DNA of 64,000 nucleotides, from the NCBI RefSeq assembly GCF_000153165.2, contig NC_014472.1:1919501-1983500 (forward strand), given 5' to 3'. The DNA comes from Maribacter sp. HTCC2170 (lineage in GTDB: Bacteria; Bacteroidota; Bacteroidia; Flavobacteriales; Flavobacteriaceae). The translations under genes were made by a program, and so were the position numbers. Within the stretch, counting starts at the first letter, position 1. Every line of letters begins with the position of its first letter. The notes under the pieces are model-generated. The model did no database searches. It was not told the DNA's origin and worked only from the letters and a program-made list of their open reading frames with translations. Below, piece by piece: positions 1 through 64,000 of the stretch.

Positions 1-606
1 GCGTTTAATAGTCTATCTGGTCAAATACCAACTGAAATCACCAATTTAAAAAATTTAAAAATTCTAAGATTGGGGAAGAATAATCTTAGTGGAGTTATAC
101 CAGAACGAATAGGTTATCTACGTTCATTAGTGATTTTGGACTTCTTTGACAATGATCTATCAGGTACCATACCGACAAGCATAGGTAATTTGGTTAGTAT
201 AAAACTGTTTGTGGTTTCGAATAATAAGATACAAGGTGAAATTCCAAAATCAATAGGAAATTTAGGGAATTTGGAAGGTCTGGAATTAGGGAATAATAGA
301 ATCGAAGGAGAAATACCGGCAAGCATCGGGAAATTAGAACGTCTTAATAGACTTATTCTCTTTGAGAATAATTTAATTGGTGAAGTTCCTAAAGATATTC
401 TAGAGCTGCCCAAGCTTAAATTAATACAATTGCAAAATAATAGTCTAGGAGTCGATATAGAAATTCAAAAAGCAATGCACAATTTGAACTTCACATTTTT
501 TGATGTGGGTTATAAGCCACTACAGTTCGAAAATGAAATGCTGCGTGACCTTGAAATTGATGGACCTACACGAATGGCTGACACCAAATTTGAGGATGTT
601 GATTAA
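1..606 (+). CDS. Leucine-rich repeat protein, 3' end (partial)
   Basis: The reading frame is open from the first base of the window, so the gene starts upstream; 201 C-terminal residues are visible. It consists of about six tandem 24-residue leucine-rich repeats with the consensus LxxLxLxxNxLxGxIPxxIGNL, the form typical of plant extracellular LRR proteins and also found in Bacteroidota surface proteins. The repeats stop near codon 150 and a non-repetitive acidic tail of about 50 residues follows. No C-terminal type IX secretion sorting domain is visible. The role is probably binding of protein or glycan at the cell surface, but the ligand cannot be inferred and the signal peptide is outside the window. 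Confidence 0.85.
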   Translation, partial: AFNSLSGQIPTEITNLKNLKILRLGKNNLSGVIPERIGYLRSLVILDFFDNDLSGTIPTSIGNLVSIKLFVVSNNKIQGEIPKSIGNLGNLEGLELGNNRIEGEIPASIGKLERLNRLILFENNLIGEVPKDILELPKLKLIQLQNNSLGVDIEIQKAMHNLNFTFFDVGYKPLQFENEMLRDLEIDGPTRMADTKFEDVD

Positions 607-618
607 ATAGGTATAGCT

Positions 619-1170
619 TTAAAAGCGATAACCAATAGAGATACCACCACGGCCTACTATTTCGGAAAAATATTGATTTGCGCCTATCAGATTCCGCCCA
701 ATGCCCCCATATATTTCAGCAACAAATCCCCTGTTTGTCACGAACTTGCCGCCTACTGATATACCTAGGGCAAAATCAGTGTATTTATCATCGTTTATAT
801 AGTCTACCCCATTGATTTCATCGTAAACATAATACTCTTCCTTGCCCGAATTCAACATTCCAAATCCTTCAACAAAAAATCCTTTCGCATATTTTCTAGA
901 GAAATATTGCCGGTAATATGGAGTTAAGGAAAAGGTGCGGTATTCATCTAAAAAATTATCGTCCCCTACATTTACCAAAACACCAAGGCCCAAAGAAGAT
1001 TCTTCATTCAACAAAGTTTCATAGGAAAAATCCAAGAACTGAAAAGCAATAAGGTTCGATGCATTTATTTTGAGTTCATGTTTGTCAAAATCATCTTCCT
1101 TTATCTCTTGGGCATTTATTGTAAAAGAAAACAATACAAAAATTAGGGCGAATGCTAAATAATTTTTCAT
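619..1170 (-). CDS. Outer-membrane beta-barrel protein, DUF3575-like (copy 2)
   Basis: A 183-residue protein with a Sec signal peptide (hydrophobic residues 4-20 ending in INAQ) and then alternating amphipathic strands ending in GISIGYRF, a C-terminal Phe after aromatic alternation as in outer-membrane barrels. It resembles its neighbour immediately upstream on the same strand (25 bases apart): both have a GLGIS/GLGIG segment followed by a GKxVT strand, a GGIGRN or AGLGRN strand and an F-terminated last strand. The pair looks like a tandem duplication in one transcription unit. Function is unknown; the DUF3575 assignment is from memory of the family pattern. Confidence 0.7.
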   Translation of the reverse strand: MKNYLAFALIFVLFSFTINAQEIKEDDFDKHELKINASNLIAFQFLDFSYETLLNEESSLGLGVLVNVGDDNFLDEYRTFSLTPYYRQYFSRKYAKGFFVEGFGMLNSGKEEYYVYDEINGVDYINDDKYTDFALGISVGGKFVTNRGFVAEIYGGIGRNLIGANQYFSEIVGRGGISIGYRF

Positions 1171-1195
1171 GACTTAAAATTATGGTTATTTTTTA

Positions 1196-1714
1196 TTAAA
1201 ATCTAAACCCGAGTGAGAAACCAGCACGAAACATAAAGGTTTCTTGAAATACCTCTGGGTTTATGTTTCTTCCTAGTCCGGCGTTTACTTCAAGACTAAA
1301 TCGTTCACTTTGTGTCACCCATTTATTCCCAATCCCCAATCCTAAAGCTGTGGTGCTATAATCATTGTTGCGGAGACCAAGATTATTATCCGGAACCCTG
1401 TCTTCCCCTGTATAGTATAAGCCAAAAGCTTCGGCAAAAAATCCACTTCTTGGAACATAACCAAAATAGGCCCTTAAGTTGGGGCCAATACCAAAATTAC
1501 CATTGTAGTCAGTCGCGTCGCTATCAAAATATAGTGTTCCGCCGATACTGGTATCCTCATTAAAGAAATACTCATAGGAGCCTTCGACAGTACTACTTGC
1601 CAAGAACAATCCAATATTGAATTTTAGTTCATTATCATTATTGAATCTAGGATAGGCCTGAGCATTGGCCAAACTAAAACTCAATAATAAAACTACTACA
1701 CTAAGATTTTTCAT
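1196..1714 (-). CDS. Outer-membrane beta-barrel protein, DUF3575-like (copy 1)
   Basis: A 172-residue protein with a signal peptide ending in LANAQA and a small beta-barrel of about eight strands finishing in FSLGFRF. Conserved features shared with the downstream paralog are the ALGLGIGNKWVT strand, the NAGLGRNI strand and the terminal aromatic residue. It is the promoter-proximal gene of the pair; the roughly 165 bases upstream separate it from the divergent exonuclease gene. Small barrels of this kind are common in flavobacteria and have no assigned transport role; the sequence gives no sign of a substrate. Confidence 0.7.
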   Translation of the reverse strand: MKNLSVVVLLLSFSLANAQAYPRFNNDNELKFNIGLFLASSTVEGSYEYFFNEDTSIGGTLYFDSDATDYNGNFGIGPNLRAYFGYVPRSGFFAEAFGLYYTGEDRVPDNNLGLRNNDYSTTALGLGIGNKWVTQSERFSLEVNAGLGRNINPEVFQETFMFRAGFSLGFRF

Positions 1715-1879
1715 CGCCTATGCTTTTGATATTCCATTAGGATATCAAATCGTGTTCCAAAGTGATAAATTCTTAGGTTAAATGTTGATTTTTACCGCCA
1801 CCCCAAAGATTTGAGGTTTACTTTTAACAGAGGCAATCCAACAAAAAAACATTCGTTATTTTTAAGCAAAATTTGAAAG

Positions 1880-2641
1880 GTGAAAATAGTATCATACAAC
1901 GTAAATGGCATTCGCGCCGCAATCAACAAAGGTTTTTTGGATTGGTTGAAGGCAACTGACCCCGATGTAATATGCCTACAAGAAATAAAAGCAATGAAAG
2001 AACAATTAGATCTTTCTTTGTTCGAAGAAGCAGGTTACGCAAATAATTATTGGTACAGTGCTCAAAAAAAGGGCTATAGCGGAGTAGCAATATTGTCAAA
2101 AAAACAACCTGACCATGTTGAATACGGTACTGGGATTGATTATATGGATTTTGAAGGGAGAAACCTTCGTGCCGATTTTGATGGGGTATCCATCATGAGC
2201 CTGTACCTACCTTCTGGCACTAATATGGATCGATTGGAGTTTAAACTAAAATATATGGCTGAATTTCAACGGTATGTTGATGATTTAAGAAAGGCACATC
2301 CAAATTTGATTATTCTCGGAGATTATAATATTTGTCATGAAGCAATAGATATACATGATCCTGTAAGAAACAAAAAAGTATCTGGGTTTTTACCAGTAGA
2401 ACGAGAATGGATAGGTAGTTTTATTGAAAGCGGTTTCATTGACAGTTTTAGACATTTAAATAAGGAACCCCATAATTATACATGGTGGAGTTACCGGGCC
2501 AATGCCAGAAACAACAACAAGGGCTGGCGTTTGGATTATGGTATGGTAAGTGAGCCTCTTGAAAATAGACTAAAGCGTTCTGTGATCCTATCAGATGCCA
2601 GGCATAGTGACCATTGTCCTATTTTGGTTGAATTGGGTTAG
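1880..2641 (+). CDS. xth: Exodeoxyribonuclease III (AP endonuclease)
   Basis: A 253-residue enzyme of the exonuclease III family, which cuts the backbone at abasic sites and removes 3' blocking groups in base excision repair. The start codon is GTG; the protein opens directly with the family motif KIVSYNVNGIRAA (Asn7). Metal ligand Glu35 lies in LQEIKA, the catalytic Asp148/Asn150 in GDYN, and Asp244-His245 in the terminal SDHCPI motif. A WRLDYGMVS segment matches the substrate-binding loop. Length is normal. It is divergent from the barrel gene pair and followed after 23 bases by the FG-GAP gene. Confidence 0.95.
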   Translation: MKIVSYNVNGIRAAINKGFLDWLKATDPDVICLQEIKAMKEQLDLSLFEEAGYANNYWYSAQKKGYSGVAILSKKQPDHVEYGTGIDYMDFEGRNLRADFDGVSIMSLYLPSGTNMDRLEFKLKYMAEFQRYVDDLRKAHPNLIILGDYNICHEAIDIHDPVRNKKVSGFLPVEREWIGSFIESGFIDSFRHLNKEPHNYTWWSYRANARNNNKGWRLDYGMVSEPLENRLKRSVILSDARHSDHCPILVELG

Positions 2642-2664
2642 ATGAAATAATTCACAATAGATCA

Positions 2665-4221
2665 ATGAAGAAAAACCACATTTTCTTTTTTATTTATGCG
2701 TTCCCTCCTCTTTTCCTCCTTTTTTTCTTTCTTAATAAAGAAATAGAATTAGAACCCGGGAATCAATATCACAGTACCAATTCATCTGGTAAAGATTTGG
2801 CAATGCGTTATTGCCAAATGTGCCATATTTATCCGGACCCCAGCCTACTTGATAAAGAAACATGGACCAAAGATGTCTTACCCAATATGGGCATGCGGTT
2901 AGGGATTAAACACAAAGGGCAAGATCCGTATAAAACATTGAGTGCCATTGACAAAAAAATCACTAAGGAACTGAACATATACCCAGATACTCCTTTAATT
3001 TCTAAAACTGATTGGGAAAGTATTGTTGAATACTATAACAAAGAAGCACCTAAGAAATTGCCCTCTGTCAATACAGCAGTTAAAATTGATAATGTTGAAA
3101 TGCCGTTTAAGCCTCATTTTTTAAATGTAGGTGAAGCAAAACTACCTAAGGTGTCATTGTTAAAATTTAATGATCAGACTTCGGAGTTATTCGTTGGGGA
3201 CTATCAAAAACTTTATGCCATAAAGTGGAATGGTGACATAACCGGAAATTGGATAATCAATAGCCCCGCTACACATATGGAGTTTAGGACTAATTTGCCC
3301 CCCTTGGTTTCGACTATTGGAAATTTTGGACCTTCTGATCAGAAAAAAGGAATCCTATCAAACCTTTACTTAAGCGAAAACAAAAATATTCTTGATGTAC
3401 ATTTTTCCAATTTGAAAAGACCCGTTTATTTTGCTTCCGCTGATCTTAATATGGATAACAATTTGGATCTTATTGTATGCAATTTTGGGAATTATAATGG
3501 AAAATTATCATGGTATGAAAATTTTGACCAATCCAAAGAACATGTCCTAACCAACCAACCAGGTGCTCGGAGGGTTGAAATAAAAGACATGAATGGTGAT
3601 CAAAAACCAGATATTGTTGTACTCATGGCCCAGGCCTATGAACAGCTCGTTATTTATTATAATAAAGGCAACGGTATTTTTGAACGGGAAAAAGTATTGG
3701 AATTTCCGCCAACCCATGGTGTTAGTTATTTTGAAATGGCAGATTTCAATGGTGATGGTTTTGAAGACGTTTTGATTTCCAATGGGGATAATTGGGATTT
3801 TTCCAAAATTGAAAAACCTTACCATGGTCTAAGAATATTTTTAAATGATAAAAAGAATAATTTTAGCAGCGCATTTTTCTATCCCATGTTTGGGTGTAGT
3901 AAAGCTATGGCCCGCGATTTTGACAATGATGGCGACTTGGATATAGTAGCCTCTTCTTTTTATACCGATTTAAAAGACCCGAAGAAGAGTTTTGTATATC
4001 TTACAAACAATGGACATTTGGATTTTACGGCGTCCTATCTTCCTGAAGCAGCATATGGTAAATGGATGACCATGGAAGTTGGGGATATTAATAACGACGG
4101 TTTTTTAGATGTTATGTTAGGGTCTTTTCTTATGAATTTCACTGAAATGGGAAAAGTTTTTGCCAGTACCGGATCCAATACATTTCCGCAGGTGCTCCTA
4201 CTTACCCAATCTGCCAATTAG
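2665..4221 (+). CDS. FG-GAP/VCBS repeat protein with N-terminal cytochrome c motif
   Basis: A 518-residue exported protein. Residues 6-23 are a hydrophobic signal or anchor. A heme c attachment motif CQMCH (C50, C53, H54) is followed by an LPNMGMRLG segment that could supply the distal Met ligand. Residues from about 150 form a beta-propeller-like region with at least five FG-GAP calcium loops: DLNMDNNLD, DMNGDQKPD, DFNGDGFED, DFDNDGDLD and DINNDGFLD. This combination occurs in marine Bacteroidota and Planctomycetes but has no established reaction. It probably works in the periplasm or at the surface, with electron transfer linked to a propeller. It follows xth by 23 bases and may be cotranscribed with it. 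Confidence 0.8.
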   Translation: MKKNHIFFFIYAFPPLFLLFFFLNKEIELEPGNQYHSTNSSGKDLAMRYCQMCHIYPDPSLLDKETWTKDVLPNMGMRLGIKHKGQDPYKTLSAIDKKITKELNIYPDTPLISKTDWESIVEYYNKEAPKKLPSVNTAVKIDNVEMPFKPHFLNVGEAKLPKVSLLKFNDQTSELFVGDYQKLYAIKWNGDITGNWIINSPATHMEFRTNLPPLVSTIGNFGPSDQKKGILSNLYLSENKNILDVHFSNLKRPVYFASADLNMDNNLDLIVCNFGNYNGKLSWYENFDQSKEHVLTNQPGARRVEIKDMNGDQKPDIVVLMAQAYEQLVIYYNKGNGIFEREKVLEFPPTHGVSYFEMADFNGDGFEDVLISNGDNWDFSKIEKPYHGLRIFLNDKKNNFSSAFFYPMFGCSKAMARDFDNDGDLDIVASSFYTDLKDPKKSFVYLTNNGHLDFTASYLPEAAYGKWMTMEVGDINNDGFLDVMLGSFLMNFTEMGKVFASTGSNTFPQVLLLTQSAN

Positions 4222-4356
4222 GTTGTCTTTTTAGCTAACATTGTATTTTGGGGGTTGTGGTAGATTATGAATATGTGATTTTATTTTTGGTTCTACTATT
4301 TGATAGTAACAATATGTCTATTTTTGAAAAAAAAGAGAAATCAAATTAGTTGCTGA

Positions 4357-5397
4357 ATGATTTATACTAAATTACCACATAGCGATATTGAAGTGAGTAA
4401 GATCTGTTTGGGAACCATGACGTGGGGCAGTCAGAATACAGAAGCCGAAGGTCATGAACAAATGGATTATGCGCTAGATCAGGGAGTCAATTTTTTTGAT
4501 ACTGCCGAATTGTATTCCATTCCACCACATCCGGATCGTCATTCAAATACTGAGAAAATAATAGGAACATGGTTTAAGAAAACCAGGAATAGAGAGAAGG
4601 TTGTTTTAGCCTCTAAAATAGCGGGAAAAGCAGAATTCACCAAGTTTATTCGTACCACAGGATATAACAAGCATTCTATAATCGAAGCAGTTGACGCTAG
4701 TCTTAAAAGACTTCAGACAGATTATATAGATTTATACCAACTACATTGGCCTGAACGTTCTACCAATTATTTTGGACATAGGGGATATAAACATGATATC
4801 ACCGATCATTGGGAAGATAACATACATCAGGTTCTTGAAACTTTGAGAGAACTGATCCAAGAGGGTAAAATAAGACATGTAGGTATTTCAAATGAAACCC
4901 CCTGGGGAACAATGCGTTTTTTGGAAGAAAGTAAGGTTCATGCGAGTCTTCCTAGAGCTATTACCATTCAAAATCCATATAACCTTTTAAATCGTTTGTT
5001 TGAAGTTGGACTGAGTGAAATAGCTATACGGGAACATATTGGTCTTTTAGCATACTCTCCTATGGGGTTTGGGGTGTTAAGCGGTAAGTATTTGGGAGGT
5101 AAATCACCCGAAAAAGCGAGAATTACTTTGTTTCCCAATTATGGAAGATATACTAGTGAAATGGCAATAAAGGCCACACAAAAATATTATGACCTTGCGC
5201 AAGAAAATGGTATTTCTTCAGCTCAGATGGCATTGGCTTTTGTGAATTCAAGACCTTTTGTAACTAGTAACATTATCGGAGCTACAACTATGGAGCAACT
5301 AAAGGAGAACATTGATAGTATAAATGTTGATTTGAGTGATGAGGTTTTAAAAGAGATTAATGCCATTCATAATCAAATCCCTAATCCTGCACCTTAA
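4357..5397 (+). CDS. Aldo/keto reductase, Tas-like
   Basis: A 346-residue NADP(H)-dependent aldo/keto reductase of the Tas subgroup. The TIM-barrel catalytic tetrad is visible: Asp and Tyr in FDTAELY, Lys in LASKIAG and His in YQLHWPE. The cofactor-binding end carries the usual RPFVTSNIIGATTMEQL segment. Members reduce aldehydes and ketones; the Tas group tolerates several small carbonyls, so the real substrate is not predictable. Start is ATG with no clear Shine-Dalgarno sequence. It stands alone, except that a 35-codon frame starts two bases after its stop. Confidence 0.9.
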   Translation: MIYTKLPHSDIEVSKICLGTMTWGSQNTEAEGHEQMDYALDQGVNFFDTAELYSIPPHPDRHSNTEKIIGTWFKKTRNREKVVLASKIAGKAEFTKFIRTTGYNKHSIIEAVDASLKRLQTDYIDLYQLHWPERSTNYFGHRGYKHDITDHWEDNIHQVLETLRELIQEGKIRHVGISNETPWGTMRFLEESKVHASLPRAITIQNPYNLLNRLFEVGLSEIAIREHIGLLAYSPMGFGVLSGKYLGGKSPEKARITLFPNYGRYTSEMAIKATQKYYDLAQENGISSAQMALAFVNSRPFVTSNIIGATTMEQLKENIDSINVDLSDEVLKEINAIHNQIPNPAP

Positions 5398-5398
5398 A

Positions 5399-5506
5399 AT
5401 GTATTCTATGAATGTTCTTGCAATAGGAATGGGCCAACTGGTCTTGACAATAGTGGTTATCGTTGGAATTTTAGTAATAGCTAGAATAATGAGAGACAAA
5501 CGTTAA
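5399..5506 (+). CDS. Candidate small membrane protein, 35 aa
   Basis: A short open frame begins one base after the stop of the aldo/keto reductase gene and ends overlapping the last four bases of the convergent radA gene. The product has 35 residues: a short N-terminus, one strongly hydrophobic helix (about residues 12-29, rich in Leu, Ile and Val) and a positively charged end ARIMRDKR, the classic layout of a single-span inner-membrane microprotein with its C-terminus in the cytoplasm. The tight spacing suggests translational coupling to the reductase. No family is recognised. It could be chance, but hydrophobicity and orientation argue for a real gene. Confidence 0.5.
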   Translation: MYSMNVLAIGMGQLVLTIVVIVGILVIARIMRDKR

Positions 5507-6864
5507 CCGAACAACTCGTTTACTATATCCTCGATTCTTGCGACAAGCGTGATACTTATTTTGGGATTTTTTAAACTGATTTTGTTGTTTTTGGATACAT
5601 ATATTGTATTGAACCCTAATTTTTCGGCTTCCATGATACGCTGTTCAACACGTTGCACAGGTCTAATCTCACCGGCAAGACCAACTTCGGCGGCAAAACA
5701 AACTCCTTTTTCTATAGGAATGTCCTCATTGCTTGAAAGAATTGCTGAAATAACCGCTAAATCAATCGCAGGGTCATCAACCGAAATACCCCCTGTAATG
5801 TTCAGAAAAACGTCTTTTGCCCCCAATTTGAATCCTGCTCTTTTTTCCAAAACGGCCAGGAGCATATTTAATCTTTTGGCATTGTAGCCTGTGGTTGAAC
5901 GCTGAGGAGTACCATAAACCGCTGTACTTACCAAAGCCTGTATTTCAATCATTAATGGGCGCATACCTTCAACAGTTGACGCGATCGCAGTTCCACTTAG
6001 GCCTTCGTCGTTTTTTGAAATAAGTATTTCGGAAGGGTTGTTAACCTCACGCAGACCATTCCCTTGCATTTCATAAATACCAAGTTCTGCTGTTGAACCA
6101 AATCTGTTTTTTAAAGCTCGAAGAATTCGGTATACATAATTGCGGTCACCTTCAAATTGAAGCACTGTATCAACCATATGTTCCAAGATTTTGGGTCCGG
6201 CGATAGATCCATCTTTGGTTATATGTCCTATTAGAATGACCGGGGTATTGGTTTCCTTTGCAAATTTGATAAGCTCAGCGGTACACTCCCTTATTTGCGA
6301 AATGCTTCCGGCGGCAGATTCAATATAGTCGGAATGCAGGGTCTGGATCGAATCTATTACCACGATATCTGGCTCAGTAGCCTCGATTTGCTGAAAAATA
6401 TTCTGTGTTTTTGTTTCAGTAAGAATATAGCAATTCTCACTATTTGGTTGAATGCGATCCGCCCGCATTTTTATTTGTTTTTGGCTTTCCTCACCAGAAA
6501 CATACAATGTCTTATACGGAAGCTTTAGGGCAATTTGAAGGATTAAAGTACTTTTGCCCACACCAGGCTCACCGCCCAACAGAACCAATGAGCCAGGAAC
6601 GAGTCCGCCACCCAAGACTCTATTGAATTCAAGGTCATAGGCGTTTAACCGAAGTTCTTTTTCGGTGCTTATTTCCTTGACACGTAAAGGTTTTGCAATT
6701 TTTTTTGAAGTATTCGAAGGGGTTTTCCAACCTGTTTTTTCTTCTTTTTGAATTACTTCTTCTACGACTGTGTTCCATTCTTTGCAAGCGGAACATTGCC
6801 CCACCCATTTAGCATATTGGGAGCCACAATTTTGACAGAAAAATGCAGTTTTGGTCTTGGCCAT
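5503..6864 (-). CDS. radA: DNA repair protein RadA (Sms)
   Basis: A 453-residue RadA/Sms helicase, which drives branch migration of recombination intermediates. The N-terminal zinc finger has C10, C13, C24 and C27. The RecA-like ATPase core holds Walker A GGEPGVGKST (97-106), a Walker B VVIDSIQT and the RadA-specific KNRFG motif. The last 150 residues form the Lon-protease-like domain (DVFLNITGG, AEVGLAGEIRPV), which is not proteolytic in this family. Length is normal. It heads leftward next to the pseudo-esterase gene, 67 bases away. Confidence 0.97.
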   Translation of the reverse strand: MAKTKTAFFCQNCGSQYAKWVGQCSACKEWNTVVEEVIQKEEKTGWKTPSNTSKKIAKPLRVKEISTEKELRLNAYDLEFNRVLGGGLVPGSLVLLGGEPGVGKSTLILQIALKLPYKTLYVSGEESQKQIKMRADRIQPNSENCYILTETKTQNIFQQIEATEPDIVVIDSIQTLHSDYIESAAGSISQIRECTAELIKFAKETNTPVILIGHITKDGSIAGPKILEHMVDTVLQFEGDRNYVYRILRALKNRFGSTAELGIYEMQGNGLREVNNPSEILISKNDEGLSGTAIASTVEGMRPLMIEIQALVSTAVYGTPQRSTTGYNAKRLNMLLAVLEKRAGFKLGAKDVFLNITGGISVDDPAIDLAVISAILSSNEDIPIEKGVCFAAEVGLAGEIRPVQRVEQRIMEAEKLGFNTIYVSKNNKISLKNPKISITLVARIEDIVNELFG

Positions 6865-6931
6865 TACCTGTTTTTTGGTTCTGGCTAAAGATAAAGTAAA
6901 CTTTTAAATAAGAGTATTTCTGGTTGAGGTA

Positions 6932-8074
6932 TTAGTACCCAAAGTCAGCTTTTAAAGCATCAATTTTTTCAAGGGCCATTTCTTTGGTTAGAAAGTCTAT
7001 CTCGTCCATTCCAAAGGCTTTTTCGAAAGTTCTTAGTGCTTTCTTAGGCTCTCCCAGTTGCTCATAATATTCTCCTTCAAAATAAAAACCAAGCATGGTT
7101 CCTGGAAATTCGGCCTTGCACAAGTCAGACAAAGGTTTCAAAGATTCCACGTCTTCTTTTTTTCGGGTGCCGGCATAGATTGCCATAACATCATTAAGAT
7201 CAACGGGTTTCTTAATTCCAAATAGGTTTTCTATGGTTTTGTATTTGTTCTCCAAATAGTTGAAAACAGGTTCATCGGAAGTTAAAATCTGGGTTTTGTA
7301 TTCTTTTGGGCTAATTGGTTTGAACATGCCAAATACATTATCGAAAGCTTTTCCAATACCATATGTCACAATTGATATGTGATCGGCATTTTGGTATTCA
7401 TCATAAAAGTAATGCAATGATTCTTTGTCAATGACTTTAATGGCATTGTTCATTGCCTTGATTTTTGATGTGTTCTTACTCTTTTCCCCTTCAACGATTA
7501 ATTGATAGAATATCTGTTGATTAATAGCTTCCAGTCTGGTGGGAACGTGTTTTTCCATATCGGGTGCCAATGAAGGAGATATGTTTATGTAAGCATCAAA
7601 GATAGGATTGTCCTTTAAAAGCCAATAGTTTTGAAAATTGGCTGTAATGTCATAGCCAACCACCATTTTAAAGGGTGCTGTGTTGTACGTCAAATCAAGA
7701 TAGGGAATAATCTCCATGCCGAGAAACTCAAAAAATTTTCCACCTTTTTCGGAGGGCAAACCAGTATCTTCATCAAATGCGCAATCGTCAAAACGAATAC
7801 TATCCTCACTTTGGTGAATACCTACGATTATTGATTCTGGCATTCCGTGAAAATTGCTATAAAACTTGGCTGTTGCTACCACTTGTTCAAACAAATAATC
7901 GGCATCCAGCACAACAATAAGGGGATGTTTTTTTTCTTTATCATACTCCTCAGGGAAATAATAACTTACGTCTCTTCTTTCCTGAAGTTTAAAGGATTCG
8001 AAAATCTCTTTCGTAATTTGTGCATTTAGACCAAAGCAAAAAAGAAAGGCAAAAAGAATAAGAAAACGTTGCAT
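6932..8074 (-). CDS. Esterase-family alpha/beta hydrolase lacking the nucleophile Ser (pseudo-enzyme)
   Basis: A 380-residue secreted protein: signal peptide to about residue 19 (FGLNAQ), an alpha/beta-hydrolase domain of the putative esterase family (about 35-260), then a helical C-terminal part with a TPR-like stretch (about 320-370). The fold is clear from HPLIVVLDADYLF, PESIIVGI and the INISPSL strand. The nucleophile elbow, normally GHSLGG, reads GYDITA here (140-145), so the catalytic serine position is Asp142 and the oxyanion glycines are lost. Hydrolysis by the usual mechanism is therefore unlikely, and a binding or structural role is more plausible. It lies between radA and the YbhN-like gene, an arrangement I recall from other flavobacteria. 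Confidence 0.8.
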   Translation of the reverse strand: MQRFLILFAFLFCFGLNAQITKEIFESFKLQERRDVSYYFPEEYDKEKKHPLIVVLDADYLFEQVVATAKFYSNFHGMPESIIVGIHQSEDSIRFDDCAFDEDTGLPSEKGGKFFEFLGMEIIPYLDLTYNTAPFKMVVGYDITANFQNYWLLKDNPIFDAYINISPSLAPDMEKHVPTRLEAINQQIFYQLIVEGEKSKNTSKIKAMNNAIKVIDKESLHYFYDEYQNADHISIVTYGIGKAFDNVFGMFKPISPKEYKTQILTSDEPVFNYLENKYKTIENLFGIKKPVDLNDVMAIYAGTRKKEDVESLKPLSDLCKAEFPGTMLGFYFEGEYYEQLGEPKKALRTFEKAFGMDEIDFLTKEMALEKIDALKADFGY

Positions 8075-8104
8075 AAAACAGAATTAAAGTAACTAGATAT
8101 AGAG

Positions 8105-9070
8105 TTACCGGTTTCTGTTCAATAACGGTAATAATAGAAAAGATATTGCCCCGAAAACAATGACCATAAGGGTTTGTGCAATCCACATAATCCAGCCGAA
8201 CGCATTACCTGATACTATACTTACTCCAAAAATCTCAAGCGATTTACTAACAAAGGCGGGGTAAGCGATAAATCCACCGTTCGTTGTGGTCATTGCAATG
8301 GCACCGCCCACAAAGGCAACCAAAAGAGCACCCAAGGATAAATCCGCAGTTTCTAGAACCGTATATTTAATTACCCAGAACATGGCAATATAACACGCCC
8401 AAATAAGGAAAGTGTGAAAGATAAACGCCCACTTACGTTTCATTTTAAAAATACTGAGAATACCTTCCAATAAATTCTTAAGAAAGCCTTTTAGCTTTAG
8501 AGCGAATTTTGATGATGATTTTTTTATTAATCGTATCGTAAGAAATAAACCCAATATGCTTATGATTAAAACGATGATGCCCCCAAAAAGCCCTATTCCA
8601 CTGGATTTTATGAATCCGATAATTAGCTCGGTCTGTAAAAGTAAGGCTACAAATATGATGATGAGTAGCATTATCACATCGACTACTCTTTCTGTTACTA
8701 TAGTACCGAATCCCTTTTCAAAAGGCACATCTTCATAGGTGGCCAGTGCGGTGGCCCTTAAAAATTCACCGGATCTTGGGATTCCCAAATTTGCAAGATA
8801 CGCAGTAAGGATAATCAATACGTTATTACTTAATTTAGGGGAATAGCCAAGAGGTTCTAGGAGGTAGTTCCAACGAATGGCTCTTGAAATATGACTTAAG
8901 ATTCCTATTGCGATTGATAAACTAATCCAAAGTGGGTCTGCTTGGGTGATATAACCTAATATTTCTTGTCGCTGTTCAGGAGTTGTGGAATTATAAAGGT
9001 ACCAAACCAAAAAAACTCCCAAGGCGATTGGGAGTATGGTTTTTAGGATTTTTTTTAATTTTTTTGTCAA
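8105..9070 (-). CDS. YbhN/UPF0104-like integral membrane protein (flippase-like domain)
   Basis: A 321-residue membrane protein with about eight hydrophobic helices, belonging to the lysylphosphatidylglycerol synthase transmembrane-region superfamily (UPF0104/YbhN). Recognisable signatures are SRAIRWNYLLEPLG, the NLGIPRSGEFLRATALA segment and TTNGGFIAYPAFV. The C-terminal aminoacyl transferase domain of MprF is absent, so it is not expected to modify lipids by itself; relatives are thought to move lipids or polyprenyl-linked molecules. The best start is TTG, two bases after the panD stop, which points to translational coupling with panD. Confidence 0.85.
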   Translation of the reverse strand: MTKKLKKILKTILPIALGVFLVWYLYNSTTPEQRQEILGYITQADPLWISLSIAIGILSHISRAIRWNYLLEPLGYSPKLSNNVLIILTAYLANLGIPRSGEFLRATALATYEDVPFEKGFGTIVTERVVDVIMLLIIIFVALLLQTELIIGFIKSSGIGLFGGIIVLIISILGLFLTIRLIKKSSSKFALKLKGFLKNLLEGILSIFKMKRKWAFIFHTFLIWACYIAMFWVIKYTVLETADLSLGALLVAFVGGAIAMTTTNGGFIAYPAFVSKSLEIFGVSIVSGNAFGWIMWIAQTLMVIVFGAISFLLLPLLNRNR

Positions 9071-9072
9071 AA

Positions 9073-9423
9073 TCAGTTTAACAAATTGGTTTCCTCGTTA
9101 GGGAAAACCAATGAAGGGTTGAATTTTTTAGCTTCCTCAATATCCATTCGGGCATAGGTAATTAAAATCAGGACATCACCAACAGCCACTCTTCTAGAGG
9201 CAGCTCCGTTTAATGTGATTTCCCCACTACCTCTTGGTCCTGGGATTGCGTATGTTTCTAATCGTTCGCCATTGTTGTTGTTAACAATCTGAACTTTTTC
9301 ACCTTGGATAATGTTTGCCGCATCCATTAAATCCTCATCTATGGTTATGCTACCAATATAATCAAGATCGGCTCCAGTAACTTTTACTCGGTGAATTTTA
9401 GATTTTACAACTTCTATTAGCAT
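9073..9423 (-). CDS. panD: Aspartate 1-decarboxylase
   Basis: A 116-residue pyruvoyl-dependent decarboxylase converting L-aspartate to beta-alanine for pantothenate and coenzyme A. The self-cleavage site is Gly24-Ser25 within DYIGSITID; Ser25 becomes the pyruvoyl group. Other family residues are K9 (VKSKIHR), Y58 in the [12 protein letters not shown] segment and the [12 protein letters not shown] motif. It lies 13 bases downstream of panC, so the two committed genes of pantothenate synthesis form one operon, with the YbhN-like gene behind. Confidence 0.97.
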
Positions 9424-9436
9424 GGGACAAAGTTAA

Positions 9437-10282
9437 TTAATTAAGGGCTATATTATCTATTAGTCGTACGCCTTCTGCATAAACGGCAATAAAGGCCCTA
9501 TATTTTTTATTTTTTTGTTTTCTAACAATTGACTTTAATGTTTTGGTCTTGGTAATCTCAATATATTCCAACTCCAGATCTGGGTGTTGGCTAAATTGAT
9601 TTGTTACCCAATCCTTTATATTCTTAGCACTTTCCGTGCCAAATTTTATTTTGGCAGACTTAAGGGTTTTATAGATAAATGCCGCTTCATTTCTTATGGT
9701 TTTTGATAACCTTTCGTTTCTTGAACTGAATGCCAATCCGTTTGGTTCACGAACTATGGGACAACCTATGATCTTTACAGGAATTTGACGAATTTCAGTA
9801 AGCTTTTTGATTACTTGCAGTTGTTGAAAATCTTTCTCACCAAAATAAGCGTTGTCAGGTTTAACAAGTGTCAAAAGAGATTCTACAATTGTACCTACAC
9901 CGTCAAAATGTCCAGATCTAAAAGCTCCTTCCATGACATGTTCCAATCCGCCAAAATCATAATTAATAGCTTTAACATCTGAGGAATACATTTCCCGAAC
10001 GCTAGGGGCAAAAACAATTATATTTTTTGAGATTTTTCTCAGAATGGCCATGTCAGACTTTAAAGTCTGAGGATATTTTTCTAAATCATTGGGATTATTG
10101 AATTGTGTGGGGTTAACGAAAATACTGACGACAACGACGTCATTTTCCCGAACCGCCCTATTAACCAAGGCTCCATGACCAATGTGCAGGGCCCCCATTG
10201 TTGGTACCAGCCCAAGGCTTTCACTTGTTTTGCAAGTAGAAAGATGTTCAATTAAAAGTTTTCTGGTTTTGATCAACAACAT
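9437..10282 (-). CDS. panC: Pantothenate synthetase
   Basis: A 281-residue ligase joining pantoate and beta-alanine with ATP. The nucleotidyltransferase motif PTMGALHIGHGALV (HIGH box) is at about residues 28-41. VNPTQFNNPNDLEKYP, the GAFRSGHFDGVGTIV loop, YFGEKDFQQ and FSSRNERLS follow in the expected order. Length is normal. It is the first gene of the leftward panC-panD operon and is divergent from the GT5 gene; the roughly 100 bases between them must hold both promoters. Confidence 0.97.
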   Translation of the reverse strand: MLLIKTRKLLIEHLSTCKTSESLGLVPTMGALHIGHGALVNRAVRENDVVVVSIFVNPTQFNNPNDLEKYPQTLKSDMAILRKISKNIIVFAPSVREMYSSDVKAINYDFGGLEHVMEGAFRSGHFDGVGTIVESLLTLVKPDNAYFGEKDFQQLQVIKKLTEIRQIPVKIIGCPIVREPNGLAFSSRNERLSKTIRNEAAFIYKTLKSAKIKFGTESAKNIKDWVTNQFSQHPDLELEYIEITKTKTLKSIVRKQKNKKYRAFIAVYAEGVRLIDNIALN

Positions 10283-10341
10283 GGGTTTAATTTAAAAGCG
10301 AGCAAACTTACTATAAATACTGGTAATCTGCATAATTTTTG

Positions 10342-10349
10342 TAATTTTG
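10342..10349 (+). promoter_or_regulatory. -7 promoter element for the GT5-like gene
   Basis: TAATTTTG matches the Bacteroidota -7 consensus TAnnTTTG and lies 36 bases before the ATG at 10386. No convincing -33 TTG sits at the usual distance, so this is a partial match. Confidence 0.45.
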
Positions 10350-10385
10350 CAAGAACCTTTTTAGGATAAATAAAATATTGCTTTT

Positions 10386-11195
10386 ATGAATGGTAAAAAG
10401 ATATTGTTTGTATCTTCAGAATTAGTCCCCTACCTCCCAGAGAATGAAGTTTCCCTAATGTCATACGAAACCCCGCGAATGGTCAACAGCAATGGTGGCC
10501 AGATTAGGATTTTTATGCCAAGATATGGTAATATAAACGAGCGGAGGCACCAACTGCATGAAGTTATTCGACTATCGGGAATGAATCTTGTAATCAATGA
10601 CATGGACATGCCATTGATAATAAAAGTGGCCTCAATACCGAAAGAAAGAATCCAAGTGTATTTTATTGATAATGAGGAATACTTCAAAAGGAAAGCAACC
10701 TTTGCTGATGTTGATGGGAATTTCTTTGAGGATAATGATCAAAGGGCAATTTTCTTTGCCAAGGGTGTTGTTGAAACTGTGAAAAAATTAAATTGGTCTC
10801 CAGACATTATTCATGTACATGGTTGGATGGCTTCTCTCTTGCCTTTATATTTAAAGAAGTATTACGCTGACGAACCATTATTTGGTGACAGCAAAATTGT
10901 CACTTCAGTTTACGGTCAGGGTTTTGAGGGAGAACTCGATAAGGGTATGGTCAAAAAAATAGCTTTTGACGGTGTTCCTGAAGAGAGTATAAGTGTACTG
11001 AACACTCCTAACTATAATAATTTGTTAAAAGTAGCGGTAGATTTTTCTGATGCTGTTATTTTAGCGGCGGAAGAAATTCCAGAAGAATTAGAAAACCATA
11101 TATCCAACCTAGAGAAACCCGTGTTGTCTTATGTTCCTTTACAAGGTTTTGAAGAAGCATATGTCAATTTTTATAACACTGAAGTTTTAAAATAA
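10386..11195 (+). CDS. Glycogen/starch synthase N-terminal (GT5) domain protein, truncated form
   Basis: A 269-residue protein that matches only the N-terminal half of GT5 glycogen synthases (KILFVSSELVPY, IRIFMPRYGNIN, DIIHVHGWMASLLPLYL). Full-length enzymes are about 480 residues, with a second Rossmann domain that binds ADP-glucose; that domain is absent. The KxGGL motif near the N-terminus, which holds the catalytic lysine, is also missing: the equivalent region reads ENEVSLMSYETPR. The stop is genuine and the next gene begins five bases later, so this is a stable short form rather than a recent frameshift. A role in glycogen synthesis is doubtful. It probably forms a transcription unit with the DUF4270 gene. 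Confidence 0.8.
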   Translation: MNGKKILFVSSELVPYLPENEVSLMSYETPRMVNSNGGQIRIFMPRYGNINERRHQLHEVIRLSGMNLVINDMDMPLIIKVASIPKERIQVYFIDNEEYFKRKATFADVDGNFFEDNDQRAIFFAKGVVETVKKLNWSPDIIHVHGWMASLLPLYLKKYYADEPLFGDSKIVTSVYGQGFEGELDKGMVKKIAFDGVPEESISVLNTPNYNNLLKVAVDFSDAVILAAEEIPEELENHISNLEKPVLSYVPLQGFEEAYVNFYNTEVLK

Positions 11196-11200
11196 TCTAA

Positions 11201-13090
11201 ATGAGTTTTTTTAAGAGATTGAAATTTCCTGCTTTCGCGGGATTTTTACTTGTTTTGATTCTTGCATCCTGCGAGAATGATATCACAACTATAGGTGCAG
11301 AAGTCATTGGTGGAGAGCCCTTTACAACGGACAAAGCTGTTTATGATGTTTTTGCCTATAACAATAAAGTTGAGGCAGTTAGGACTAACAAACTGCCGCA
11401 CTACCAATTGGGAATTTTTAATGATCCCATTTATGGAAAAACAGAAGCTAGAATAACTTCGCAATTGTTATTGCCAACAAGTAGACCAAAATTTGGGGTA
11501 TATTCTCAAGAAGTCGAGGATAATGCTGAGAACGATGATTCCGTAAGTACTATAGACGAAAATGAAATCGCAACAGAAGTTTTTCTTTATATCCCCTATT
11601 TAAGGAATTTGCAATCAGATACTGACGGAGATGGCCTTATAGATGAACTGGATAGTGATCCAGAAGATTCAACCAGTGATACCGATGGTGACGGTGTAAG
11701 TGATAATCAAGAAAAATTGAACGGGACAGACCCTTTGAACGAAGATACTGATGGTGATGGTATAAATGATGATGAAGATGACTCAACCATAAAAGACAAT
11801 TTCGCCAAGAAAATAGATTTAGATAGTATTTATATTAACAATTCAGTCTATAACAAAGATGTAACCACGTCTTTTAATATTAAGGTAGAACGTTCTACCT
11901 ATTTCTTAAGAGATTTGGATCCCAACACAAACTTTCAAGAAGCACAAGAATACTATTCCACACAGCAGTTTTCCCCAAGTTTCGTTTCTGACCTTCTTTA
12001 TGAGGGAGAGGTTATTGTTAGCAACGAACAGATTTTGATTGATCAAGAAGATGATCCAAATACAGAAGAGGTTGACGAATCAGGCGTGTCAAAGAGGCTT
12101 GAGCCAGGAATTAGGGTTCCGTTGGATATAGACTTTTTTCAAGCAAATATAATTGATAGAGAAGATGGCTCGGAAATGGTGAGCCAGGCCAATTTTAATG
12201 AGTTTATGAGAGGCATTCACCTTTCTACCTCAAGTATTACTGATGATGTTATGCTACTATTGGATATGAAAGCGGCAAACATCACCATCGGATATAATTA
12301 TGATAGCATTGATCTTAATGAAACAGCGGATGATACTTCTGATGACGAAATAGTGCAAAAAAAGGGTGAATTTATTTTTTCAATGTTAAGGGAAACCCAA
12401 GATGGCGCTATTGTTGGTAATGCCGTAAATACCTTTGAAAATGAGATTTACCCAGGAGCCATTGATGGTGTTATGGATGCCGAGGAAAATGCTTCTAGAA
12501 TTTACCTTAAAGGAGGCTCAGGAACCTATTCAAAAATCAATTTGTTCTCGGAGGATGAAGAGGAAGCACAAGAGGTAATTAATCAGATCAAAGCTGAAAA
12601 CTGGATTATCAATGAAGCTAATCTGGTGTTTTACATTGATCAAGAAGCCCTAGAAATGGCTGGTGGTATAATTGAGCCCCCACGTTTATATTTGCACAAT
12701 GCGGAATCGAAGGCTCCATTGATTAATACCGCTACTGAGAATTCCAATCAAGAGACTATCAAGCTTTTTGGGCTTTTTCAAAATTACGATGGAATCATTA
12801 ATAAATCTTCGGATGACAAAGGTGAAAAATATACTGTTAGGATAACTGACCATATTAATAATCTGATTATAAGGGATTCCACAAGTGCCACACTTGGACT
12901 AACACTTACTCCAGATATTGAATTTATAGGAGTTAGTGATGCCATGTTTGACAATGGTGAAGAAGAGATACCCGTTGCTGCAACCTTAACACCTTTAGGA
13001 ACTGTGCTTTATGGTAGTGAGATAGATGATCCAGCATATATTGACAAAAAATTGAAACTCGAAATATTCTACACCAAAACGGAACAGTAA
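11201..13090 (+). CDS. DUF4270 lipoprotein with calcium-binding insert
   Basis: A 629-residue lipoprotein: hydrophobic signal then LASC with lipidated Cys24, followed by the DUF4270 opening [17 protein letters not shown]. The family is confined to Bacteroidota and its function is unknown. At residues 138-198 there is an acidic insert with three calcium-type loops DTDGDG (140-145, 160-165, 182-187), as in thrombospondin type 3 repeats. The remainder is beta-rich with many Asp and Glu residues, suggesting an extracellular or outer-membrane position. It starts five bases after the GT5 gene and ends 170 bases before glmS. Confidence 0.85.
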
Positions 13091-13209
13091 CCAACTAGCC
13101 CAACTTTCCAATAAAGAAGATGTTTATTCAAATTTGAAGCGGTAGTATACCACTTACAGAATTTTGACGTTTTACGTCTAAGATATATATGGTTTTTCAT
13201 CTTTAGCCA

Positions 13210-13217
13210 TAGATTTG
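13210..13217 (+). promoter_or_regulatory. -7 promoter element for glmS
   Basis: TAGATTTG fits TAnnTTTG and lies about 43 bases before the glmS ATG at 13260. The preceding 120 bases after the DUF4270 stop contain no other feature that I recognise. Confidence 0.4.
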
Positions 13218-13259
13218 TGGCAATTCATTTAAATAGAACAATCTAACAAACAATATATT

Positions 13260-15107
13260 ATGTGCGGAATTGTAGGATATATTGGGCATAGAGATGCCTA
13301 TCCAATAGTTGTAAAAGGTCTTCAGCGTTTGGAATATAGGGGTTATGACAGCGCAGGTATTGCACTTTATGACGGAACCGATATAAATCTTTCAAAAACC
13401 AAGGGTAAGGTTGAAGATTTAAAAAATAAATCAAAATCAACTATATCGCTTAAAGGTTCATTGGGAATTGGTCATACTAGGTGGGCAACACATGGTGTTC
13501 CCAATGACATTAATTCACATCCGCACTATTCAAATTCAGGAGATTTGGTAATTATTCATAATGGGATTATAGAAAATTATGAATCCGTTAAAAAGGAGTT
13601 GATTAAAAGGGGCTATACTTTTTCTTCTGATACTGATACAGAAGTTTTGGTCAACCTTATTGAGGAAGTTCAAAAAACTGAAGGAGTAATGCTTGGGCAA
13701 GCGGTGCAAATAGCACTTAACCAAGTTGTTGGAGCCTATGCAATAGCCGTTTTTGACAAGAAAAAACCAGATGAATTGGTTGTGGCTAAATTAGGTAGTC
13801 CTTTAGCCATAGGTATAGGTGAAAATGAGTTTTTTATTGCATCTGATGCATCACCTTTTATCGAATTCACGAATAATGCAGTTTATCTTGAAGATGAGGA
13901 AATGGCAATTGTGCGTTTGGGTAAGGAAATAAAACTGAGAAAGATAAAGAATGATGCGGTTGCTTATCCGAATATACTGGAACTTCAAATGAATTTGGAG
14001 GAGATAGAAAAAGGAGGATATGATCATTTTATGCTAAAGGAAATTTATGAACAGCCAAGAGCAATTTTGGACACTTTCAGAGGTCGTTTATTGGCAGATC
14101 AAGGTTTGATTAAAATGGCAGGAATTGACCAGCACTTGGAAAAATTCTTAAATGCAGATAGAATAATCATTGTGGCATGTGGTACTTCTTGGCACGCTGG
14201 TTTGGTAGCGGAATATATTTTTGAAGACTTGGCAAGAATTCCTGTTGAGGTAGAGTATGCGTCAGAATTTAGATATAGAAATCCTGTTATTACTGATAAG
14301 GATGTATTGATTGCCATTTCGCAATCAGGGGAGACAGCTGATACTTTGGCGGCAATTAAATTGGCGAAAGAAAAAGGAGCCTTTGTGTTTGGAGTATGTA
14401 ATGTAGTCGGCTCTTCAATTGCAAGGGAAACTCATGCTGGGGCTTATACCCACGCTGGTCCAGAAATTGGGGTTGCCTCGACCAAGGCGTTTACAACCCA
14501 AATTACTGTCCTCACTTTGTTGGCTTTGAAATTGGCCAAGGAAAAAGGTGAATTTTCAGAATCTAAGTTCCATGAGTTTTTAACAGAGTTAGAAACTATC
14601 CCATCTAAAGTAGAAAAGGCATTGGAGTCGAATACTCTGGTTGAAATAATAGCAGACGTCTATAAAGATTCTCAGAACTGTCTTTATTTAGGAAGAGGAT
14701 ATAATTTTCCAGTAGCTTTAGAGGGTGCTCTAAAATTGAAAGAGATTAGTTATATACACGCAGAGGGCTATCCTGCTGCAGAAATGAAGCATGGCCCAAT
14801 TGCTTTGATTGATGAGCAAATGCCAGTTATTGTAATTGCCACTAAAAAAGGGCATTATGAAAAAGTGGTAAGTAATATTCAAGAGATCAAGTCACGAAAA
14901 GGTAAAATCATAGCCGTTGTAACAGAAGGTGATGATCAGGTGACCGAATTGGCGGACCATGTTATTGAAGTTCCGGAAACTTTGGAGAGTTTAACTCCAC
15001 TTTTGACAACAATTCCGCTTCAGTTGCTTTCATACCATATTGCCGTAATGCGGGAATGTAATGTGGATCAGCCTAGGAACTTGGCAAAATCTGTGACCGT
15101 AGAGTAG
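13260..15107 (+). CDS. glmS: Glutamine-fructose-6-phosphate aminotransferase (isomerizing)
   Basis: A 615-residue enzyme that makes glucosamine-6-phosphate from fructose-6-phosphate and glutamine, the first step to UDP-GlcNAc for peptidoglycan and lipopolysaccharide. MCGIVGYIG supplies the N-terminal nucleophile Cys2 of the glutaminase domain (1-240), with HTRWATHG and HNGIIENY. Two SIS sugar-phosphate domains follow (CGTSWHAG, SQSGETADTLAA, then LGRGYNFPVALEGALKLKEISYIHAE). The C-terminus DQPRNLAKSVTVE is canonical. No glmS ribozyme is visible upstream. A strong terminator follows at 15130. Confidence 0.98.
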   Translation: MCGIVGYIGHRDAYPIVVKGLQRLEYRGYDSAGIALYDGTDINLSKTKGKVEDLKNKSKSTISLKGSLGIGHTRWATHGVPNDINSHPHYSNSGDLVIIHNGIIENYESVKKELIKRGYTFSSDTDTEVLVNLIEEVQKTEGVMLGQAVQIALNQVVGAYAIAVFDKKKPDELVVAKLGSPLAIGIGENEFFIASDASPFIEFTNNAVYLEDEEMAIVRLGKEIKLRKIKNDAVAYPNILELQMNLEEIEKGGYDHFMLKEIYEQPRAILDTFRGRLLADQGLIKMAGIDQHLEKFLNADRIIIVACGTSWHAGLVAEYIFEDLARIPVEVEYASEFRYRNPVITDKDVLIAISQSGETADTLAAIKLAKEKGAFVFGVCNVVGSSIARETHAGAYTHAGPEIGVASTKAFTTQITVLTLLALKLAKEKGEFSESKFHEFLTELETIPSKVEKALESNTLVEIIADVYKDSQNCLYLGRGYNFPVALEGALKLKEISYIHAEGYPAAEMKHGPIALIDEQMPVIVIATKKGHYEKVVSNIQEIKSRKGKIIAVVTEGDDQVTELADHVIEVPETLESLTPLLTTIPLQLLSYHIAVMRECNVDQPRNLAKSVTVE

Positions 15108-15129
15108 TTTTATACAAAAATTGATTGAG

Positions 15130-15160
15130 AAAGACCATGATAATTATCATGGTCTTTTTT
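15130..15160 (+). terminator. Rho-independent terminator after glmS
   Basis: A perfect palindrome with 14-base arms (AAAGACCATGATAA and its complement) runs into a T6 tract, 22 bases after the glmS stop. Confidence 0.9.
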
Positions 15161-15210
15161 GTTGAAATAATAGAGATTACACATTTTTAAGGTTAAATCA
15201 TTGAGAAAAT

Positions 15211-15232
15211 ATTATTATGCACGCATAATAAT
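15211..15232. promoter_or_regulatory. 22-bp palindrome upstream of the TonB receptor gene, candidate operator
   Basis: ATTATTATGC, two bases, then the exact reverse complement GCATAATAAT. It lies 69 bases before the receptor ATG and is separate from the glmS terminator. The arms are AT-rich and no clean T-run follows, so a dimeric regulator's binding site is more likely than a second terminator. The regulator is unknown. Confidence 0.5.
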
Positions 15233-15300
15233 TTTATTTTTTATTAATCGATATAAAAAAATCTGTATATTGGGCTCAAACTAATTTAACTCAAACTATA

Positions 15301-18078
15301 ATGAGAACGATTCTATTTTTATCCCTGTTGATGCTGGGTACTATCGGCATGGCACAGACAACGATTTCTGGAAACATTGTTGATCAAAACAATGAACCCG
15401 TGCCAGGGGCTAATGTAATTATTGTTGGAAAAGCAATAGGTGCCGTAACTGATTTTGACGGTAATTTTACACTGCAAACTTCTGAAATCCCCCCATTTCA
15501 ATTAAAAATAACAAGCATTGGATATACCGATGAATTCGAGGAGATAACCTCGAATAACCAAACAATCACTGTTGTGATGTCCGAGGCATCTACAATTTTG
15601 GATGAGATTGTAATTTCTGCTTCAAGGACCCCAGAAAGGCTTTTCGAATCACCTGTTTCTGTTGAGCGTTTTGGATTAAAGGAAATTCAAAATACCGCTT
15701 CTGCTTCATTTTATGGAGGTTTAGAGAATCTAAAAGGAGTAGATATCAATACAAACAGTTTAACATTTCAATCAATAAATACTAGGGGCTTTGCAAGTTT
15801 TGCCAATACCCGTTTTATGCAGTTGGTTGATGGGATGGACAATTCCTCGCCTGCATTGAACTTTGTAATGGGGAACTTAGTAGGTATGAATGACCTCGAT
15901 GTTCAAAGTGTAGAGATTCTTCCAGGAGCTTCTTCTGCGTTATATGGTGCGAATGCCTTCAATGGTATCTTGTTTATGAGAAGTAAAAATCCGTTCGATT
16001 TCCAAGGAATCAGCAGTTATTTCAAAACAGGAATCACATCCCAAGATGCCGCTGGGGATAATGAGTATTATGATATTGGTATTCGTGCGGCCCATGCTTT
16101 TAGCGATAAACTGGCTGTAAAAGCAAGCTTTTCTTATATGGAGGGTACTGATTGGCATGCGGCGAATGAAGAAGATTTGAACAACCCAGGTTTAACCAGA
16201 GCAGACCCAGGTTATGATGGGCTTAATGTTTATGGTGAGGCAGTATCCACTACACTTAACTTTGATGCTTTAGCGGGCTTACCCTCAGGAACTTTGGGTT
16301 CTGCATTTGTGACAAGAACTGGGTATGCCGAACGTGATTTGACTGATTATGGAGCGGAAAGTGTAAAGTTTGATGGAGCCATACATTATAGACCGTTTGC
16401 TGACGATTTTGAAATTATCTTTAATAGCAGGATTGGTCGTGGGGCTACCATTTATCAAGGAGCTAACAGGTATTATATCAATAACTTCTCATTACAACAA
16501 CATAAGCTTGAATTTAAGAACGATAACTTTTTTGTAAGGGGTTATATCACCTCGGAAAATGCTGGTGATTCATATGATACAAGATTAGCAGCCGTCAATG
16601 TCAATAGAAAATGGAAAAGGGATGCTCCGAACCCGAATGACCCCAGTGAGGCTTCTTGGTTTGGCGACTACGCGGCTACCTATATTGGAGCAAAACTAGG
16701 AGTTGGTACAGGTGTACAATTGGATGATGCTACCGCTCATGCAGCTGCACGAGCTGCTGCGGATACTGGCAGGCTAATTCCTGGGACTCCAGCATTCCAA
16801 AGTGCATTTAATACGGTGATTGCGGATGGGAATGTGTCTACTGGTGCTAGGTTCATTGACAACACAAAATTAAGACATGTTGATGCTAATTATAATCTAA
16901 GTCATTTAACAAGTGATTTTGCCGACATACAAGTAGGTGGGTCTTATCGTGAATATGAGCTGAATTCGAGCGGTACTATTTTTACCGATAACGATGGGCC
17001 TATTCCTTATCAAGAATATGGTCTATATACCCAAATCCAAAAGAAATTTATGGATGAGCGAATTAAGTTCACGGGCTCGGTACGTTATGACAAGAATGAA
17101 CTGTTTGATGGGTTTGTTTCTCCAAGAGCTTCGTTGACTTATACTGTTGGCGAAAACAGAAATCATAATTTTAGGGGGTCATTCCAAACAGGTTTTAGAA
17201 ATCCAACCACCCAAGATTTATATATAGGACTTGATGCAGGACGTGCTCATTTGGTTGGAGCTTCTCCTGATAACCTAGATAGGTATGTAATTGATGTTCC
17301 TGTTTCTACAAACGGAGCAGCAATTGTTGGTTCTAATTCGGTTACTTTGGTAGGACGCGCAGCTTATGAAAACACTTTTTCCCTCAGTTCCCTAGCCGCC
17401 GGAGCACCTGAAGCCGTTAATACTCCATTGGTAAAACCTGAAAAAGTAACAGCAATGGAATTAGGATATAGAGGCCAAATTGGGAAAGTGGTGATAGATG
17501 TAAGCGGTTACTATAATGATTATGAAGATTTTATTTCACAAAAATTAGTTGTGTCGCCAAAATATGGCCAAGCAGGTGATGGTGGTTTGTCTTTATTAGC
17601 ATTGCAGAATGGTGACACCCAAGTATGGAATGCTTATACCAATTCATTGGCAGATATTACTTCTTATGGAGTTACTGCGGGTATAGAGGCTAAGGTACTT
17701 GGCAATTTTGATGTAGGAGTGAACTATACGTATTCTGATTTTGATTTTGACCAATCATCCGATCCAGATTTCCAACCTCAGTTTAACACACCAAGAAACA
17801 AGGTTAAAGCTTCGTTCGGTAATACTGAGCTGTTCAAGAACGTTGGATTTAATGTAAACTATAGATGGACAGAGACTTTCCTATGGCAAAATTCATTTGC
17901 AACAGGTAAAGTTCCATCTTTTAGCGTATTGGACGCACAGGTGAATTTGGCAGTTCCAAGTATAAAGTCGGTATTTAAAGTAGGGGCTTCCAATTTATTG
18001 GGAGATGAATACACCACGGCAATAGGAACTGGTTTTATAGGTTCACAGTATTACTTGTCATGGACAATCAATAATTAG
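15301..18078 (+). CDS. TonB-dependent receptor with carboxypeptidase-regulatory-like domain
   Basis: A 925-residue outer-membrane active transporter. Signal peptide to about residue 19 (IGMAQ); a carboxypeptidase D regulatory-like domain (20-95: SGNIVDQNNEPVPGANVII); a plug domain (about 105-225) with IVISASRTPERLFESPVSVE, SINTRGFASFANTRFMQLVD and VEILPGASSALYGANAFNGI; then the 22-strand barrel ending in YYLSWTINN. No SusD partner is adjacent, so glycan uptake of the SusC type is not indicated; the substrate is unknown. A palindrome in its upstream region may be its operator and a strong terminator follows. It appears to be monocistronic. Confidence 0.9.
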   Translation: MRTILFLSLLMLGTIGMAQTTISGNIVDQNNEPVPGANVIIVGKAIGAVTDFDGNFTLQTSEIPPFQLKITSIGYTDEFEEITSNNQTITVVMSEASTILDEIVISASRTPERLFESPVSVERFGLKEIQNTASASFYGGLENLKGVDINTNSLTFQSINTRGFASFANTRFMQLVDGMDNSSPALNFVMGNLVGMNDLDVQSVEILPGASSALYGANAFNGILFMRSKNPFDFQGISSYFKTGITSQDAAGDNEYYDIGIRAAHAFSDKLAVKASFSYMEGTDWHAANEEDLNNPGLTRADPGYDGLNVYGEAVSTTLNFDALAGLPSGTLGSAFVTRTGYAERDLTDYGAESVKFDGAIHYRPFADDFEIIFNSRIGRGATIYQGANRYYINNFSLQQHKLEFKNDNFFVRGYITSENAGDSYDTRLAAVNVNRKWKRDAPNPNDPSEASWFGDYAATYIGAKLGVGTGVQLDDATAHAAARAAADTGRLIPGTPAFQSAFNTVIADGNVSTGARFIDNTKLRHVDANYNLSHLTSDFADIQVGGSYREYELNSSGTIFTDNDGPIPYQEYGLYTQIQKKFMDERIKFTGSVRYDKNELFDGFVSPRASLTYTVGENRNHNFRGSFQTGFRNPTTQDLYIGLDAGRAHLVGASPDNLDRYVIDVPVSTNGAAIVGSNSVTLVGRAAYENTFSLSSLAAGAPEAVNTPLVKPEKVTAMELGYRGQIGKVVIDVSGYYNDYEDFISQKLVVSPKYGQAGDGGLSLLALQNGDTQVWNAYTNSLADITSYGVTAGIEAKVLGNFDVGVNYTYSDFDFDQSSDPDFQPQFNTPRNKVKASFGNTELFKNVGFNVNYRWTETFLWQNSFATGKVPSFSVLDAQVNLAVPSIKSVFKVGASNLLGDEYTTAIGTGFIGSQYYLSWTINN

Positions 18079-18099
18079 ATAACAAACAAGATATCCATT

Positions 18100-18129
18100 A
18101 AAAAAGACGCTATAAATAGCGTCTTTTTT
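18100..18129 (+). terminator. Rho-independent terminator after the TonB receptor gene
   Basis: Arms AAAAAAGACGCTAT and its exact complement flank two bases and end in T6, 21 bases after the receptor stop. Confidence 0.88.
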
Positions 18130-18178
18130 CTTTGTGTAAAAAAGAGCAAAAAGGATTTCAATTTAAAATTGAAAAACA

Positions 18179-18186
18179 TATCTTTG
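18179..18186 (+). promoter_or_regulatory. -7 promoter element for atpD
   Basis: TATCTTTG is an exact TAnnTTTG match about 72 bases upstream of the atpD ATG. No TTG occurs at the normal -33 distance. Confidence 0.5.
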
Positions 18187-18255
18187 CAGCCTGAAAAACA
18201 AAGGATTTCATGTCCTGATTTTTAGATATCAATAAACTAAAACATAAACACATAA

Positions 18256-19767
<1,512 letters not shown>

Positions 19768-19787
19768 ATACTTAATACTTAAATAAG

Positions 19788-20066
19788 ATGTATTTAGAAA
19801 TTGTATCACCTGAAGCAACTTTATTCGCTGGAGAAGTGACTTCAGTTACCGTTCCTGGAATCAATGGAGAATTTCAAATGTTGAAAGATCACGCCCCTAT
19901 AGTTTCGTTATTGCAAAATGGTAATGTGATTGTAGATGGTGATATAACAATTGAAGAGGAATTTGAAAGTAAATTCACCAGTGATGCTAATGGACGTACT
20001 GTACTTGCCATTAATAGTGGGACTATTGAGATGAATGATAATAAAGTCATCGTTTTAGCAGATTAA
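19788..20066 (+). CDS. atpC: F0F1 ATP synthase subunit epsilon (short form)
   Basis: A 92-residue subunit that contains only the N-terminal beta-sandwich (YLEIVSPEATLFAGEVTSVTVPG, here split: YLEIVSPEATLF and AGEVTSVTVPG; then GEFQMLKDHAPIVS). The C-terminal pair of helices that inhibits ATP hydrolysis in longer epsilon subunits (about 135 residues) is missing, as in many Bacteroidota. It links the central stalk to the c-ring. It is the second gene of the atpDC operon and is closed by a terminator 18 bases downstream. Confidence 0.95.
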   Translation: MYLEIVSPEATLFAGEVTSVTVPGINGEFQMLKDHAPIVSLLQNGNVIVDGDITIEEEFESKFTSDANGRTVLAINSGTIEMNDNKVIVLAD

Positions 20067-20084
20067 AAAGAACTTGATTAAGTT

Positions 20085-20112
20085 AAAGCCATACTATTAG
20101 TATGGCTTTTTT
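20085..20112 (+). terminator. Rho-independent terminator after atpDC
   Basis: Arms AAAGCCATACTA and TAGTATGGCTTT followed by a T-run, 19 bases after the atpC stop. Confidence 0.9.
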
Positions 20113-20126
20113 CGTTTTTAAGAATC

Positions 20127-20648
20127 ATGGACAATAAAAACGTTATCATTTCTGAGGGCAATAGACCGCTATGGCAGCGCATTATAGCTTCCCTGATTTA
20201 TACCTGCATAATTGTATTTCTTATCTTATTTTTTACCAATTTTAATTTCACTACGAATACGAAAATTCTTAAAAGTAGCTTTAGTCTACTTGAATTAGCC
20301 ATTGTTTTATTGCCCACAGCACTTGCGTTTTCCGTTGTCCGCGATTGGCATTTTGACTTGGACAATAAAAAATATAAAATAGATTATTCTTTAGGGCCGA
20401 TTGGCTTTGGAAAATGGAAACCACTGCCTCAAATTGACTATGTTTCAGTATTTAAACAACCGAAAGAAAATGGGGATTATATTTATGAGGCAAACCTATG
20501 GTATCAAAAAAACAAACATTTCAATATTTTGGAAAGTGATAATCTAGAATCGGTCTTTGAGATGGGAAAAAGAGTTGCACAGATTTTGAATGTAAAATTG
20601 TTGAACGCTACCATTCCCAATGCGCACAAATGGGTTGAATTGAATTAA
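20127..20648 (+). CDS. Hypothetical two-span membrane protein
   Basis: A 173-residue protein with two hydrophobic helices near residues 17-40 and 52-70, then a soluble basic domain of about 100 residues (PIGFGKWKPLPQIDYVSVF, ending KWVEL). The layout resembles PH-like or DUF-type membrane-anchored proteins that sit on the cytoplasmic face, but no family is recognised with confidence. It starts 14 bases beyond the atpDC terminator and ends 74 bases before the convergent M61 peptidase gene, so it is probably monocistronic. Confidence 0.75.
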   Translation: MDNKNVIISEGNRPLWQRIIASLIYTCIIVFLILFFTNFNFTTNTKILKSSFSLLELAIVLLPTALAFSVVRDWHFDLDNKKYKIDYSLGPIGFGKWKPLPQIDYVSVFKQPKENGDYIYEANLWYQKNKHFNILESDNLESVFEMGKRVAQILNVKLLNATIPNAHKWVELN

Positions 20649-20721
20649 CTAAGTTAAAATAATCATAGCCTTCTGATTTGTGAGTTTTAAAAGAGTGAAA
20701 CTTATTTCAGAATAGACCGTA

Positions 20722-22506
20722 TCATTCCTTTTCCAACCAAGCTTTCCTTTTTACTATCATTTCATCAGTTGCTTCATTGTCAAAAACCATACTGTACCTT
20801 GGACTGGAGTCAAGTTTTACTGTGGTTGTCTTAGTCTTTCCAAATCGGGTATAGTCGATGTTCAAAACATCACCTATTTTAAATTGCTTAATGATATCAT
20901 TGAATTTTTGGCCTTTTTCAAATCCTTTTCCATTGATACTTATAATGACATCCCCTTTCTCCAAACCAGCTTTATAAGCGGCCCTGTTTATTTGCGTATT
21001 TCGTTGTATGATTGCTTTTCCTTCACCATTTATACCTGCTGAAGCGCCAAAGTAGGGCTGTTCGCTTTCTTGCAATAGAATTACCCCCATGCTTTCAAAA
21101 AGGCTCTTATAATCAGGCATTTTACTCTTGTAGATATAGTTGTCGAAAAAAGCATCACCAAACGATTTACCTGCATAGGTATTCAATGTTTGATGCAGGT
21201 CATTGATGGTATATGGCTTTTCATTCTTGCCAAACGTTTTCCAGGCTAATTTCATATAATCATCTAAATTTAAATTATGATCTCTTAGGGAAAGATCTAA
21301 TGCCAGACCAAGAACACTTCCGTAAGAATAATAAGAAATAAAGGTGTTGTCTCTATTCACTGGATCAACGGTTGTTGCGGCATCAACAAAAGGAGCTTGA
21401 TAACTCATTTCAATAGGGTTAAAAAAGTTGCGCCCTGCCGAATTCCATACATAATTAAATCCTCCAGCCAATCCTTCAATATATGTTTTTGGTGTAATAA
21501 GTCCGGCCCTACATAAAATGAGATTGGTATAATAGCTTGTGAATCCTTCAGCAAACCAGAGTTCACCACTCATATTTGCTTCTTTAAAATCAAAGGGCTC
21601 CAACGATTGTGGTCGTATGCGCTCCACATTCCAAGCATGGAAAAATTCGTGTGATACCGTACCAATATTTCGTTCCATTCCTCCATTTGCAAGACTTCTT
21701 GTACTTGTCAAAACGGTTGAATTACGATGTTCCATGCCGTCACCTGATGCATTGGGAATATAACAAGCAAGAAAAGTATAGGTATTAAAATCGAATTTGG
21801 GTAATTCGGAGTATACCTTTTCTTGTTCAATAACTACTTTTTTAACCTTTTCAAAATAGGTGTCCACTTCCTCTTCGGTGCCATTGTGATGTAATGCCAG
21901 TCGAACATTTTGAGCGTCAACTTTGAACTCTCTAAGGCTAAAATCACTTATTTCTGTCGGACTATCCATAAAATATTCTAAATTGGGAGCAGAATAAGTT
22001 GTTCCAGAAACTAAAGGTAATTGGGTGGCGATCCTCCAATTCAAATCATCCCTTAAATTGAATTTCACTTGAATAGGTTTTTTCTCTAAGCTGGGAGCAA
22101 ACATAAAAGTTGCAGGAATATTTAGATGGGCATGGGTTTCATCAATTTGTGAGTATGTTCCGTCCCCTCGATTGGCGAATAAAATATAGTTGATATTAAT
22201 TGTGCCATCATGACCAGAGATTTGCCATTCATGATTATTTGGACGTATAGTTTTAAGTTTTCTTCCTTGACTATTAGTAGCAGTGAACCCATATACATTT
22301 TTAGCAAATTCATGTAAAGCATAACGACCTGGGGAAGTTCGACTCATTCTTAATGAAAAAGAAACTTCCTTTATATTGGTAAATGTAGCTGCTATTTGGG
22401 CTTCATGGTGTACAGCATTTTCAAAGGATATTTCGTAGGATATGGTTTGAGACGTACCATAAGTGCTAATTAACAGGAGAAATGCAAAGAGAATTCTATA
22501 TTTCAT
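20722..22506 (-). CDS. M61 family glycyl-aminopeptidase-like metalloprotease with PDZ domain
   Basis: A 594-residue secreted peptidase. Signal peptide to about residue 19 (TYGTSQ), an N-terminal beta domain, and a thermolysin-like catalytic domain with zinc motif HEFFH inside TVSHEFFHAWNVERIRP and the third ligand Glu in LWFAEGFTSYY. A PDZ domain near residues 470-560 includes AAYKAGLEKGDVIISINGKG. Length and order match the M61 family, which removes N-terminal Gly or Ala from peptides. It probably acts in the periplasm or outside the cell in peptide scavenging. It is single and leftward. Confidence 0.92.
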   Translation of the reverse strand: MKYRILFAFLLLISTYGTSQTISYEISFENAVHHEAQIAATFTNIKEVSFSLRMSRTSPGRYALHEFAKNVYGFTATNSQGRKLKTIRPNNHEWQISGHDGTININYILFANRGDGTYSQIDETHAHLNIPATFMFAPSLEKKPIQVKFNLRDDLNWRIATQLPLVSGTTYSAPNLEYFMDSPTEISDFSLREFKVDAQNVRLALHHNGTEEEVDTYFEKVKKVVIEQEKVYSELPKFDFNTYTFLACYIPNASGDGMEHRNSTVLTSTRSLANGGMERNIGTVSHEFFHAWNVERIRPQSLEPFDFKEANMSGELWFAEGFTSYYTNLILCRAGLITPKTYIEGLAGGFNYVWNSAGRNFFNPIEMSYQAPFVDAATTVDPVNRDNTFISYYSYGSVLGLALDLSLRDHNLNLDDYMKLAWKTFGKNEKPYTINDLHQTLNTYAGKSFGDAFFDNYIYKSKMPDYKSLFESMGVILLQESEQPYFGASAGINGEGKAIIQRNTQINRAAYKAGLEKGDVIISINGKGFEKGQKFNDIIKQFKIGDVLNIDYTRFGKTKTTTVKLDSSPRYSMVFDNEATDEMIVKRKAWLEKE

Positions 22507-22554
22507 TTTAGAGCGATTTACTAAAACGAATATAGCATTTAAATACCTAAATAG

Positions 22555-22562
22555 TACCTTTG
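22555..22562 (+). promoter_or_regulatory. -7 promoter element in front of the bioF remnant and DUF2007-like gene
   Basis: TACCTTTG matches TAnnTTTG. It lies directly before the ATG of the bioF-like remnant and about 80 bases before the DUF2007-like gene, which it may now serve. Confidence 0.45.
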
Positions 22563-22566
22563 TTAA

Positions 22567-22620
22567 ATGGACAGATTTCCAGAGAAATTATTGGAGAAAA
22601 TCAAATTGAAACGATGTTAA
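22567..22620 (+). pseudogene. Possible bioF (8-amino-7-oxononanoate synthase) N-terminal remnant
   Basis: A 17-codon frame encodes MDRFPEKLLEKIKLKRC and stops. The pattern MxxFPxKLxxKLxxR is the usual N-terminus of Bacteroidota BioF proteins, and the frame sits right behind a promoter element. No further BioF sequence follows; the DUF2007-like gene starts 22 bases later. On its own a match this short could be chance. The bioD-like remnant 420 bases downstream strengthens it. Confidence 0.35.
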
Positions 22621-22642
22621 ATCTATTAAAATCGGTTGTTTC

Positions 22643-23032
22643 ATGAGTAAGGAAAATACTTTTTATACCATAGCCTCTTTTGATTATCCTGCCGACGTAC
22701 AGATTTTAAAAGGCAAACTTGAATCTGAAGGGGTGCCCGTATTTCTTAAGGATGAAAACACACTTAATTCGGACCCTTTAATTAGCTATGCCATTGGTGG
22801 CGTGAAGCTTCAGGTGTATACAAAGCACAAGGAGAAGGCATTGAAAATATACGACGCTATTCGAGCCTATGCCTTAGATGATGAAGGAAACCCCATTGTT
22901 TGCCCAAATTGTAAGGCCAAAAAATCTGAGCTCTATTATCACAGAAAAGGAATTTTTCTTAAACTATTCCCCTTTTTTGAAAGTAGAAAATACAAGTGCC
23001 TACAATGTGGAATTATTACCAAATCAAATTAA
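22643..23032 (+). CDS. DUF2007-type (putative signal-transducing) protein with zinc-ribbon tail
   Basis: A 129-residue cytoplasmic protein. Residues 1-75 form the DUF2007-type ferredoxin-like domain (FYTIASFDYPADVQILKGKL, GGVKLQVYTKHKEKALKIY), found widely in Bacteroidota with no proven function. The end contains CPNCKAKK and CLQCG, a four-cysteine zinc ribbon. It lies between two apparent remnants of biotin-synthesis genes, so its present position may be the outcome of a deletion. Confidence 0.8.
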   Translation: MSKENTFYTIASFDYPADVQILKGKLESEGVPVFLKDENTLNSDPLISYAIGGVKLQVYTKHKEKALKIYDAIRAYALDDEGNPIVCPNCKAKKSELYYHRKGIFLKLFPFFESRKYKCLQCGIITKSN

Positions 23033-23039
23033 AAACTAA

Positions 23040-23108
23040 ACAAAAAGAATATTTACAATAGGTATTTCCTCTGAAGTAGGTAAAACAATTATTACTGAAG
23101 CTCTCTAA
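23040..23108 (+). pseudogene. bioD (dethiobiotin synthetase) N-terminal remnant
   Basis: The frame encodes KRIFTIGISSEVGKTIITEAL before a stop at 23106-23108. This matches the start of dethiobiotin synthetases: a hydrophobic strand, the P-loop GISxEVGKT, and TEAL from the end of helix 1, with a few residues between them lost. An in-frame stop precedes it and there is no start codon. The frame continues as DDKFKSVLESIQPL after the stop, where any resemblance is weak. Nothing else of the roughly 200-residue protein remains; the convergent glycosyltransferase gene begins 28 bases on. The sequence is only 22 codons, but the P-loop context is specific. Confidence 0.55.
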
Positions 23109-23135
23109 GATGATAAATTTAAATCAGTATTGGAA

Positions 23136-24623
23136 TCAATCCAACCGCTGTAATATTTCGGCTTTTTCTACTGTTGTATGTGCCTTGTAATGCTTGTCTA
23201 AATAGTCATCAATATACTCATTTGCCTCAATCTCTTCTTTGTCGAAAACCCGTCTATTTTTTCGTGTTACAATAGTTTTGGGTTTAATAACTTCCATAAT
23301 ATGCTGTAGCTCTTCAATCGATGTCTTCCTCTGATTATCATAGAAAGGGAATAATTCATCACGACAAATATTACTGGGATGGGTGGTTGATTTGGTTGGT
23401 GGATTGGTATTTAAGTTCCAATAACCAATATGGTAGCCTAAGAACAGGATGTTTTCAGTTTCCAGTTGATTTTCCTTAATGTATTTGGGAGCAGAAAAGC
23501 CTTCTCCGTTAAAAAAAGTGCCCCGCTCAAATTTGTTTCTTATGATATTTCCATACTCCAAATAGGACTCCATTGGAATCAAAAATAACAAGACAAGGTA
23601 AAATGGCCTCCATTTTAATTTCTGAACAGATTTAAACTGGATTAAGGCTAAAACAACTAATATGACCAGGATAGGGTGCAACTGTATCAGATAATGACCG
23701 TTTATTCTTCCACCTTTATAGAAAGCGATCATAATACCTAAAACAGCAACTAGCAATAGCTGGATTTTCGAATCTTTGAAATTCAACCATTTCTTTTTCC
23801 AAGCTAGAAAAAAGAAACCTAAAATAACAAGAAATATTGGGGCTAGTTTTAAAATGGAATAACGACGAGCACCGATGTATTCCAGAGGTGCAAGTATTAC
23901 TGAATTCCACCATAAATCCGAAATACCATTGAAATAATATGGCAATACGGTAAGGCCTATAATGGAAAGTATTCCTATTCCGTATAGAAAAGATTTGAGT
24001 ATTCCATGAATTTTTTGATTTTCTTTAAAACCCAAGTAAATAATGAAAAGGCCACAGCATAAAACGGCATAGGCAATATTCATTTTGGTCATTAGTGCCA
24101 ACCCCATAAATAATCCGGCCAATAAGAACCATTGCGGTTTCTCCGCTTTTATCACTAAATATAATCCAGGCATAAAAAAGGCCATGCAAATATGCTCAGA
24201 CATTACCCCTTGTAGACTACCAAATAATGTCAGGAGTACAACGCAAATAATACCAGATAATAAACCTATTCTTTTAGAATGGACTTCTTGGCCAATTTTA
24301 TAGGTAAAAAAAGCGGTTAGAGCCACTAGTATGGAACCAATAATCCTTATCGCAATAAAACTTTTGCCAAAAACATAAATAATTCCGGCAAAGAACAGGA
24401 AGGTAATAGGGGGTTTTAAATCCCATAGTTCTGTGTAGGGCAAATTACCATCTACCCAAGATTGCCCCATAAGTATAAATGTACTTTCATCACGGTCAAT
24501 ATAGTCTCGAAAGAAAAAAGGCAAACGAAGAAAGAATGAAATAGCGAAAATCAACTTAAAAACAGTTCTGTTTTTAAGTTGATCAAGATTGCTAAAAAGC
24601 GAATTTATAAGCTCGTTGAACAT
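23136..24623 (-). CDS. GT39/ArnT-like polyprenyl-phosphate-sugar glycosyltransferase, membrane
   Basis: A 495-residue multi-span protein with about ten or eleven hydrophobic helices. The first periplasmic loop has the GT-C signature FRDYIDRDESTFILMGQ with the acidic DRDE motif, then GNLPYTELWDLKPP, as in the dolichyl-phosphate-mannose-protein mannosyltransferase and ArnT group. It transfers a sugar from a lipid-linked donor to an acceptor outside the inner membrane; the acceptor is not predictable. I chose the ATG at 24621-24623. The longer frame would need a TTG at 24656, and its extra residues overlap a TATCTTGC promoter-like element. It appears to be alone. Confidence 0.82.
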   Translation of the reverse strand: MFNELINSLFSNLDQLKNRTVFKLIFAISFFLRLPFFFRDYIDRDESTFILMGQSWVDGNLPYTELWDLKPPITFLFFAGIIYVFGKSFIAIRIIGSILVALTAFFTYKIGQEVHSKRIGLLSGIICVVLLTLFGSLQGVMSEHICMAFFMPGLYLVIKAEKPQWFLLAGLFMGLALMTKMNIAYAVLCCGLFIIYLGFKENQKIHGILKSFLYGIGILSIIGLTVLPYYFNGISDLWWNSVILAPLEYIGARRYSILKLAPIFLVILGFFFLAWKKKWLNFKDSKIQLLLVAVLGIMIAFYKGGRINGHYLIQLHPILVILVVLALIQFKSVQKLKWRPFYLVLLFLIPMESYLEYGNIIRNKFERGTFFNGEGFSAPKYIKENQLETENILFLGYHIGYWNLNTNPPTKSTTHPSNICRDELFPFYDNQRKTSIEELQHIMEVIKPKTIVTRKNRRVFDKEEIEANEYIDDYLDKHYKAHTTVEKAEILQRLD

Positions 24624-24773
24624 GTGTTTTATTGGGATTGTTTCCCATCTTTGCAAGATATATAAAAAGCGGTGTATTGAATTCCAAGGCGGCCAAAAAT
24701 CTTACAATTCTATTTAAAATACATCCTTAGCATCTGGAAAATTTGAACGATTCTTTTCATTCTGAATTTCCTA

Positions 24774-26270
24774 TTAAAGATTAATAACCTTATTGTATGC
24801 GTTTTTCAACTTCTTAATCACAATTTCGATTTCTTCCTCATTTATATGCCCAAAACCAAAACGAATAGCACAGGTATTTTTATCTTGGTATAAAATAGTT
24901 TTTGGTAGAAATAAATCTAATTTTTCGGCTTCCTCAGCAAGTTTCACTAATGATATTGTTTCTATAAATTGCAGCCATATTGCTAAACCTCCTAAGGGCA
25001 TCACCCAAGTTATAATTCCTTCAAAATAAGAGTTTAAGAATTTACACAAACTATCACGACGCTGCTTGTAGGTGACTATATTTTTTTTCTTAAGTCTATA
25101 TATTTCGCCTTCAGATATAAGTTCAGAAAGCATTTGTTCTTGTATTAGATCGCCTTGCTTATCAAGTAATTGCAAATAGTTTTTAGCCTCAGAAATTAAG
25201 TTTTCTGGTGCCACTACAAAGCCCGTGTGAAAACTTGGAAAGAACGACTGTCCTAACTTCCCTAAATAAATAATCATTCCGTTGGTATCTGCACTTGCCA
25301 TTGGTAACATTGCAGACCCTTCATACTGAAAATCGTAGTCGTAATCATCTTCTATAATAGCAAATCCATGGGTTTTGGCCAATTGCAATAATTGTAATCG
25401 TCGTTTTGCGCTCAACGTTACGGTTGTTGGGTAATCTCTATTGGCACAAACATACACACAGCGTATACTTCCTTTTACAAAATGCTTTTTTATATACTCT
25501 ATATTTAAACCCTCTTTATCTACTGGAATCGTTCTAATCGTAGCACCGGCTTGTTGAAAAATCATATTAGTGGCATAATTACTTAGCTGCCCCACCAGCA
25601 CCAAATCATCTTGTTTAAGTAATAATTGTGAGACTATATACAGACTCATTTCTGTACTACGGGTGTTCACTAAATTATTTGGTTTTATATGAAATCCTCG
25701 TGTTGCGTTTAAATAATTACACAGTTGTGTACTAAAAACGGAGGGATTTAAGGCACTTGTTCTATTCCATTTATGAATCAATGGTTTTCGTTTCATTGCT
25801 GCACTATACCATCTGGAAAACTGGTACACAGGATGTAAACGCAAATCTGGTTTACCGTCGCTTAGCGCGTATTTTGAAGAAGTTTCTTCCGTTGTTGAGG
25901 CCAAATGAAATGACTGTTGAAATGGAAAACCAACAACATCGGGATAAGTATATGCCTGATGAATATGCTGAGCTGTTGCTTTAATTTTCACAGTAGATTC
26001 TTCAGGCACCAAAACAAAAGTCCCTTTATTAGCTATAATATCTACCCAACCTTGTGAAGCCAATTCTTCGTAAATAGCAACAGCTGTATTCCGATGAATT
26101 TTTAACAACTGACTTAAAACACGAGTTCCTGGTAACTTACTACCTTTTTCTAAATAGCCACGTTGTATAGCATTTATAACTTGTTGAGCCACTTGTATAT
26201 ATACGGGTTGCGCAAGCGTTTTGTCAAATGCGACAAGTTGTTTTATTATATTACCAACCGGACTATTCAT
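24774..26270 (-). CDS. MocR/PdxR-type regulator (GntR HTH fused to aminotransferase fold)
   Basis: A 498-residue regulator. Residues 18-90 are a GntR winged helix (AQPVYIQVAQQVINAIQRGY, LPGTRVLSQLLKIHRNTAV). Residues 130-490 are a type I aminotransferase fold with IIEDDYDYDFQYEG at the PLP site. The PLP-lysine motif, usually GTFSKTLFP, reads GKLGQSFFPSF: the expected lysine is Gln341 and the nearest lysine is Lys338. It may have shifted or lost PLP binding. It is divergent from a TonB receptor gene with 97 bases between, the classic layout of a regulator and its target. Leu codons in both genes favour TTA more than in the neighbours. Confidence 0.88.
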   Translation of the reverse strand: MNSPVGNIIKQLVAFDKTLAQPVYIQVAQQVINAIQRGYLEKGSKLPGTRVLSQLLKIHRNTAVAIYEELASQGWVDIIANKGTFVLVPEESTVKIKATAQHIHQAYTYPDVVGFPFQQSFHLASTTEETSSKYALSDGKPDLRLHPVYQFSRWYSAAMKRKPLIHKWNRTSALNPSVFSTQLCNYLNATRGFHIKPNNLVNTRSTEMSLYIVSQLLLKQDDLVLVGQLSNYATNMIFQQAGATIRTIPVDKEGLNIEYIKKHFVKGSIRCVYVCANRDYPTTVTLSAKRRLQLLQLAKTHGFAIIEDDYDYDFQYEGSAMLPMASADTNGMIIYLGKLGQSFFPSFHTGFVVAPENLISEAKNYLQLLDKQGDLIQEQMLSELISEGEIYRLKKKNIVTYKQRRDSLCKFLNSYFEGIITWVMPLGGLAIWLQFIETISLVKLAEEAEKLDLFLPKTILYQDKNTCAIRFGFGHINEEEIEIVIKKLKNAYNKVINL

Positions 26271-26276
26271 TGTTTT

Positions 26277-26300
26277 AAAACTGGACTAGTTTAATCGTCC
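26277..26300. promoter_or_regulatory. Candidate MocR operator between regulator and TonB receptor genes
   Basis: AAAACTGGACTAG followed by TTTAATCGTCC contains GGAC and GTCC as inverted arms ten bases apart. The first part resembles the published actinobacterial PdxR box AAAGTGGWCTA (10 of 11 positions, from memory). It is the only structured sequence in the 97-base divergent gap. Confidence 0.4.
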
Positions 26301-26367
26301 GGAAAGTTACGACTTTTGCAGAGTAAAATAAATCTTGCAATTAACAACCATTGCGAAACTTAAATAG

Positions 26368-28203
26368 ATGAAAAATACAGCCTTACTTTTTGCAATTCTA
26401 CTAATTGGCGCATTTCAATTAAATGCCCAACAAGAGCAAACTATAATAAAAGTTGATACCTTAAATGAAGTTGTAGTTACTTCAAATCGAATTGATTTAC
26501 CCTTCAAGGAAAATTCTAGAACCATAAGCATTATTACAGCAGCTGATATAAAAAACAGTTCTGCCGTTACCGTTGCAGATTTATTACAACAAGTGGCTGG
26601 TTTAGACATTAGAAGACGTGGCACTGGCGGAAGTCAGGCAGATTTATTTATTAGAGGAGGTGGTTTTGACCAAACATTATTGTTAATAGATGGTGTTAAA
26701 ATGGACGATGCACAAACGGGTCACCATACCATGAATGCTTCTTTACCACTTGAAGTTATTGAGCGCATAGAAATTATAAAAGGCCCTGCAGCCCGCGTTT
26801 TTGGGCAGAACGCTTTTACAGGTGCTATTAATATAGTCACTAAATCTACCTTAAATAATTCTGTTTCTGCAAATCTTGAAGCTGGTTCTTTTGGTCAGCT
26901 TAATGCTTCGGTAACCGTTGGGTCTGAATTAGAGAACTCAACACATATTTTTCATGCTGGAAAAATGACTTCTGAAGGGTATAGAAATAATTCAGATTAT
27001 AACAATTCTAACTTTTTTCTAAAAAGTGTTTTCAATAAAAAAGACCAACCTATTGAAATGATTGCAACGTTCTTTGAACGTAAGTTCGGAGCTGAAAATT
27101 TTTATACACCAAGTAGTTGGGGGTTTAATGAATATGAAGAAACTCAAAATAGCTTAATTGCATTTACAACCACTTTTAAGTCTGAAAAACTTAAAATGCA
27201 ACCGCGAGTGTATTGGAAACGTAATCAAGATATGTTTTTACTACAACGTGATGATCCTAACTTTTTTAGAAATTTTCATATTTCAAATAAAATAGGGGCC
27301 GAAGCTAATGCGGCTTATTACTCTTCATTAGGTATTACAGGATTTGGAATCGACATGTCTAAAGTGTATTTGCGAAGCAATAATTTAGGCAGTCGTAGTC
27401 GTTTTATGACAACCTTATTTTTGGAGCATAGATTTCAATTTGCAGACGATCGTTTAGATATTACTCCTGGAGTTGCGGTGACTTATTTTTCGGATTTTAA
27501 ATTTAATGCTTTTCCAGGTTTGGATATTGGATTTGACATTACCAGTAACCTAAAAGCATATGGAAACATTGGCTATACTTACAGAATTCCAACTTATACT
27601 GATTTATATTATAACGGAGGTGGTAGTGCAGGAAATCCGGATTTAGAACCTGAAGAAGCATTTGCGCAAGAGATAGGGTTTAAATATGTCAGTCCAAAAA
27701 TTGGAGCAAGTATTTCAGTTTTTAATAGAGATGCGGAAAATCTTATTGATTATATAAGACCAAATACAGATGTTGAAACCTTTACCGCAACCAACATAAC
27801 TAAAGTTAATACGAAAGGATTGGAAATAGATGCAGCTTATAATTTTAAGCTGAATGACTATAACCAAACTTTGGCAATTGGTTATGCTTTTTTAGATGAT
27901 AATATTTTAGACCAAAACGAAGAATTATCTCGTTACTCTCTAAACACGTTGAAACATCATTTTACAACACGATTCAGTACTCAATTATTGAAAAATGTGC
28001 GTCAAAATATCGTTTACAAATATGCAGAACGTACCACAGGACAAACTTATAATGTTTGGGATGCTTCTGTTGCATTGAAATTAAAACAAGTTGAATTGTC
28101 AATGACGGCAAGTAATATTTTTGATGCTGACTATATTGAGTCTGGCTTTACACCAATGCCACCTAGTAATGTGTTATTTGGTTTACGCTATAGTTTTAAA
28201 TAA
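26368..28203 (+). CDS. TonB-dependent receptor (BtuB/vitamin-type size)
   Basis: A 611-residue outer-membrane receptor. Signal peptide ends in FQLNAQ at about residue 20. The plug (about 30-150) contains EVVVTSNRIDLPFKENSRT, LFIRGGGFDQTLLLIDGVKM and IERIEIIKGPAARVFGQNAF. The barrel ends in NVLFGLRYSFK. There is no carboxypeptidase-like N-terminal domain, and the length is nearer to vitamin and metal receptors such as BtuB than to SusC. Divergent linkage to the MocR regulator suggests a PLP- or amino-compound-responsive uptake role, but the substrate is unknown. A terminator follows. Confidence 0.9.
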   Translation: MKNTALLFAILLIGAFQLNAQQEQTIIKVDTLNEVVVTSNRIDLPFKENSRTISIITAADIKNSSAVTVADLLQQVAGLDIRRRGTGGSQADLFIRGGGFDQTLLLIDGVKMDDAQTGHHTMNASLPLEVIERIEIIKGPAARVFGQNAFTGAINIVTKSTLNNSVSANLEAGSFGQLNASVTVGSELENSTHIFHAGKMTSEGYRNNSDYNNSNFFLKSVFNKKDQPIEMIATFFERKFGAENFYTPSSWGFNEYEETQNSLIAFTTTFKSEKLKMQPRVYWKRNQDMFLLQRDDPNFFRNFHISNKIGAEANAAYYSSLGITGFGIDMSKVYLRSNNLGSRSRFMTTLFLEHRFQFADDRLDITPGVAVTYFSDFKFNAFPGLDIGFDITSNLKAYGNIGYTYRIPTYTDLYYNGGGSAGNPDLEPEEAFAQEIGFKYVSPKIGASISVFNRDAENLIDYIRPNTDVETFTATNITKVNTKGLEIDAAYNFKLNDYNQTLAIGYAFLDDNILDQNEELSRYSLNTLKHHFTTRFSTQLLKNVRQNIVYKYAERTTGQTYNVWDASVALKLKQVELSMTASNIFDADYIESGFTPMPPSNVLFGLRYSFK

Positions 28204-28231
28204 CAATACTACTTTTCTACTTCAATTTTAT

Positions 28232-28264
28232 CTGCTCACTTTTACTTTATTAGTGAGCAGTTTT
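28232..28264 (+). terminator. Terminator after the 611-aa TonB receptor gene
   Basis: Stem CTGCTCACT/AGTGAGCAG with an 11-base loop, followed by TTTT. It starts 29 bases after the stop. Confidence 0.75.
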
Positions 28265-28336
28265 GGGTTTTAATTAACTGGTAGTTGTTTAGATTAAGTC
28301 AATTTTAAGTGCCTACTTTTAAGAGGTTTTTTAAAT

Positions 28337-29221
28337 TTGTTGAATAATTCAACCCAATTTAGCTTGAACTTAAACGATATTCCACGGGTAAAAACAATTA
28401 CCAGGGAACAATTTGTCACTAATTATTTTAAACCTCAAAAGCCTGTAGTAATAGAACGCTTTATTGAGGGTTGGCCTGCATATTCCAAATGGAATTTGGA
28501 CTATATGAGCAAGATTGCCGGGGACAAGGAGGTGCCATTATATGACGACAGACCAGTTCATCATGAAGACGGGTTCAACGAGCCACATGCAAAAATGAAG
28601 ATGTCTGATTATGTAGATTTACTTCAAAAGGAACCAACGAAATACCGCATTTTTCTATGGAATATCTTAAAAGAGATTCCAGCACTCCAAAACGACTTTA
28701 CGTACCCGAATCTAGGTCTACGGCTAATGAAGAAATTACCAATGTTATTCTTTGGAGGAACAGATTCATACACTTTCATGCATTACGATATAGACCTGGC
28801 CAACATCTTTCATTTTCATTTTGAGGGAAAGAAAGAATGCATTTTATTTCCGCAATCTGAAACAAAACATCTGTACAAAGTACCACATTCATTGATTGCA
28901 CATGAAAGTATTGATTTTGCTAACCCAAATTTTGAAAAATGGCCCGCTCTTAAGAATGCAAAAGGATTTAAGACCCACTTAAATCATGGTGAAATGCTGT
29001 ATATCCCTGAAGGATATTGGCATTATATGAGATATTTGACTCCAGGATTTTCAATGAGTCTACGTTCAATAGCCAAAAACCCAAAAAACCTATTTTCTGC
29101 ATTTTACAATGTTTTGGTAATGCGCAAATATGATGTTCTTATGAGAAGGGTGAAAGGTCAAAAATGGATTGATTGGAAGAATGAGCAGGCCATCTTGAGG
29201 ACAAAAAATGACCGGTGCTAA
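28337..29221 (+). CDS. Cupin-like/JmjC-type Fe(II), 2-oxoglutarate dioxygenase
   Basis: A 294-residue protein of the cupin_8 (JmjC-like) family. The iron ligands are His149 and Asp151 in FMHYDID and His229 in YIPEGYWHYM; a likely 2-oxoglutarate lysine lies in EGKKECILFP. The N-terminal substrate-side motif KPVVIERFIEGWPAYSKW is typical. Such enzymes hydroxylate proteins or tRNA; the target is unknown. The start must be one of two adjacent TTG codons (28337 or 28340), because the first ATG is at codon 57 inside the domain. Confidence 0.85.
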   Translation: MLNNSTQFSLNLNDIPRVKTITREQFVTNYFKPQKPVVIERFIEGWPAYSKWNLDYMSKIAGDKEVPLYDDRPVHHEDGFNEPHAKMKMSDYVDLLQKEPTKYRIFLWNILKEIPALQNDFTYPNLGLRLMKKLPMLFFGGTDSYTFMHYDIDLANIFHFHFEGKKECILFPQSETKHLYKVPHSLIAHESIDFANPNFEKWPALKNAKGFKTHLNHGEMLYIPEGYWHYMRYLTPGFSMSLRSIAKNPKNLFSAFYNVLVMRKYDVLMRRVKGQKWIDWKNEQAILRTKNDRC

Positions 29222-29229
29222 GGGCTTAT

Positions 29230-29706
29230 CTACTTAATAAGCTCTTGTATTTTACTGTACACCATATGACTCTCCCAGCCGCGATATAAAAGATAGTCAG
29301 CCAGTTTTCTTTTCTTTTTTTGAATATTAGTTTCTGTAATTGCTTCCAACCGCTTTTTGGCCAGCTGATTAAATGTTTCTATATATAAATCATCATCTAT
29401 CTCTTTGAGGGCAATCTTAATATTGTATTTGGTAATGTTTCGTTGTTTTAACTCATTTGTAATACGTACTCTGCCCCATTTTTTGATTTTGAACTTCCCC
29501 CTGGAAAAGCTTTTGGAAAATCGTTCTTCATTCAAATAATTCTCTTGGATTAAATGACCTACTATATGGTCAATAGCCTCGGGAATCATTCGCATTCCGC
29601 GAAGTTTGGTAACAACGTCTTTATGACAACGGTCCTGATAGGCACAATAATGTTCCAGTTTTTTGGTGGCCTCATTGAGGGTATATGTTGATAATTTTTG
29701 ATACAA
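29230..29706 (-). CDS. recX: Regulatory protein RecX
   Basis: A 158-residue RecX family protein that modulates RecA filaments. It is made of three-helix repeats: AYQDRCHKDVVTKLRGM, YLNEERFSKSFSRGKFKIKKWG with RITNELKQRNI, and the terminal KRKLADYLLYRGWESHMVYSKI repeat. The only usable start is TTG at 29704-29706. It ends nine bases from the convergent JmjC-like gene and lies 18 bases downstream of the DUF3667 gene, so it is probably cotranscribed with that gene. recA is not in the window. Confidence 0.9.
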   Translation of the reverse strand: MYQKLSTYTLNEATKKLEHYCAYQDRCHKDVVTKLRGMRMIPEAIDHIVGHLIQENYLNEERFSKSFSRGKFKIKKWGRVRITNELKQRNITKYNIKIALKEIDDDLYIETFNQLAKKRLEAITETNIQKKKRKLADYLLYRGWESHMVYSKIQELIK

Positions 29707-29724
29707 AATAAACTTGGTCTTATA

Positions 29725-30525
29725 TTATTTTGAACTAAAATAAGCATAGCCAATACCTATGGCAAATCCCATAATTCCTAGTGCTATTATAACAACGAAA
29801 AGTATTGCTAGAAAAAAAATGAATTTAATTATAGACTGTCCTATAGAGAGCTTATATAGCTTGCCATAGGCATAGCAGTAAAAAAACATTAGGCATAGCA
29901 AAGAAATACTATATAGAAAAGGAGAGGTATTTATAGCAACTAAGAAAAATATGGAAGAAAGAAAAAAGCTAAACCCTTGAATATATGTAGTTACAGTTAA
30001 ATGTTCAGCATAATTATATGGTTTTCGATATACCAAGAAGGCAATAAACGCATATAAAGGCAAGAGCAAAAGGCTGATAATGTTGAAGAATTTCAAAAAT
30101 CCTTTTTGAATTTTTTCATTTAATTCTAAGCTTTCCTTTTGGAGTTCAACTGACTTGTATTGTCCACCTATATTTTCTGCCATCCATTCGTTTTGCACTT
30201 TGGCCGCATCCAAGGAGATCTTTAGATATTCCTCATCGAATGTGTTGAAAATAAATATGGATATGGCCATGCCTATGGCAAAAAAAGTAATTGGATTCGT
30301 ATATTTTTTACGTATACCATCCAAGTAATCCCCTAGAATTTCTTGTGGTGCTGTAATGAGTTTTCGAATAGTCAAAAAGAATTTATTGTCCCAACCAAAG
30401 ACGTTTTGAGTAACATCAGACCATAAATTTTTAACTGATAATCTTTCGGTTATTACTTTGGCGCCACAGCTATCACAAAATTTGGAAGCCTCGGAAATGG
30501 AGGTTTGACAATTTTTACAAATCAT
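29725..30525 (-). CDS. DUF3667 membrane protein with zinc ribbon
   Basis: A 266-residue protein typical of Bacteroidota. The N-terminus has two CxxC pairs (CKNCQ and CDSCG) forming a zinc ribbon. The DUF3667 core follows (LRKLITAPQEILGDYLDGI-type segment, here TIRKLITAPQEILGDYLDG), then KYTNPITFFAIGMAISIFIF and four more hydrophobic helices. Function is unknown; an inner-membrane position with a cytoplasmic N-terminus is expected. It is upstream of recX and begins about 65 bases beyond the terminator that closes rng. Confidence 0.82.
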   Translation of the reverse strand: MICKNCQTSISEASKFCDSCGAKVITERLSVKNLWSDVTQNVFGWDNKFFLTIRKLITAPQEILGDYLDGIRKKYTNPITFFAIGMAISIFIFNTFDEEYLKISLDAAKVQNEWMAENIGGQYKSVELQKESLELNEKIQKGFLKFFNIISLLLLPLYAFIAFLVYRKPYNYAEHLTVTTYIQGFSFFLSSIFFLVAINTSPFLYSISLLCLMFFYCYAYGKLYKLSIGQSIIKFIFFLAILFVVIIALGIMGFAIGIGYAYFSSK

Positions 30526-30590
30526 TTATTAATGGTTGGTATTGGATGTTTGGGTTAAAGTAGTAAAAAAAGAGGAAATGGTATGAACAA

Positions 30591-30622
30591 AAAAAGCGAC
30601 TCCATTTCTGAAGTCGCTTTTT
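30591..30622 (-). terminator. Terminator after rng
   Basis: Arms AAAAAGCGACT and AGTCGCTTTTT with a ten-base loop. It lies 95 bases past the rng stop and upstream of the DUF3667 gene; the A- and T-flanks allow it to work in either direction. Confidence 0.8.
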
Positions 30623-30716
30623 ATTATTTACATCTTTGTTTAAAAGACCCGTCACTTTGTTCAGGGTTAGTTCGAAAATCTAATTTTTCTGCAAAAGCAG
30701 TAAAACTAGTATCTCA

Positions 30717-32264
30717 CTAATATATGGTTTTACCGTCTTTATTCTTAAAACGATATTCTAGATACGTGTATGCATCCCTAGGTTGAATCTTGATCCATTT
30801 TTTGTGTTCCATAAACCATTTAGAACGTATTGATGGAAAACCTTTGGTTATATATGCCGCAATAAAAGGATGTAAGTTCAGTGTGATCTTACTGTCCTTC
30901 TTAGGGCCTTTCAAAAGTTTTTCAAGGTCAACATTTATTTTGTCTATTAAAACAATTGGAGCTTCTACCTCCATACCCGACCTGTTAGGATCTTGTTCTG
31001 TTGTTTTAATATTCATTTCAGGACGTACCCGTTGTCTGGTTATCTGTACAAGACCAAATTTACTTGGTGGCAAAATTTTATGTTTGGCCCTATCATCTTT
31101 CATTTCATCTCTTAGATGATCAAAAAGTTTTCTTCGGTGAGGCGCTTTTACCATATCTATAAAATCGATAACGATAATTCCTCCCATGTCCCTCAAACGC
31201 AATTGTCTTGCGATTTCAGAAGCCGATAACATATTTACCTCCAGTGCAGTATCTTCTTGATTTTTGGCTTTGTTAGAACGGTTACCGCTATTCACGTCGA
31301 TAACATGAAGTGCTTCAGTATGTTCTATTATCAAGTACGCTCCTTTACTCATTGAAGCTGTACGACCAAAAGAAGTTTTTATTTGTCTTTCTATCCCGAA
31401 TTTTTCAAAAATCGGAACCGAAGAACTATATAACTTCACAATAGATTCTTTGCCTGGGGCAATTTCCTGTACATAATCCTTAACCTGATTATAAAGCGTC
31501 TCATCATCAACTTGTATTCCTGTAAACGAATCGTTGAAGATGTCCCTTAAAATACTTGAGGCTCTATTGAGCTCAACCAAGACTTTGGAAGGGGTTGGAG
31601 CTTTATACAATTTCTTACACATTGCTGACCATTTGTCCAGCAAGTTTTCTAGATCTTTATCTAACTCTGCGACTTTCTTGCCCTCTGCAACTGTTCGGAT
31701 GATTACACCAAATCCTTTTGGCTTAATGCTCTTTACGAGCCTTTTTAGCCTGTCTTTTTCTTCTTTACTCCCAATCTTTTGTGAGACTGAAACACGTTCG
31801 GAAAAAGGCACCATGACCAAATAACGTCCGGCTAATGAAAGCTCAGAACTTATCCTTGGTCCTTTGGTAGAAATGGGTTCCTTAACAATTTGTACTAATA
31901 AGGATTGATTTGATTTTATGACATCATTTATGCTGCCATGCTTATCAATATCTTTTTCTAGCGGAAAGTTTTTTAGAGAGTAATCTCTAAGCTTTCCAGT
32001 GCTCACTTGTTTAATGAATTTAAGCATTGTGGATAATTGCGGCCCAAGGTCATGGTAATGCAGAAAAGCATCTTTCTCATAACCTACATTTACAAAGGCT
32101 GCGTTAAGACCGGTAACTGGTTTTCTGACTTTGGCCAAAAATATATCGCCAACCGAAAAGTCGTTGTTGTCTTCCTCTTTGTGTAATTCAGTGAGTTTCC
32201 CTTCTTTTAGTAAGGCAAAATCGACGGCGTCAGAACTAGATCTTACGATTAATTCTCTATTCAC
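30717..32264 (-). CDS. rng: Ribonuclease G
   Basis: A 515-residue endoribonuclease of the RNase E/G family that acts in rRNA 5' maturation and mRNA decay. An S1 domain at about 38-120 (VGDIFLAKVRKPVTGLNAAF, VNVGYEKDAFLHY), the catalytic DNase-I-like region with the metal-binding Asp residues in ALHVIDVNSG and GGIIVIDFIDM, and the RQRVRPEMNI segment are present. The long C-terminal scaffold of RNase E is missing, which supports RNase G. The start is GTG. HU and a 29-residue basic protein lie just upstream on the same strand. Confidence 0.95.
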   Translation of the reverse strand: MNRELIVRSSSDAVDFALLKEGKLTELHKEEDNNDFSVGDIFLAKVRKPVTGLNAAFVNVGYEKDAFLHYHDLGPQLSTMLKFIKQVSTGKLRDYSLKNFPLEKDIDKHGSINDVIKSNQSLLVQIVKEPISTKGPRISSELSLAGRYLVMVPFSERVSVSQKIGSKEEKDRLKRLVKSIKPKGFGVIIRTVAEGKKVAELDKDLENLLDKWSAMCKKLYKAPTPSKVLVELNRASSILRDIFNDSFTGIQVDDETLYNQVKDYVQEIAPGKESIVKLYSSSVPIFEKFGIERQIKTSFGRTASMSKGAYLIIEHTEALHVIDVNSGNRSNKAKNQEDTALEVNMLSASEIARQLRLRDMGGIIVIDFIDMVKAPHRRKLFDHLRDEMKDDRAKHKILPPSKFGLVQITRQRVRPEMNIKTTEQDPNRSGMEVEAPIVLIDKINVDLEKLLKGPKKDSKITLNLHPFIAAYITKGFPSIRSKWFMEHKKWIKIQPRDAYTYLEYRFKNKDGKTIY

Positions 32265-32390
32265 CTGATTTTATTTATATCTGTTCATCTCTAATTAGAT
32301 TGAACAAATAGATTAAACAATAGTAATTACAGGTTGTATAAACCCGTCGAAATTCTTTTTAGAATTTCTATGTCAATGAACGTATTAAAC

Positions 32391-32420
32391 GAAAAAGTAG
32401 TTGAAAACAACTACTTTTTC
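32391..32420 (-). terminator. Terminator overlapping the end of the 29-aa gene
   Basis: A perfect 13-bp stem (GAAAAAGTAGTTG and its complement) with a four-base loop. On the minus strand it includes the last three codons and the stop of the small basic protein gene and ends in a T-run. Confidence 0.88.
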
Positions 32421-32500
32421 TTGTGTCGGTTAGCTCTTCTACGCTTCTTGCGCTTATGGGTAGCTACCTTATGTCTTTTTCTTTTCTTACCACTCGGCAT
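32411..32500 (-). CDS. 29-residue highly basic small protein
   Basis: An ATG frame encodes a 29-residue protein beginning MPSGKKRKRHKVATHKRKKR and ending HKKK. About 60 percent of residues are Lys, Arg or His. I recall near-identical tiny proteins in many Bacteroidota genomes at this site between HU and rng, which argues for a real and conserved gene. The composition is that of an RNA-binding, ribosome-associated protein such as the Thx type, but I cannot assign a ribosomal name. Its stop codon is built into the stem of its own terminator, so translation of the final codons could interfere with termination. Confidence 0.75.
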   Translation of the reverse strand: MPSGKKRKRHKVATHKRKKRRRANRHKKK

Positions 32501-32527
32501 AAAGTTCTTATTTTAAAGATTATTATA

Positions 32528-32818
32528 TTATTTTACTTGAACGTTGCTCTTTACTCCTTCTACAAAAACCTTTGCTGGTTTAAATGCCGGAATGTTATGC
32601 GCCGGTATTTTAATAGTAGTGTTTTTAGAGATGTTTCTACCAGTTTTTTCTGCTCTGGTCTTTATGATAAAACTACCAAATCCTCTTAGGTAAACATTGT
32701 CACCACTTTCCAAAGAAGTTTTCACCTCTTCCATAAAGGATTCAACAGTTGCTTGTACATCTCCTTTTTCAATTCCCAGCTTGTCTGAGATTTTCGATAC
32801 AATTTCCGCTTTCGTCAT
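32528..32818 (-). CDS. HU/IHF family DNA-binding protein
   Basis: A 96-residue nucleoid protein. The helical dimerisation part TKAEIVSKISDKLGIEKGDV and the strand signature GDNVYLRGFGSFIIKTRAEKTGRN (split here as GDNVYLRGFGSFIIK and TRAEKTGRN) are canonical, followed by the arm IKIPAHNIPAFKPAKVF with the intercalating Pro. It has its own -7 element (TATATTTG on the minus strand at 32856-32863). The small basic protein gene starts 28 bases downstream. Confidence 0.95.
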   Translation of the reverse strand: MTKAEIVSKISDKLGIEKGDVQATVESFMEEVKTSLESGDNVYLRGFGSFIIKTRAEKTGRNISKNTTIKIPAHNIPAFKPAKVFVEGVKSNVQVK

Positions 32819-32855
32819 CTTGAGTATTATATTTTCTGTATGTTTTTTCGGCTTG

Positions 32856-32863
32856 CAAATATA
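32856..32863 (-). promoter_or_regulatory. -7 promoter element for the HU gene
   Basis: TATATTTG on the minus strand, an exact TAnnTTTG match 37 bases before the HU ATG. A -33 TTG at the usual spacing is not clear. Confidence 0.5.
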
Positions 32864-32917
32864 TAAATTAAATTCAATCTTTTGCTCTAAACAACTAATT
32901 TTAAGTATATAAACAGC

Positions 32918-32925
32918 TACTTTTG
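32918..32925 (+). promoter_or_regulatory. -7 promoter element for mutY
   Basis: TACTTTTG, an exact TAnnTTTG match 19 bases before the mutY ATG. Confidence 0.45.
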
Positions 32926-32944
32926 GCCATTAGTATTCGAGTAC

Positions 32945-33982
32945 ATGATTTTTTCCCAAAAAATTCTTCATTGGTATGCCCAAAATAAGCGAAATCTGCC
33001 CTGGCGAAGCACGAAGGATCCTTATAGGATTTGGCTATCTGAAATCATGCTGCAACAGACCAGGGTATCACAAGGATTGCCATATTATTTAAAATTTACC
33101 GAACATTTTCCTACGGTTAATGAGTTGGCCGGAGCATCTGAAGAACAGGTGTTAAAACTATGGCAAGGATTGGGATATTATTCTAGAGCAAGAAACCTAC
33201 ACACAACAGCAAAAACTGTGGTCAACGAATATCATGGAAAATTCCCTAATACCTATATAGAACTGTTGAAGCTTAAAGGTGTTGGAGACTACACCGCAAG
33301 TGCTATTGCATCAATTTGTTTTGATGAGCCCGAACCCGTGGTTGATGGAAATGTTTATAGAGTACTTTCTAGATATTTTGGAGTAGATATTCCTATAAAT
33401 GGCACCAAAGGAGTGAAGTATTTCAAGGAATTGGCAAAGGAGGTTATGAATGTTGAAAATATCAGGGATTACAACCAAGGTATTATGGAGTTTGGGGCCA
33501 TTCAATGTGCCCCAAAGAATCCAGATTGTTCTGTCTGCCCGTTAAATGAAGGTTGTGTTGCACTTAAAAAGAATATAATTAAGGAGTTGCCTATCAAAAT
33601 AAATAAAACCAAAATAAAAAATCGATATTTTAATTATTTGGTGTTCCTTGATGCAAATAATAGAACGTTGTTACGACAGAGAAAAGGTAAGGGCATTTGG
33701 CAAAACCTCTGGGAGTTTCCTTTGTTGGAGACAAATGGAAAAATCAATATTGATGAATTGGGAGGCAAACATCATAATGTTGTATCACTGAATGAAGCCC
33801 CTAAGATATATGAGTTCAATCAAGAGGATATTGTTCATAAACTTTCACATCAACACCTACATACAAAGTTTTGGATATTAAAAACTAAAACGAAGTTTAA
33901 AGACGGGATTGGGTTTAACGAATTGGACAAATTCCCGGTACCTGTTTTAATTGCAGATTTTATAAAAACATTTAAAATTTAG
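32945..33982 (+). CDS. mutY: A/G-specific adenine glycosylase
   Basis: A 345-residue base-excision-repair glycosylase that removes adenine opposite 8-oxoguanine. WLSEIMLQQTRV carries the catalytic Glu. The helix-hairpin-helix is LKLKGVGDYTASAIASI, the catalytic Asp is in VVDGNVYRVLSR, and the 4Fe-4S cluster is CAPKNPDCSVCPLNEGC (C-x6-C-x2-C-x5-C). The C-terminal MutT-like 8-oxoG recognition domain runs from about 215 to the end. It heads the flavobacterial block mutY-ssb-gldE-gldD. Confidence 0.96.
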   Translation: MIFSQKILHWYAQNKRNLPWRSTKDPYRIWLSEIMLQQTRVSQGLPYYLKFTEHFPTVNELAGASEEQVLKLWQGLGYYSRARNLHTTAKTVVNEYHGKFPNTYIELLKLKGVGDYTASAIASICFDEPEPVVDGNVYRVLSRYFGVDIPINGTKGVKYFKELAKEVMNVENIRDYNQGIMEFGAIQCAPKNPDCSVCPLNEGCVALKKNIIKELPIKINKTKIKNRYFNYLVFLDANNRTLLRQRKGKGIWQNLWEFPLLETNGKINIDELGGKHHNVVSLNEAPKIYEFNQEDIVHKLSHQHLHTKFWILKTKTKFKDGIGFNELDKFPVPVLIADFIKTFKI

Positions 33983-33990
33983 TACTTTTG
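33983..33990 (+). promoter_or_regulatory. -7 promoter element for ssb
   Basis: TACTTTTG directly after the mutY stop and 17 bases before the ssb ATG, so ssb may have its own start site as well as read-through from mutY. Confidence 0.4.
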
Positions 33991-34007
33991 ACCATTAGAC
34001 AAAAATT

Positions 34008-34472
34008 ATGAGCGGAACATTGAACAAAGTAATGCTGATTGGGCATTTAGGAGACGAAGTGAAAATGCACTATTTTGAAGGCGGAGGGAGTATAGGTAGA
34101 TTTCCTATAGCTACCAACGAAACGTATACAAGTAAGCAAACAGGCGAACGTGTAACCAATACAGATTGGCATAATATTGTCGTAAGAAATAAGGCCGCGG
34201 AAATTTGTGAAAAATATCTTAGCAAAGGCGACAAGGTTTATGTTGAAGGCCGATTAAAAAACAGGCAATGGCAAGGCGAAGATGGTAATACTAGGTACAC
34301 TACCGAGGTGCATGTTCAAGACTTTACTTTCTTGTCTACCAAAAAAGAAAGTATGGCAAATGCTCAGTCTAGTGGTCAGCCTCAACAACCTGTGCAACCT
34401 CAAGCACCTACCAAAGCTACTGAACCAACTGCCGCTGTAGAACCTGAGCAGGATGATGATTTACCATTTTAG
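34008..34472 (+). CDS. ssb: Single-stranded DNA-binding protein
   Basis: A 154-residue SSB: OB fold at 1-108 (LNKVMLIGHLGDEVKM, TDWHNIVVRNKAAEICEKYL, KGDKVYVEGRL), a disordered Gln/Pro-rich linker, and the acidic tail ending DDDLPF that recruits repair and replication partners. It lies 25 bases after mutY and 25 before gldE. Confidence 0.97.
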   Translation: MSGTLNKVMLIGHLGDEVKMHYFEGGGSIGRFPIATNETYTSKQTGERVTNTDWHNIVVRNKAAEICEKYLSKGDKVYVEGRLKNRQWQGEDGNTRYTTEVHVQDFTFLSTKKESMANAQSSGQPQQPVQPQAPTKATEPTAAVEPEQDDDLPF

Positions 34473-34497
34473 ACAATTTAAATCAAAAATATAACTA

Positions 34498-35826
34498 TTG
34501 GACCCTGACCCTCTTAGTTTTTTTCTGAGTTTTATGGCTTTCGATAGTGCGTTTATACTCAAAATTTGTGTCCTTCTACTTTTATTGCTTTGTTCCGCAT
34601 TGATTTCTGGCGCTGAAGTCGCTTTTTTTGGCCTTTCACCAACAGACATCAACGCGATTGAACAGAAAAAGACAGCTAGAGGTAACATTGTAATTAAGTT
34701 GTTAGACCGCCCTAGGAAGTTGTTGGCAACAATATTAATAGGGAATAATGCCATTAATATTGGCGTGGTTTTACTTTTTAATGTTATTGGTGACACCTTG
34801 TTCTCGGATATAAATTATCAATTATTCAATTTTATTTCTGTCCGTTTTTTACTTGAAGTTGTTGTAGCAACTTTCCTAATATTAATGTTCGGTGAGATAT
34901 TACCTAAAGTATATGCTAATAGAAATAGAATGAGTTTTGCCCTTTTTATGGCATACCCATTAAAAGCCCTTGATTTTCTTTTTGCCCCATTAAGTTTGCC
35001 CATGCGCTATGGGACCATTTTTTTGAACAACAAACTAGGTAAATATAAATCGAACTTAAGTGTGGACCACTTATCACAGGCTTTGGAACTAACCTCTGAG
35101 GGCGATACTACGAAAGAGGAACAAAAGCTTTTGGAAGGGATTGTTTCTTTCGGGAATACCGATACCAAACAAGTGATGAGGCCGCGCATTGATTTATTCG
35201 CTTTAAGCGAAGACATGAAATTCTTGGATGTTTTAGATGAGATAAAAACCCAAGGCTATTCAAGAATACCTGTGTTCTCAGAAAATATGGACAATGTTTT
35301 GGGCGTCCTATACGTGAAAGATCTTTTACCATATATTGACCGCAAGACCTTCAACTGGATTTCGTTGATAAGAGAACCTTATTTTGTGCCAGAGAACAAA
35401 AAACTTGATGACTTATTATTGGAGTTTCAGGAAAAGAAAAACCACTTGGCGGTAGTTGTTGATGAGTATGGAGGAACTTCAGGTATTGTCACTTTAGAGG
35501 ATATTATTGAAGAAATTGTAGGCGATATTAGCGACGAGTTTGATGATGAGGATTTGGTGTACTCAAAACTAGATGATTTCAACTACGTTTTTGAAGGAAA
35601 AACGGCTTTGAAAGATTTTTATAGAGTGGTCAAAATTGATGATGAAGAAGATTTTGAGGAACAAAAAGGAGAATCAGAGACCATTGCAGGATTTGTTCTG
35701 GAAATTGCCGGAAACTTTCCTAGAAAAGGAGAAAAAGTGACATTTAAAAACTATGTTTTTATTGTAGAAAGTTTGGATAAAAAGAGATTAAAACAAATAA
35801 AAGTGATTTTGCCAAATGAGAGTTAA
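34498..35826 (+). CDS. gldE: Gliding motility-associated protein GldE (CNNM/CBS transporter-like)
   Basis: A 442-residue membrane protein. Residues 15-190 are the CNNM/DUF21 domain with four hydrophobic helices (LISGAEVAFFGLSPTD, LIGNNAINIGVV, FGEILPKVYANRN). Two CBS domains at about 210-330 (MRPRIDLFALSED; VVVDEYGGTSGIVTLEDIIE) and a C-terminal CorC/HlyC domain follow. Its place directly before gldD and after mutY-ssb is the flavobacterial gldE position. In Flavobacterium it supports GldD. The start is TTG at 34498, giving a conserved MDPDP opening; the next ATG is at 34534. gldD overlaps its end by 11 bases. Confidence 0.9.
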   Translation: MDPDPLSFFLSFMAFDSAFILKICVLLLLLLCSALISGAEVAFFGLSPTDINAIEQKKTARGNIVIKLLDRPRKLLATILIGNNAINIGVVLLFNVIGDTLFSDINYQLFNFISVRFLLEVVVATFLILMFGEILPKVYANRNRMSFALFMAYPLKALDFLFAPLSLPMRYGTIFLNNKLGKYKSNLSVDHLSQALELTSEGDTTKEEQKLLEGIVSFGNTDTKQVMRPRIDLFALSEDMKFLDVLDEIKTQGYSRIPVFSENMDNVLGVLYVKDLLPYIDRKTFNWISLIREPYFVPENKKLDDLLLEFQEKKNHLAVVVDEYGGTSGIVTLEDIIEEIVGDISDEFDDEDLVYSKLDDFNYVFEGKTALKDFYRVVKIDDEEDFEEQKGESETIAGFVLEIAGNFPRKGEKVTFKNYVFIVESLDKKRLKQIKVILPNES

Positions 35827-36376
35827 GTGCCTATATCCTATAATAATTATACTCTTGTTCATTTCTGGGTGCAAAGAAGAAGTACTTCCTAAACCCAGGG
35901 CTATGATTAGGTTGCAGTACCCAAATAGTGAATACGGTTTAATAAACACGAAGTATTTCCAGTTCAATAAGAATTTGGTGAGCAATTTTAAACAAAAGGA
36001 CAGTAATTCCCTCATTTTGGACTACCCGACAATGAAAGGGTCTTTATTTCTTACCTATAAAAAAGTTGAAAATAATATAGATCGGTTGTTGATAGATGCC
36101 CAAAGATTATCTCTTGAACATGCCGTAAAGGCAGACGGCCCTCCACATGCTTACCCCTATGTTAATGAAGAAAATCAAGTGTATGGAGTATTTTTTGAAG
36201 TAATCGGTGATGCTGCCTCCCAAGCCCAGTTTTATGTAACCGATAGCACCAACCACTTTGTTACTGGTTCTCTATACTTCTATACCAAACCCAATTATGA
36301 TTCTATTTATCCTGCAGCCAGTTATTTACAGAATGATATCAGGGAAATCATGGAAAGTATAAAATGGAAAGAGTAA
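35816..36376 (+). CDS. gldD: Gliding motility lipoprotein GldD
   Basis: A 186-residue lipoprotein with a hydrophobic signal and lipobox ISGC (Cys19), then KPRAMIRLQYPNSEY as in GldD. GldD is essential for gliding and for type IX secretion-dependent traits in Flavobacterium; its biochemical role is not settled. Translation is coupled to gldE through the overlap. The C-terminus SYLQNDIREIMESIKWKE is typical. No other gld genes lie in the window. Confidence 0.92.
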   Translation: MRVKCLYPIIIILLFISGCKEEVLPKPRAMIRLQYPNSEYGLINTKYFQFNKNLVSNFKQKDSNSLILDYPTMKGSLFLTYKKVENNIDRLLIDAQRLSLEHAVKADGPPHAYPYVNEENQVYGVFFEVIGDAASQAQFYVTDSTNHFVTGSLYFYTKPNYDSIYPAASYLQNDIREIMESIKWKE

Positions 36377-36445
36377 TGACTTGAACAACCAAAACACTTC
36401 TAAACTTGTCTTCTTATTAGATTATTTAGCCAAAAAAGGCGCATT

Positions 36446-37279
36446 TTATTTTAACTCAAATTTAGCTGATTCAAGTAGTTTCTCACCCTCAAATATGTTG
36501 AGAATATAATTCCCTGCTTTTAACGACCCTTGAGTAATGCTGATAAAATCACAAATCTCCGAATCTTCTCCCATAAAGAGAAGCTCTATCTTTTTACTAA
36601 ATTCTTTACCCTTCTCGGTAATGGGGTTATCAATATCCTTAATGATTTTATTATCGGGTCCAATAAATTGAAAGTAAAGTACTTTTTCTTTTTTGACCAT
36701 GGTCGGGTCTGCCATGATAGCAACGCAACCTCTCAGTTTTTCCACGGTAGAGGCCTTTTCAGATTCCATTGGTTTGCCGCTATTCATTCGAAAACCAGAA
36801 CCTACAGGTTCTTTAAGTTTTAAGTAATTTATGGTTTTATGTTCATCAGTGTTTCCCAATAGTTTTTCGGCTTTTTCAATACTACTATAAATCTGCTTGC
36901 GAAGCGCCTTTACTTTCTCTTCTTCTTCGTTCAACCAAATCTGTTTTTGTTCAGTGAGCGCTTTTCCATTCAAAATCTCGTCTGAATCAAATCGACCCCC
37001 AAAACCTTGCATCCAATCCATCATCGCTTTATTTGCATCTTGAAGCATTATTCTTGCCTCTTTATATTGCAGGCCAAGTTCGGTACTATCTTCTTTAACC
37101 TTTAATTTACTGACCATTTGCCCCATTGAACTCATCTTTGGCATAACCTCATCGTGAATGGCCATTACCTTTTTCATTTGTTCATTTGAAACGTTGTCAG
37201 CGTCTTTTTTTTGCTCTTTGCATGATGAAAAATTTGCTAAAATCAATGCAAATACTAGAATACCTATAATGTTTTTCAT
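36446..37279 (-). CDS. Hypothetical lipoprotein
   Basis: A 277-residue exported protein with a hydrophobic N-terminus and lipobox FSSC (Cys20). Residues 30-150 are helical and charged with several Met residues (MKKVMAIHDEVMPKMSSMGQ, MMDWMQGFGG), followed by a beta-rich domain from about 175 to the end that resembles DUF2914-type segments. It starts one base after the stop of the heavy-metal-associated protein gene, so the two form an operon. A link to copper or other metal handling is a guess from context. Confidence 0.75.
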   Translation of the reverse strand: MKNIIGILVFALILANFSSCKEQKKDADNVSNEQMKKVMAIHDEVMPKMSSMGQMVSKLKVKEDSTELGLQYKEARIMLQDANKAMMDWMQGFGGRFDSDEILNGKALTEQKQIWLNEEEEKVKALRKQIYSSIEKAEKLLGNTDEHKTINYLKLKEPVGSGFRMNSGKPMESEKASTVEKLRGCVAIMADPTMVKKEKVLYFQFIGPDNKIIKDIDNPITEKGKEFSKKIELLFMGEDSEICDFISITQGSLKAGNYILNIFEGEKLLESAKFELK

Positions 37280-37280
37280 T

Positions 37281-37631
37281 TTATTTTTTGCTTGTGATTG
37301 TGACGTCTTTAATGGTGTAGATGTAATCTTTTACCTTGGTATCGGTGATTGTTTTTTGTATTTCTTCTGATGAGACCAATGACGGATTAAATTCGATTTT
37401 AGCCTTACCAGATTCATACTTTACCTCCGCAGCGTTAACACCTTTGATTTTGGTCAAATTAGCTTGAATGGCATCTGCACAACCCTCTTGACAAGCCATG
37501 CCCTCAATAGAAATATCGGCCATCTTGACCATGGAGGTCAAGCTTGTTTTTGATTCAGATGAGGTGATGCTTTTAGTATTTGAGCAACTGGCAATAATAA
37601 ATAGAAGTACCAGTGGGATTAATTGTTTCAT
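37281..37631 (-). CDS. Heavy-metal-associated (HMA) domain lipoprotein
   Basis: A 116-residue protein: signal with lipobox IASC (Cys16), then an HMA ferredoxin-like domain (about 36-105). The metal motif reads GMACQEGC, a CxxxC spacing instead of the usual MxCxxC; this variant is common in Bacteroidota. It is followed by KIKGVNAAEVKYESGKAKIEF. The outer position of the lipid anchor suggests it binds copper or a similar metal in the periplasm. It is the first gene of a two-gene operon, divergent from the DMT transporter. Confidence 0.85.
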   Translation of the reverse strand: MKQLIPLVLLFIIASCSNTKSITSSESKTSLTSMVKMADISIEGMACQEGCADAIQANLTKIKGVNAAEVKYESGKAKIEFNPSLVSSEEIQKTITDTKVKDYIYTIKDVTITSKK

Positions 37632-37764
37632 TTCTTTAATGATTAGTATTCAAATTTACTGAATACTTTAATATGGAATAATCATTTTTCCATATTTCAC
37701 GCGTTCACAAATTAATTGGTGATATCTCAACCTAAAACACCACATTTGTAAAAAAATATCATAG

Positions 37765-38649
37765 TTGAACGAATACAATAGAAAATGGATTTACCTTATC
37801 ATTCTTTCAATAGTATGGGGTTCATCATTTATATTGATTAAAAAGGCCCTTTTGGGATTTTCGGCATTGCAGTTGGGCAGTTTGCGCATTGTTTTTGCTT
37901 CTACACTATTACTGATTATTGGCTATCGTAGCTTGAAAAGCATTTCTATAAGAGATTGGAAATGGATTTTAATGGCCGGATTGCTTAGTTCTTTCTTTCC
38001 GCCATTTTTGTTCGCTTTGGCACAAACCCAACTTGATAGTGGAGTTACATCTATTTTCAATTCCGCAGTTCCGCTTTTTACCACCATAGTCGGCATAATT
38101 TTGTTTGGTGCAATAATCACTAAACGTCAAATTGCTGGTGTGTTGATTGGTCTTTTTGGAACTTTGTCCCTGATTTTAGCTGGAATGGAATTCAACCCTG
38201 ATAAAAATTATTGGTATTCCATTTTCATCTTGTTGTCTGCTCTTGGTTATGCTTTGAACATAAATATCATTAAAAAACACTTAGGGCATTTGAGCCCTTT
38301 AGCTGTTACCACTGGGAGTTTTGCGGTGGCTTTCATACCAGCAATTGTAATTGTTGTTTATTCTGGAGTTTTCAGCCAAATTGGTGAAGACCTTCAAATG
38401 CAGAATTCATTATGGTATTTACTGGCGCTTGCTTTCTTAGGTACAGCGGTCGCCAATATTTATTTCAATAAACTTATACATTTGTCAAGTCCTGTTTTTG
38501 CTGCTTCGGTTACTTATACCATTCCTATAGTTGCTGTTCTCTGGGGAGTTTGGGATGGTGAGACCATTAATCTTTATCAATTGATTGGAGGTGGAATAAT
38601 CCTCTTTGGGGTTTATCTGGTGAACCGAAAAAAAAGGCCCTCAGTATAA
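37765..38649 (+). CDS. EamA/DMT superfamily transporter
   Basis: A 294-residue inner-membrane protein with ten predicted helices in two EamA repeats (IVWGSSFILIKKALLGFSA; LSALGYALNINIIKKHLG). SFFPPFLFALAQTQLDSGVTS is split by a typical turn. The substrate is unknown; relatives export amino acids or other metabolites. The start is TTG at 37765, as no ATG occurs before the first helix. Confidence 0.87.
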   Translation: MNEYNRKWIYLIILSIVWGSSFILIKKALLGFSALQLGSLRIVFASTLLLIIGYRSLKSISIRDWKWILMAGLLSSFFPPFLFALAQTQLDSGVTSIFNSAVPLFTTIVGIILFGAIITKRQIAGVLIGLFGTLSLILAGMEFNPDKNYWYSIFILLSALGYALNINIIKKHLGHLSPLAVTTGSFAVAFIPAIVIVVYSGVFSQIGEDLQMQNSLWYLLALAFLGTAVANIYFNKLIHLSSPVFAASVTYTIPIVAVLWGVWDGETINLYQLIGGGIILFGVYLVNRKKRPSV

Positions 38650-38662
38650 ACTAAAGGCCTTT
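38633..38662. terminator. Bidirectional terminator between the DMT transporter and M16 genes
   Basis: Stem AAAGGCC/GGCCTTT with A- and T-rich flanks between two convergent genes; it overlaps the last codons of the transporter gene. Confidence 0.65.
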
Positions 38663-38682
38663 ATTCTTAATAAGAAAATCAA

Positions 38683-40746
38683 TTACTCGAAATCTACATC
38701 AGATACGCCTTCATTGATTTTTAGTTCCTTAACCACAAAATCAAATTTTTGAGGTCCCATGGTCTGTATCAATAGAAATGGGAATTTTATACCTGAAACT
38801 TCTTGATAGTCGTTATAATCAAAAGTCGTGTTAATTTGCTGTCCTTGGGCTTCGACTTGCACTACATCTTGAATTTTTAATCCAGTTTCTACGTCGTAGA
38901 AAGACGTTTTCTCGTCAGTGATTATTATTTTGTAGGCTTTCTTGTCATTGATCACCTCAACACCTTCTAAAGTAACATCGGTATTCAATAGATTTAATTC
39001 TGGGAATGGAGCGGATTCTTCCTTGACTTTTTTTAATTCATCTTCACCTAAATCTTTGCGTTGGCCTTGTATAACCATATATCCTTTATCACCGTCAACT
39101 ACTTGTTTGCTCATTGAATTTCCCATGACCTTTACATCTTGCATAAACTGATCTCTAGATGTTTTCTTGACTTCAAGATTTAATTTCATGCCTTGCATTT
39201 CAGCTTCCGCCACCAATGAATAAGATTCAACACCCATTAACTTTTCTTTGCCGCCAATGGCCTCAATATATTTTTCCAGGACAGTTCTAGCTGTTACCCC
39301 TTCTGGCAATGCTGCCTGATAATTTGGTTTTTCAGTGCTAGCAGCGAATTTGTCAAAGTATTTTATGGGAATTTTTTTACCATCAATCTTCATTTTTTCA
39401 AGATTGTCCAATACTTCACTGCCCTTGCCAGTAACCACGATTTTCGCATTATTCGTACTAATTAGTTTTTGGGCCGTTGCTTGTAATTCATCAACTGTTA
39501 CTGCATTTATTTTGTCCAAATATGTTCTGTAAAAGTCCTGCGGTAAGTCTTCTGTCAGAATGTTTAGGGCAAACCTAGAAATGGTTTCTGGCCGTTCTAA
39601 TGCCATTACAAATTCTCCAACATATTCGGCTTTGGCAATTTCCAATTCTTCAGAATCTACTTTTTCGTTTCGAATACGATTCAATTGTTCGATAAAAACA
39701 ACGACTGCACTATCTGTTACCACATTTCTTACGCTTGCAGAAGCCCTAAATCTTGAAGCATATTTATCAGCCCCAATTCTAGATCCTGCTCCATATGTAT
39801 ATCCTTTGTCTTCTCTAAGGCTACCATTTAAGTAACTACGGAAGCTGCCCCCAAGGACTTTGTTAGCGAGTAATGCAGAAAAGTAATCCTGATCGGTCAT
39901 TTTTAAATCCACCAAATTTTGCACTGCAATTTCTGATTGTACAGCGTTGGGCATGTCAACAAAATTAATTTGTGAATACTGTGCATTCTTTGGTACTGAT
40001 AAGGTAAAAACTGGTGGGCTGGCTTTTTGCCAAGATTCAAAGAGGTCGGTTATTTTGTCTTTGATTATCGAGAATTCAACATCGCCAACAACAATTAAAT
40101 AGGCATTTTTCGGAACGAAATAATCGCGATAATGTGAAGTGATGTTGGCAAGTACTACATTGTTTACCGTTTCTTGGGAAACGAATTCGCCATATGGGTG
40201 GTTTAATCCATACGCCAAGGCTGCATCTACCCTTCTTGCAACACTGGAAACACTTTTTTCGTTGGATTTTAATCCGTCTAAAAGAATATCTCTTTCCTTA
40301 ACAAATTCTTCTTCAGTAAAGTTGGGATTGAGAGCAGCATCTGCTAAAAGTTCTAAAAGTCTATCAGAATATTTTGACAAGCCTCTTGCCCCTCCGCCAG
40401 AAGAATTGAAACTTAAAGATGCACCCATAAAATCTACTTCCTCATAGAAGGCATCTTTCTCAACATTAACAGATCCCTTTCCAAGAAGAGAGCCCATAAG
40501 GCTACCAACACCGGCTTTTTCACCTTCAATAAAAGGAGGGTTGTCGATGGTCAAGGTAAAAGAAACTCTTGGTAATTTGTGATTTTCCACCACTATTACC
40601 TTAAGTCCATTGCCCAACTCAAAACTTTGGGAAGATCCAAAGTTTATTTCTGGGACCGGCCCAATATTTGGTTCTGTGGTGCGATCAATCTGCGCGTTCA
40701 TTGCTATAACAGCAAATAAAGCTATGCCTGTTATTATATTTTTCAT
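38683..40746 (-). CDS. M16 peptidase-like subunit without zinc motif, with LolA-like C-terminal domain
   Basis: A 687-residue secreted protein (signal MKNIITGIALFAVIAMNAQ, about 19 residues). Residues 35-460 form two M16 domains (GLKVIVVENHKLPRVSFTL; LREDKGYTYGAGSRIGA), but the HxxEH zinc motif of the first domain is missing: the region reads EKDAFYEEVDFMGA. It should be the non-catalytic partner of the downstream-numbered gene encoding the HFFEH subunit, which is one base away and translated first. From about 470 a beta-rich domain resembles LolA/outer-membrane lipoprotein-sorting proteins (VLEKYIEAIGGKEKLMGVES). Confidence 0.88.
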   Translation of the reverse strand: MKNIITGIALFAVIAMNAQIDRTTEPNIGPVPEINFGSSQSFELGNGLKVIVVENHKLPRVSFTLTIDNPPFIEGEKAGVGSLMGSLLGKGSVNVEKDAFYEEVDFMGASLSFNSSGGGARGLSKYSDRLLELLADAALNPNFTEEEFVKERDILLDGLKSNEKSVSSVARRVDAALAYGLNHPYGEFVSQETVNNVVLANITSHYRDYFVPKNAYLIVVGDVEFSIIKDKITDLFESWQKASPPVFTLSVPKNAQYSQINFVDMPNAVQSEIAVQNLVDLKMTDQDYFSALLANKVLGGSFRSYLNGSLREDKGYTYGAGSRIGADKYASRFRASASVRNVVTDSAVVVFIEQLNRIRNEKVDSEELEIAKAEYVGEFVMALERPETISRFALNILTEDLPQDFYRTYLDKINAVTVDELQATAQKLISTNNAKIVVTGKGSEVLDNLEKMKIDGKKIPIKYFDKFAASTEKPNYQAALPEGVTARTVLEKYIEAIGGKEKLMGVESYSLVAEAEMQGMKLNLEVKKTSRDQFMQDVKVMGNSMSKQVVDGDKGYMVIQGQRKDLGEDELKKVKEESAPFPELNLLNTDVTLEGVEVINDKKAYKIIITDEKTSFYDVETGLKIQDVVQVEAQGQQINTTFDYNDYQEVSGIKFPFLLIQTMGPQKFDFVVKELKINEGVSDVDFE

Positions 40747-40747
40747 C

Positions 40748-42073
40748 TTATTTGCTTTCTTTTTGGTTTTCAGGAAGATATTCTAAGAGCAATCTCTGGT
40801 TTTTGTTCAGATACTTTTTGGCAACAGCCATTATTTCTTCTCTTGTAATTGAACGGTATAAATCAATTTCAGTATTTATCAAATTAGTATCGCCATATAA
40901 TTGATAGTAAGTTGCTAAAGATGCAGCAACTCCCTCTAAGGTGGCATTTGAATTCACAAATTGATTTTCGAATTGGTTCAACAATTTCTGATGATCATTT
41001 TCAGATATTAGTTCGTTCTGAAGTTTTATTATTTCCTCATCAATCTCAGCAACCAAACTATCTAACGAAGTTTCTCCAAGTGGCAAAGCATAAATGGCAT
41101 AAATGCCGTAATCTTCCTGACTTAGGTTAAGGGCTTGAACCGCTAAAGACATTTTCTTGTTGTCTACCAGTTTTTTATATAGTTTTGAGCTATTTCCATC
41201 ACTTAAATAAGTAGAAATCATATCTAGAATTCTAGCGTCCCTAGTTTTAAAAGATGGTGTTCTATAGCAAGCCACAACAGCAGGAATTTGAATATTTGCA
41301 TCGTAGGCTACTGCTTTGAATTCTTGAGTGATAGGTTCCTCTTTCGGGAAACTTTTTTGGATTTTGGTGCCTTTTGGGATAGGGCCAAAATAATCCTGAA
41401 TCATTTTCTTTGTTTTTGCAGTCTCTATATCCCCGGCAATAATCAGTACAGCATTATTTGGAATATAAAACTTTTCATTGAAGGCTTTGAACTCTTCTAA
41501 TGTGGCGGCATCAAGATGTTCCATTGATCCAATGGTCGACCATCTGTAGGGGTGTTCTTTGAAAAGGTTCTTCTTTATTTCCGTCAAAAAATTTCCATAA
41601 GGTTGGTTGTCAACCCTTGCTCTTTTTTCTTCCTTTACCACTTCATTCTGTGTGTCCACACCAATTTGCTCGATAACAGGGTGGAGTAACCTTTCGGATT
41701 CGAGCCAAAGCCCAGTTTCCAAAGCGTTGGAAGGGAAAACTTCATAATAATAGGTTCTGTCATCGTTTGTTGTCGCGTTGTTTTTGCCGCCTTTAGAGGA
41801 AACAATTTTATCCCATTCCCCGCGTCCAATATTCTCGGTGCCCTCGAACAAAAGGTGTTCGAAAAAGTGGGCAAAACCTGTTCTTTCCGGGTTTTCATCT
41901 TTTGCACCAACATGGTACGATATTGAGGTAACAACTATAGGAGTTGTCCTGTCTTGATGTAAAATTACATGAAGCCCGTTGTCCAGGTCATATTCCTCAT
42001 ACGAAACCTCTTGGGCCTTGGTTATTGACACCATTAGTAGTGCCAAAAGAATAAATGATAGTCTTAGTTTCAT
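40748..42073 (-). CDS. M16 zinc metallopeptidase, catalytic subunit
   Basis: A 441-residue secreted peptidase. Signal peptide ends in TKAQ (about residue 20). The inverted zinc motif HFFEH is in GFAHFFEHLLFEGT, with the distal Glu in NEVVKEEKRARVDNQPYG. Two M16 domains complete the half-clam; the active chamber is probably formed with the adjacent non-catalytic subunit, as in processing-peptidase-like heterodimers. The gene pair forms an operon with one base between the genes. Confidence 0.93.
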   Translation of the reverse strand: MKLRLSFILLALLMVSITKAQEVSYEEYDLDNGLHVILHQDRTTPIVVTSISYHVGAKDENPERTGFAHFFEHLLFEGTENIGRGEWDKIVSSKGGKNNATTNDDRTYYYEVFPSNALETGLWLESERLLHPVIEQIGVDTQNEVVKEEKRARVDNQPYGNFLTEIKKNLFKEHPYRWSTIGSMEHLDAATLEEFKAFNEKFYIPNNAVLIIAGDIETAKTKKMIQDYFGPIPKGTKIQKSFPKEEPITQEFKAVAYDANIQIPAVVACYRTPSFKTRDARILDMISTYLSDGNSSKLYKKLVDNKKMSLAVQALNLSQEDYGIYAIYALPLGETSLDSLVAEIDEEIIKLQNELISENDHQKLLNQFENQFVNSNATLEGVAASLATYYQLYGDTNLINTEIDLYRSITREEIMAVAKKYLNKNQRLLLEYLPENQKESK

Positions 42074-42269
42074 TCTTTCAAGTGTTAGGGTTATATAGTT
42101 AATAGTTTATATGTGTTCTCAACTTTGAAATTGTTACACGAATATAAATTTTTCAGAAATAATGAAGGAAAAGTCGGGTTGCTTTAACAAGAAATTAGGG
42201 AAGAATTAATTGAATGCTTTGGTTTTCCTCTTTGCTTCGAAACGGACAGATTTTTATTTTTAAAAACCC

Positions 42270-42299
42270 TTGTACATTAATGAATTAGCAGTATATTTG
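42270..42299 (+). promoter_or_regulatory. Promoter of rplU-rpmA
   Basis: TTG (42270-42272), 19 bases, then TATATTTG (42292-42299): a complete Bacteroidota -33/-7 promoter, 48 bases before rplU. The remaining part of the 273-base gap to the M16 gene holds nothing that I recognise. Confidence 0.8.
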
Positions 42300-42347
42300 C
42301 ACCCGCCTAATGCGAAATTGGGTAGTAATTTAAACTAAATATACGCT

Positions 42348-42899
42348 ATGTATGCAATTGTAGAGATGGCAGGGCAGCAATTTAAGGTTGCGAAAGACCA
42401 AAAAGTATATGTTCACCGTTTGCAAACAGAAGAAGGTAAAAAGGTAACTTTTGACAATGTTCTTTTGTTGGATGATGGTAAGAATGTAACTGTTGGCGCC
42501 CCGGCTATAGACGGAGCCGCTGTTGAGGCTAAAGTCGTTAAGCACCTAAGAGGTGACAAAGTTATCGTCTTTAAAAAGAAAAGACGTAAAGGTTATGCAG
42601 TTAAGAATGGTCATCGCCAATCTTTGACTGAAATAATTGTTGAAAGCATTATCGCCAAAGGCGCTAAGAAAACAGCTGCACCTAAAGCAAAAGCTGAACC
42701 AAAGGTTGCCGCTCCTAAAAAAGCTGCACCCCAAACAGCAGCTAAAAAGGCAACCCCTAAAAAGGCAGCTCCTAAGAAAGAGGCTGTTGACCTTAGTAAA
42801 AATACTGTTGCTGAGTTAAAAGAAATGGCAAAGGCCAAAGGAATTGAAGGTATTTCTTCAATGAAAAAGGCTGATTTAATTGCCGCTTTAAGTAAATAA
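42348..42899 (+). CDS. rplU: Ribosomal protein L21 with C-terminal HeH/Rho_N-like extension
   Basis: A 183-residue protein. Residues 1-102 are standard L21 (MYAIVEMAGQQFKVAKDQKV, FKKKRRKGYAVKNGHRQSLT). A linker of Ala/Lys/Pro repeats (about 106-145: APKKAAP, AAKKATPKKAAPKK) follows, then a 35-residue helix-extended-loop-helix module (LSKNTVAELKEMAKAKGIEG, SSMKKADLIAALSK) similar to the Rho N-terminal or SAP fold that binds nucleic acid. Ordinary L21 is about 103 residues. It is the first gene of the rplU-rpmA operon. Confidence 0.95.
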   Translation: MYAIVEMAGQQFKVAKDQKVYVHRLQTEEGKKVTFDNVLLLDDGKNVTVGAPAIDGAAVEAKVVKHLRGDKVIVFKKKRRKGYAVKNGHRQSLTEIIVESIIAKGAKKTAAPKAKAEPKVAAPKKAAPQTAAKKATPKKAAPKKEAVDLSKNTVAELKEMAKAKGIEGISSMKKADLIAALSK

Positions 42900-42941
42900 G
42901 TTAATTTTGACCAGAAACCAAGGTCAATAAAATAATATATC

Positions 42942-43202
42942 ATGGCACATAAGAAAGGTGTAGGTAGTTCTAAGAACGGTAGAGAATCAGAATCGAAACG
43001 TTTAGGTGTTAAGATTTTTGGTGGCCAGGCCGCCATTGCTGGTAATATCATCGTTAGACAACGAGGTACAAAGCATAACCCAGGAGATAACGTTTATGCA
43101 GGTAAAGATCATACTTTGCATGCAAAAGTAGACGGAATGGTAAAATTCGAAAAGAAATCAGGAGGTAAATCCTATGTTTCTATCGAGCCTTTTGAGGCAT
43201 AG
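42942..43202 (+). CDS. rpmA: Ribosomal protein L27
   Basis: An 86-residue L27 ([40 protein letters not shown]). The N-terminus begins directly with MAHKKG, without the cleavable extension seen in Firmicutes. It lies 42 bases after rplU and is followed by a strong terminator. Confidence 0.98.
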
Positions 43203-43225
43203 AAATTTCTCTTTTTAACAATATT

Positions 43226-43256
43226 AAAACCCTTTCCAATTTGGAAAGGGTTTTTT
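43226..43256 (+). terminator. Terminator after rplU-rpmA
   Basis: Arms AAAACCCTTTCCAA and its exact complement around one base, followed by a T-run, 23 bases after the rpmA stop. Confidence 0.92.
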
Positions 43257-43400
43257 GTTTAAATCGTATTGATTATTGCTGTTAAAAGTGCATTTTTTGC
43301 TTAAAATTCCATTAGAAATTAAAGTACTATGTAGTATCTTTCATATGCGAAAGAAGGCTTGTGTGAAAAGCACAATAATTTATATATTAAACAACTTCAA

Positions 43401-44363
43401 ATGGATTTAGCAATAGGAATTGACATAGGAGGAACGAAGACCAAAATAGGATTAGTAAACAAAGAAGGACATTGTTTGGAAGATGCTTTCTTTAGGACGA
43501 GAGATTATCCAGATATTGAAGATTATTTGGACAAAATAAAAAGTACGGTTGACGAAATCAAACAAAAATTTCCAGGAGATGTTGAGATAATAGGTTGCGG
43601 AATAGGCGCCCCTAATGCATCAAGCAAAAATGGAACTATAGAAAATGCTTCGAATTTACTTTGGAAAGGAACTGTTCCAATTCTTGATAAACTAAAAGAA
43701 CGAATTCCTGTACCCATGAAGATAATGAATGACGCTAGTGCGGCAGCTTTAGGGGAAATGCTCTTTGGCAATGCAAAGGGGATGAAAGATTTTATCGTTG
43801 TCACCCTAGGAACTGGCTTTGGGTCTGGAATTGTAGCCAATGGAAAATTAATTGATGGGTATGATGGTTTTGCAGGTGAATTGGGACATATAGATATGAC
43901 TATTGGGGACGGCAGATTAACGGGTCAAGGTGTAAGGGGAGGTCTAGAGGCCTATGTTTCAGCTACAGGTTTAAAACGTACTATTTTATTTATGATGAGT
44001 AAGTATATGGACGATAGTAGGTTTAGGGATATCGCTTTTAATGACCTTCATGGCGAAGATATTACAAAGGCGGCAGAGGAAGGAGATACGATAGCATTAA
44101 AGTCTTTTGACTTCACTGCTGAAATATTAGGACAAGCTCTGGCCAATTTCACTGCTTTTACGCAACCAGAAGCTTTCTTTTTAATGGGAGGGCTCGTTAA
44201 TAGTGGAAAGTGGATATTTGACCCGCTGGAAAAATATTTTGAAGAACATTTATTGGAGTTTTATAAAGGGAAAGTTAAACTTTTGAGGTCCGGTCTGCCT
44301 GGAAGAGCTACGCCAATTTGTGGGGCAGCTGCGCTTATTTGGGAAGAACATTCGGAGCAATAA
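43401..44363 (+). CDS. ROK-family sugar kinase without the zinc-binding cysteines
   Basis: A 320-residue ROK kinase or glucokinase-like protein. IGIDIGGTKTKIGLVN is the phosphate loop; NDASAAALGEMLFGNAKG and VTLGTGFGSGIV are the nucleotide-binding segments; GYDGFAGELGHIDM holds the sugar-binding ExGH motif. The ROK zinc motif CxCGxxGC is replaced by RLTGQGVRGGLEAY, with no cysteines. I used the ATG at 43401; a longer frame back to a TTG at 43359 adds residues unrelated to the family. It probably phosphorylates a hexose in the cytoplasm. Confidence 0.88.
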   Translation: MDLAIGIDIGGTKTKIGLVNKEGHCLEDAFFRTRDYPDIEDYLDKIKSTVDEIKQKFPGDVEIIGCGIGAPNASSKNGTIENASNLLWKGTVPILDKLKERIPVPMKIMNDASAAALGEMLFGNAKGMKDFIVVTLGTGFGSGIVANGKLIDGYDGFAGELGHIDMTIGDGRLTGQGVRGGLEAYVSATGLKRTILFMMSKYMDDSRFRDIAFNDLHGEDITKAAEEGDTIALKSFDFTAEILGQALANFTAFTQPEAFFLMGGLVNSGKWIFDPLEKYFEEHLLEFYKGKVKLLRSGLPGRATPICGAAALIWEEHSEQ

Positions 44364-44463
44364 TGTGAAATGACTTTGGCATTGTCCATGATTGATTTAA
44401 TGAAAGCTATTTCTGTTGATCTCCAATGGTTATAACGTTTATCATTCCAGTAAATATTATAAA

Positions 44464-44496
44464 AACAAAAGCCCTGTGATTCACAGGGCTTTTGTT
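44464..44496. terminator. Bidirectional terminator between the ROK kinase gene and ahcY
   Basis: A 16-bp perfect stem (AACAAAAGCCCTGTGA and complement) with a one-base centre lies between two convergent genes and serves both. Confidence 0.9.
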
Positions 44497-44518
44497 TTTT
44501 CAATAGTAGAATACTAAA

Positions 44519-45835
44519 TCAATATCTATAATATTCTGGCTTAAAAGGACCATTTACTGTAACCCCAATATACTCTGCCTGATCTTCACGTAGTTCAGTA
44601 AGTTCTGCCCCCAATCTGGAAAGATGTAATTTGGCCACTTTCTCATCTAAATGTTTCGGTAGCATATAAACTTCGTTCTTATAGGAATCACTGTTTTTCC
44701 ATAATTCAATTTGGGCCAAAGTTTGGTTTGTAAATGAATTACTCATTACAAAACTTGGGTGGCCAGTAGCACAACCCAGATTTACCAATCTTCCTTCGGC
44801 CAATACAATAATATCCTTGCCGTCAATAGTATACTTATCAACCTGCGGTTTTATTTCATCCTTGGTAGAACCGTAGTTTTCATTCAACCATGCCATATCT
44901 ATTTCATTATCAAAATGCCCGATATTACAAACAATGACCTTATCTCGCATGGCCCTAAAATGTTTGGCCTGTATAATATCTTTATTTCCGGTTGTGGTGA
45001 TTACAACATCGGCATTACCTACAACATTTTCCAGTTTTTTGACTTCAAAACCATCCATACAGGCTTGTAGCGCACAAATTGGGTCAATTTCAGTAACGGT
45101 CACAATGGCTCCCGCTCCTTTAAAAGAGGCAGCGGTTCCTTTACCTACATCACCATAACCCGCAACTACGACACGCTTACCTGCCAACATAGTATCAGTG
45201 GCCCTACGAATAGCGTCAACTGCACTTTCGCGACAACCGTATTTATTATCGAATTTAGATTTTGTAACCGAATCGTTCACGTTGATTGCCGGCATTGGCA
45301 ATGTGCCATTCTTTACTCTTTCATATAAACGGTGAACACCAGTGGTGGTTTCTTCAGAAAGTCCTTTTACAGCACTTGCCAGTTCTGGGTATTGGTCCAA
45401 AACCATATTGGTAAGATCCCCACCATCATCCAATATCATATTCAATGGTTGACGATCTTCCCCAAAGAACAAAGTTTGCTCTATGCACCAATCAAATTCT
45501 TCCTCATTCATACCTTTCCATGCATATACAGGAATTCCAGCTGCTGCTATAGCTGCTGCTGCATGATCTTGAGTTGAAAAAATATTACAGGAGCTCCAGG
45601 TCACATCAGCACCAAGAGCAACGAGCGTTTCAATTAAAACTGCCGTCTGTATTGTCATATGTAAGCATCCTGCGATACGAGCACCCTTTAGCGGTTGTTC
45701 AGTTTTATACTCTTTTCTTAGAGCCATTAGTCCTGGCATTTCTGCTTCGGCCAATTCAATCTCTTTTCTTCCCCAATCCGCTAGAGAAATATCTTTTACC
45801 TTATAGGGTACATATGAAACAGTTTTGGTAGACAT
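44519..45835 (-). CDS. ahcY: Adenosylhomocysteinase
   Basis: A 438-residue NAD-dependent enzyme that hydrolyses S-adenosylhomocysteine to adenosine and homocysteine in the methyl cycle. [20 protein letters not shown] (substrate part), [20 protein letters not shown], the NAD-binding [18 protein letters not shown] and the C-terminal [15 protein letters not shown] segment with the PFKPEYYRY end are all present. No SAH riboswitch is visible in its short leader. A TAACTTTG element on the minus strand at 45892-45899 gives a leader of about 50 bases. Confidence 0.98.
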
Positions 45836-45891
45836 ATCCTTTTTTCTTTTTACTTTCGTTGTTAACTATTGCGCTTCTTTTTTAAGAGTGG

Positions 45892-45899
45892 CAAAGTTA
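45892..45899 (-). promoter_or_regulatory. -7 promoter element for ahcY
   Basis: TAACTTTG on the minus strand, an exact TAnnTTTG match 57 bases before the ahcY ATG. It lies inside the longest possible version of the divergent phosphopantetheinyl transferase frame, which supports that gene's later start at 45920. Confidence 0.5.
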
Positions 45900-45919
45900 C
45901 GAATATCCTAAATAACACC

Positions 45920-46552
45920 ATGCCTCTTTATAAGACAATACAGGTAACACCGGAAATCACAGTTTACATTTGGAAAATTGAAGAGTCTGAAGAGAAACTA
46001 GCCGATGGTATTAGACTTACTGACCATTGTCAAAACCGTTTGGACGGAATGAAATCTGAAATGCATCGTCGTGGCTTTCTCAGCATTAGACATTTAATGG
46101 CCGAAGCTGGTTATGAGGACAAAGATTTGTATTATGATGCTAATGGAAAGCCCCATTTACATGATGGCAATCATATAAGCATAACTCATTCACATCATTT
46201 TACCGGGATTATTGTTAGCACTACTGATGAAGTTGGAATTGATGTTGAAATGCAACGCGAAAAAATTACTCGGATTGCCTATAAATTCACCCCTTTGGAA
46301 GCTTATGAGCATATTAAAAACCCAAACGATCTAGTGCGTAAGTTTACCATTGTTTGGGGGTGTAAGGAGTCGCTATATAAAATCCACGCTACCCAGGGCC
46401 TTAGTTTTTTCAGGCATATTTATATTGAGGATTTTGAATTTTCGAATACAATAATTGAAGGATTGATTGCGTATGAGGGAGATACTTCATATTATAATCT
46501 TCAGTTTTTGGAGTTTGAAGGGTTCACTTGTGTTTATGCAGTAAAGAAATAG
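45920..46552 (+). CDS. 4'-phosphopantetheinyl transferase superfamily protein
   Basis: A 210-residue Sfp-type transferase that loads the CoA arm onto carrier proteins. The two signature motifs are present: GIDVEMQREKI with the Mg-binding Asp/Glu, and WGCKESLYKIHATQGLSF, the (F/W)xxKES...K motif. I used the ATG at 45920 rather than the TTG at 45869, whose extra residues overlap the ahcY promoter. The target is probably the fatty-acid acyl carrier protein or another carrier elsewhere in the genome. Confidence 0.88.
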   Translation: MPLYKTIQVTPEITVYIWKIEESEEKLADGIRLTDHCQNRLDGMKSEMHRRGFLSIRHLMAEAGYEDKDLYYDANGKPHLHDGNHISITHSHHFTGIIVSTTDEVGIDVEMQREKITRIAYKFTPLEAYEHIKNPNDLVRKFTIVWGCKESLYKIHATQGLSFFRHIYIEDFEFSNTIIEGLIAYEGDTSYYNLQFLEFEGFTCVYAVKK

Positions 46553-46569
46553 GAAATTAAAATTTGAAT

Positions 46570-46830
46570 ATGGAAATTTCAGTTGAACTCACTTTTTCTC
46601 CTCTTCAAAATGATTTTGAAGAGCATATCATCAATTTTATTAAAAAATTAAGGGCTTCAGGGCTTACTGTTCTTGAGAACCCATTGAGTACTCAAGTTTT
46701 CGGAACCTATGATGAGGTTATGCGGGTTTTGAATGTTGAGATCAAACAAGCTTTTGAACTAATGGATAAAGGTTTATTGTACATCAAAGTCGTAAAATCT
46801 GATCGCAGCGAGTATGAGCCACATTTTTGA
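46570..46830 (+). CDS. MTH1187/YkoF-family thiamine-binding protein
   Basis: An 86-residue single-domain protein of the thiamine-binding (MTH1187/YkoF, UPF0045) family: EISVELTFSPL, then ASGLTVLENPLSTQVFGTYD with the SGLxYxxxPxxTxxxG-type core and the DEVMRVLN helix. Relatives bind thiamine or its pyrimidine precursor in the cytoplasm. I used the ATG at 46570, two codons after a TTG. Its end overlaps the start of the PnuC-family transporter gene by 17 bases, so these two are translationally coupled; both point to vitamin B1 uptake. Confidence 0.82.
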   Translation: MEISVELTFSPLQNDFEEHIINFIKKLRASGLTVLENPLSTQVFGTYDEVMRVLNVEIKQAFELMDKGLLYIKVVKSDRSEYEPHF

Positions 46831-47446
46831 TTTTTTATTTGATGCCTATCGCGGCAAAGAAGTCTATATTATTGTCTTGGAAGCCATCGTGTTGGTTTTT
46901 GGAATATTAAGTGTTTGGTACGCCAAAAAAGAAAATATTCTGGTATACCCTACAGGTTTAGTTGCTACGGTAATAACAGTCTATTTGTTCTTCAAGGATG
47001 GTTTATTGGGCGATATGATGATGAATTTTTACTGGTCGGCAATGAGTATTTTTGGCTGGTGGAACTGGGCCCGAAGGAAGGGAGAGGAAAAAGTAGTGAA
47101 AATCACTAGGACCACTCAAAAGGAGAAAGCCATAGGCTTTGGTCTATTTGTGGCAACTATGGGAATTAATTATGGGGTTTATAAGGCCTTTGGTACTGAC
47201 ATAGAACCTTTAAATTATATAGATATTTTTACATCTGGGATCTTCTTTACGGCAATGTGGTATATGGCGTTGAAAAAACTGGAAAACTGGACACTTTGGA
47301 TTTTTGCTGACTTAATAACCATTCCACTTTACGCTTCTAGAGGATGGGGAATGTTATCTTTTCAATATATTATATTTACAATACTTGCCGTACAGGCTTA
47401 TTTCGCATGGAAGAAAAATTTAGACAAGAGCCCTCGGACATCTTAA
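46814..47446 (+). CDS. PnuC/PnuT-family vitamin transporter
   Basis: A 210-residue inner-membrane protein with about seven hydrophobic helices and the PnuC signature NFYWSAMSIFGWWNWARRKG, plus NWTLWIFADLITIPLY near the end. PnuC imports nicotinamide riboside; the PnuT branch in Bacteroidota is known to be linked to TPP riboswitches and to import thiamine. Linkage to a thiamine-binding protein and to a TPP-controlled receptor favours PnuT. The kinase gene downstream overlaps its end by 40 bases, as expected if the substrate is trapped by phosphorylation. Confidence 0.85.
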   Translation: MSHIFDFLFDAYRGKEVYIIVLEAIVLVFGILSVWYAKKENILVYPTGLVATVITVYLFFKDGLLGDMMMNFYWSAMSIFGWWNWARRKGEEKVVKITRTTQKEKAIGFGLFVATMGINYGVYKAFGTDIEPLNYIDIFTSGIFFTAMWYMALKKLENWTLWIFADLITIPLYASRGWGMLSFQYIIFTILAVQAYFAWKKNLDKSPRTS

Positions 47447-47967
47447 AGGTTGTATTGTTCGGACCAGAATCAACGGGAAAAACTACGTTGTCGGAGCAAT
47501 TGGCAAGACATTATAATACCGTTTGGGCTCCTGAATATGCGAGGAGGTATTTACAGGATAAATGGAACAATGAAAGAAAGACCTGCGAGCCAAAAGACTT
47601 GCTCCCTATCGCCGAAGGGCAAATGAAATTGGAGAATGATCTTGTAAAAAAGGCAACAAAAATACTTATTTGTGATACGGATCTTCTAGAAACAAAGGTC
47701 TATTCTGAGGCGTACTATTTGGGGTATTGCGATCCCATGCTTGAAAAATATGCATTAGAGAATAAGTATGATTTGTATTTTTTGACCTATATAGATATAC
47801 CATGGGAAGCTGATGATCTTCGTGACAAGCCTAATGAACGGGAACGCATGTTCTTATACTTTAAAAACACATTGGTAAAATATAATAGGAAATTTATTAC
47901 CTTGAAGGGGGATAAGAAAACACGCTTGAAAACAGCTATTGAACATATTGATAATTTATTGAAATGA
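47407..47967 (+). CDS. NadR-like P-loop kinase, candidate vitamin kinase
   Basis: A 186-residue ATPase resembling the C-terminal ribosylnicotinamide kinase domain of NadR. Walker A FGPESTGKTTLSEQLA, the EYARRYL segment and ICDTDLLETKVYSEAYYLG are typical; the nucleotidyltransferase domain of full NadR is absent. I used the ATG at 47407 (MEEKF), not the one at 47344 deep in the transporter gene. It is coupled to the transporter on one side and to the DUF4301 gene (ATGA overlap) on the other. In this context it may phosphorylate thiamine, but nicotinamide riboside is the established substrate of the family. Confidence 0.82.
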   Translation: MEEKFRQEPSDILKVVLFGPESTGKTTLSEQLARHYNTVWAPEYARRYLQDKWNNERKTCEPKDLLPIAEGQMKLENDLVKKATKILICDTDLLETKVYSEAYYLGYCDPMLEKYALENKYDLYFLTYIDIPWEADDLRDKPNERERMFLYFKNTLVKYNRKFITLKGDKKTRLKTAIEHIDNLLK

Positions 47968-49505
47968 TGCAACTTACTGAGGACGATTTAAAACAAATTG
48001 CAGCGAAAGGAATAAAAAAAGAGAAGGTTAGGAATCAAGTTGAGATTTTTAAAGAAGGTATTCCATTTGTGAACCTTGTAAATGCTGCCGTTGTGGGTGA
48101 GGGCATAAGCAAATTTACGGTACGTGAGCAGAAATCATTGATAACCAAATATGAAGGCTTAAAGAGCCAATTAACACTTCTGAAGTTTGTGCCAGCATCA
48201 GGCGCTGCCTCAAGAATGTTCAAGGCACTTTTTAGCTTTTTGGATGAATTTGATCCAGCCAAGGAAACCTTTGAGGAGTATTTTGAGCGAACTGGTGATA
48301 AAGACCTGCAAGCATTTTCAGAAAAAATAGAATACTTTCCATTTTATGAATTGGTTCGCGACCATATCAAAGGCTTGGCAACTAACGAAAGTGAGGCGCT
48401 TTATCTTTTTGTGAAGGAAATGATGTCTGAAGATGCTTTGAATTATGGGTTTTATCCGAAAGGGTTATTACCATTCCATAATTACGGGGACCATTCCGCA
48501 ACACCCTTTGAGGAGCATTTGAAAGAGGCATCCGATTACGCAAAGAATGGCGATGAAGCCAATTTGCACTTTACAATTTCTGAGCAACATATTAAAATGT
48601 TTACGAAAGAGTATGGCGCCATCTATGATCGTCTAGCAAAGGAAACCAAAACTGTTTTCAATATTGGGTATTCCTATCAAAAGGCGTCAACGGATACCAT
48701 CGCTGTTGATAATGAGAATAATCCCTTCCGGAATTCTGATGGTTCTTTACTTTTTAGACCTGGTGGTCATGGGGCTTTGATTGAAAATTTGAATGAGGAA
48801 GATGCCGATATCATCTTTATTAAAAACATTGATAATGTTGTTGTTCCTGAGGCACAGGAAGAACTTGCAAAGAGTAAAAAGGTACTGGCGGGGTTACTTT
48901 TAAAAGTACAAGAAAAAGCCTTTAAGTTTGCTAAATTACTTGACGACAATAAGCTATCTGCGGATGTAATGTTGGAGATTAAGGAGTTTCTTGAAAAGGA
49001 CCTGAATGTTCGCTTTATAGATAAGTATGCTGGTTTTAGTATAGGCGAACAGATTGAGATTTTAAAGGACAAAATAAATAGACCAATTCGCATCTGCGGT
49101 ATGGTAGAAAATGAAGGAGAACCTGGAGGAGGTCCATTCTGGATCAGAAATGTTCACAATCATGTTTCCTTACAGATCATTGAATCTGCGCAGATTGATA
49201 TGAATGATGAAAAACAATTAGGTATTTTAAAGAATTCCACTCATTTTAATCCAGTAGATCTTGTTTGCGGGGTTAAGAATTTCAAAGGGGAAAAGTATAA
49301 TCTACTAAATTTTGTTGATCATAAACAAGGTTTCATTACTGGGAAAACCCAGGAAGGACGTGAACTCAAAGCTTTGGAGTTGCCCGGCCTTTGGAATGGT
49401 GCTATGGCCTATTGGAATTCAATTTTTGTTGAAGTTCCGTTATCTACGTTCAATCCGGTTAAAACTGTAAACGATTTGCTTAAACCTACCCATCAGGTTC
49501 AATAA
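47964..49505 (+). CDS. DUF4301 protein, nucleotidyltransferase-like
   Basis: A 513-residue cytoplasmic protein of the Bacteroidota family DUF4301, whose function is unknown. Residues 76-88 read VPASGAASRMFKA, which resembles the phosphate-binding signature xAxGxGTRMxK of sugar-nucleotide and other nucleotidyltransferases. Conserved-looking stretches further on include HNYGDHSATPFEEHL, LLFRPGGHGALIENLNE and GEPGGGPFWIRN. The ATG overlaps the kinase stop by four bases. It is the last gene before the TPP riboswitch. Confidence 0.8.
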   Translation: MMQLTEDDLKQIAAKGIKKEKVRNQVEIFKEGIPFVNLVNAAVVGEGISKFTVREQKSLITKYEGLKSQLTLLKFVPASGAASRMFKALFSFLDEFDPAKETFEEYFERTGDKDLQAFSEKIEYFPFYELVRDHIKGLATNESEALYLFVKEMMSEDALNYGFYPKGLLPFHNYGDHSATPFEEHLKEASDYAKNGDEANLHFTISEQHIKMFTKEYGAIYDRLAKETKTVFNIGYSYQKASTDTIAVDNENNPFRNSDGSLLFRPGGHGALIENLNEEDADIIFIKNIDNVVVPEAQEELAKSKKVLAGLLLKVQEKAFKFAKLLDDNKLSADVMLEIKEFLEKDLNVRFIDKYAGFSIGEQIEILKDKINRPIRICGMVENEGEPGGGPFWIRNVHNHVSLQIIESAQIDMNDEKQLGILKNSTHFNPVDLVCGVKNFKGEKYNLLNFVDHKQGFITGKTQEGRELKALELPGLWNGAMAYWNSIFVEVPLSTFNPVKTVNDLLKPTHQVQ

Positions 49506-49548
49506 AAAGAAAATCATTTATTTATTATGCCGATTTAGTTTTCGGTAG

Positions 49549-49556
49549 TACATTTG
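49549..49556 (+). promoter_or_regulatory. -7 promoter element in front of the TPP riboswitch
   Basis: TACATTTG, an exact TAnnTTTG match. Transcription would start near 49561, just before the riboswitch, so the receptor gene has its own promoter. Confidence 0.55.
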
Positions 49557-49561
49557 CCCCA

Positions 49562-49650
49562 TCTCAAAGGGGTGCTGGTTTAACTGGCTGAGATTATACC
49601 CAATGAACCTGGGCGGGTAATGCTGCTAAGGGAGGCAATTGTTGCCATTT
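49562..49650 (+). ncRNA. TPP riboswitch (thi box)
   Basis: The thi-box core is clear: GGGGTGCTGG, CTGGCTGAGATTATACCCAA (P3/J3-2 with CTGAGA), TGAACCTGGGCGGGTAATGC and a closing GCTAAGGGAG. P1 can form between TCTC (49562-49565) and GGGA (49630-49633). Directly after, GGCAA-TTG-TTGCC (49634-49646) forms a hairpin that may belong to the expression platform, followed by two weaker hairpins before the ATG at 49735. Such elements shut off expression when thiamine pyrophosphate is plentiful. It controls the TonB receptor gene. Confidence 0.93.
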
Positions 49651-49734
49651 GGATTTTCCAATGTTTCTATAGAAACAAAAATCAATTTTAACTAAGAATA
49701 ATAGCCCCTTTTATTCGTAACCATCGTATTACGA

Positions 49735-51906
49735 ATGAAAACTATTTTCACAACTTTTGCCCTGATTGGGCTTACAATGGGCATATCGGCCCAGGAAACC
49801 CAACAGGATTCTCTTGAAGGAAAAAAAATAACCCTCGATGAGGTCTTTGTTTCTGGAGTCCGGGTTACCAAAGAATCACCAGTTACTTTTTCCAACTTAA
49901 CAAAGGAAGATGTAAAATCAAGAAACCTAGGTCAGGACATTCCTATTTTAATGAACTTCTTACCTTCAGTGGTAACAACATCAGATGCAGGAGCAGGTAT
50001 TGGTTATACCAGCCTTAGGGTTAGGGGTAGTGATGCAACAAGAGTTAATGTGACCATTAACGGGATACCTTATAACGACCCGGAATCACATGGGACATTC
50101 TGGGTGAACATGCCCGATTTTTCATCTTCGACCGAAAGTTTACAATTGCAACGTGGTGTGGGAACATCAACAAATGGGGCAGGTGCATTTGGTGCTAGCT
50201 TAAATGTATTAACAGATGGTTATGCCGAGGAAGCCTTTGGGCAAATTTCATCTTCAATAGGTAGTTTCAATACATTGAAAAATTCAGTGAAATTCAGTAC
50301 AGGTTTGTTGAATGATCATATTGAAATAGCCGGTAGATTGTCAAGAATCACTTCAGACGGATATATTGATCGCGCCTCTTCTGAACTCGATTCATATTTT
50401 CTTCAGGGTGCTTATAAAAGTGATAACACCTTGGTAAAAGCTCTGCTTTTTGGAGGGCATGAAATAACATACCAAGCTTGGTATGGGATTGATGCAGCAA
50501 CCTTGGAAACAGACCGAACCTTTAACCCATCTGGAATACATACAGATGAAAATGGGAATACCCGGTTTTACGAAAAGGAAGAAGACAATTACAAACAAAA
50601 TCATGCACAACTACTTTGGAACCAAAAGTTGAATAATGATTGGAGTACCAATCTTGCATTTCATTATACAAAAGGACGAGGATATTTTGAGCAGTTTAAA
50701 GAAGAAGAAGATTTTTCTACTTATGGTTTTCAACCATTTACTGTTGATGGTGAAGAAATTAATACAACTGATTTAATACGGCGAAGATGGTTGGATAATG
50801 ATTTTTATGGAGCTGTATTCTCAACAAAATATAGTAATGAGGAGCTCGATTTTATATTGGGAGGGGCTTGGAATAAATATGAAGGAGGACATTTTGGAGA
50901 GGTTATTTGGGCCGAATACGCTCCTGGGAGCAGGATAAGGAATAGGTATTATGATAACGATTCAGAAAAGACTGATTTTAATATCTATGCCAAAGCCAAT
51001 TATAAGTTAGATGAAAATTGGAGTTTGTTTGGCGATTTACAATACAGAGCTGTTGGTTATCAGGCAAATGGTGAGGATACTGGTTTGGTTGATGATACCT
51101 TTAATTTCTTCAATCCAAAAGCAGGAATCACCTTTGATTTGAATCAAAACAATAATTTTTATTTCTCTTATGCCCAAGCAAACCGTGAGCCTAATAAAAA
51201 TGATTATGAGAATGGAAGCCCAAAACCAGAGAAGTTGAATGATTTTGAATTGGGATGGCGTTATGTTTCACCGAGTGTTAAAGTGAATACCAATGTTTAT
51301 TATATGGGTTATAAGGATCAACTTGTACTTACGGGGGAATTGAACGATGTTGGGGCACCGTTGAGGTCCAATGTAGGAGATAGTTATAGATTGGGACTTG
51401 AAATAGATGCCAATGTTAGTTTGGGGAATAAATTCGCCATAGGTCCTAATATTGCGATTAGTTCTAACAAGAATAGAGATATTGTTTTTCAACGTGATGG
51501 AGTTTTACAGGAATTGGGAAATACCAACATAGCGTTTTCTCCAGGAATCATTGTAGGAAATAGATTTGACTATTTACCCAACGAAAAGTTACAATTGTCA
51601 TTGTTAAGTAAATACGTTGGGGAACAATATATGGGTAATATTGATTCTGATGGCTCAAAATTGGAATCCTATTCCCAGACCGATTTAAATGTGCAATACC
51701 TTATTGAAACCAACTCATTTATTAAGAGTATAGCACTATCATTATTGGTGAACAATATACTTGACAAAGAATATGTATCGAACGGTTATTTCTATACTTA
51801 TGATGATACATGGTCAGTTCCTAATTCGACAACAACTATCGAAGGCGCTGGGTATTATCCACAGGCGGGAATCAATATGTTATTGGGAGCGACTTTAAGT
51901 TTTTAA
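49735..51906 (+). CDS. TonB-dependent receptor under TPP riboswitch control, probable thiamine receptor
   Basis: A 723-residue outer-membrane receptor. Signal peptide to about residue 19 (MGISAQ). The plug (about 30-150) has DEVFVSGVRVTKESPVTFSN, SLRVRGSDATRVNVTINGIP and LQLQRGVGTSTNGAGAFGAS. The barrel ends in GINMLLGATLSF. There is no carboxypeptidase-like domain. It has a promoter and a TPP riboswitch directly upstream, so thiamine or a derivative is the probable ligand, handed on to the PnuT-like transporter encoded just before. A terminator lies 20 bases after the stop. Confidence 0.92.
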   Translation: MKTIFTTFALIGLTMGISAQETQQDSLEGKKITLDEVFVSGVRVTKESPVTFSNLTKEDVKSRNLGQDIPILMNFLPSVVTTSDAGAGIGYTSLRVRGSDATRVNVTINGIPYNDPESHGTFWVNMPDFSSSTESLQLQRGVGTSTNGAGAFGASLNVLTDGYAEEAFGQISSSIGSFNTLKNSVKFSTGLLNDHIEIAGRLSRITSDGYIDRASSELDSYFLQGAYKSDNTLVKALLFGGHEITYQAWYGIDAATLETDRTFNPSGIHTDENGNTRFYEKEEDNYKQNHAQLLWNQKLNNDWSTNLAFHYTKGRGYFEQFKEEEDFSTYGFQPFTVDGEEINTTDLIRRRWLDNDFYGAVFSTKYSNEELDFILGGAWNKYEGGHFGEVIWAEYAPGSRIRNRYYDNDSEKTDFNIYAKANYKLDENWSLFGDLQYRAVGYQANGEDTGLVDDTFNFFNPKAGITFDLNQNNNFYFSYAQANREPNKNDYENGSPKPEKLNDFELGWRYVSPSVKVNTNVYYMGYKDQLVLTGELNDVGAPLRSNVGDSYRLGLEIDANVSLGNKFAIGPNIAISSNKNRDIVFQRDGVLQELGNTNIAFSPGIIVGNRFDYLPNEKLQLSLLSKYVGEQYMGNIDSDGSKLESYSQTDLNVQYLIETNSFIKSIALSLLVNNILDKEYVSNGYFYTYDDTWSVPNSTTTIEGAGYYPQAGINMLLGATLSF

Positions 51907-51925
51907 TCCAATATGTTGAGTACTT

Positions 51926-51961
51926 AAAAGTGTTTGTTTGAAAGAATAAGCACTTTTTTTT
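51926..51961 (+). terminator. Terminator after the thiamine receptor gene
   Basis: A 14-bp stem with G-T pairs (AAAAGTGTTTGTTT against GAATAAGCACTTTT) closed by a GAAA loop, followed by a T-run. Confidence 0.75.
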
Positions 51962-52005
51962 GTTTAAAACACTGGACTTAATTTGTAGTTTTAGATGGAA
52001 TTATA

Positions 52006-53004
52006 ATGATACAATTTGATTCGATGGGCCAAATAAAAAATATTAAATGGGGATTTATTGGTTGTGGTTCGGTAACCGAGATAAAAAGTGGTCCTGCTTA
52101 TCAACAAATTAAGGGTTTTGAAGTATATGGAGTGACTCGGAGGAGTAAACTCAAGGCAATTGACTACGCCAAACGGCACAATATTCCACAAGTATTTGAA
52201 AATGCAGATGATTTAATCAATAGTAAGAATATTGATGCTGTTTACATAGCAACCCCTCCAGATTCGCATTTATATTATGCGTTAAAAGTTGCCAACGCTG
52301 GCAAACCATGCTGTATAGAAAAGCCTATGGCTCCAAACCATAAAGAAAGTTTGAAAATATTCAATGCATTCCATAGCAAGAGTATTCCTTTATTCATTGC
52401 CTATTACCGCCGTTCATTACCAAGATTCAATAAAGTAAGAGAGTTATTAGAGGAAGAAGCAATTGGTAAAGTACGTCATGTCAGATGGTATCTATCCAAA
52501 CCACCCAATCAGTTGGACTTGAATAGGGAGCCAAATTGGCGAACTGATGCAAGAGTCGCCCCAGGCGGCTATTTTGATGACTTGGCAAGTCACGGGCTCG
52601 ATTTGTTTATGTATCTGTTGGGAGATGTTAAGGAGGCTTGTGGTTTTGCTACGAATCAACTGGGTTTATATTCGGCAAAGGATGCCATTGTAGGTAATTG
52701 GATACATCAAAGTGGTGTAACCGGAGAGGGTAGCTGGAATTTTGGGAGTTTCAAGAGAGAAGATAAAGTGGAGATTATTGGAAGTAATGGCAATATTACA
52801 TTTTCTGTTTTTGATGAAGCACCAATAATTCAGGAGAATACCAATGAAGTTCAAGAGTTTAATATTTCAAATCCCAAGCATATTCAGGAATATCATGTAT
52901 TGAACATCCAAAATCACTTAACTGGAAAATTGACCCATCCATCTTTGGGAAAAACGGGATTACATACCAGTTGGGTAATGGATAAAATATTGGGTGTTCT
53001 TTAA
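52006..53004 (+). CDS. Gfo/Idh/MocA family oxidoreductase
   Basis: A 332-residue NAD(P)-dependent oxidoreductase. The Rossmann start is WGFIGCGSVTEIKSGPAY, the family motif CCIEKPMAPNHKES holds the EKP lysine, and the C-terminal alpha/beta domain has GGYFDDLASHGLDLFMYLLG with the His used in catalysis. The substrate is probably a sugar or inositol derivative but cannot be specified. The ATG at 52024 (MGQIK) is an alternative start. The gene ends with a four-base overlap with the convergent lipoprotein gene. Confidence 0.88.
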   Translation: MIQFDSMGQIKNIKWGFIGCGSVTEIKSGPAYQQIKGFEVYGVTRRSKLKAIDYAKRHNIPQVFENADDLINSKNIDAVYIATPPDSHLYYALKVANAGKPCCIEKPMAPNHKESLKIFNAFHSKSIPLFIAYYRRSLPRFNKVRELLEEEAIGKVRHVRWYLSKPPNQLDLNREPNWRTDARVAPGGYFDDLASHGLDLFMYLLGDVKEACGFATNQLGLYSAKDAIVGNWIHQSGVTGEGSWNFGSFKREDKVEIIGSNGNITFSVFDEAPIIQENTNEVQEFNISNPKHIQEYHVLNIQNHLTGKLTHPSLGKTGLHTSWVMDKILGVL

Positions 53005-53438
53005 TTGGAAACGCTCAATACATTTCCACCAAAACTCGTTCTATATTCCAACATATCATAATAGCGTTTGCCATCATCTGGTCTGTTCAACATTTGCCCT
53101 GTGAACAGACTATATTCATAATCCTCGCAAGAGCAGGTTGCTGTTTGTCCATTTAGTTCCATGGTCGAACATTGGTTGGGGGCATGGTTGGGACAACTGG
53201 CCTCAAATGCACGAAACTGGTTGAACCCTGCATTAATTACAAAAACGCCTGCCGTACCTACACCGGCCGAACCTACATAAATTGCATTTCCCGTATTTGT
53301 CAAGGGGCTGTACAACGGTAAATTCAGGTTCATATCAAACCTAAAACCAATTTCCTGTAAGTAAGGATTCCTGTTCGTAGTATCAGTATTACATGATAAT
53401 AAAAAGACTATAAAAAATAAGGCACAATAGCGACTCAT
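53001..53438 (-). CDS. Degenerate Rieske-like lipoprotein
   Basis: A 145-residue protein with lipobox LLSC (Cys15). Residues 70-120 resemble a Rieske 2Fe-2S domain in which the ligand boxes are altered: CPNHAPNQC instead of CxHxGC, and CSCEDYEYSLFTG instead of CPCHGxxF. The second His ligand is replaced by Glu, so a normal Rieske cluster is unlikely; four cysteines remain. I used the ATG at 53436-53438; the longer frame needs a TTG at 53480 that reaches into the greA promoter. Function unknown. Confidence 0.72.
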   Translation of the reverse strand: MSRYCALFFIVFLLSCNTDTTNRNPYLQEIGFRFDMNLNLPLYSPLTNTGNAIYVGSAGVGTAGVFVINAGFNQFRAFEASCPNHAPNQCSTMELNGQTATCSCEDYEYSLFTGQMLNRPDDGKRYYDMLEYRTSFGGNVLSVSN

Positions 53439-53488
53439 AGTACGTTTTCTAATAAGTGAAACTTCCGCAAAATTGAGCAAAAAATATG

Positions 53489-53496
53489 TATCTTTG
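53489..53496 (+). promoter_or_regulatory. -7 promoter element for greA
   Basis: TATCTTTG, an exact TAnnTTTG match 54 bases before the greA ATG; the nearest upstream TTG (53473-53475) is closer than normal. Confidence 0.5.
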
Positions 53497-53549
53497 CGTT
53501 AAATCCTCTTTAAAAAAGGGGATTTTCCTATTTATTAAACGATGAAGCT

Positions 53550-54026
53550 ATGAGTAACGTATCTTATTACACGGCAGAAGGCTTAAAAAATTTGAGAGAT
53601 GAGTTGAATCAACTTAAAGATGTTGAGCGACCAAAAGCCTCCCAGGCAATTGCAGAGGCCAGGGATAAGGGAGACTTGTCTGAAAATGCGGAATATGACG
53701 CTGCCAAAGAAGCGCAAGGTCTTTTAGAATTGAGAATTTCTAAACTGGAAGATACTGTGGCCAATGCCAGATTAATCGATGAATCTCAATTAGATACTTC
53801 GAAAGTGTTGGTGTTATCAACGGTAAAACTTAAGAACCAGGCCAACGGTATGGAAATGAAATATACTTTGGTGGCAGAAAGTGAAGCCGATCTAAAAACA
53901 GGCAAGATTTCGGTAAACTCGCCAATTGGTAAAGGCCTGTTAGGTAAAGAAGTAGGCGATACAGCTGAAATCACTGTGCCAAATGGTAAAATCACTTTTG
54001 AGATTTTAGAAATTACCAGAGAATAG
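53550..54026 (+). CDS. greA: Transcription elongation factor GreA
   Basis: A 158-residue factor that rescues backtracked RNA polymerase by stimulating transcript cleavage. The coiled-coil domain (1-75) contains the tip acidic residues in EARDKGDLSENAEYDAAKEA (Asp and Glu). The C-terminal FKBP-like domain holds SVNSPIGKGLLGKEVGDTAE. Length is normal. It is followed by a terminator. Confidence 0.98.
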   Translation: MSNVSYYTAEGLKNLRDELNQLKDVERPKASQAIAEARDKGDLSENAEYDAAKEAQGLLELRISKLEDTVANARLIDESQLDTSKVLVLSTVKLKNQANGMEMKYTLVAESEADLKTGKISVNSPIGKGLLGKEVGDTAEITVPNGKITFEILEITRE

Positions 54027-54049
54027 ATAATCATAAATCTTTATATTTA

Positions 54050-54080
54050 ATCCTATCGAATTTTGATAGGATTTTTTTTT
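54050..54080 (+). terminator. Terminator after greA
   Basis: Stem AATCCTATC/GATAGGATT with a six-base loop, followed by T9, 23 bases after the stop. Confidence 0.88.
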
Positions 54081-54106
54081 GGATTGAAACTAAAAACTAA
54101 ACTACC

Positions 54107-54499
54107 ATGGCCAGTATTTTCACCAAGATTATTAACGGAGAAATTCCTTGTTATAAAATAGCCGAAGATGAAAATTTCTTTGCTTTTTTGGACATTAATC
54201 CCAATGCCATTGGGCATACTTTATGTATCCCAAAAAAAGAGGTTGATAAAATTACAGATTTGGATGCAGACACCTATCTGGGTCTTATGTCATTTTCAAT
54301 GAAAATAGGCAAAGCAATTGAAGCATCCTTGGATTGTAAGCGTGTAGGGATGACCGTAATCGGATTGGAAGTGCCACATGTTCATGTGCATATGATTCCT
54401 TTGAATACTATGAAAGAAGCCACCTTTCAGCATAAGGTTTCTCTAACCCAAGAAGAATTTGAAACTATTGCCAGGAAAATCATTTCTAAAATCGAATAA
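54107..54499 (+). CDS. HIT family protein (nucleotide hydrolase)
   Basis: A 130-residue histidine-triad protein, Hint-like. SIFTKIINGEIPCYKIAED is the canonical N-terminus and VPHVHVHMIP is the HxHxH active site with the nucleophilic His. Relatives cleave adenosine phosphoramidates or related nucleotides. Its last 14 bases overlap the convergent zinc-ribbon protein gene. Confidence 0.94.
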   Translation: MASIFTKIINGEIPCYKIAEDENFFAFLDINPNAIGHTLCIPKKEVDKITDLDADTYLGLMSFSMKIGKAIEASLDCKRVGMTVIGLEVPHVHVHMIPLNTMKEATFQHKVSLTQEEFETIARKIISKIE

Positions 54500-54842
54500 T
54501 GCCAGATTGCCATAAATAGATCCCAACACCAATCAAAACAATGGCGGAAATTATTAGAACATAGAACAACGAGGTAAATTTTATTGAAATCTTTTCTGGC
54601 GTAACCATCTTTTGATAATAGTTGAACGTTCGTTCAATATCATCTGTCCAATTCACGGGGTAAATTAGAGATTCACATTTGTTACATTTTATTTTGTTAC
54701 GCACTTCATTGGTGGTTCTGTCATATAACTTCCCGTATTTATGTTTTTGCTGAAAAGTGATTTTCATGTCCTGATTAAAACATTCAGGACAATTGTTGGT
54801 AATATCAGCTTCTTTGATAGTTTCAAATCTTTCCTTCGCCAT
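54486..54842 (-). CDS. Small membrane protein with zinc ribbon
   Basis: A 118-residue protein. Four cysteines in two CxxC pairs (CPECFNQ and CNKCES) form a zinc ribbon at about 18-60, and a hydrophobic helix spans about 92-113. It is three bases downstream of the sensor kinase gene on the same strand, so the two are probably cotranscribed. No family is recognised; a link to the kinase signal is only contextual. Confidence 0.72.
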   Translation of the reverse strand: MAKERFETIKEADITNNCPECFNQDMKITFQQKHKYGKLYDRTTNEVRNKIKCNKCESLIYPVNWTDDIERTFNYYQKMVTPEKISIKFTSLFYVLIISAIVLIGVGIYLWQSGIIRF

Positions 54843-54845
54843 GAC

Positions 54846-55994
54846 TTAACTGTTAACTTTTAAAGATATCTGCATTATTGTTCCCTCTTTCCCAGAAGAA
54901 AGCACCTTTACCTTTCCTTGATGATATTCTTCCACTATTCTTTTAACGAGTGACAACCCAAGACCCCAACCTCTTTTTTTTGAAGTCACTCCTGGATTGA
55001 AAATGGTATGATATTCGCTTTTTGCAATTCCACCCCCTGTGTCCGCCACTAGAATATTCACGTATTTGCCGGCAGGAATAATGTCGATTGCAATACTCCC
55101 TTTGCCTTTCATGGCATCTATTCCGTTTTTAACTAGATTTTCAATTGTCCAATTATATAGTGATTGATTCAGTAGAACAGGAAGCTTTTGGGTTTTGGTG
55201 TTAAAGGAAAAATGAATCAACTTAGAACTCCTACGTTTTAAATAGTCGTAGGCTTCTTTTGTTTCCTCTACTATGTCAAATTCCTTTAGTTCGGGTAATG
55301 AACCTATTTTTGAGAAACGTTCTGTAATAGTTTCAAGTCGAGATATATCTTTTTCTATTTCCTTTGTGATTTCAGGGTTTATTTTTTCATTCTTGAGCAA
55401 TTCGTTCCAGCCCAAGAGTGATGAGAGTGGAGTGCCGATTTGATGGGCTGTTTCCTTTGCCATACCTGCCCAAAGTTTGTTCTGTTCTGAAGCTTTGTTG
55501 GTCTTGAAGAAAAAGAAAATAACTGCCGCGAAGAGTAGAATAATCAATAACAAAGCAATAGGATAATATTTTAATTTGTTCAGTACTTCAGAGTTCCCGT
55601 AATATAAAGTGGCCAAATGTTCTCCTTGTTGATCAATGAAGATAGGCATGTTCTCGCCTTGGAATTTTTTGATGCTTTCTTGAACATATGTAGAATTTTC
55701 AACCTTTTCCTTGGGCATGTTATTGGTTTTGATAGAACCGTCCTTATTGACCAATATCATTGGGGTTGATGTGTTGTTTTGAAATACTTTTAAGGTGAGA
55801 TTGCCTAAGTCTAAATCTTCAGAGGATTGCAAAAATTCGGAATGGGCGGTTGCCCAAATCTCCATTTTTAAGCGCTCTTCCTCTTTGAATTTTTTAAAGA
55901 AACTATTGGTGTTCCATAAAATCAAACTTACGATAGCAAAGGCCACAGCAAGTAAAATAAAATTGGAAGTTTTTTTTTGAGGATTAAAATTCAT
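54846..55994 (-). CDS. Membrane sensor histidine kinase, orphan
   Basis: A 382-residue kinase. Helices at about 11-29 and 143-163 enclose a 110-residue periplasmic sensor. The H-box TAHQIGTPLSSLLGWNELL has His184; the ATPase domain has the N-box NLVKNGIDAMKG, the G1 box VADTGGGIAKSEY and the G2 box GWGLGLSLVKRIV. The response regulator is not nearby, so the partner is elsewhere. There is no HAMP domain that I can recognise. Confidence 0.92.
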   Translation of the reverse strand: MNFNPQKKTSNFILLAVAFAIVSLILWNTNSFFKKFKEEERLKMEIWATAHSEFLQSSEDLDLGNLTLKVFQNNTSTPMILVNKDGSIKTNNMPKEKVENSTYVQESIKKFQGENMPIFIDQQGEHLATLYYGNSEVLNKLKYYPIALLLIILLFAAVIFFFFKTNKASEQNKLWAGMAKETAHQIGTPLSSLLGWNELLKNEKINPEITKEIEKDISRLETITERFSKIGSLPELKEFDIVEETKEAYDYLKRRSSKLIHFSFNTKTQKLPVLLNQSLYNWTIENLVKNGIDAMKGKGSIAIDIIPAGKYVNILVADTGGGIAKSEYHTIFNPGVTSKKRGWGLGLSLVKRIVEEYHQGKVKVLSSGKEGTIMQISLKVNS

Positions 55995-56061
55995 CCAGTT
56001 GGTTTGTTGCTTTAAAGATAACGTAAAATGATAATAAATGGTGTCCGAAGCATATAGGTTC

Positions 56062-56095
56062 TTGTTTTAAATCGTATTCAAATTAACTACATTTG
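56062..56095 (+). promoter_or_regulatory. Promoter of the flavin reductase gene
   Basis: TTG (56062-56064), 23 bases, then TACATTTG (56088-56095), eight bases before the ATG, so the mRNA would be nearly leaderless. Confidence 0.5.
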
Positions 56096-56102
56096 CAAAA
56101 CC

Positions 56103-56984
56103 ATGGCAGACATTGTTTCTATACTTCCAAACGAGATTTCCACCCAAAAATTACATGGCTATCTATTGGGGGCCATCGGGCCAAGACCAATAGCGTTTGC
56201 CAGCACAATCGATGATGAAGGCAGACCAAATCTTTCGCCTTTTAGCTTTTTCAATGTTTTTAGTGCTAATCCTCCAATTCTCATATTTTCACCGGCCAGA
56301 AGAGTTAGGGATAATTCTACAAAGCATACACTTGAGAATGTACATAAGATAAAAGAAGTGGTCATTAATGTAGTTGACTATAAGATTGTACAACAAATGT
56401 CACTTTCAAGTACCGAATACGCCGAAGGGGAAAATGAGTTTGTAAAAGCTGGTTTGACCATGTTAAAATCCGATTTGATCCAACCTTTCAGAGTAGCAGA
56501 ATCACCTGTACAGTTTGAGTGCAAAGTGACTAAAATTGAAACTCTAGGGAAAGAAGGCGGAGCAGGAAACCTTATCTTTTCGGAAGTGGTTAAAATCCAT
56601 ATTGACTCTGATATTTTGGATGACAATGGTGCAATTGATCAACATAAAATTGATTTGGTCGCTCGTATGGGTGGAAACTGGTATTCAAGAGCAAACCAAG
56701 GATTATTTGAAGTTCCCAAACCGTTATCAAGTTTAGGAATTGGAGTTGACAAAATTCCCAAAGAAATTAGATTAAGTAAGGTGCTAACTGGTAACGATTT
56801 AGGAATGCTTGGAAACGTTGAAAAATTACCTGTAGCATCTGAAATTAAGGAATATATTGAGGCGAATGATGAATTGTATTCTTTGGTCAATTCAAAGGAC
56901 AGGAATAAAGTACATCGAAAAGCCCAACAGTTTTTAAAAAACAATGAGGTAATCTCTGCTTGGAAAGTATTATTGGCATTATGA
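56103..56984 (+). CDS. Flavin reductase-like (flavoredoxin) FMN-binding protein
   Basis: A 293-residue protein of the flavin reductase-like/flavoredoxin family with an FMN-binding split barrel: LLGAIGPRPIAFASTIDDEG, NLSPFSFFNVFSANPPILIF and VVINVVDYKIVQQM. The tail of about 80 residues after MGGNWYSRANQGLFEVPKP is specific to this subgroup. The electron partner and substrate are unknown. The methyltransferase gene starts inside its last codons (ATGA overlap). Confidence 0.86.
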   Translation: MADIVSILPNEISTQKLHGYLLGAIGPRPIAFASTIDDEGRPNLSPFSFFNVFSANPPILIFSPARRVRDNSTKHTLENVHKIKEVVINVVDYKIVQQMSLSSTEYAEGENEFVKAGLTMLKSDLIQPFRVAESPVQFECKVTKIETLGKEGGAGNLIFSEVVKIHIDSDILDDNGAIDQHKIDLVARMGGNWYSRANQGLFEVPKPLSSLGIGVDKIPKEIRLSKVLTGNDLGMLGNVEKLPVASEIKEYIEANDELYSLVNSKDRNKVHRKAQQFLKNNEVISAWKVLLAL

Positions 56985-57784
56985 AACGAATACAACTATT
57001 CGAATTTGAGGATTTTAATTGGTTTCCCAGTTGGCTACGTACCTGTATGACCAACCTCATTGTCATTTTACAAAAAATGATGGGAGTGCCGGAAGTTTTG
57101 GCAGGTTTAATTGCCGAAGTGCTGAGGAAAAAGAACCTTAATAACATTGTGGATTTAGGATCCGGTTCTGGCGGTGCAATGCCAGAAGTTCTGGATTCTC
57201 TACACGCAATAAAAGGTTTGGAGAATGTAGAATTGGTTATGACAGATTTGTTCCCAAATGATAAAATGTTGAAAAAGTTCAACCAAAACACAGAGGATAA
57301 AATCAGTTATAGTCAGACGTCAGTGGATGCCACAAATATTGCAACGGCGCCTGAAGGGTTGAAAACAATGGTCAATTGTTTTCATCATATGCCACCGAAA
57401 AAGGCAAAAGAGATTTTGGCTTCCGCTCAAAGAACCAACCAGGCGTTATTGATTTATGAAATGGGCGAAAACAACATTCCTTTATTAATCTGGTGGCTGT
57501 TGCTTCCGATTTCTTTGGTCATACTAATTATTATGGTTCTTTTTATGACACCATTTGTAAAACCCTTAACTTGGCGGCAGATTGTCTTTACCTATTTGAT
57601 TCCAATAATCCCAATCTGTTATGCTTGGGATGGTCAAGCATCATTGCCAAGAATGTATACACTTAAAGATTTGGATGTTCTTCTAGAAGGCTTGGGTTCT
57701 GACAACTATACTTGGAAAAAAGGACATGCAAAAAAAGAAAATGGAAAAAAATCGGGAACATTTCTATTAGGCCTCCCTAATTAA
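56981..57784 (+). CDS. SAM-dependent methyltransferase-like protein with membrane segments
   Basis: A 267-residue protein. Residues 35-165 form a class I methyltransferase fold with motif I NIVDLGSGSGGAMPEVL and the acidic motif ELVMTDLFPND. Two hydrophobic helices follow at about 170-215 (LLIWWLLLPISLVILIIMVL), then GMDGQASLPRMYT-like sequence (here WDGQASLPRMYTLKDL). This suggests attachment to the inner membrane, perhaps with a lipid or quinone-like substrate. The ATG at 56981 overlaps the preceding stop; the ATG is preferred to an earlier TTG at 56960. Confidence 0.8.
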   Translation: MKRIQLFEFEDFNWFPSWLRTCMTNLIVILQKMMGVPEVLAGLIAEVLRKKNLNNIVDLGSGSGGAMPEVLDSLHAIKGLENVELVMTDLFPNDKMLKKFNQNTEDKISYSQTSVDATNIATAPEGLKTMVNCFHHMPPKKAKEILASAQRTNQALLIYEMGENNIPLLIWWLLLPISLVILIIMVLFMTPFVKPLTWRQIVFTYLIPIIPICYAWDGQASLPRMYTLKDLDVLLEGLGSDNYTWKKGHAKKENGKKSGTFLLGLPN

Positions 57785-57826
57785 AATAACATAAACATTA
57801 AACACAGATAATACGATTAACATACT

Positions 57827-58204
57827 ATGGAAGTACAAGGAAAAATTAAGGTGATAGATGAGACTAAAACTTTTGGTAACAATGGTTTTAGAAAGAGAGA
57901 AGTTGTGGTAACTACAGATGAGCAATACCCTCAACACATAATGGTGGAATTTGTTCAGGACAAATGTGATTTATTGAATAGTTACAGTGTTGGACAAGAT
58001 GTTAAGATCAGCATTAATTTAAGAGGCAGGGAATGGACAAACCCTCAAGGAGAGGTAAAGTATTTTAATTCTATCCAAGGGTGGAGAATTGAAAACTTAC
58101 AGGCAGCAGCCCCTAATCAGGACATACCACCAGTTCCTCCTATGGAAGCTTTTGAACCAGCGGATAAATTAAATGAGGACGAGCACGACGACCTTCCTTT
58201 TTAA
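57827..58204 (+). CDS. DUF3127 OB-fold protein with SSB-like C-terminal tail
   Basis: A 125-residue protein found in Bacteroidota. Residues 1-90 are predicted to be an OB-like barrel (GKIKVIDETKTFGNNGFRKR, MVEFVQDKCDLLNSY, VKISINLRGREW). The last 35 residues are Pro/Asp/Glu-rich and end in EHDDLPF, nearly the same as the SSB protein-interaction tip DDDLPF seen in ssb of this window. It may therefore bind the same partners as SSB. A terminator lies 19 bases downstream. Confidence 0.88.
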   Translation: MEVQGKIKVIDETKTFGNNGFRKREVVVTTDEQYPQHIMVEFVQDKCDLLNSYSVGQDVKISINLRGREWTNPQGEVKYFNSIQGWRIENLQAAAPNQDIPPVPPMEAFEPADKLNEDEHDDLPF

Positions 58205-58222
58205 CTACAATAAGATTATTAG

Positions 58223-58249
58223 AAAAAAGACCCAATCGGGTCTTTTTTT
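58223..58249 (+). terminator. Terminator after the DUF3127 gene
   Basis: Stem AAAAAAGACCC/GGGTCTTTTTT with an AATC loop and T7. Confidence 0.9.
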
Positions 58250-58315
58250 ATTTGTAATATTTTGATTGAATATGGTCTTTTAGGTTTTATGTAAATTTAT
58301 GACCATTGCTTTACG

Positions 58316-58984
58316 ATGAAAAAAGATAGCTATAATAGACCTTTGATTTTTTTAACTGATGAAATCGCATTTCCCAAGGTAGAACTGGCCGATGAAGAAG
58401 GTTTGTTGGCAGTAGGTGGTGACCTCTCTACTGAACGCCTTATTTTGGCCTATAAAAGTGGTATTTTCCCTTGGTTCAATGAGGGGTCTATGATTTTGTG
58501 GTGGAGCCCGAATCCAAGAATGGTTCTTTTTCCAAAGCGCATCAAAATTTCAAAAAGTATGCGAAAGGTAATAAGGAACGATGAATTTAAATTGACCAAA
58601 AACCATTGTTTTGAAGCTGTAATTGATCAATGTGCTAAAGTAAAACGCCAAGGGCAGGATGGCACCTGGATTTCCAAGGAAATGAAAGAAGCTTATTTGG
58701 ATTTGCACATGTTGGGGTATGCACATTCATATGAGGTATGGCAAAACGAAGAACTTGTTGGGGGGCTTTATGGTATTGATCTTGGACATATTTTCTGTGG
58801 GGAAAGTATGTTCAGTTTCGTAAGCAATGCTTCGAAATTCGCATTTATTCAACTGGCTAGGGAACTTCAGGAAAAGAACTATACATTAATTGATTGCCAG
58901 CTTTATACAAGTCATTTAGAAAGCCTTGGAGCTGAGGAAATACCAAGAAAAAAGTTCATGGGTTTTCTAAAAGGTACCCAATGA
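58316..58984 (+). CDS. aat: Leucyl/phenylalanyl-tRNA-protein transferase
   Basis: A 222-residue enzyme of the bacterial N-degron pathway that adds Leu or Phe to proteins starting with Arg or Lys. PKVELADEEGLLAVGGDLST, GIFPWFNEGSMILWWSPNPR, QDGTWISKEMKEAY, YGIDLGHIFCGESMFS and DCQLYTSHLESLGA are all family motifs in order. It is single, and its end lies 18 bases from the convergent regulator gene. Confidence 0.97.
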   Translation: MKKDSYNRPLIFLTDEIAFPKVELADEEGLLAVGGDLSTERLILAYKSGIFPWFNEGSMILWWSPNPRMVLFPKRIKISKSMRKVIRNDEFKLTKNHCFEAVIDQCAKVKRQGQDGTWISKEMKEAYLDLHMLGYAHSYEVWQNEELVGGLYGIDLGHIFCGESMFSFVSNASKFAFIQLARELQEKNYTLIDCQLYTSHLESLGAEEIPRKKFMGFLKGTQ

Positions 58985-59002
58985 AGAACTCTGATGATTT
59001 GA

Positions 59003-59905
59003 CTATGTATTTGAGGCTTCAGAAAGCAATGAATTTTGTTTTTGATTTAGTAAATCAATAAACTCATTCGGATTTTTTAAGTGGACTACTTGTTTGAAGC
59101 CATCTAAGGAGCTCTCAATATTCATGCCTCCTGAAACAGCAAGGGTGACAGTCGTGTCCTTATATAATGAGGTGATGAGTTTTTCAATTTTTGCAGGTCT
59201 TAGCATGGTAAACATTGTCAGCATTAAATGCGGTTTGGTAATTTCCAAAACATCTTTAATATTTTCTAGAGGCACATTTGACCCAAGATAAAATGTTCTC
59301 CAACCTAGTTCTTTGGCTATGTAGTTCGCCAATAATAACCCTATTTCATGATTTTCACCTTCCACTAAGTATAAAACAATGGTTGGGCTGGTTTCATCTT
59401 TTGATGGAATTGCATCAATTGCACTGTACATTTTCTGTTTAATAAGGTTAGAGATGAAGTGCTCCTGAGCTGGCATTGCTTTATTCGTACCCCATAATAC
59501 CCCAATATGATTCAGAAAGGGATACAATAGTTCTGTAATCGTCTTTAACAGCCCATGCTTGGCGATATACCTTTCTATTATCTCATTAAAGTCTATCTCG
59601 TTCATTTCCAACATACTTACTATTAAGGCATTTATGTCGTCCTGTGGAGTGGTATCCAAAAGAATTTTTGAAACTACCTCGTGTATTTGTTCATCCGTCA
59701 AAGTATCGATGTGTGATATGCGATAGCCGTTTCTGGTAAGAATACCAATATTGAGCAACTTACGAAGTTGATCATCTGTATAATACCTAATATTGGTTGC
59801 TGTCCTTTTAGGTACTATAAAACTATAACGCGATTCCCATTTTCTTAATGTATGGGCATTGATTCCTGTTATTGATACAATATCAGCCATTGAATAGTTC
59901 GACAT
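59003..59905 (-). CDS. CarH/LitR-type MerR regulator with B12-binding light-sensor domain
   Basis: A 300-residue regulator. Residues 1-70 are a MerR-type winged helix (SMADIVSITGINAHTLRKWE, TNIRYYTDDQLRKLLNIG). Residues 95-160 are the four-helix cap and 172-290 the Rossmann cobalamin domain. The CarH hallmark Wx9EH is intact (W138, E148, H149) and the lower axial His is present in ENHEIG (H186). In CarH, adenosylcobalamin holds a DNA-binding tetramer in the dark and light breaks it. I used the ATG at 59903-59905; a longer frame up to 60022 would cover the operators. It is divergent from the fasciclin and crt genes. Confidence 0.93.
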   Translation of the reverse strand: MSNYSMADIVSITGINAHTLRKWESRYSFIVPKRTATNIRYYTDDQLRKLLNIGILTRNGYRISHIDTLTDEQIHEVVSKILLDTTPQDDINALIVSMLEMNEIDFNEIIERYIAKHGLLKTITELLYPFLNHIGVLWGTNKAMPAQEHFISNLIKQKMYSAIDAIPSKDETSPTIVLYLVEGENHEIGLLLANYIAKELGWRTFYLGSNVPLENIKDVLEITKPHLMLTMFTMLRPAKIEKLITSLYKDTTVTLAVSGGMNIESSLDGFKQVVHLKNPNEFIDLLNQKQNSLLSEASNT

Positions 59906-59990
59906 ATTTAGAGTTTTAAGTGAAAGAATTAACCATGAATCACAGCAATTCAATGGAGTTTGGTACAAAAATGAGCATTTTTTATTAAAA

Positions 59991-60074
59991 ATGTCTAAAA
60001 AAAAGTAAAAAAAGTTGGACATATAAAAAAAATGTTATACTCTTGTCTAAGTAAAAACAAAAAAGATTAGACAA
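59991..60074. promoter_or_regulatory. Paired palindromic operators on the fasciclin/crt promoter, candidate CarH sites
   Basis: Two inverted repeats have the same design: ATGTCTAA-N16-TTGGACAT (59991-60022, 7 of 8 bases paired) and TTGTCTAA-N16-TTAGACAA (60043-60074, perfect). Consensus WTGTCTAA-N16-TTRGACAW, centres 52 bases apart. Between them TTG (60015-60017), 20 bases and TACTCTTG (60038-60045) form a -33/-7 promoter for the fasciclin gene; the -33 lies in the right arm of the first palindrome and the -7 ends in the left arm of the second. A bound regulator would cover both elements. Confidence 0.75.
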
Positions 60075-60092
60075 ACCTTAAAAAATTTAATT

Positions 60093-61979
60093 ATGAAAAA
60101 GAAGATTAGTTATTTATTTATGTTCATCGCAGTATCCTTATTCACGTATTCGTGTAGTGAGGATGATGACCAACCAGTGATTGAAATGGAACAAGAGACA
60201 ATGAACATTGTCGAGGCCGCTCAGGGTACTGATGCCCTGAGCAATCTTGTTGCTGCTTTGGCTAAAGCGGATGAAAGCGGATCTAACGACCTTATCGCAA
60301 CGCTTAGCGATGAAACTGGGACTTTTACGGTATTGGCCCCGACTAATGATGCTTTCGTGGACCTTTTGGCAAGGTTGGATGGATTTGATTCGCTTGATGA
60401 TTTTAACTCTGAACAATTACAAGACCTCTTAGCCAGTATTTTGGCCTATCATGTAGTGAGTGGTGCTTCTGTGACATCTGGTGATCTTACAGAGGGTCAG
60501 GTTATTACAACTGTCCAAGGAGAGGAATTAACGGTTAGTTTAGACGGCGGTGCTTCTTTTATGGATGCAGCGGGAGAATATGCAATGGTTACAACGGCTG
60601 ATGTTGCTACTAACAATGGTACGGTACATTTAATTGATAAAATACTTTTACCACAAGCTGCATTGGATGCCTTAAGTGATATTCTTTTGGTTTCGATTAC
60701 TGATTTGGCCATTGCCACCCCAGGTTTGGAAAACTTGGTCGCTGCCTTAGTAGCTGCAGATGGAGACCTGCCAACTGTTTTGGCCGGTGAAGGGCCGTTC
60801 ACTGTATTTGCGCCAACTAACGATGCTTTTGCAACATTTTTGGCTGACAATAATTTTGCTGAACTAGGTGATGTACCAGTGGATGTATTGACTCAAGTAT
60901 TATTGAACCATGTTGTAAGTGGTAATAATTTATCTACTGATTTAATGACAGGATATATCTCAACTCTTTCTACCGCCGGAGCGGGAGGCAACAATTTAAG
61001 TATGCTGGTAGATACTGCAGACGGAGTTAGTTTGAACGGATGTTCTACCGTTACCGCGGCAGATAATAAAGCCATTAATGGGGTAGTACATATTGTTGAC
61101 GCAGTTATAGGTTTGCCCAATATCGTAGACCATGCAGTGGCAAATAGTGATTTAACAGAATTGGTTGGAGCATTAACTGCTGGCGGCAATACCACTTTTA
61201 CGGATTTATTATCAGATGATGCTACTGACTTTACTGTCTTTGCTCCTGTAAATGCCGCTTTTTCAGCTTTTACAAACCCTATGTCAAATGAATTGAATAC
61301 CATTTTGGCAAACCATGTTATTGTTGGTGCTGCCGCTTTTTCATCAGGGTTGACAAATTCATATGTGAGTACGGCAGCTACTAATGAAGATGGAGACAAT
61401 TTAAGTATGTACATAAATACGGACGACGGAGTATCTCTGAACGGTTCGAGTAATGTTGCAGCTGCGGATATTGTAGCTACAAACGGGGTCATCCATGCTG
61501 TTGATGCGGTGATTGATTTACCAACATTGGTGACTTTTGCAACTGCAGATGCGACTTTTAGCCCACTTGTTGCTGCTTTGACTGAAGGCACACCTGATAC
61601 CGACTTTGTTTCTGTACTTAATGGCGAAGGACCTTACACGGTTTTTGCACCTACAGATGTTGCTTTTCAAGCATTATTGGATAGTAATATGGACTGGGAT
61701 GGCGTAACCGATATTGATGAAATGTTATTGACATCTGTATTAAACCACCATGTGGCAAACGGCAACGTTCGATCTGGTGACTTAACCGATGGTATGGCAC
61801 CAGCCACATTGGAAGGTGATAATATAACAATCAATTTACCAGGTACAGGAGATAATATTGCCGACATCACTGATGGAGCTGGAAATACTGGTATTGGTGT
61901 TGTTGTTGTAGATGTACAAGCAAACAATGGTGTAATACATGTAGTGAATCAAGTTATGATTCCCGATACGAGCAACTAG
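60093..61979 (+). CDS. Fasciclin-domain lipoprotein, four FAS1 repeats
   Basis: A 628-residue lipoprotein: lipobox TYSC (Cys21) followed by acidic residues, then four FAS1 domains at about 38-195, 198-345, 346-482 and 483-625. Each holds the signatures FTVLAPTNDAF or FTVFAPTNDAF (third FTVFAPVNAAF, fourth YTVFAPTDVAF) and a later NG-VHxVD strand. FAS1 domains mediate adhesion and, in some marine organisms, carotenoid binding. It is the first rightward gene of the CarH locus and lies directly before crtI, so a role in carotenoid or surface protection is plausible but not shown. Confidence 0.92.
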   Translation: MKKKISYLFMFIAVSLFTYSCSEDDDQPVIEMEQETMNIVEAAQGTDALSNLVAALAKADESGSNDLIATLSDETGTFTVLAPTNDAFVDLLARLDGFDSLDDFNSEQLQDLLASILAYHVVSGASVTSGDLTEGQVITTVQGEELTVSLDGGASFMDAAGEYAMVTTADVATNNGTVHLIDKILLPQAALDALSDILLVSITDLAIATPGLENLVAALVAADGDLPTVLAGEGPFTVFAPTNDAFATFLADNNFAELGDVPVDVLTQVLLNHVVSGNNLSTDLMTGYISTLSTAGAGGNNLSMLVDTADGVSLNGCSTVTAADNKAINGVVHIVDAVIGLPNIVDHAVANSDLTELVGALTAGGNTTFTDLLSDDATDFTVFAPVNAAFSAFTNPMSNELNTILANHVIVGAAAFSSGLTNSYVSTAATNEDGDNLSMYINTDDGVSLNGSSNVAAADIVATNGVIHAVDAVIDLPTLVTFATADATFSPLVAALTEGTPDTDFVSVLNGEGPYTVFAPTDVAFQALLDSNMDWDGVTDIDEMLLTSVLNHHVANGNVRSGDLTDGMAPATLEGDNITINLPGTGDNIADITDGAGNTGIGVVVVDVQANNGVIHVVNQVMIPDTSN

Positions 61980-62037
61980 ATGAATTGGTAACAATCTTAT
62001 GAAAAAGAAGATTTAGGTTGTTTTTATTGAGTAACGG

Positions 62038-62077
62038 GCACTGGTATTGTGATAGGTATCAGTGCTTGTTATGTTTT
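62038..62077 (+). terminator. Weak terminator or attenuator between the fasciclin gene and crtI
   Basis: Stem GCACTGGTAT/GTATCAGTGC (one G-T pair, end mismatch) with an eight-base loop, then an interrupted T-run ending in T7. It probably lowers crtI expression relative to the fasciclin gene. Confidence 0.55.
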
Positions 62078-62124
62078 TTTCTATTATTTTAATAGTTCAG
62101 TATTTTTTCTTCAAATTATTACAA

Positions 62125-63588
62125 ATGAACAATAAAAAGATCATCATAATTGGTTCTGGATTTTCGTCCCTTGCAGCCAGTTGCTATTTGGCTAAGGCAG
62201 GTTTTGGGGTCCAAATTTTTGAGAAGAATCCAGAGATTGGCGGAAGGGCCCGTCAAAAAAAGAGAGATGGTTTTGTGTTTGACATTGGCCCAACTTTTTA
62301 TTGGATGCCAGATGTCTTTGAAAGCTTCTTCAGTGATTTTGATAAAAAACCGAGTGACTATTATCAATTAAAAAAATTAGACCCTGCCTATCAAGTATAT
62401 TTTGGGGTTAAAGATTCAATTAAAGTATCAGGTTCTATAGAGGAAACAATGAACACCTTTGAAACAATTGAACCTGGAAGCAAGAAAGCTTTACGCAGGT
62501 TTTTATCAAAGGCGGGCAAGAATTATAAAATTGCCATTAAGGATCTAGTATATAAACCAGCAGAAAGTATCTTGGAGATTATCACTCCAACCACCATGCT
62601 AAAGATTACTGATTTTTTCAGAACGATAAAAAAACAGGTGGCTTCTTACGTAAAAGATGAAAAGCTTAGAAAAATAATGGAGTTTCCAGTACTTTTTTTA
62701 GGTGCAAAACCAGGAAATACCCCTTCTTTTTACAATTTCATGAACTATGCTGATTTTGAACTGGGGACTTGGCACCCCATGGGAGGCATGTATGAAGTGG
62801 TTGAGGCGATGACGAATTTGGCTTTGGAATTAGGAGTTGAAATCGTGACAGACTCTCCTGTTCAATCTATTCGTACAACTGATAACAATGTTGAAGGTAT
62901 ACAAGTAGGTGATAAGTTTTATTCCTGTGATATCCTGTTAAGTGGAGCTGATTATCACCATACAGAATCACTTTTACCTGTTAATAGAAGACAGTATAAA
63001 GAAAGTTATTGGAGTAAAAAGATTTTTGCCCCATCAGCATTGCTCTTTTTCGTTGGCTTCAAAAAGAAGTTAAAAAATGTTTCGCACCACACCTTGTTTT
63101 TTGATACCGATTTTGATGCGCATGCCAAAACCATATATGATACTAAAGAATGGTCAGAGGACCCATTGTTCTACGCAAGTTTTCCTAGCCTGACGGATAA
63201 TGAAAGTGCCCCGGAGGGAAAAGAGGCAGGTATCTTCTTGATACCCATAGCACCGGATCTGGAGGATAACCCGACTATACGTGAGAAGTATTTTAATCAG
63301 ATAATTCAAAGAATGGAGGATTTAACTGAGCAAAATTTACACGCTATGGTTGAGTTTAAAGAATCTTATTGCGTAAATGATTTTAAATCGGACTATAATT
63401 CTTACAAGGGTAATGCCTATGGTTTGGCAAATACACTAACACAGACACATATTCTGCGCCCTAGATTGAGAAGTAAGAAAGTTGATAATTTATTTTTTTG
63501 CGGACAATTGACAGTACCAGGTCCAGGGGTTCCCCCATCCTTGATTTCAGGGAAAATAGTCAGCGAATTAATTTCAAAATATTATTAA
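62125..63588 (+). CDS. crtI: Phytoene desaturase (CrtI family)
   Basis: A 487-residue FAD-dependent carotenoid desaturase. KIIIIGSGFSSLAASCYLAK is the dinucleotide fold, with FEKNPEIGGRARQ and FDIGPTFYWMPDVFESFF downstream. The CrtI C-terminal signature LFFCGQLTVPGPGVPPSLIS is present. It converts phytoene to lycopene in the membrane. I used the ATG at 62125: the frame is open to 62062, but the extra residues are a spurious hydrophobic stretch before the Rossmann motif. crtB begins one base after its stop, so the two are translationally coupled. Confidence 0.93.
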   Translation: MNNKKIIIIGSGFSSLAASCYLAKAGFGVQIFEKNPEIGGRARQKKRDGFVFDIGPTFYWMPDVFESFFSDFDKKPSDYYQLKKLDPAYQVYFGVKDSIKVSGSIEETMNTFETIEPGSKKALRRFLSKAGKNYKIAIKDLVYKPAESILEIITPTTMLKITDFFRTIKKQVASYVKDEKLRKIMEFPVLFLGAKPGNTPSFYNFMNYADFELGTWHPMGGMYEVVEAMTNLALELGVEIVTDSPVQSIRTTDNNVEGIQVGDKFYSCDILLSGADYHHTESLLPVNRRQYKESYWSKKIFAPSALLFFVGFKKKLKNVSHHTLFFDTDFDAHAKTIYDTKEWSEDPLFYASFPSLTDNESAPEGKEAGIFLIPIAPDLEDNPTIREKYFNQIIQRMEDLTEQNLHAMVEFKESYCVNDFKSDYNSYKGNAYGLANTLTQTHILRPRLRSKKVDNLFFCGQLTVPGPGVPPSLISGKIVSELISKYY

Positions 63589-63589
63589 A

Positions 63590-64000
63590 ATGAAAAAGCT
63601 TTTTGATGATTCCAGTTACAGTTGTAGCAAGTTGGTGACAAATACATATAGCACTTCATTTTCCTCCGGGATAAAGATGTTCGCCCCATCTATAAGGCCT
63701 GCGATTTATGCGATTTATGGATTTGTACGGTACGCTGACGAAATTGTGGATACATTTAATGAATACGATCAGGAGTTGCTTTTTAATGAGTTCAAGGAAG
63801 ATTATAATAAAGCAATTGAAAGAAGAATAAGTCTTAACCCCATTCTAAATGCATTTCAGGAAATTGTACATAATTATGATTTACACCCATATGTAGAAGA
63901 TTTTCTTGGGAGTATGGAAAGTGACTTGTACAAAAAGGAATATAGTTCCAAACAGGATTTTGTTAAATATATTTATGGATCTGCTGATGTTGTAGGGTTA
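63590..64000 (+). CDS. crtB: Phytoene synthase (CrtB), 5' end (partial)
   Basis: The first 137 codons of a squalene/phytoene synthase: KLFDDSSYSCSKLVTNTYST, FAPSIRPAIYAIYGFVRYAD with the first aspartate-rich motif DEIVD, then YVEDFLGSMESDL and YIYGSADVVGL. It couples two geranylgeranyl diphosphates to phytoene, the substrate of CrtI. The gene runs out of the window; full length should be about 280 residues. It follows crtI by one base. Confidence 0.93.
   Translation, partial: MKKLFDDSSYSCSKLVTNTYSTSFSSGIKMFAPSIRPAIYAIYGFVRYADEIVDTFNEYDQELLFNEFKEDYNKAIERRISLNPILNAFQEIVHNYDLHPYVEDFLGSMESDLYKKEYSSKQDFVKYIYGSADVVGL

Follow-up and report, generated by a model that had tools for sequence, protein, structure and literature searches.

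The window analyzed here is a 64,000-nucleotide stretch of the Maribacter sp. HTCC2170 genome. Near its right end, two palindromes lie between a gene for a CarH-type regulator, which points away from them to the left, and a fasciclin gene followed by crtI-like and crtB-like genes to the right. The features are as follows (class A is one of two regulator classes in the family, defined below).

59003-59905, minus strand: CarH-type regulator of class A, ~300 aa (Pfam, structure search, AlphaFold model, fold search and motif columns)
59991-60022, no strand: putative operator dyad 1, arms 59991-59998 and 60015-60022
60015-60017, plus strand: TTG of a -33-like element, within the right arm of dyad 1 (sequence and class A comparison)
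60038-60045, plus strand: -7-like element TACTCTTG, its TTG forming the start of dyad 2 (consensus comparison)
60043-60074, no strand: putative operator dyad 2, arms 60043-60050 and 60067-60074
60093-61979, plus strand: fasciclin-domain lipoprotein-like gene, the first behind the dyads (ORF list and Pfam)
62125-63588, plus strand: crtI-like phytoene desaturase (the ORF starts at GTG 62062; an ATG is at 62125)
63590-64000, plus strand: crtB-like phytoene synthase, cut by the window end (ORF list and Pfam)

The dyads read ATGTCTAA-N16-TTGGACAT (59991-60022) and TTGTCTAA-N16-TTAGACAA (60043-60074), with a centre-to-centre distance of 52 bp. A preliminary description of this DNA had reported the motif WTGTCTAA-N16-TTRGACAW twice between a CarH-type regulator and fasciclin-crtI-crtB; both copies are confirmed at these coordinates, and the identity of the flanking genes is borne out by matches of the regulator to MerR_1 and B12-binding_2 and by the Pfam matches of its neighbours. 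The regulator probably starts at the ATG at 59905; the longer ORF start at 60022 falls within dyad 1. The full motif is expected by chance at a mean of 0.02 per window, and the three strand matches seen were reached by none of 100 shuffles. Its core, TGTCTAA-N16-TTRGACA, is present only at these two places in the 3.87-Mb genome, in which the same pattern read backwards as a control occurs at one place per strand. Allowing at most one mismatch yields four places, namely the two window dyads, a site upstream of a photolyase gene and C1:3731949; at two mismatches there are 30 matches in this genome and no excess over the control (36). A chance origin of the dyads is ruled out by the shuffles, the genome scan and the class A and class B counts given below.

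By the sequence and fold features tested, the window protein is a CarH. The Rossmann domain PF02310 gives no Pfam match in it, and the AlphaFold model (built from a 10-sequence alignment, mean pLDDT 87) contains a MerR winged helix, a B12-binding helix bundle and a Rossmann-like C-terminal domain. The best two hits in a sequence search of solved structures are 3whp, a 'probable transcriptional regulator' (E 1.7e-17), and CarH 5c8d (E 2e-17); a fold search with the model returns CarH chains as its first 12 matches, the best being 5c8e/5c8d, CarH of Thermus thermophilus, although the match holds domain by domain, since whole-chain rmsd is 10-17 Å in the top matches. MliR was ruled out as the identity of the regulator, as it is a MerR-like protein without an effector domain (PMC9478572).

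A homologue of the regulator is present at E<=1e-30 in 319 of the 397 genomes forming the family set. Class A consists of the 27 genomes scoring below 1e-80, that of the window included, and the next best score, 3.0e-52, belongs to class B, the commoner subfamily. Class A branches off with a support of 0.998 in a tree built from 27 proteins of this class and 54 of class B. All 27 class A and all 54 class B proteins retain the Trp, Glu and His of W-x9-EH together with the Glu and His of ExHxxG; the last Gly of ExHxxG is retained in 23/27 and 51/54, respectively, four class A proteins having Ala instead. A PF01923 cobalamin adenosyltransferase is encoded in 27/27 class A genomes versus 9/14 control genomes, and is weak support for a B12-dependent reading because so many controls also have one. 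The CarH model on which our proposal is built is one in which AdoCbl holds the oligomer together in the dark and light breaks it (PMC8156234), and by analogy the window regulator would form an AdoCbl-dependent dark oligomer and lose DNA binding in the light. It could instead repress via the dyads without control by light or AdoCbl, so that the locus would be no light switch itself, in the manner of CarA of Myxococcus xanthus, a B12-independent relative (PMC9304148). The Ala substitutions could be taken to favour this, but with W-x9-EH and the Glu and His of ExHxxG intact throughout class A, and with photolyase and carotenoid genes among the targets, we consider it unlikely.

Linkage of the CarH-type regulator to carotenoid genes is seen in both classes. 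At class A loci a fasciclin gene is divergent from carH in 25/27, and in the remaining genomes, G184 and G357, crtI lies directly at carH in its place. Matches to both crtI and crtB are on the fasciclin side at 19/27 loci, a count affected by stretches that end early and by two loci with crtI/crtB on the carH side. Class B loci have crtI and crtB behind carH and on the carH strand in 12 of the 14 examined. Two genomes of the window's own genus are in the set and both have class B only, indicating that class A is patchy in its distribution. Both classes occur together in G135, where a class A-type site is close to the end of the class B carH (L098, G135:C5:432158).

Absence of the two palindromes from close relatives would, according to the preliminary description, have counted against its reading; we take close relatives here as relatives of the regulator because the same-genus genomes carry class B only. 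Class A carH regions were searched for two sites, each matching at least 11 of the 16 arm positions, at a centre-to-centre distance of 48-58 bp. The pair is kept in 27/27, so that this comparison did not refute the reading; the centres are 51-54 bp apart, the spacers are 16 or 17, and the weakest site scores are 13/16 (at L081, L085 and L087). Family-wide, the exact pattern by itself is a weak signal, being present in 36/397 genomes versus 24 with the read-backwards control, and it separates the genomes only by class (17/27 class A genomes and 19/370 others).

We also scanned 27 class A and 54 class B regions for TGTNNA-N(g)-TNNACA at gaps g of 0 to 40. In the class A regions, which are not independent of the finding, g=19 occurs in 23/27 and g=18 in 20/27, the median over gaps being 1. 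At the class B carH's own promoter, TGTNNA-N18-TNNACA is present in 43/54 regions and g=19 in 3/54, with a median of 0; this geometry had been spotted by eye in 14 loci before the scan tested it, and among class B regions fetched after the idea arose g=18 is present in 32/40. Lesser peaks are at divergent gap 33 (9), convergent gap 22 (17) and direct gap 8 (10) in class A, the convergent gap of 22 being the distance between the two dyads, and at divergent gap 26 (7), convergent gap 1 (11) and direct gap 25 (9) in class B. Outside the family the dyad is present in 8 of 26 class-level loci, mostly those of closer homologues, where the 26 are four loci from a scan of named organisms plus 22 from the best 30 of 184 genomes with a match; the four are distant, none is class A, and the dyad is at the carH start in 0/4.

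At class B sites the right arm commonly overlaps the carH start codon, as ATGAACAA. Codon 2 of these genes is AAC in 31 and AAT in 3, and codon 3 is AAT in 20 and AAC in 14 (10/54 lack an ATG by the rule used), whereas AAC accounts for 326/840 Asn codons inside class B genes. Because of this AAC bias at codon 2, the start-region dyad does not reflect protein conservation alone. Conservation of a promoter alone was likewise rejected, as it cannot account for the outer arms of the class A pair or for the class B AAC bias. The N-terminus of class B CarH has apparently been shaped by the DNA site that its codons overlap (L095-L102, L216-L253).

The arms contain the half-site TnnACA, as TTAGACAW or TTAAACAA. 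Outward TGT...ACA half-sites read by a MerR-like winged helix are also features of GlnR and TnrA operators, but those half-sites are about one helical turn apart, versus more than two here, and GlnR and TnrA have no B12 domain. Among CarH proteins, those of T. thermophilus and Bacillus megaterium are alike in domain order, fold, W-x9-EH and ExHxxG, and their operators are alike in the TnnACA half-site and in lying over carotenoid promoter elements (PMC9304148, PMC8156234). Those operators, however, are three or four tandem 11-bp direct repeats, which the CarH oligomer grips in crystals, whereas the flavobacterial ones have two outward half-sites 24-25 bp apart without an 11-bp register, class A loci having two such dyads and class B loci one; the preliminary description likewise did not recognise the operator form from described CarH sites. 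CarA and CarH of M. xanthus and relatives have a ~55-bp operator in which two inverted repeats were proposed, one of them over the -35 region, but these show no conservation and more recent data point to direct repeats (PMC9304148), unlike the class A dyads, which are kept in all 27. Operator plasticity has already been reported for myxobacterial CarH.

This reinterpretation of the CarA palindromes, together with the tolerance of described CarH operators for degenerate pseudorepeats (PMC9304148), raises the possibility that the flavobacterial proteins too bind through ordinary 11-bp direct repeats, the palindrome being the visible part of a degenerate direct-repeat operator. The gap scan rejects this reading: at gap 5, which corresponds to the 11-bp register, 0/27 class A regions have a direct TnnACA pair on either strand, and the class B counts for the two strands are 1/54 and 0/54, compared with 43/54 for the dyad. 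The arm distances of 24-25 and 52 bp are also no multiples of 11. We regard the direct-repeat reading as quite improbable.

The dyads at carH cover putative promoter elements in both classes. In flavobacteria the -33 element is TTG, and at 23/27 class A loci dyad 1 has a TTG among the first four bases of its right arm (TTTG at 13/27). The flavobacterial -7 consensus is TAnnTTTG (PMC9723704), so the -7-like box of the window differs from it by one mismatch; an exact TAnnTTTG is completed by the left arm of dyad 2 at 24/27 class A loci, and by the left arm of 37/43 class B sites. On these comparisons the promoter overlap proposed in the preliminary description largely holds for the window, in that the right arm of dyad 1 contains the putative -33 TTG and the left arm of dyad 2 overlaps a probable -7 element, but the latter is an imperfect box. 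The TTG and -7 box are 18-20 bp apart at class A loci, and since MerR relatives activate long-spacer promoters the regulator could conceivably be a MerR-type activator of such a promoter, switched by light or B12 status; however, 18-20 bp between these elements is normal for this phylum, and both the -7 box and the start region lie under the dyads, which in class B reach the start codon. Placement relative to the promoter elements also varies among targets, and because of this and of the promoter coverage steric repression fits better than activation from a fixed position, which makes the activator a very unlikely alternative.

Base 4 of the half-site tracks residue 22 of the regulator, Lys occurring with G and Ile, Val or Met mostly with A. 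Where a class A protein has Lys at this position, the 96 arms have G at base 4 in 88 cases, T in 8 and A in 0. Three class A loci encode Ile or Val instead, and their 12 arms divide into A 7, G 4 and T 1. The 92 class B arms, which come from 46 of the 54 loci after eight lacking a full pair were dropped, have A in 90 cases and G in 2. Of the three class A exceptions, L081 and L085 belong to one genus and are nested in class A, and L091 is basal, which makes at least two lineages; Fisher tests of the association take no account of relatedness. The covariation ties the regulators to the sites. Residue 22 is within a helix predicted at 18-27 of the model (with an offset of one residue), and from the MerR fold this would be the helix that reads the DNA. 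Positions 4, 6, 20 and 62 of the DNA-binding domain also distinguish the classes, and position 1 is flagged as well, but class B rows begin there at differing places.

In class A (27 genomes, of which 22 have any match), the pattern TGTCYAA-N16/17-TTDGACAW gives 51 forward matches, versus 10 for the control; in 27 class B genomes it gives 3, versus 4. The distinct places number 57 and 5, respectively, and 28 of the 57 are away from carH. ORF calls on 27 of these 28 put 22 outside and five inside ORFs, two of the five (L116 and L142) being inside only via an early alternative start; of the five places in class B genomes, four are inside ORFs. At 23 non-carH sites, an exact TAnnTTTG overlaps the left arm or is just downstream in 10, and by the same rule was not found at the other 13, the photolyase site of the window genome included.

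A photolyase homologue is present in 27/27 class A genomes, and a strict site lies at most 10 kb upstream on the sense side in 12 of them (the window genome, G357, G168, G345, G261, G038, G262, G040, G328, G098, G066 and G230), the remaining 15 having no strict site there. Several of these sites precede TetR, ABC1-kinase and SDR/DUF2867 genes. A matrix built from the carH sites, applied within 1.5 kb of matches, adds G184 (photolyase) and G203 (SDR), and places sites of at least 14 bits just upstream of 11 of 14 TetR homologues, against a background of 12 such matches in 212,672 bases that come partly from class A genomes. Further targets by Pfam are fasciclin genes away from carH (four sites, two of them in G184 and G357, the genomes without fasciclin beside carH), folE/PTPS (three) and Porph_ging proteins (three). 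The window genome has no TetR, ABC1 or SDR homologues at the thresholds used, and its third site precedes a 164-aa ORF without a Pfam match and then photolyase.

Several loci have features of their own. The 164-aa ORF (L139, G000:C1:2629437-2633468, ORF 1497-1991, minus strand) lies between the third site and photolyase, and a similar small protein with the same MKLYQL start is behind a site in G357 (L116). A TetR_C_23 regulator and an ABC1/UbiB-like kinase head light-linked clusters behind a dyad (L113, L122, L143 and L112). In L108 (G135:C3:512424-516453, near 2001-2683) a weak PF01923 match is ~160 bp from a class A-type site, but on the wrong side to be its target, and in L123 (G345:C8:44875-47409, ~2000-2535) such a site is upstream of an ORF of at least 148 aa that runs to the contig end and has no Pfam match.

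A further alternative is that carH is a bystander next to operators of some other regulator. In its favour, the evidence for binding by CarH is indirect and the recurrent TetR target could have an operator of its own. We find it hardly credible: base 4 of the site covaries with a residue of the CarH recognition helix, class B genomes without class A show the class A pattern only at background level but have their own dyad at carH, and a TetR homologue (E<=1e-40) is absent from 13/27 class A genomes, including that of the window.

The best explanation, to which we assign a probability of about 0.8, is that the palindromes are operators of the adjacent CarH-type regulator, which would act as an AdoCbl-dependent repressor over the promoter in the dark and be released by light; binding, repression, dependence on light and AdoCbl, the oligomeric state on DNA and the placement of the promoter are what we infer from these comparisons. 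Each dyad would present two outward-pointing TnnACA half-sites (TTAGACAW) 24-25 bp apart, and the two dyads, separated by 52 bp or about five helical turns, would be on one face of the DNA. CarH loaded with AdoCbl would occupy both dyads in the dark, covering the -33 and -7 elements and likely the transcription start, such that fasciclin-crtI-crtB would be off. Light would split AdoCbl, the oligomer would fall apart and transcription would start, in keeping with the light-switched fasciclin and carotenoid unit predicted in the preliminary description. Single dyads elsewhere would extend this control to a photolyase operon and further genes for protection from light.

A broader proposal, which we hold somewhat more probable than its opposite, is that in the Flavobacteriaceae and near relatives CarH binds as a two-fold symmetric assembly on outward TnnACA dyads 24 bp apart rather than head-to-tail, that the dyad is fused to the sigma-A -7 box, that a Lys/Ile switch at one recognition-helix residue parts the codes TTAGACA and TTAAACA, and that the Lys clade employs its code across a broader set of light-stress genes, namely those for carotenoids, photolyase, pterins and fasciclin. 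Three observations go beyond the preliminary description: the dyad geometry of class B, the sites at photolyase genes and the residue-base covariation. Light-induced carotenoids have been described in Chryseobacterium, with the regulator only guessed (PMC7064467). In searches of a CC-licensed PMC library we found no description of a flavobacterial CarH operator, and the operator terms looked for in PMC9758184 were not found in it.

As the reference B12 photoreceptor, which also serves as an optogenetic tool, CarH is considered to be marked by head-to-tail binding to direct repeats. A dyad operator across two clades would mean that the photoreceptor sits differently on DNA in these bacteria, or that its oligomer differs. 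The operator code would have two specificities, and a single residue may decide between them. The sites together would be a first light-regulon map for a large bacterial group, including unexpected fasciclin, pterin and TetR-ABC1 genes.
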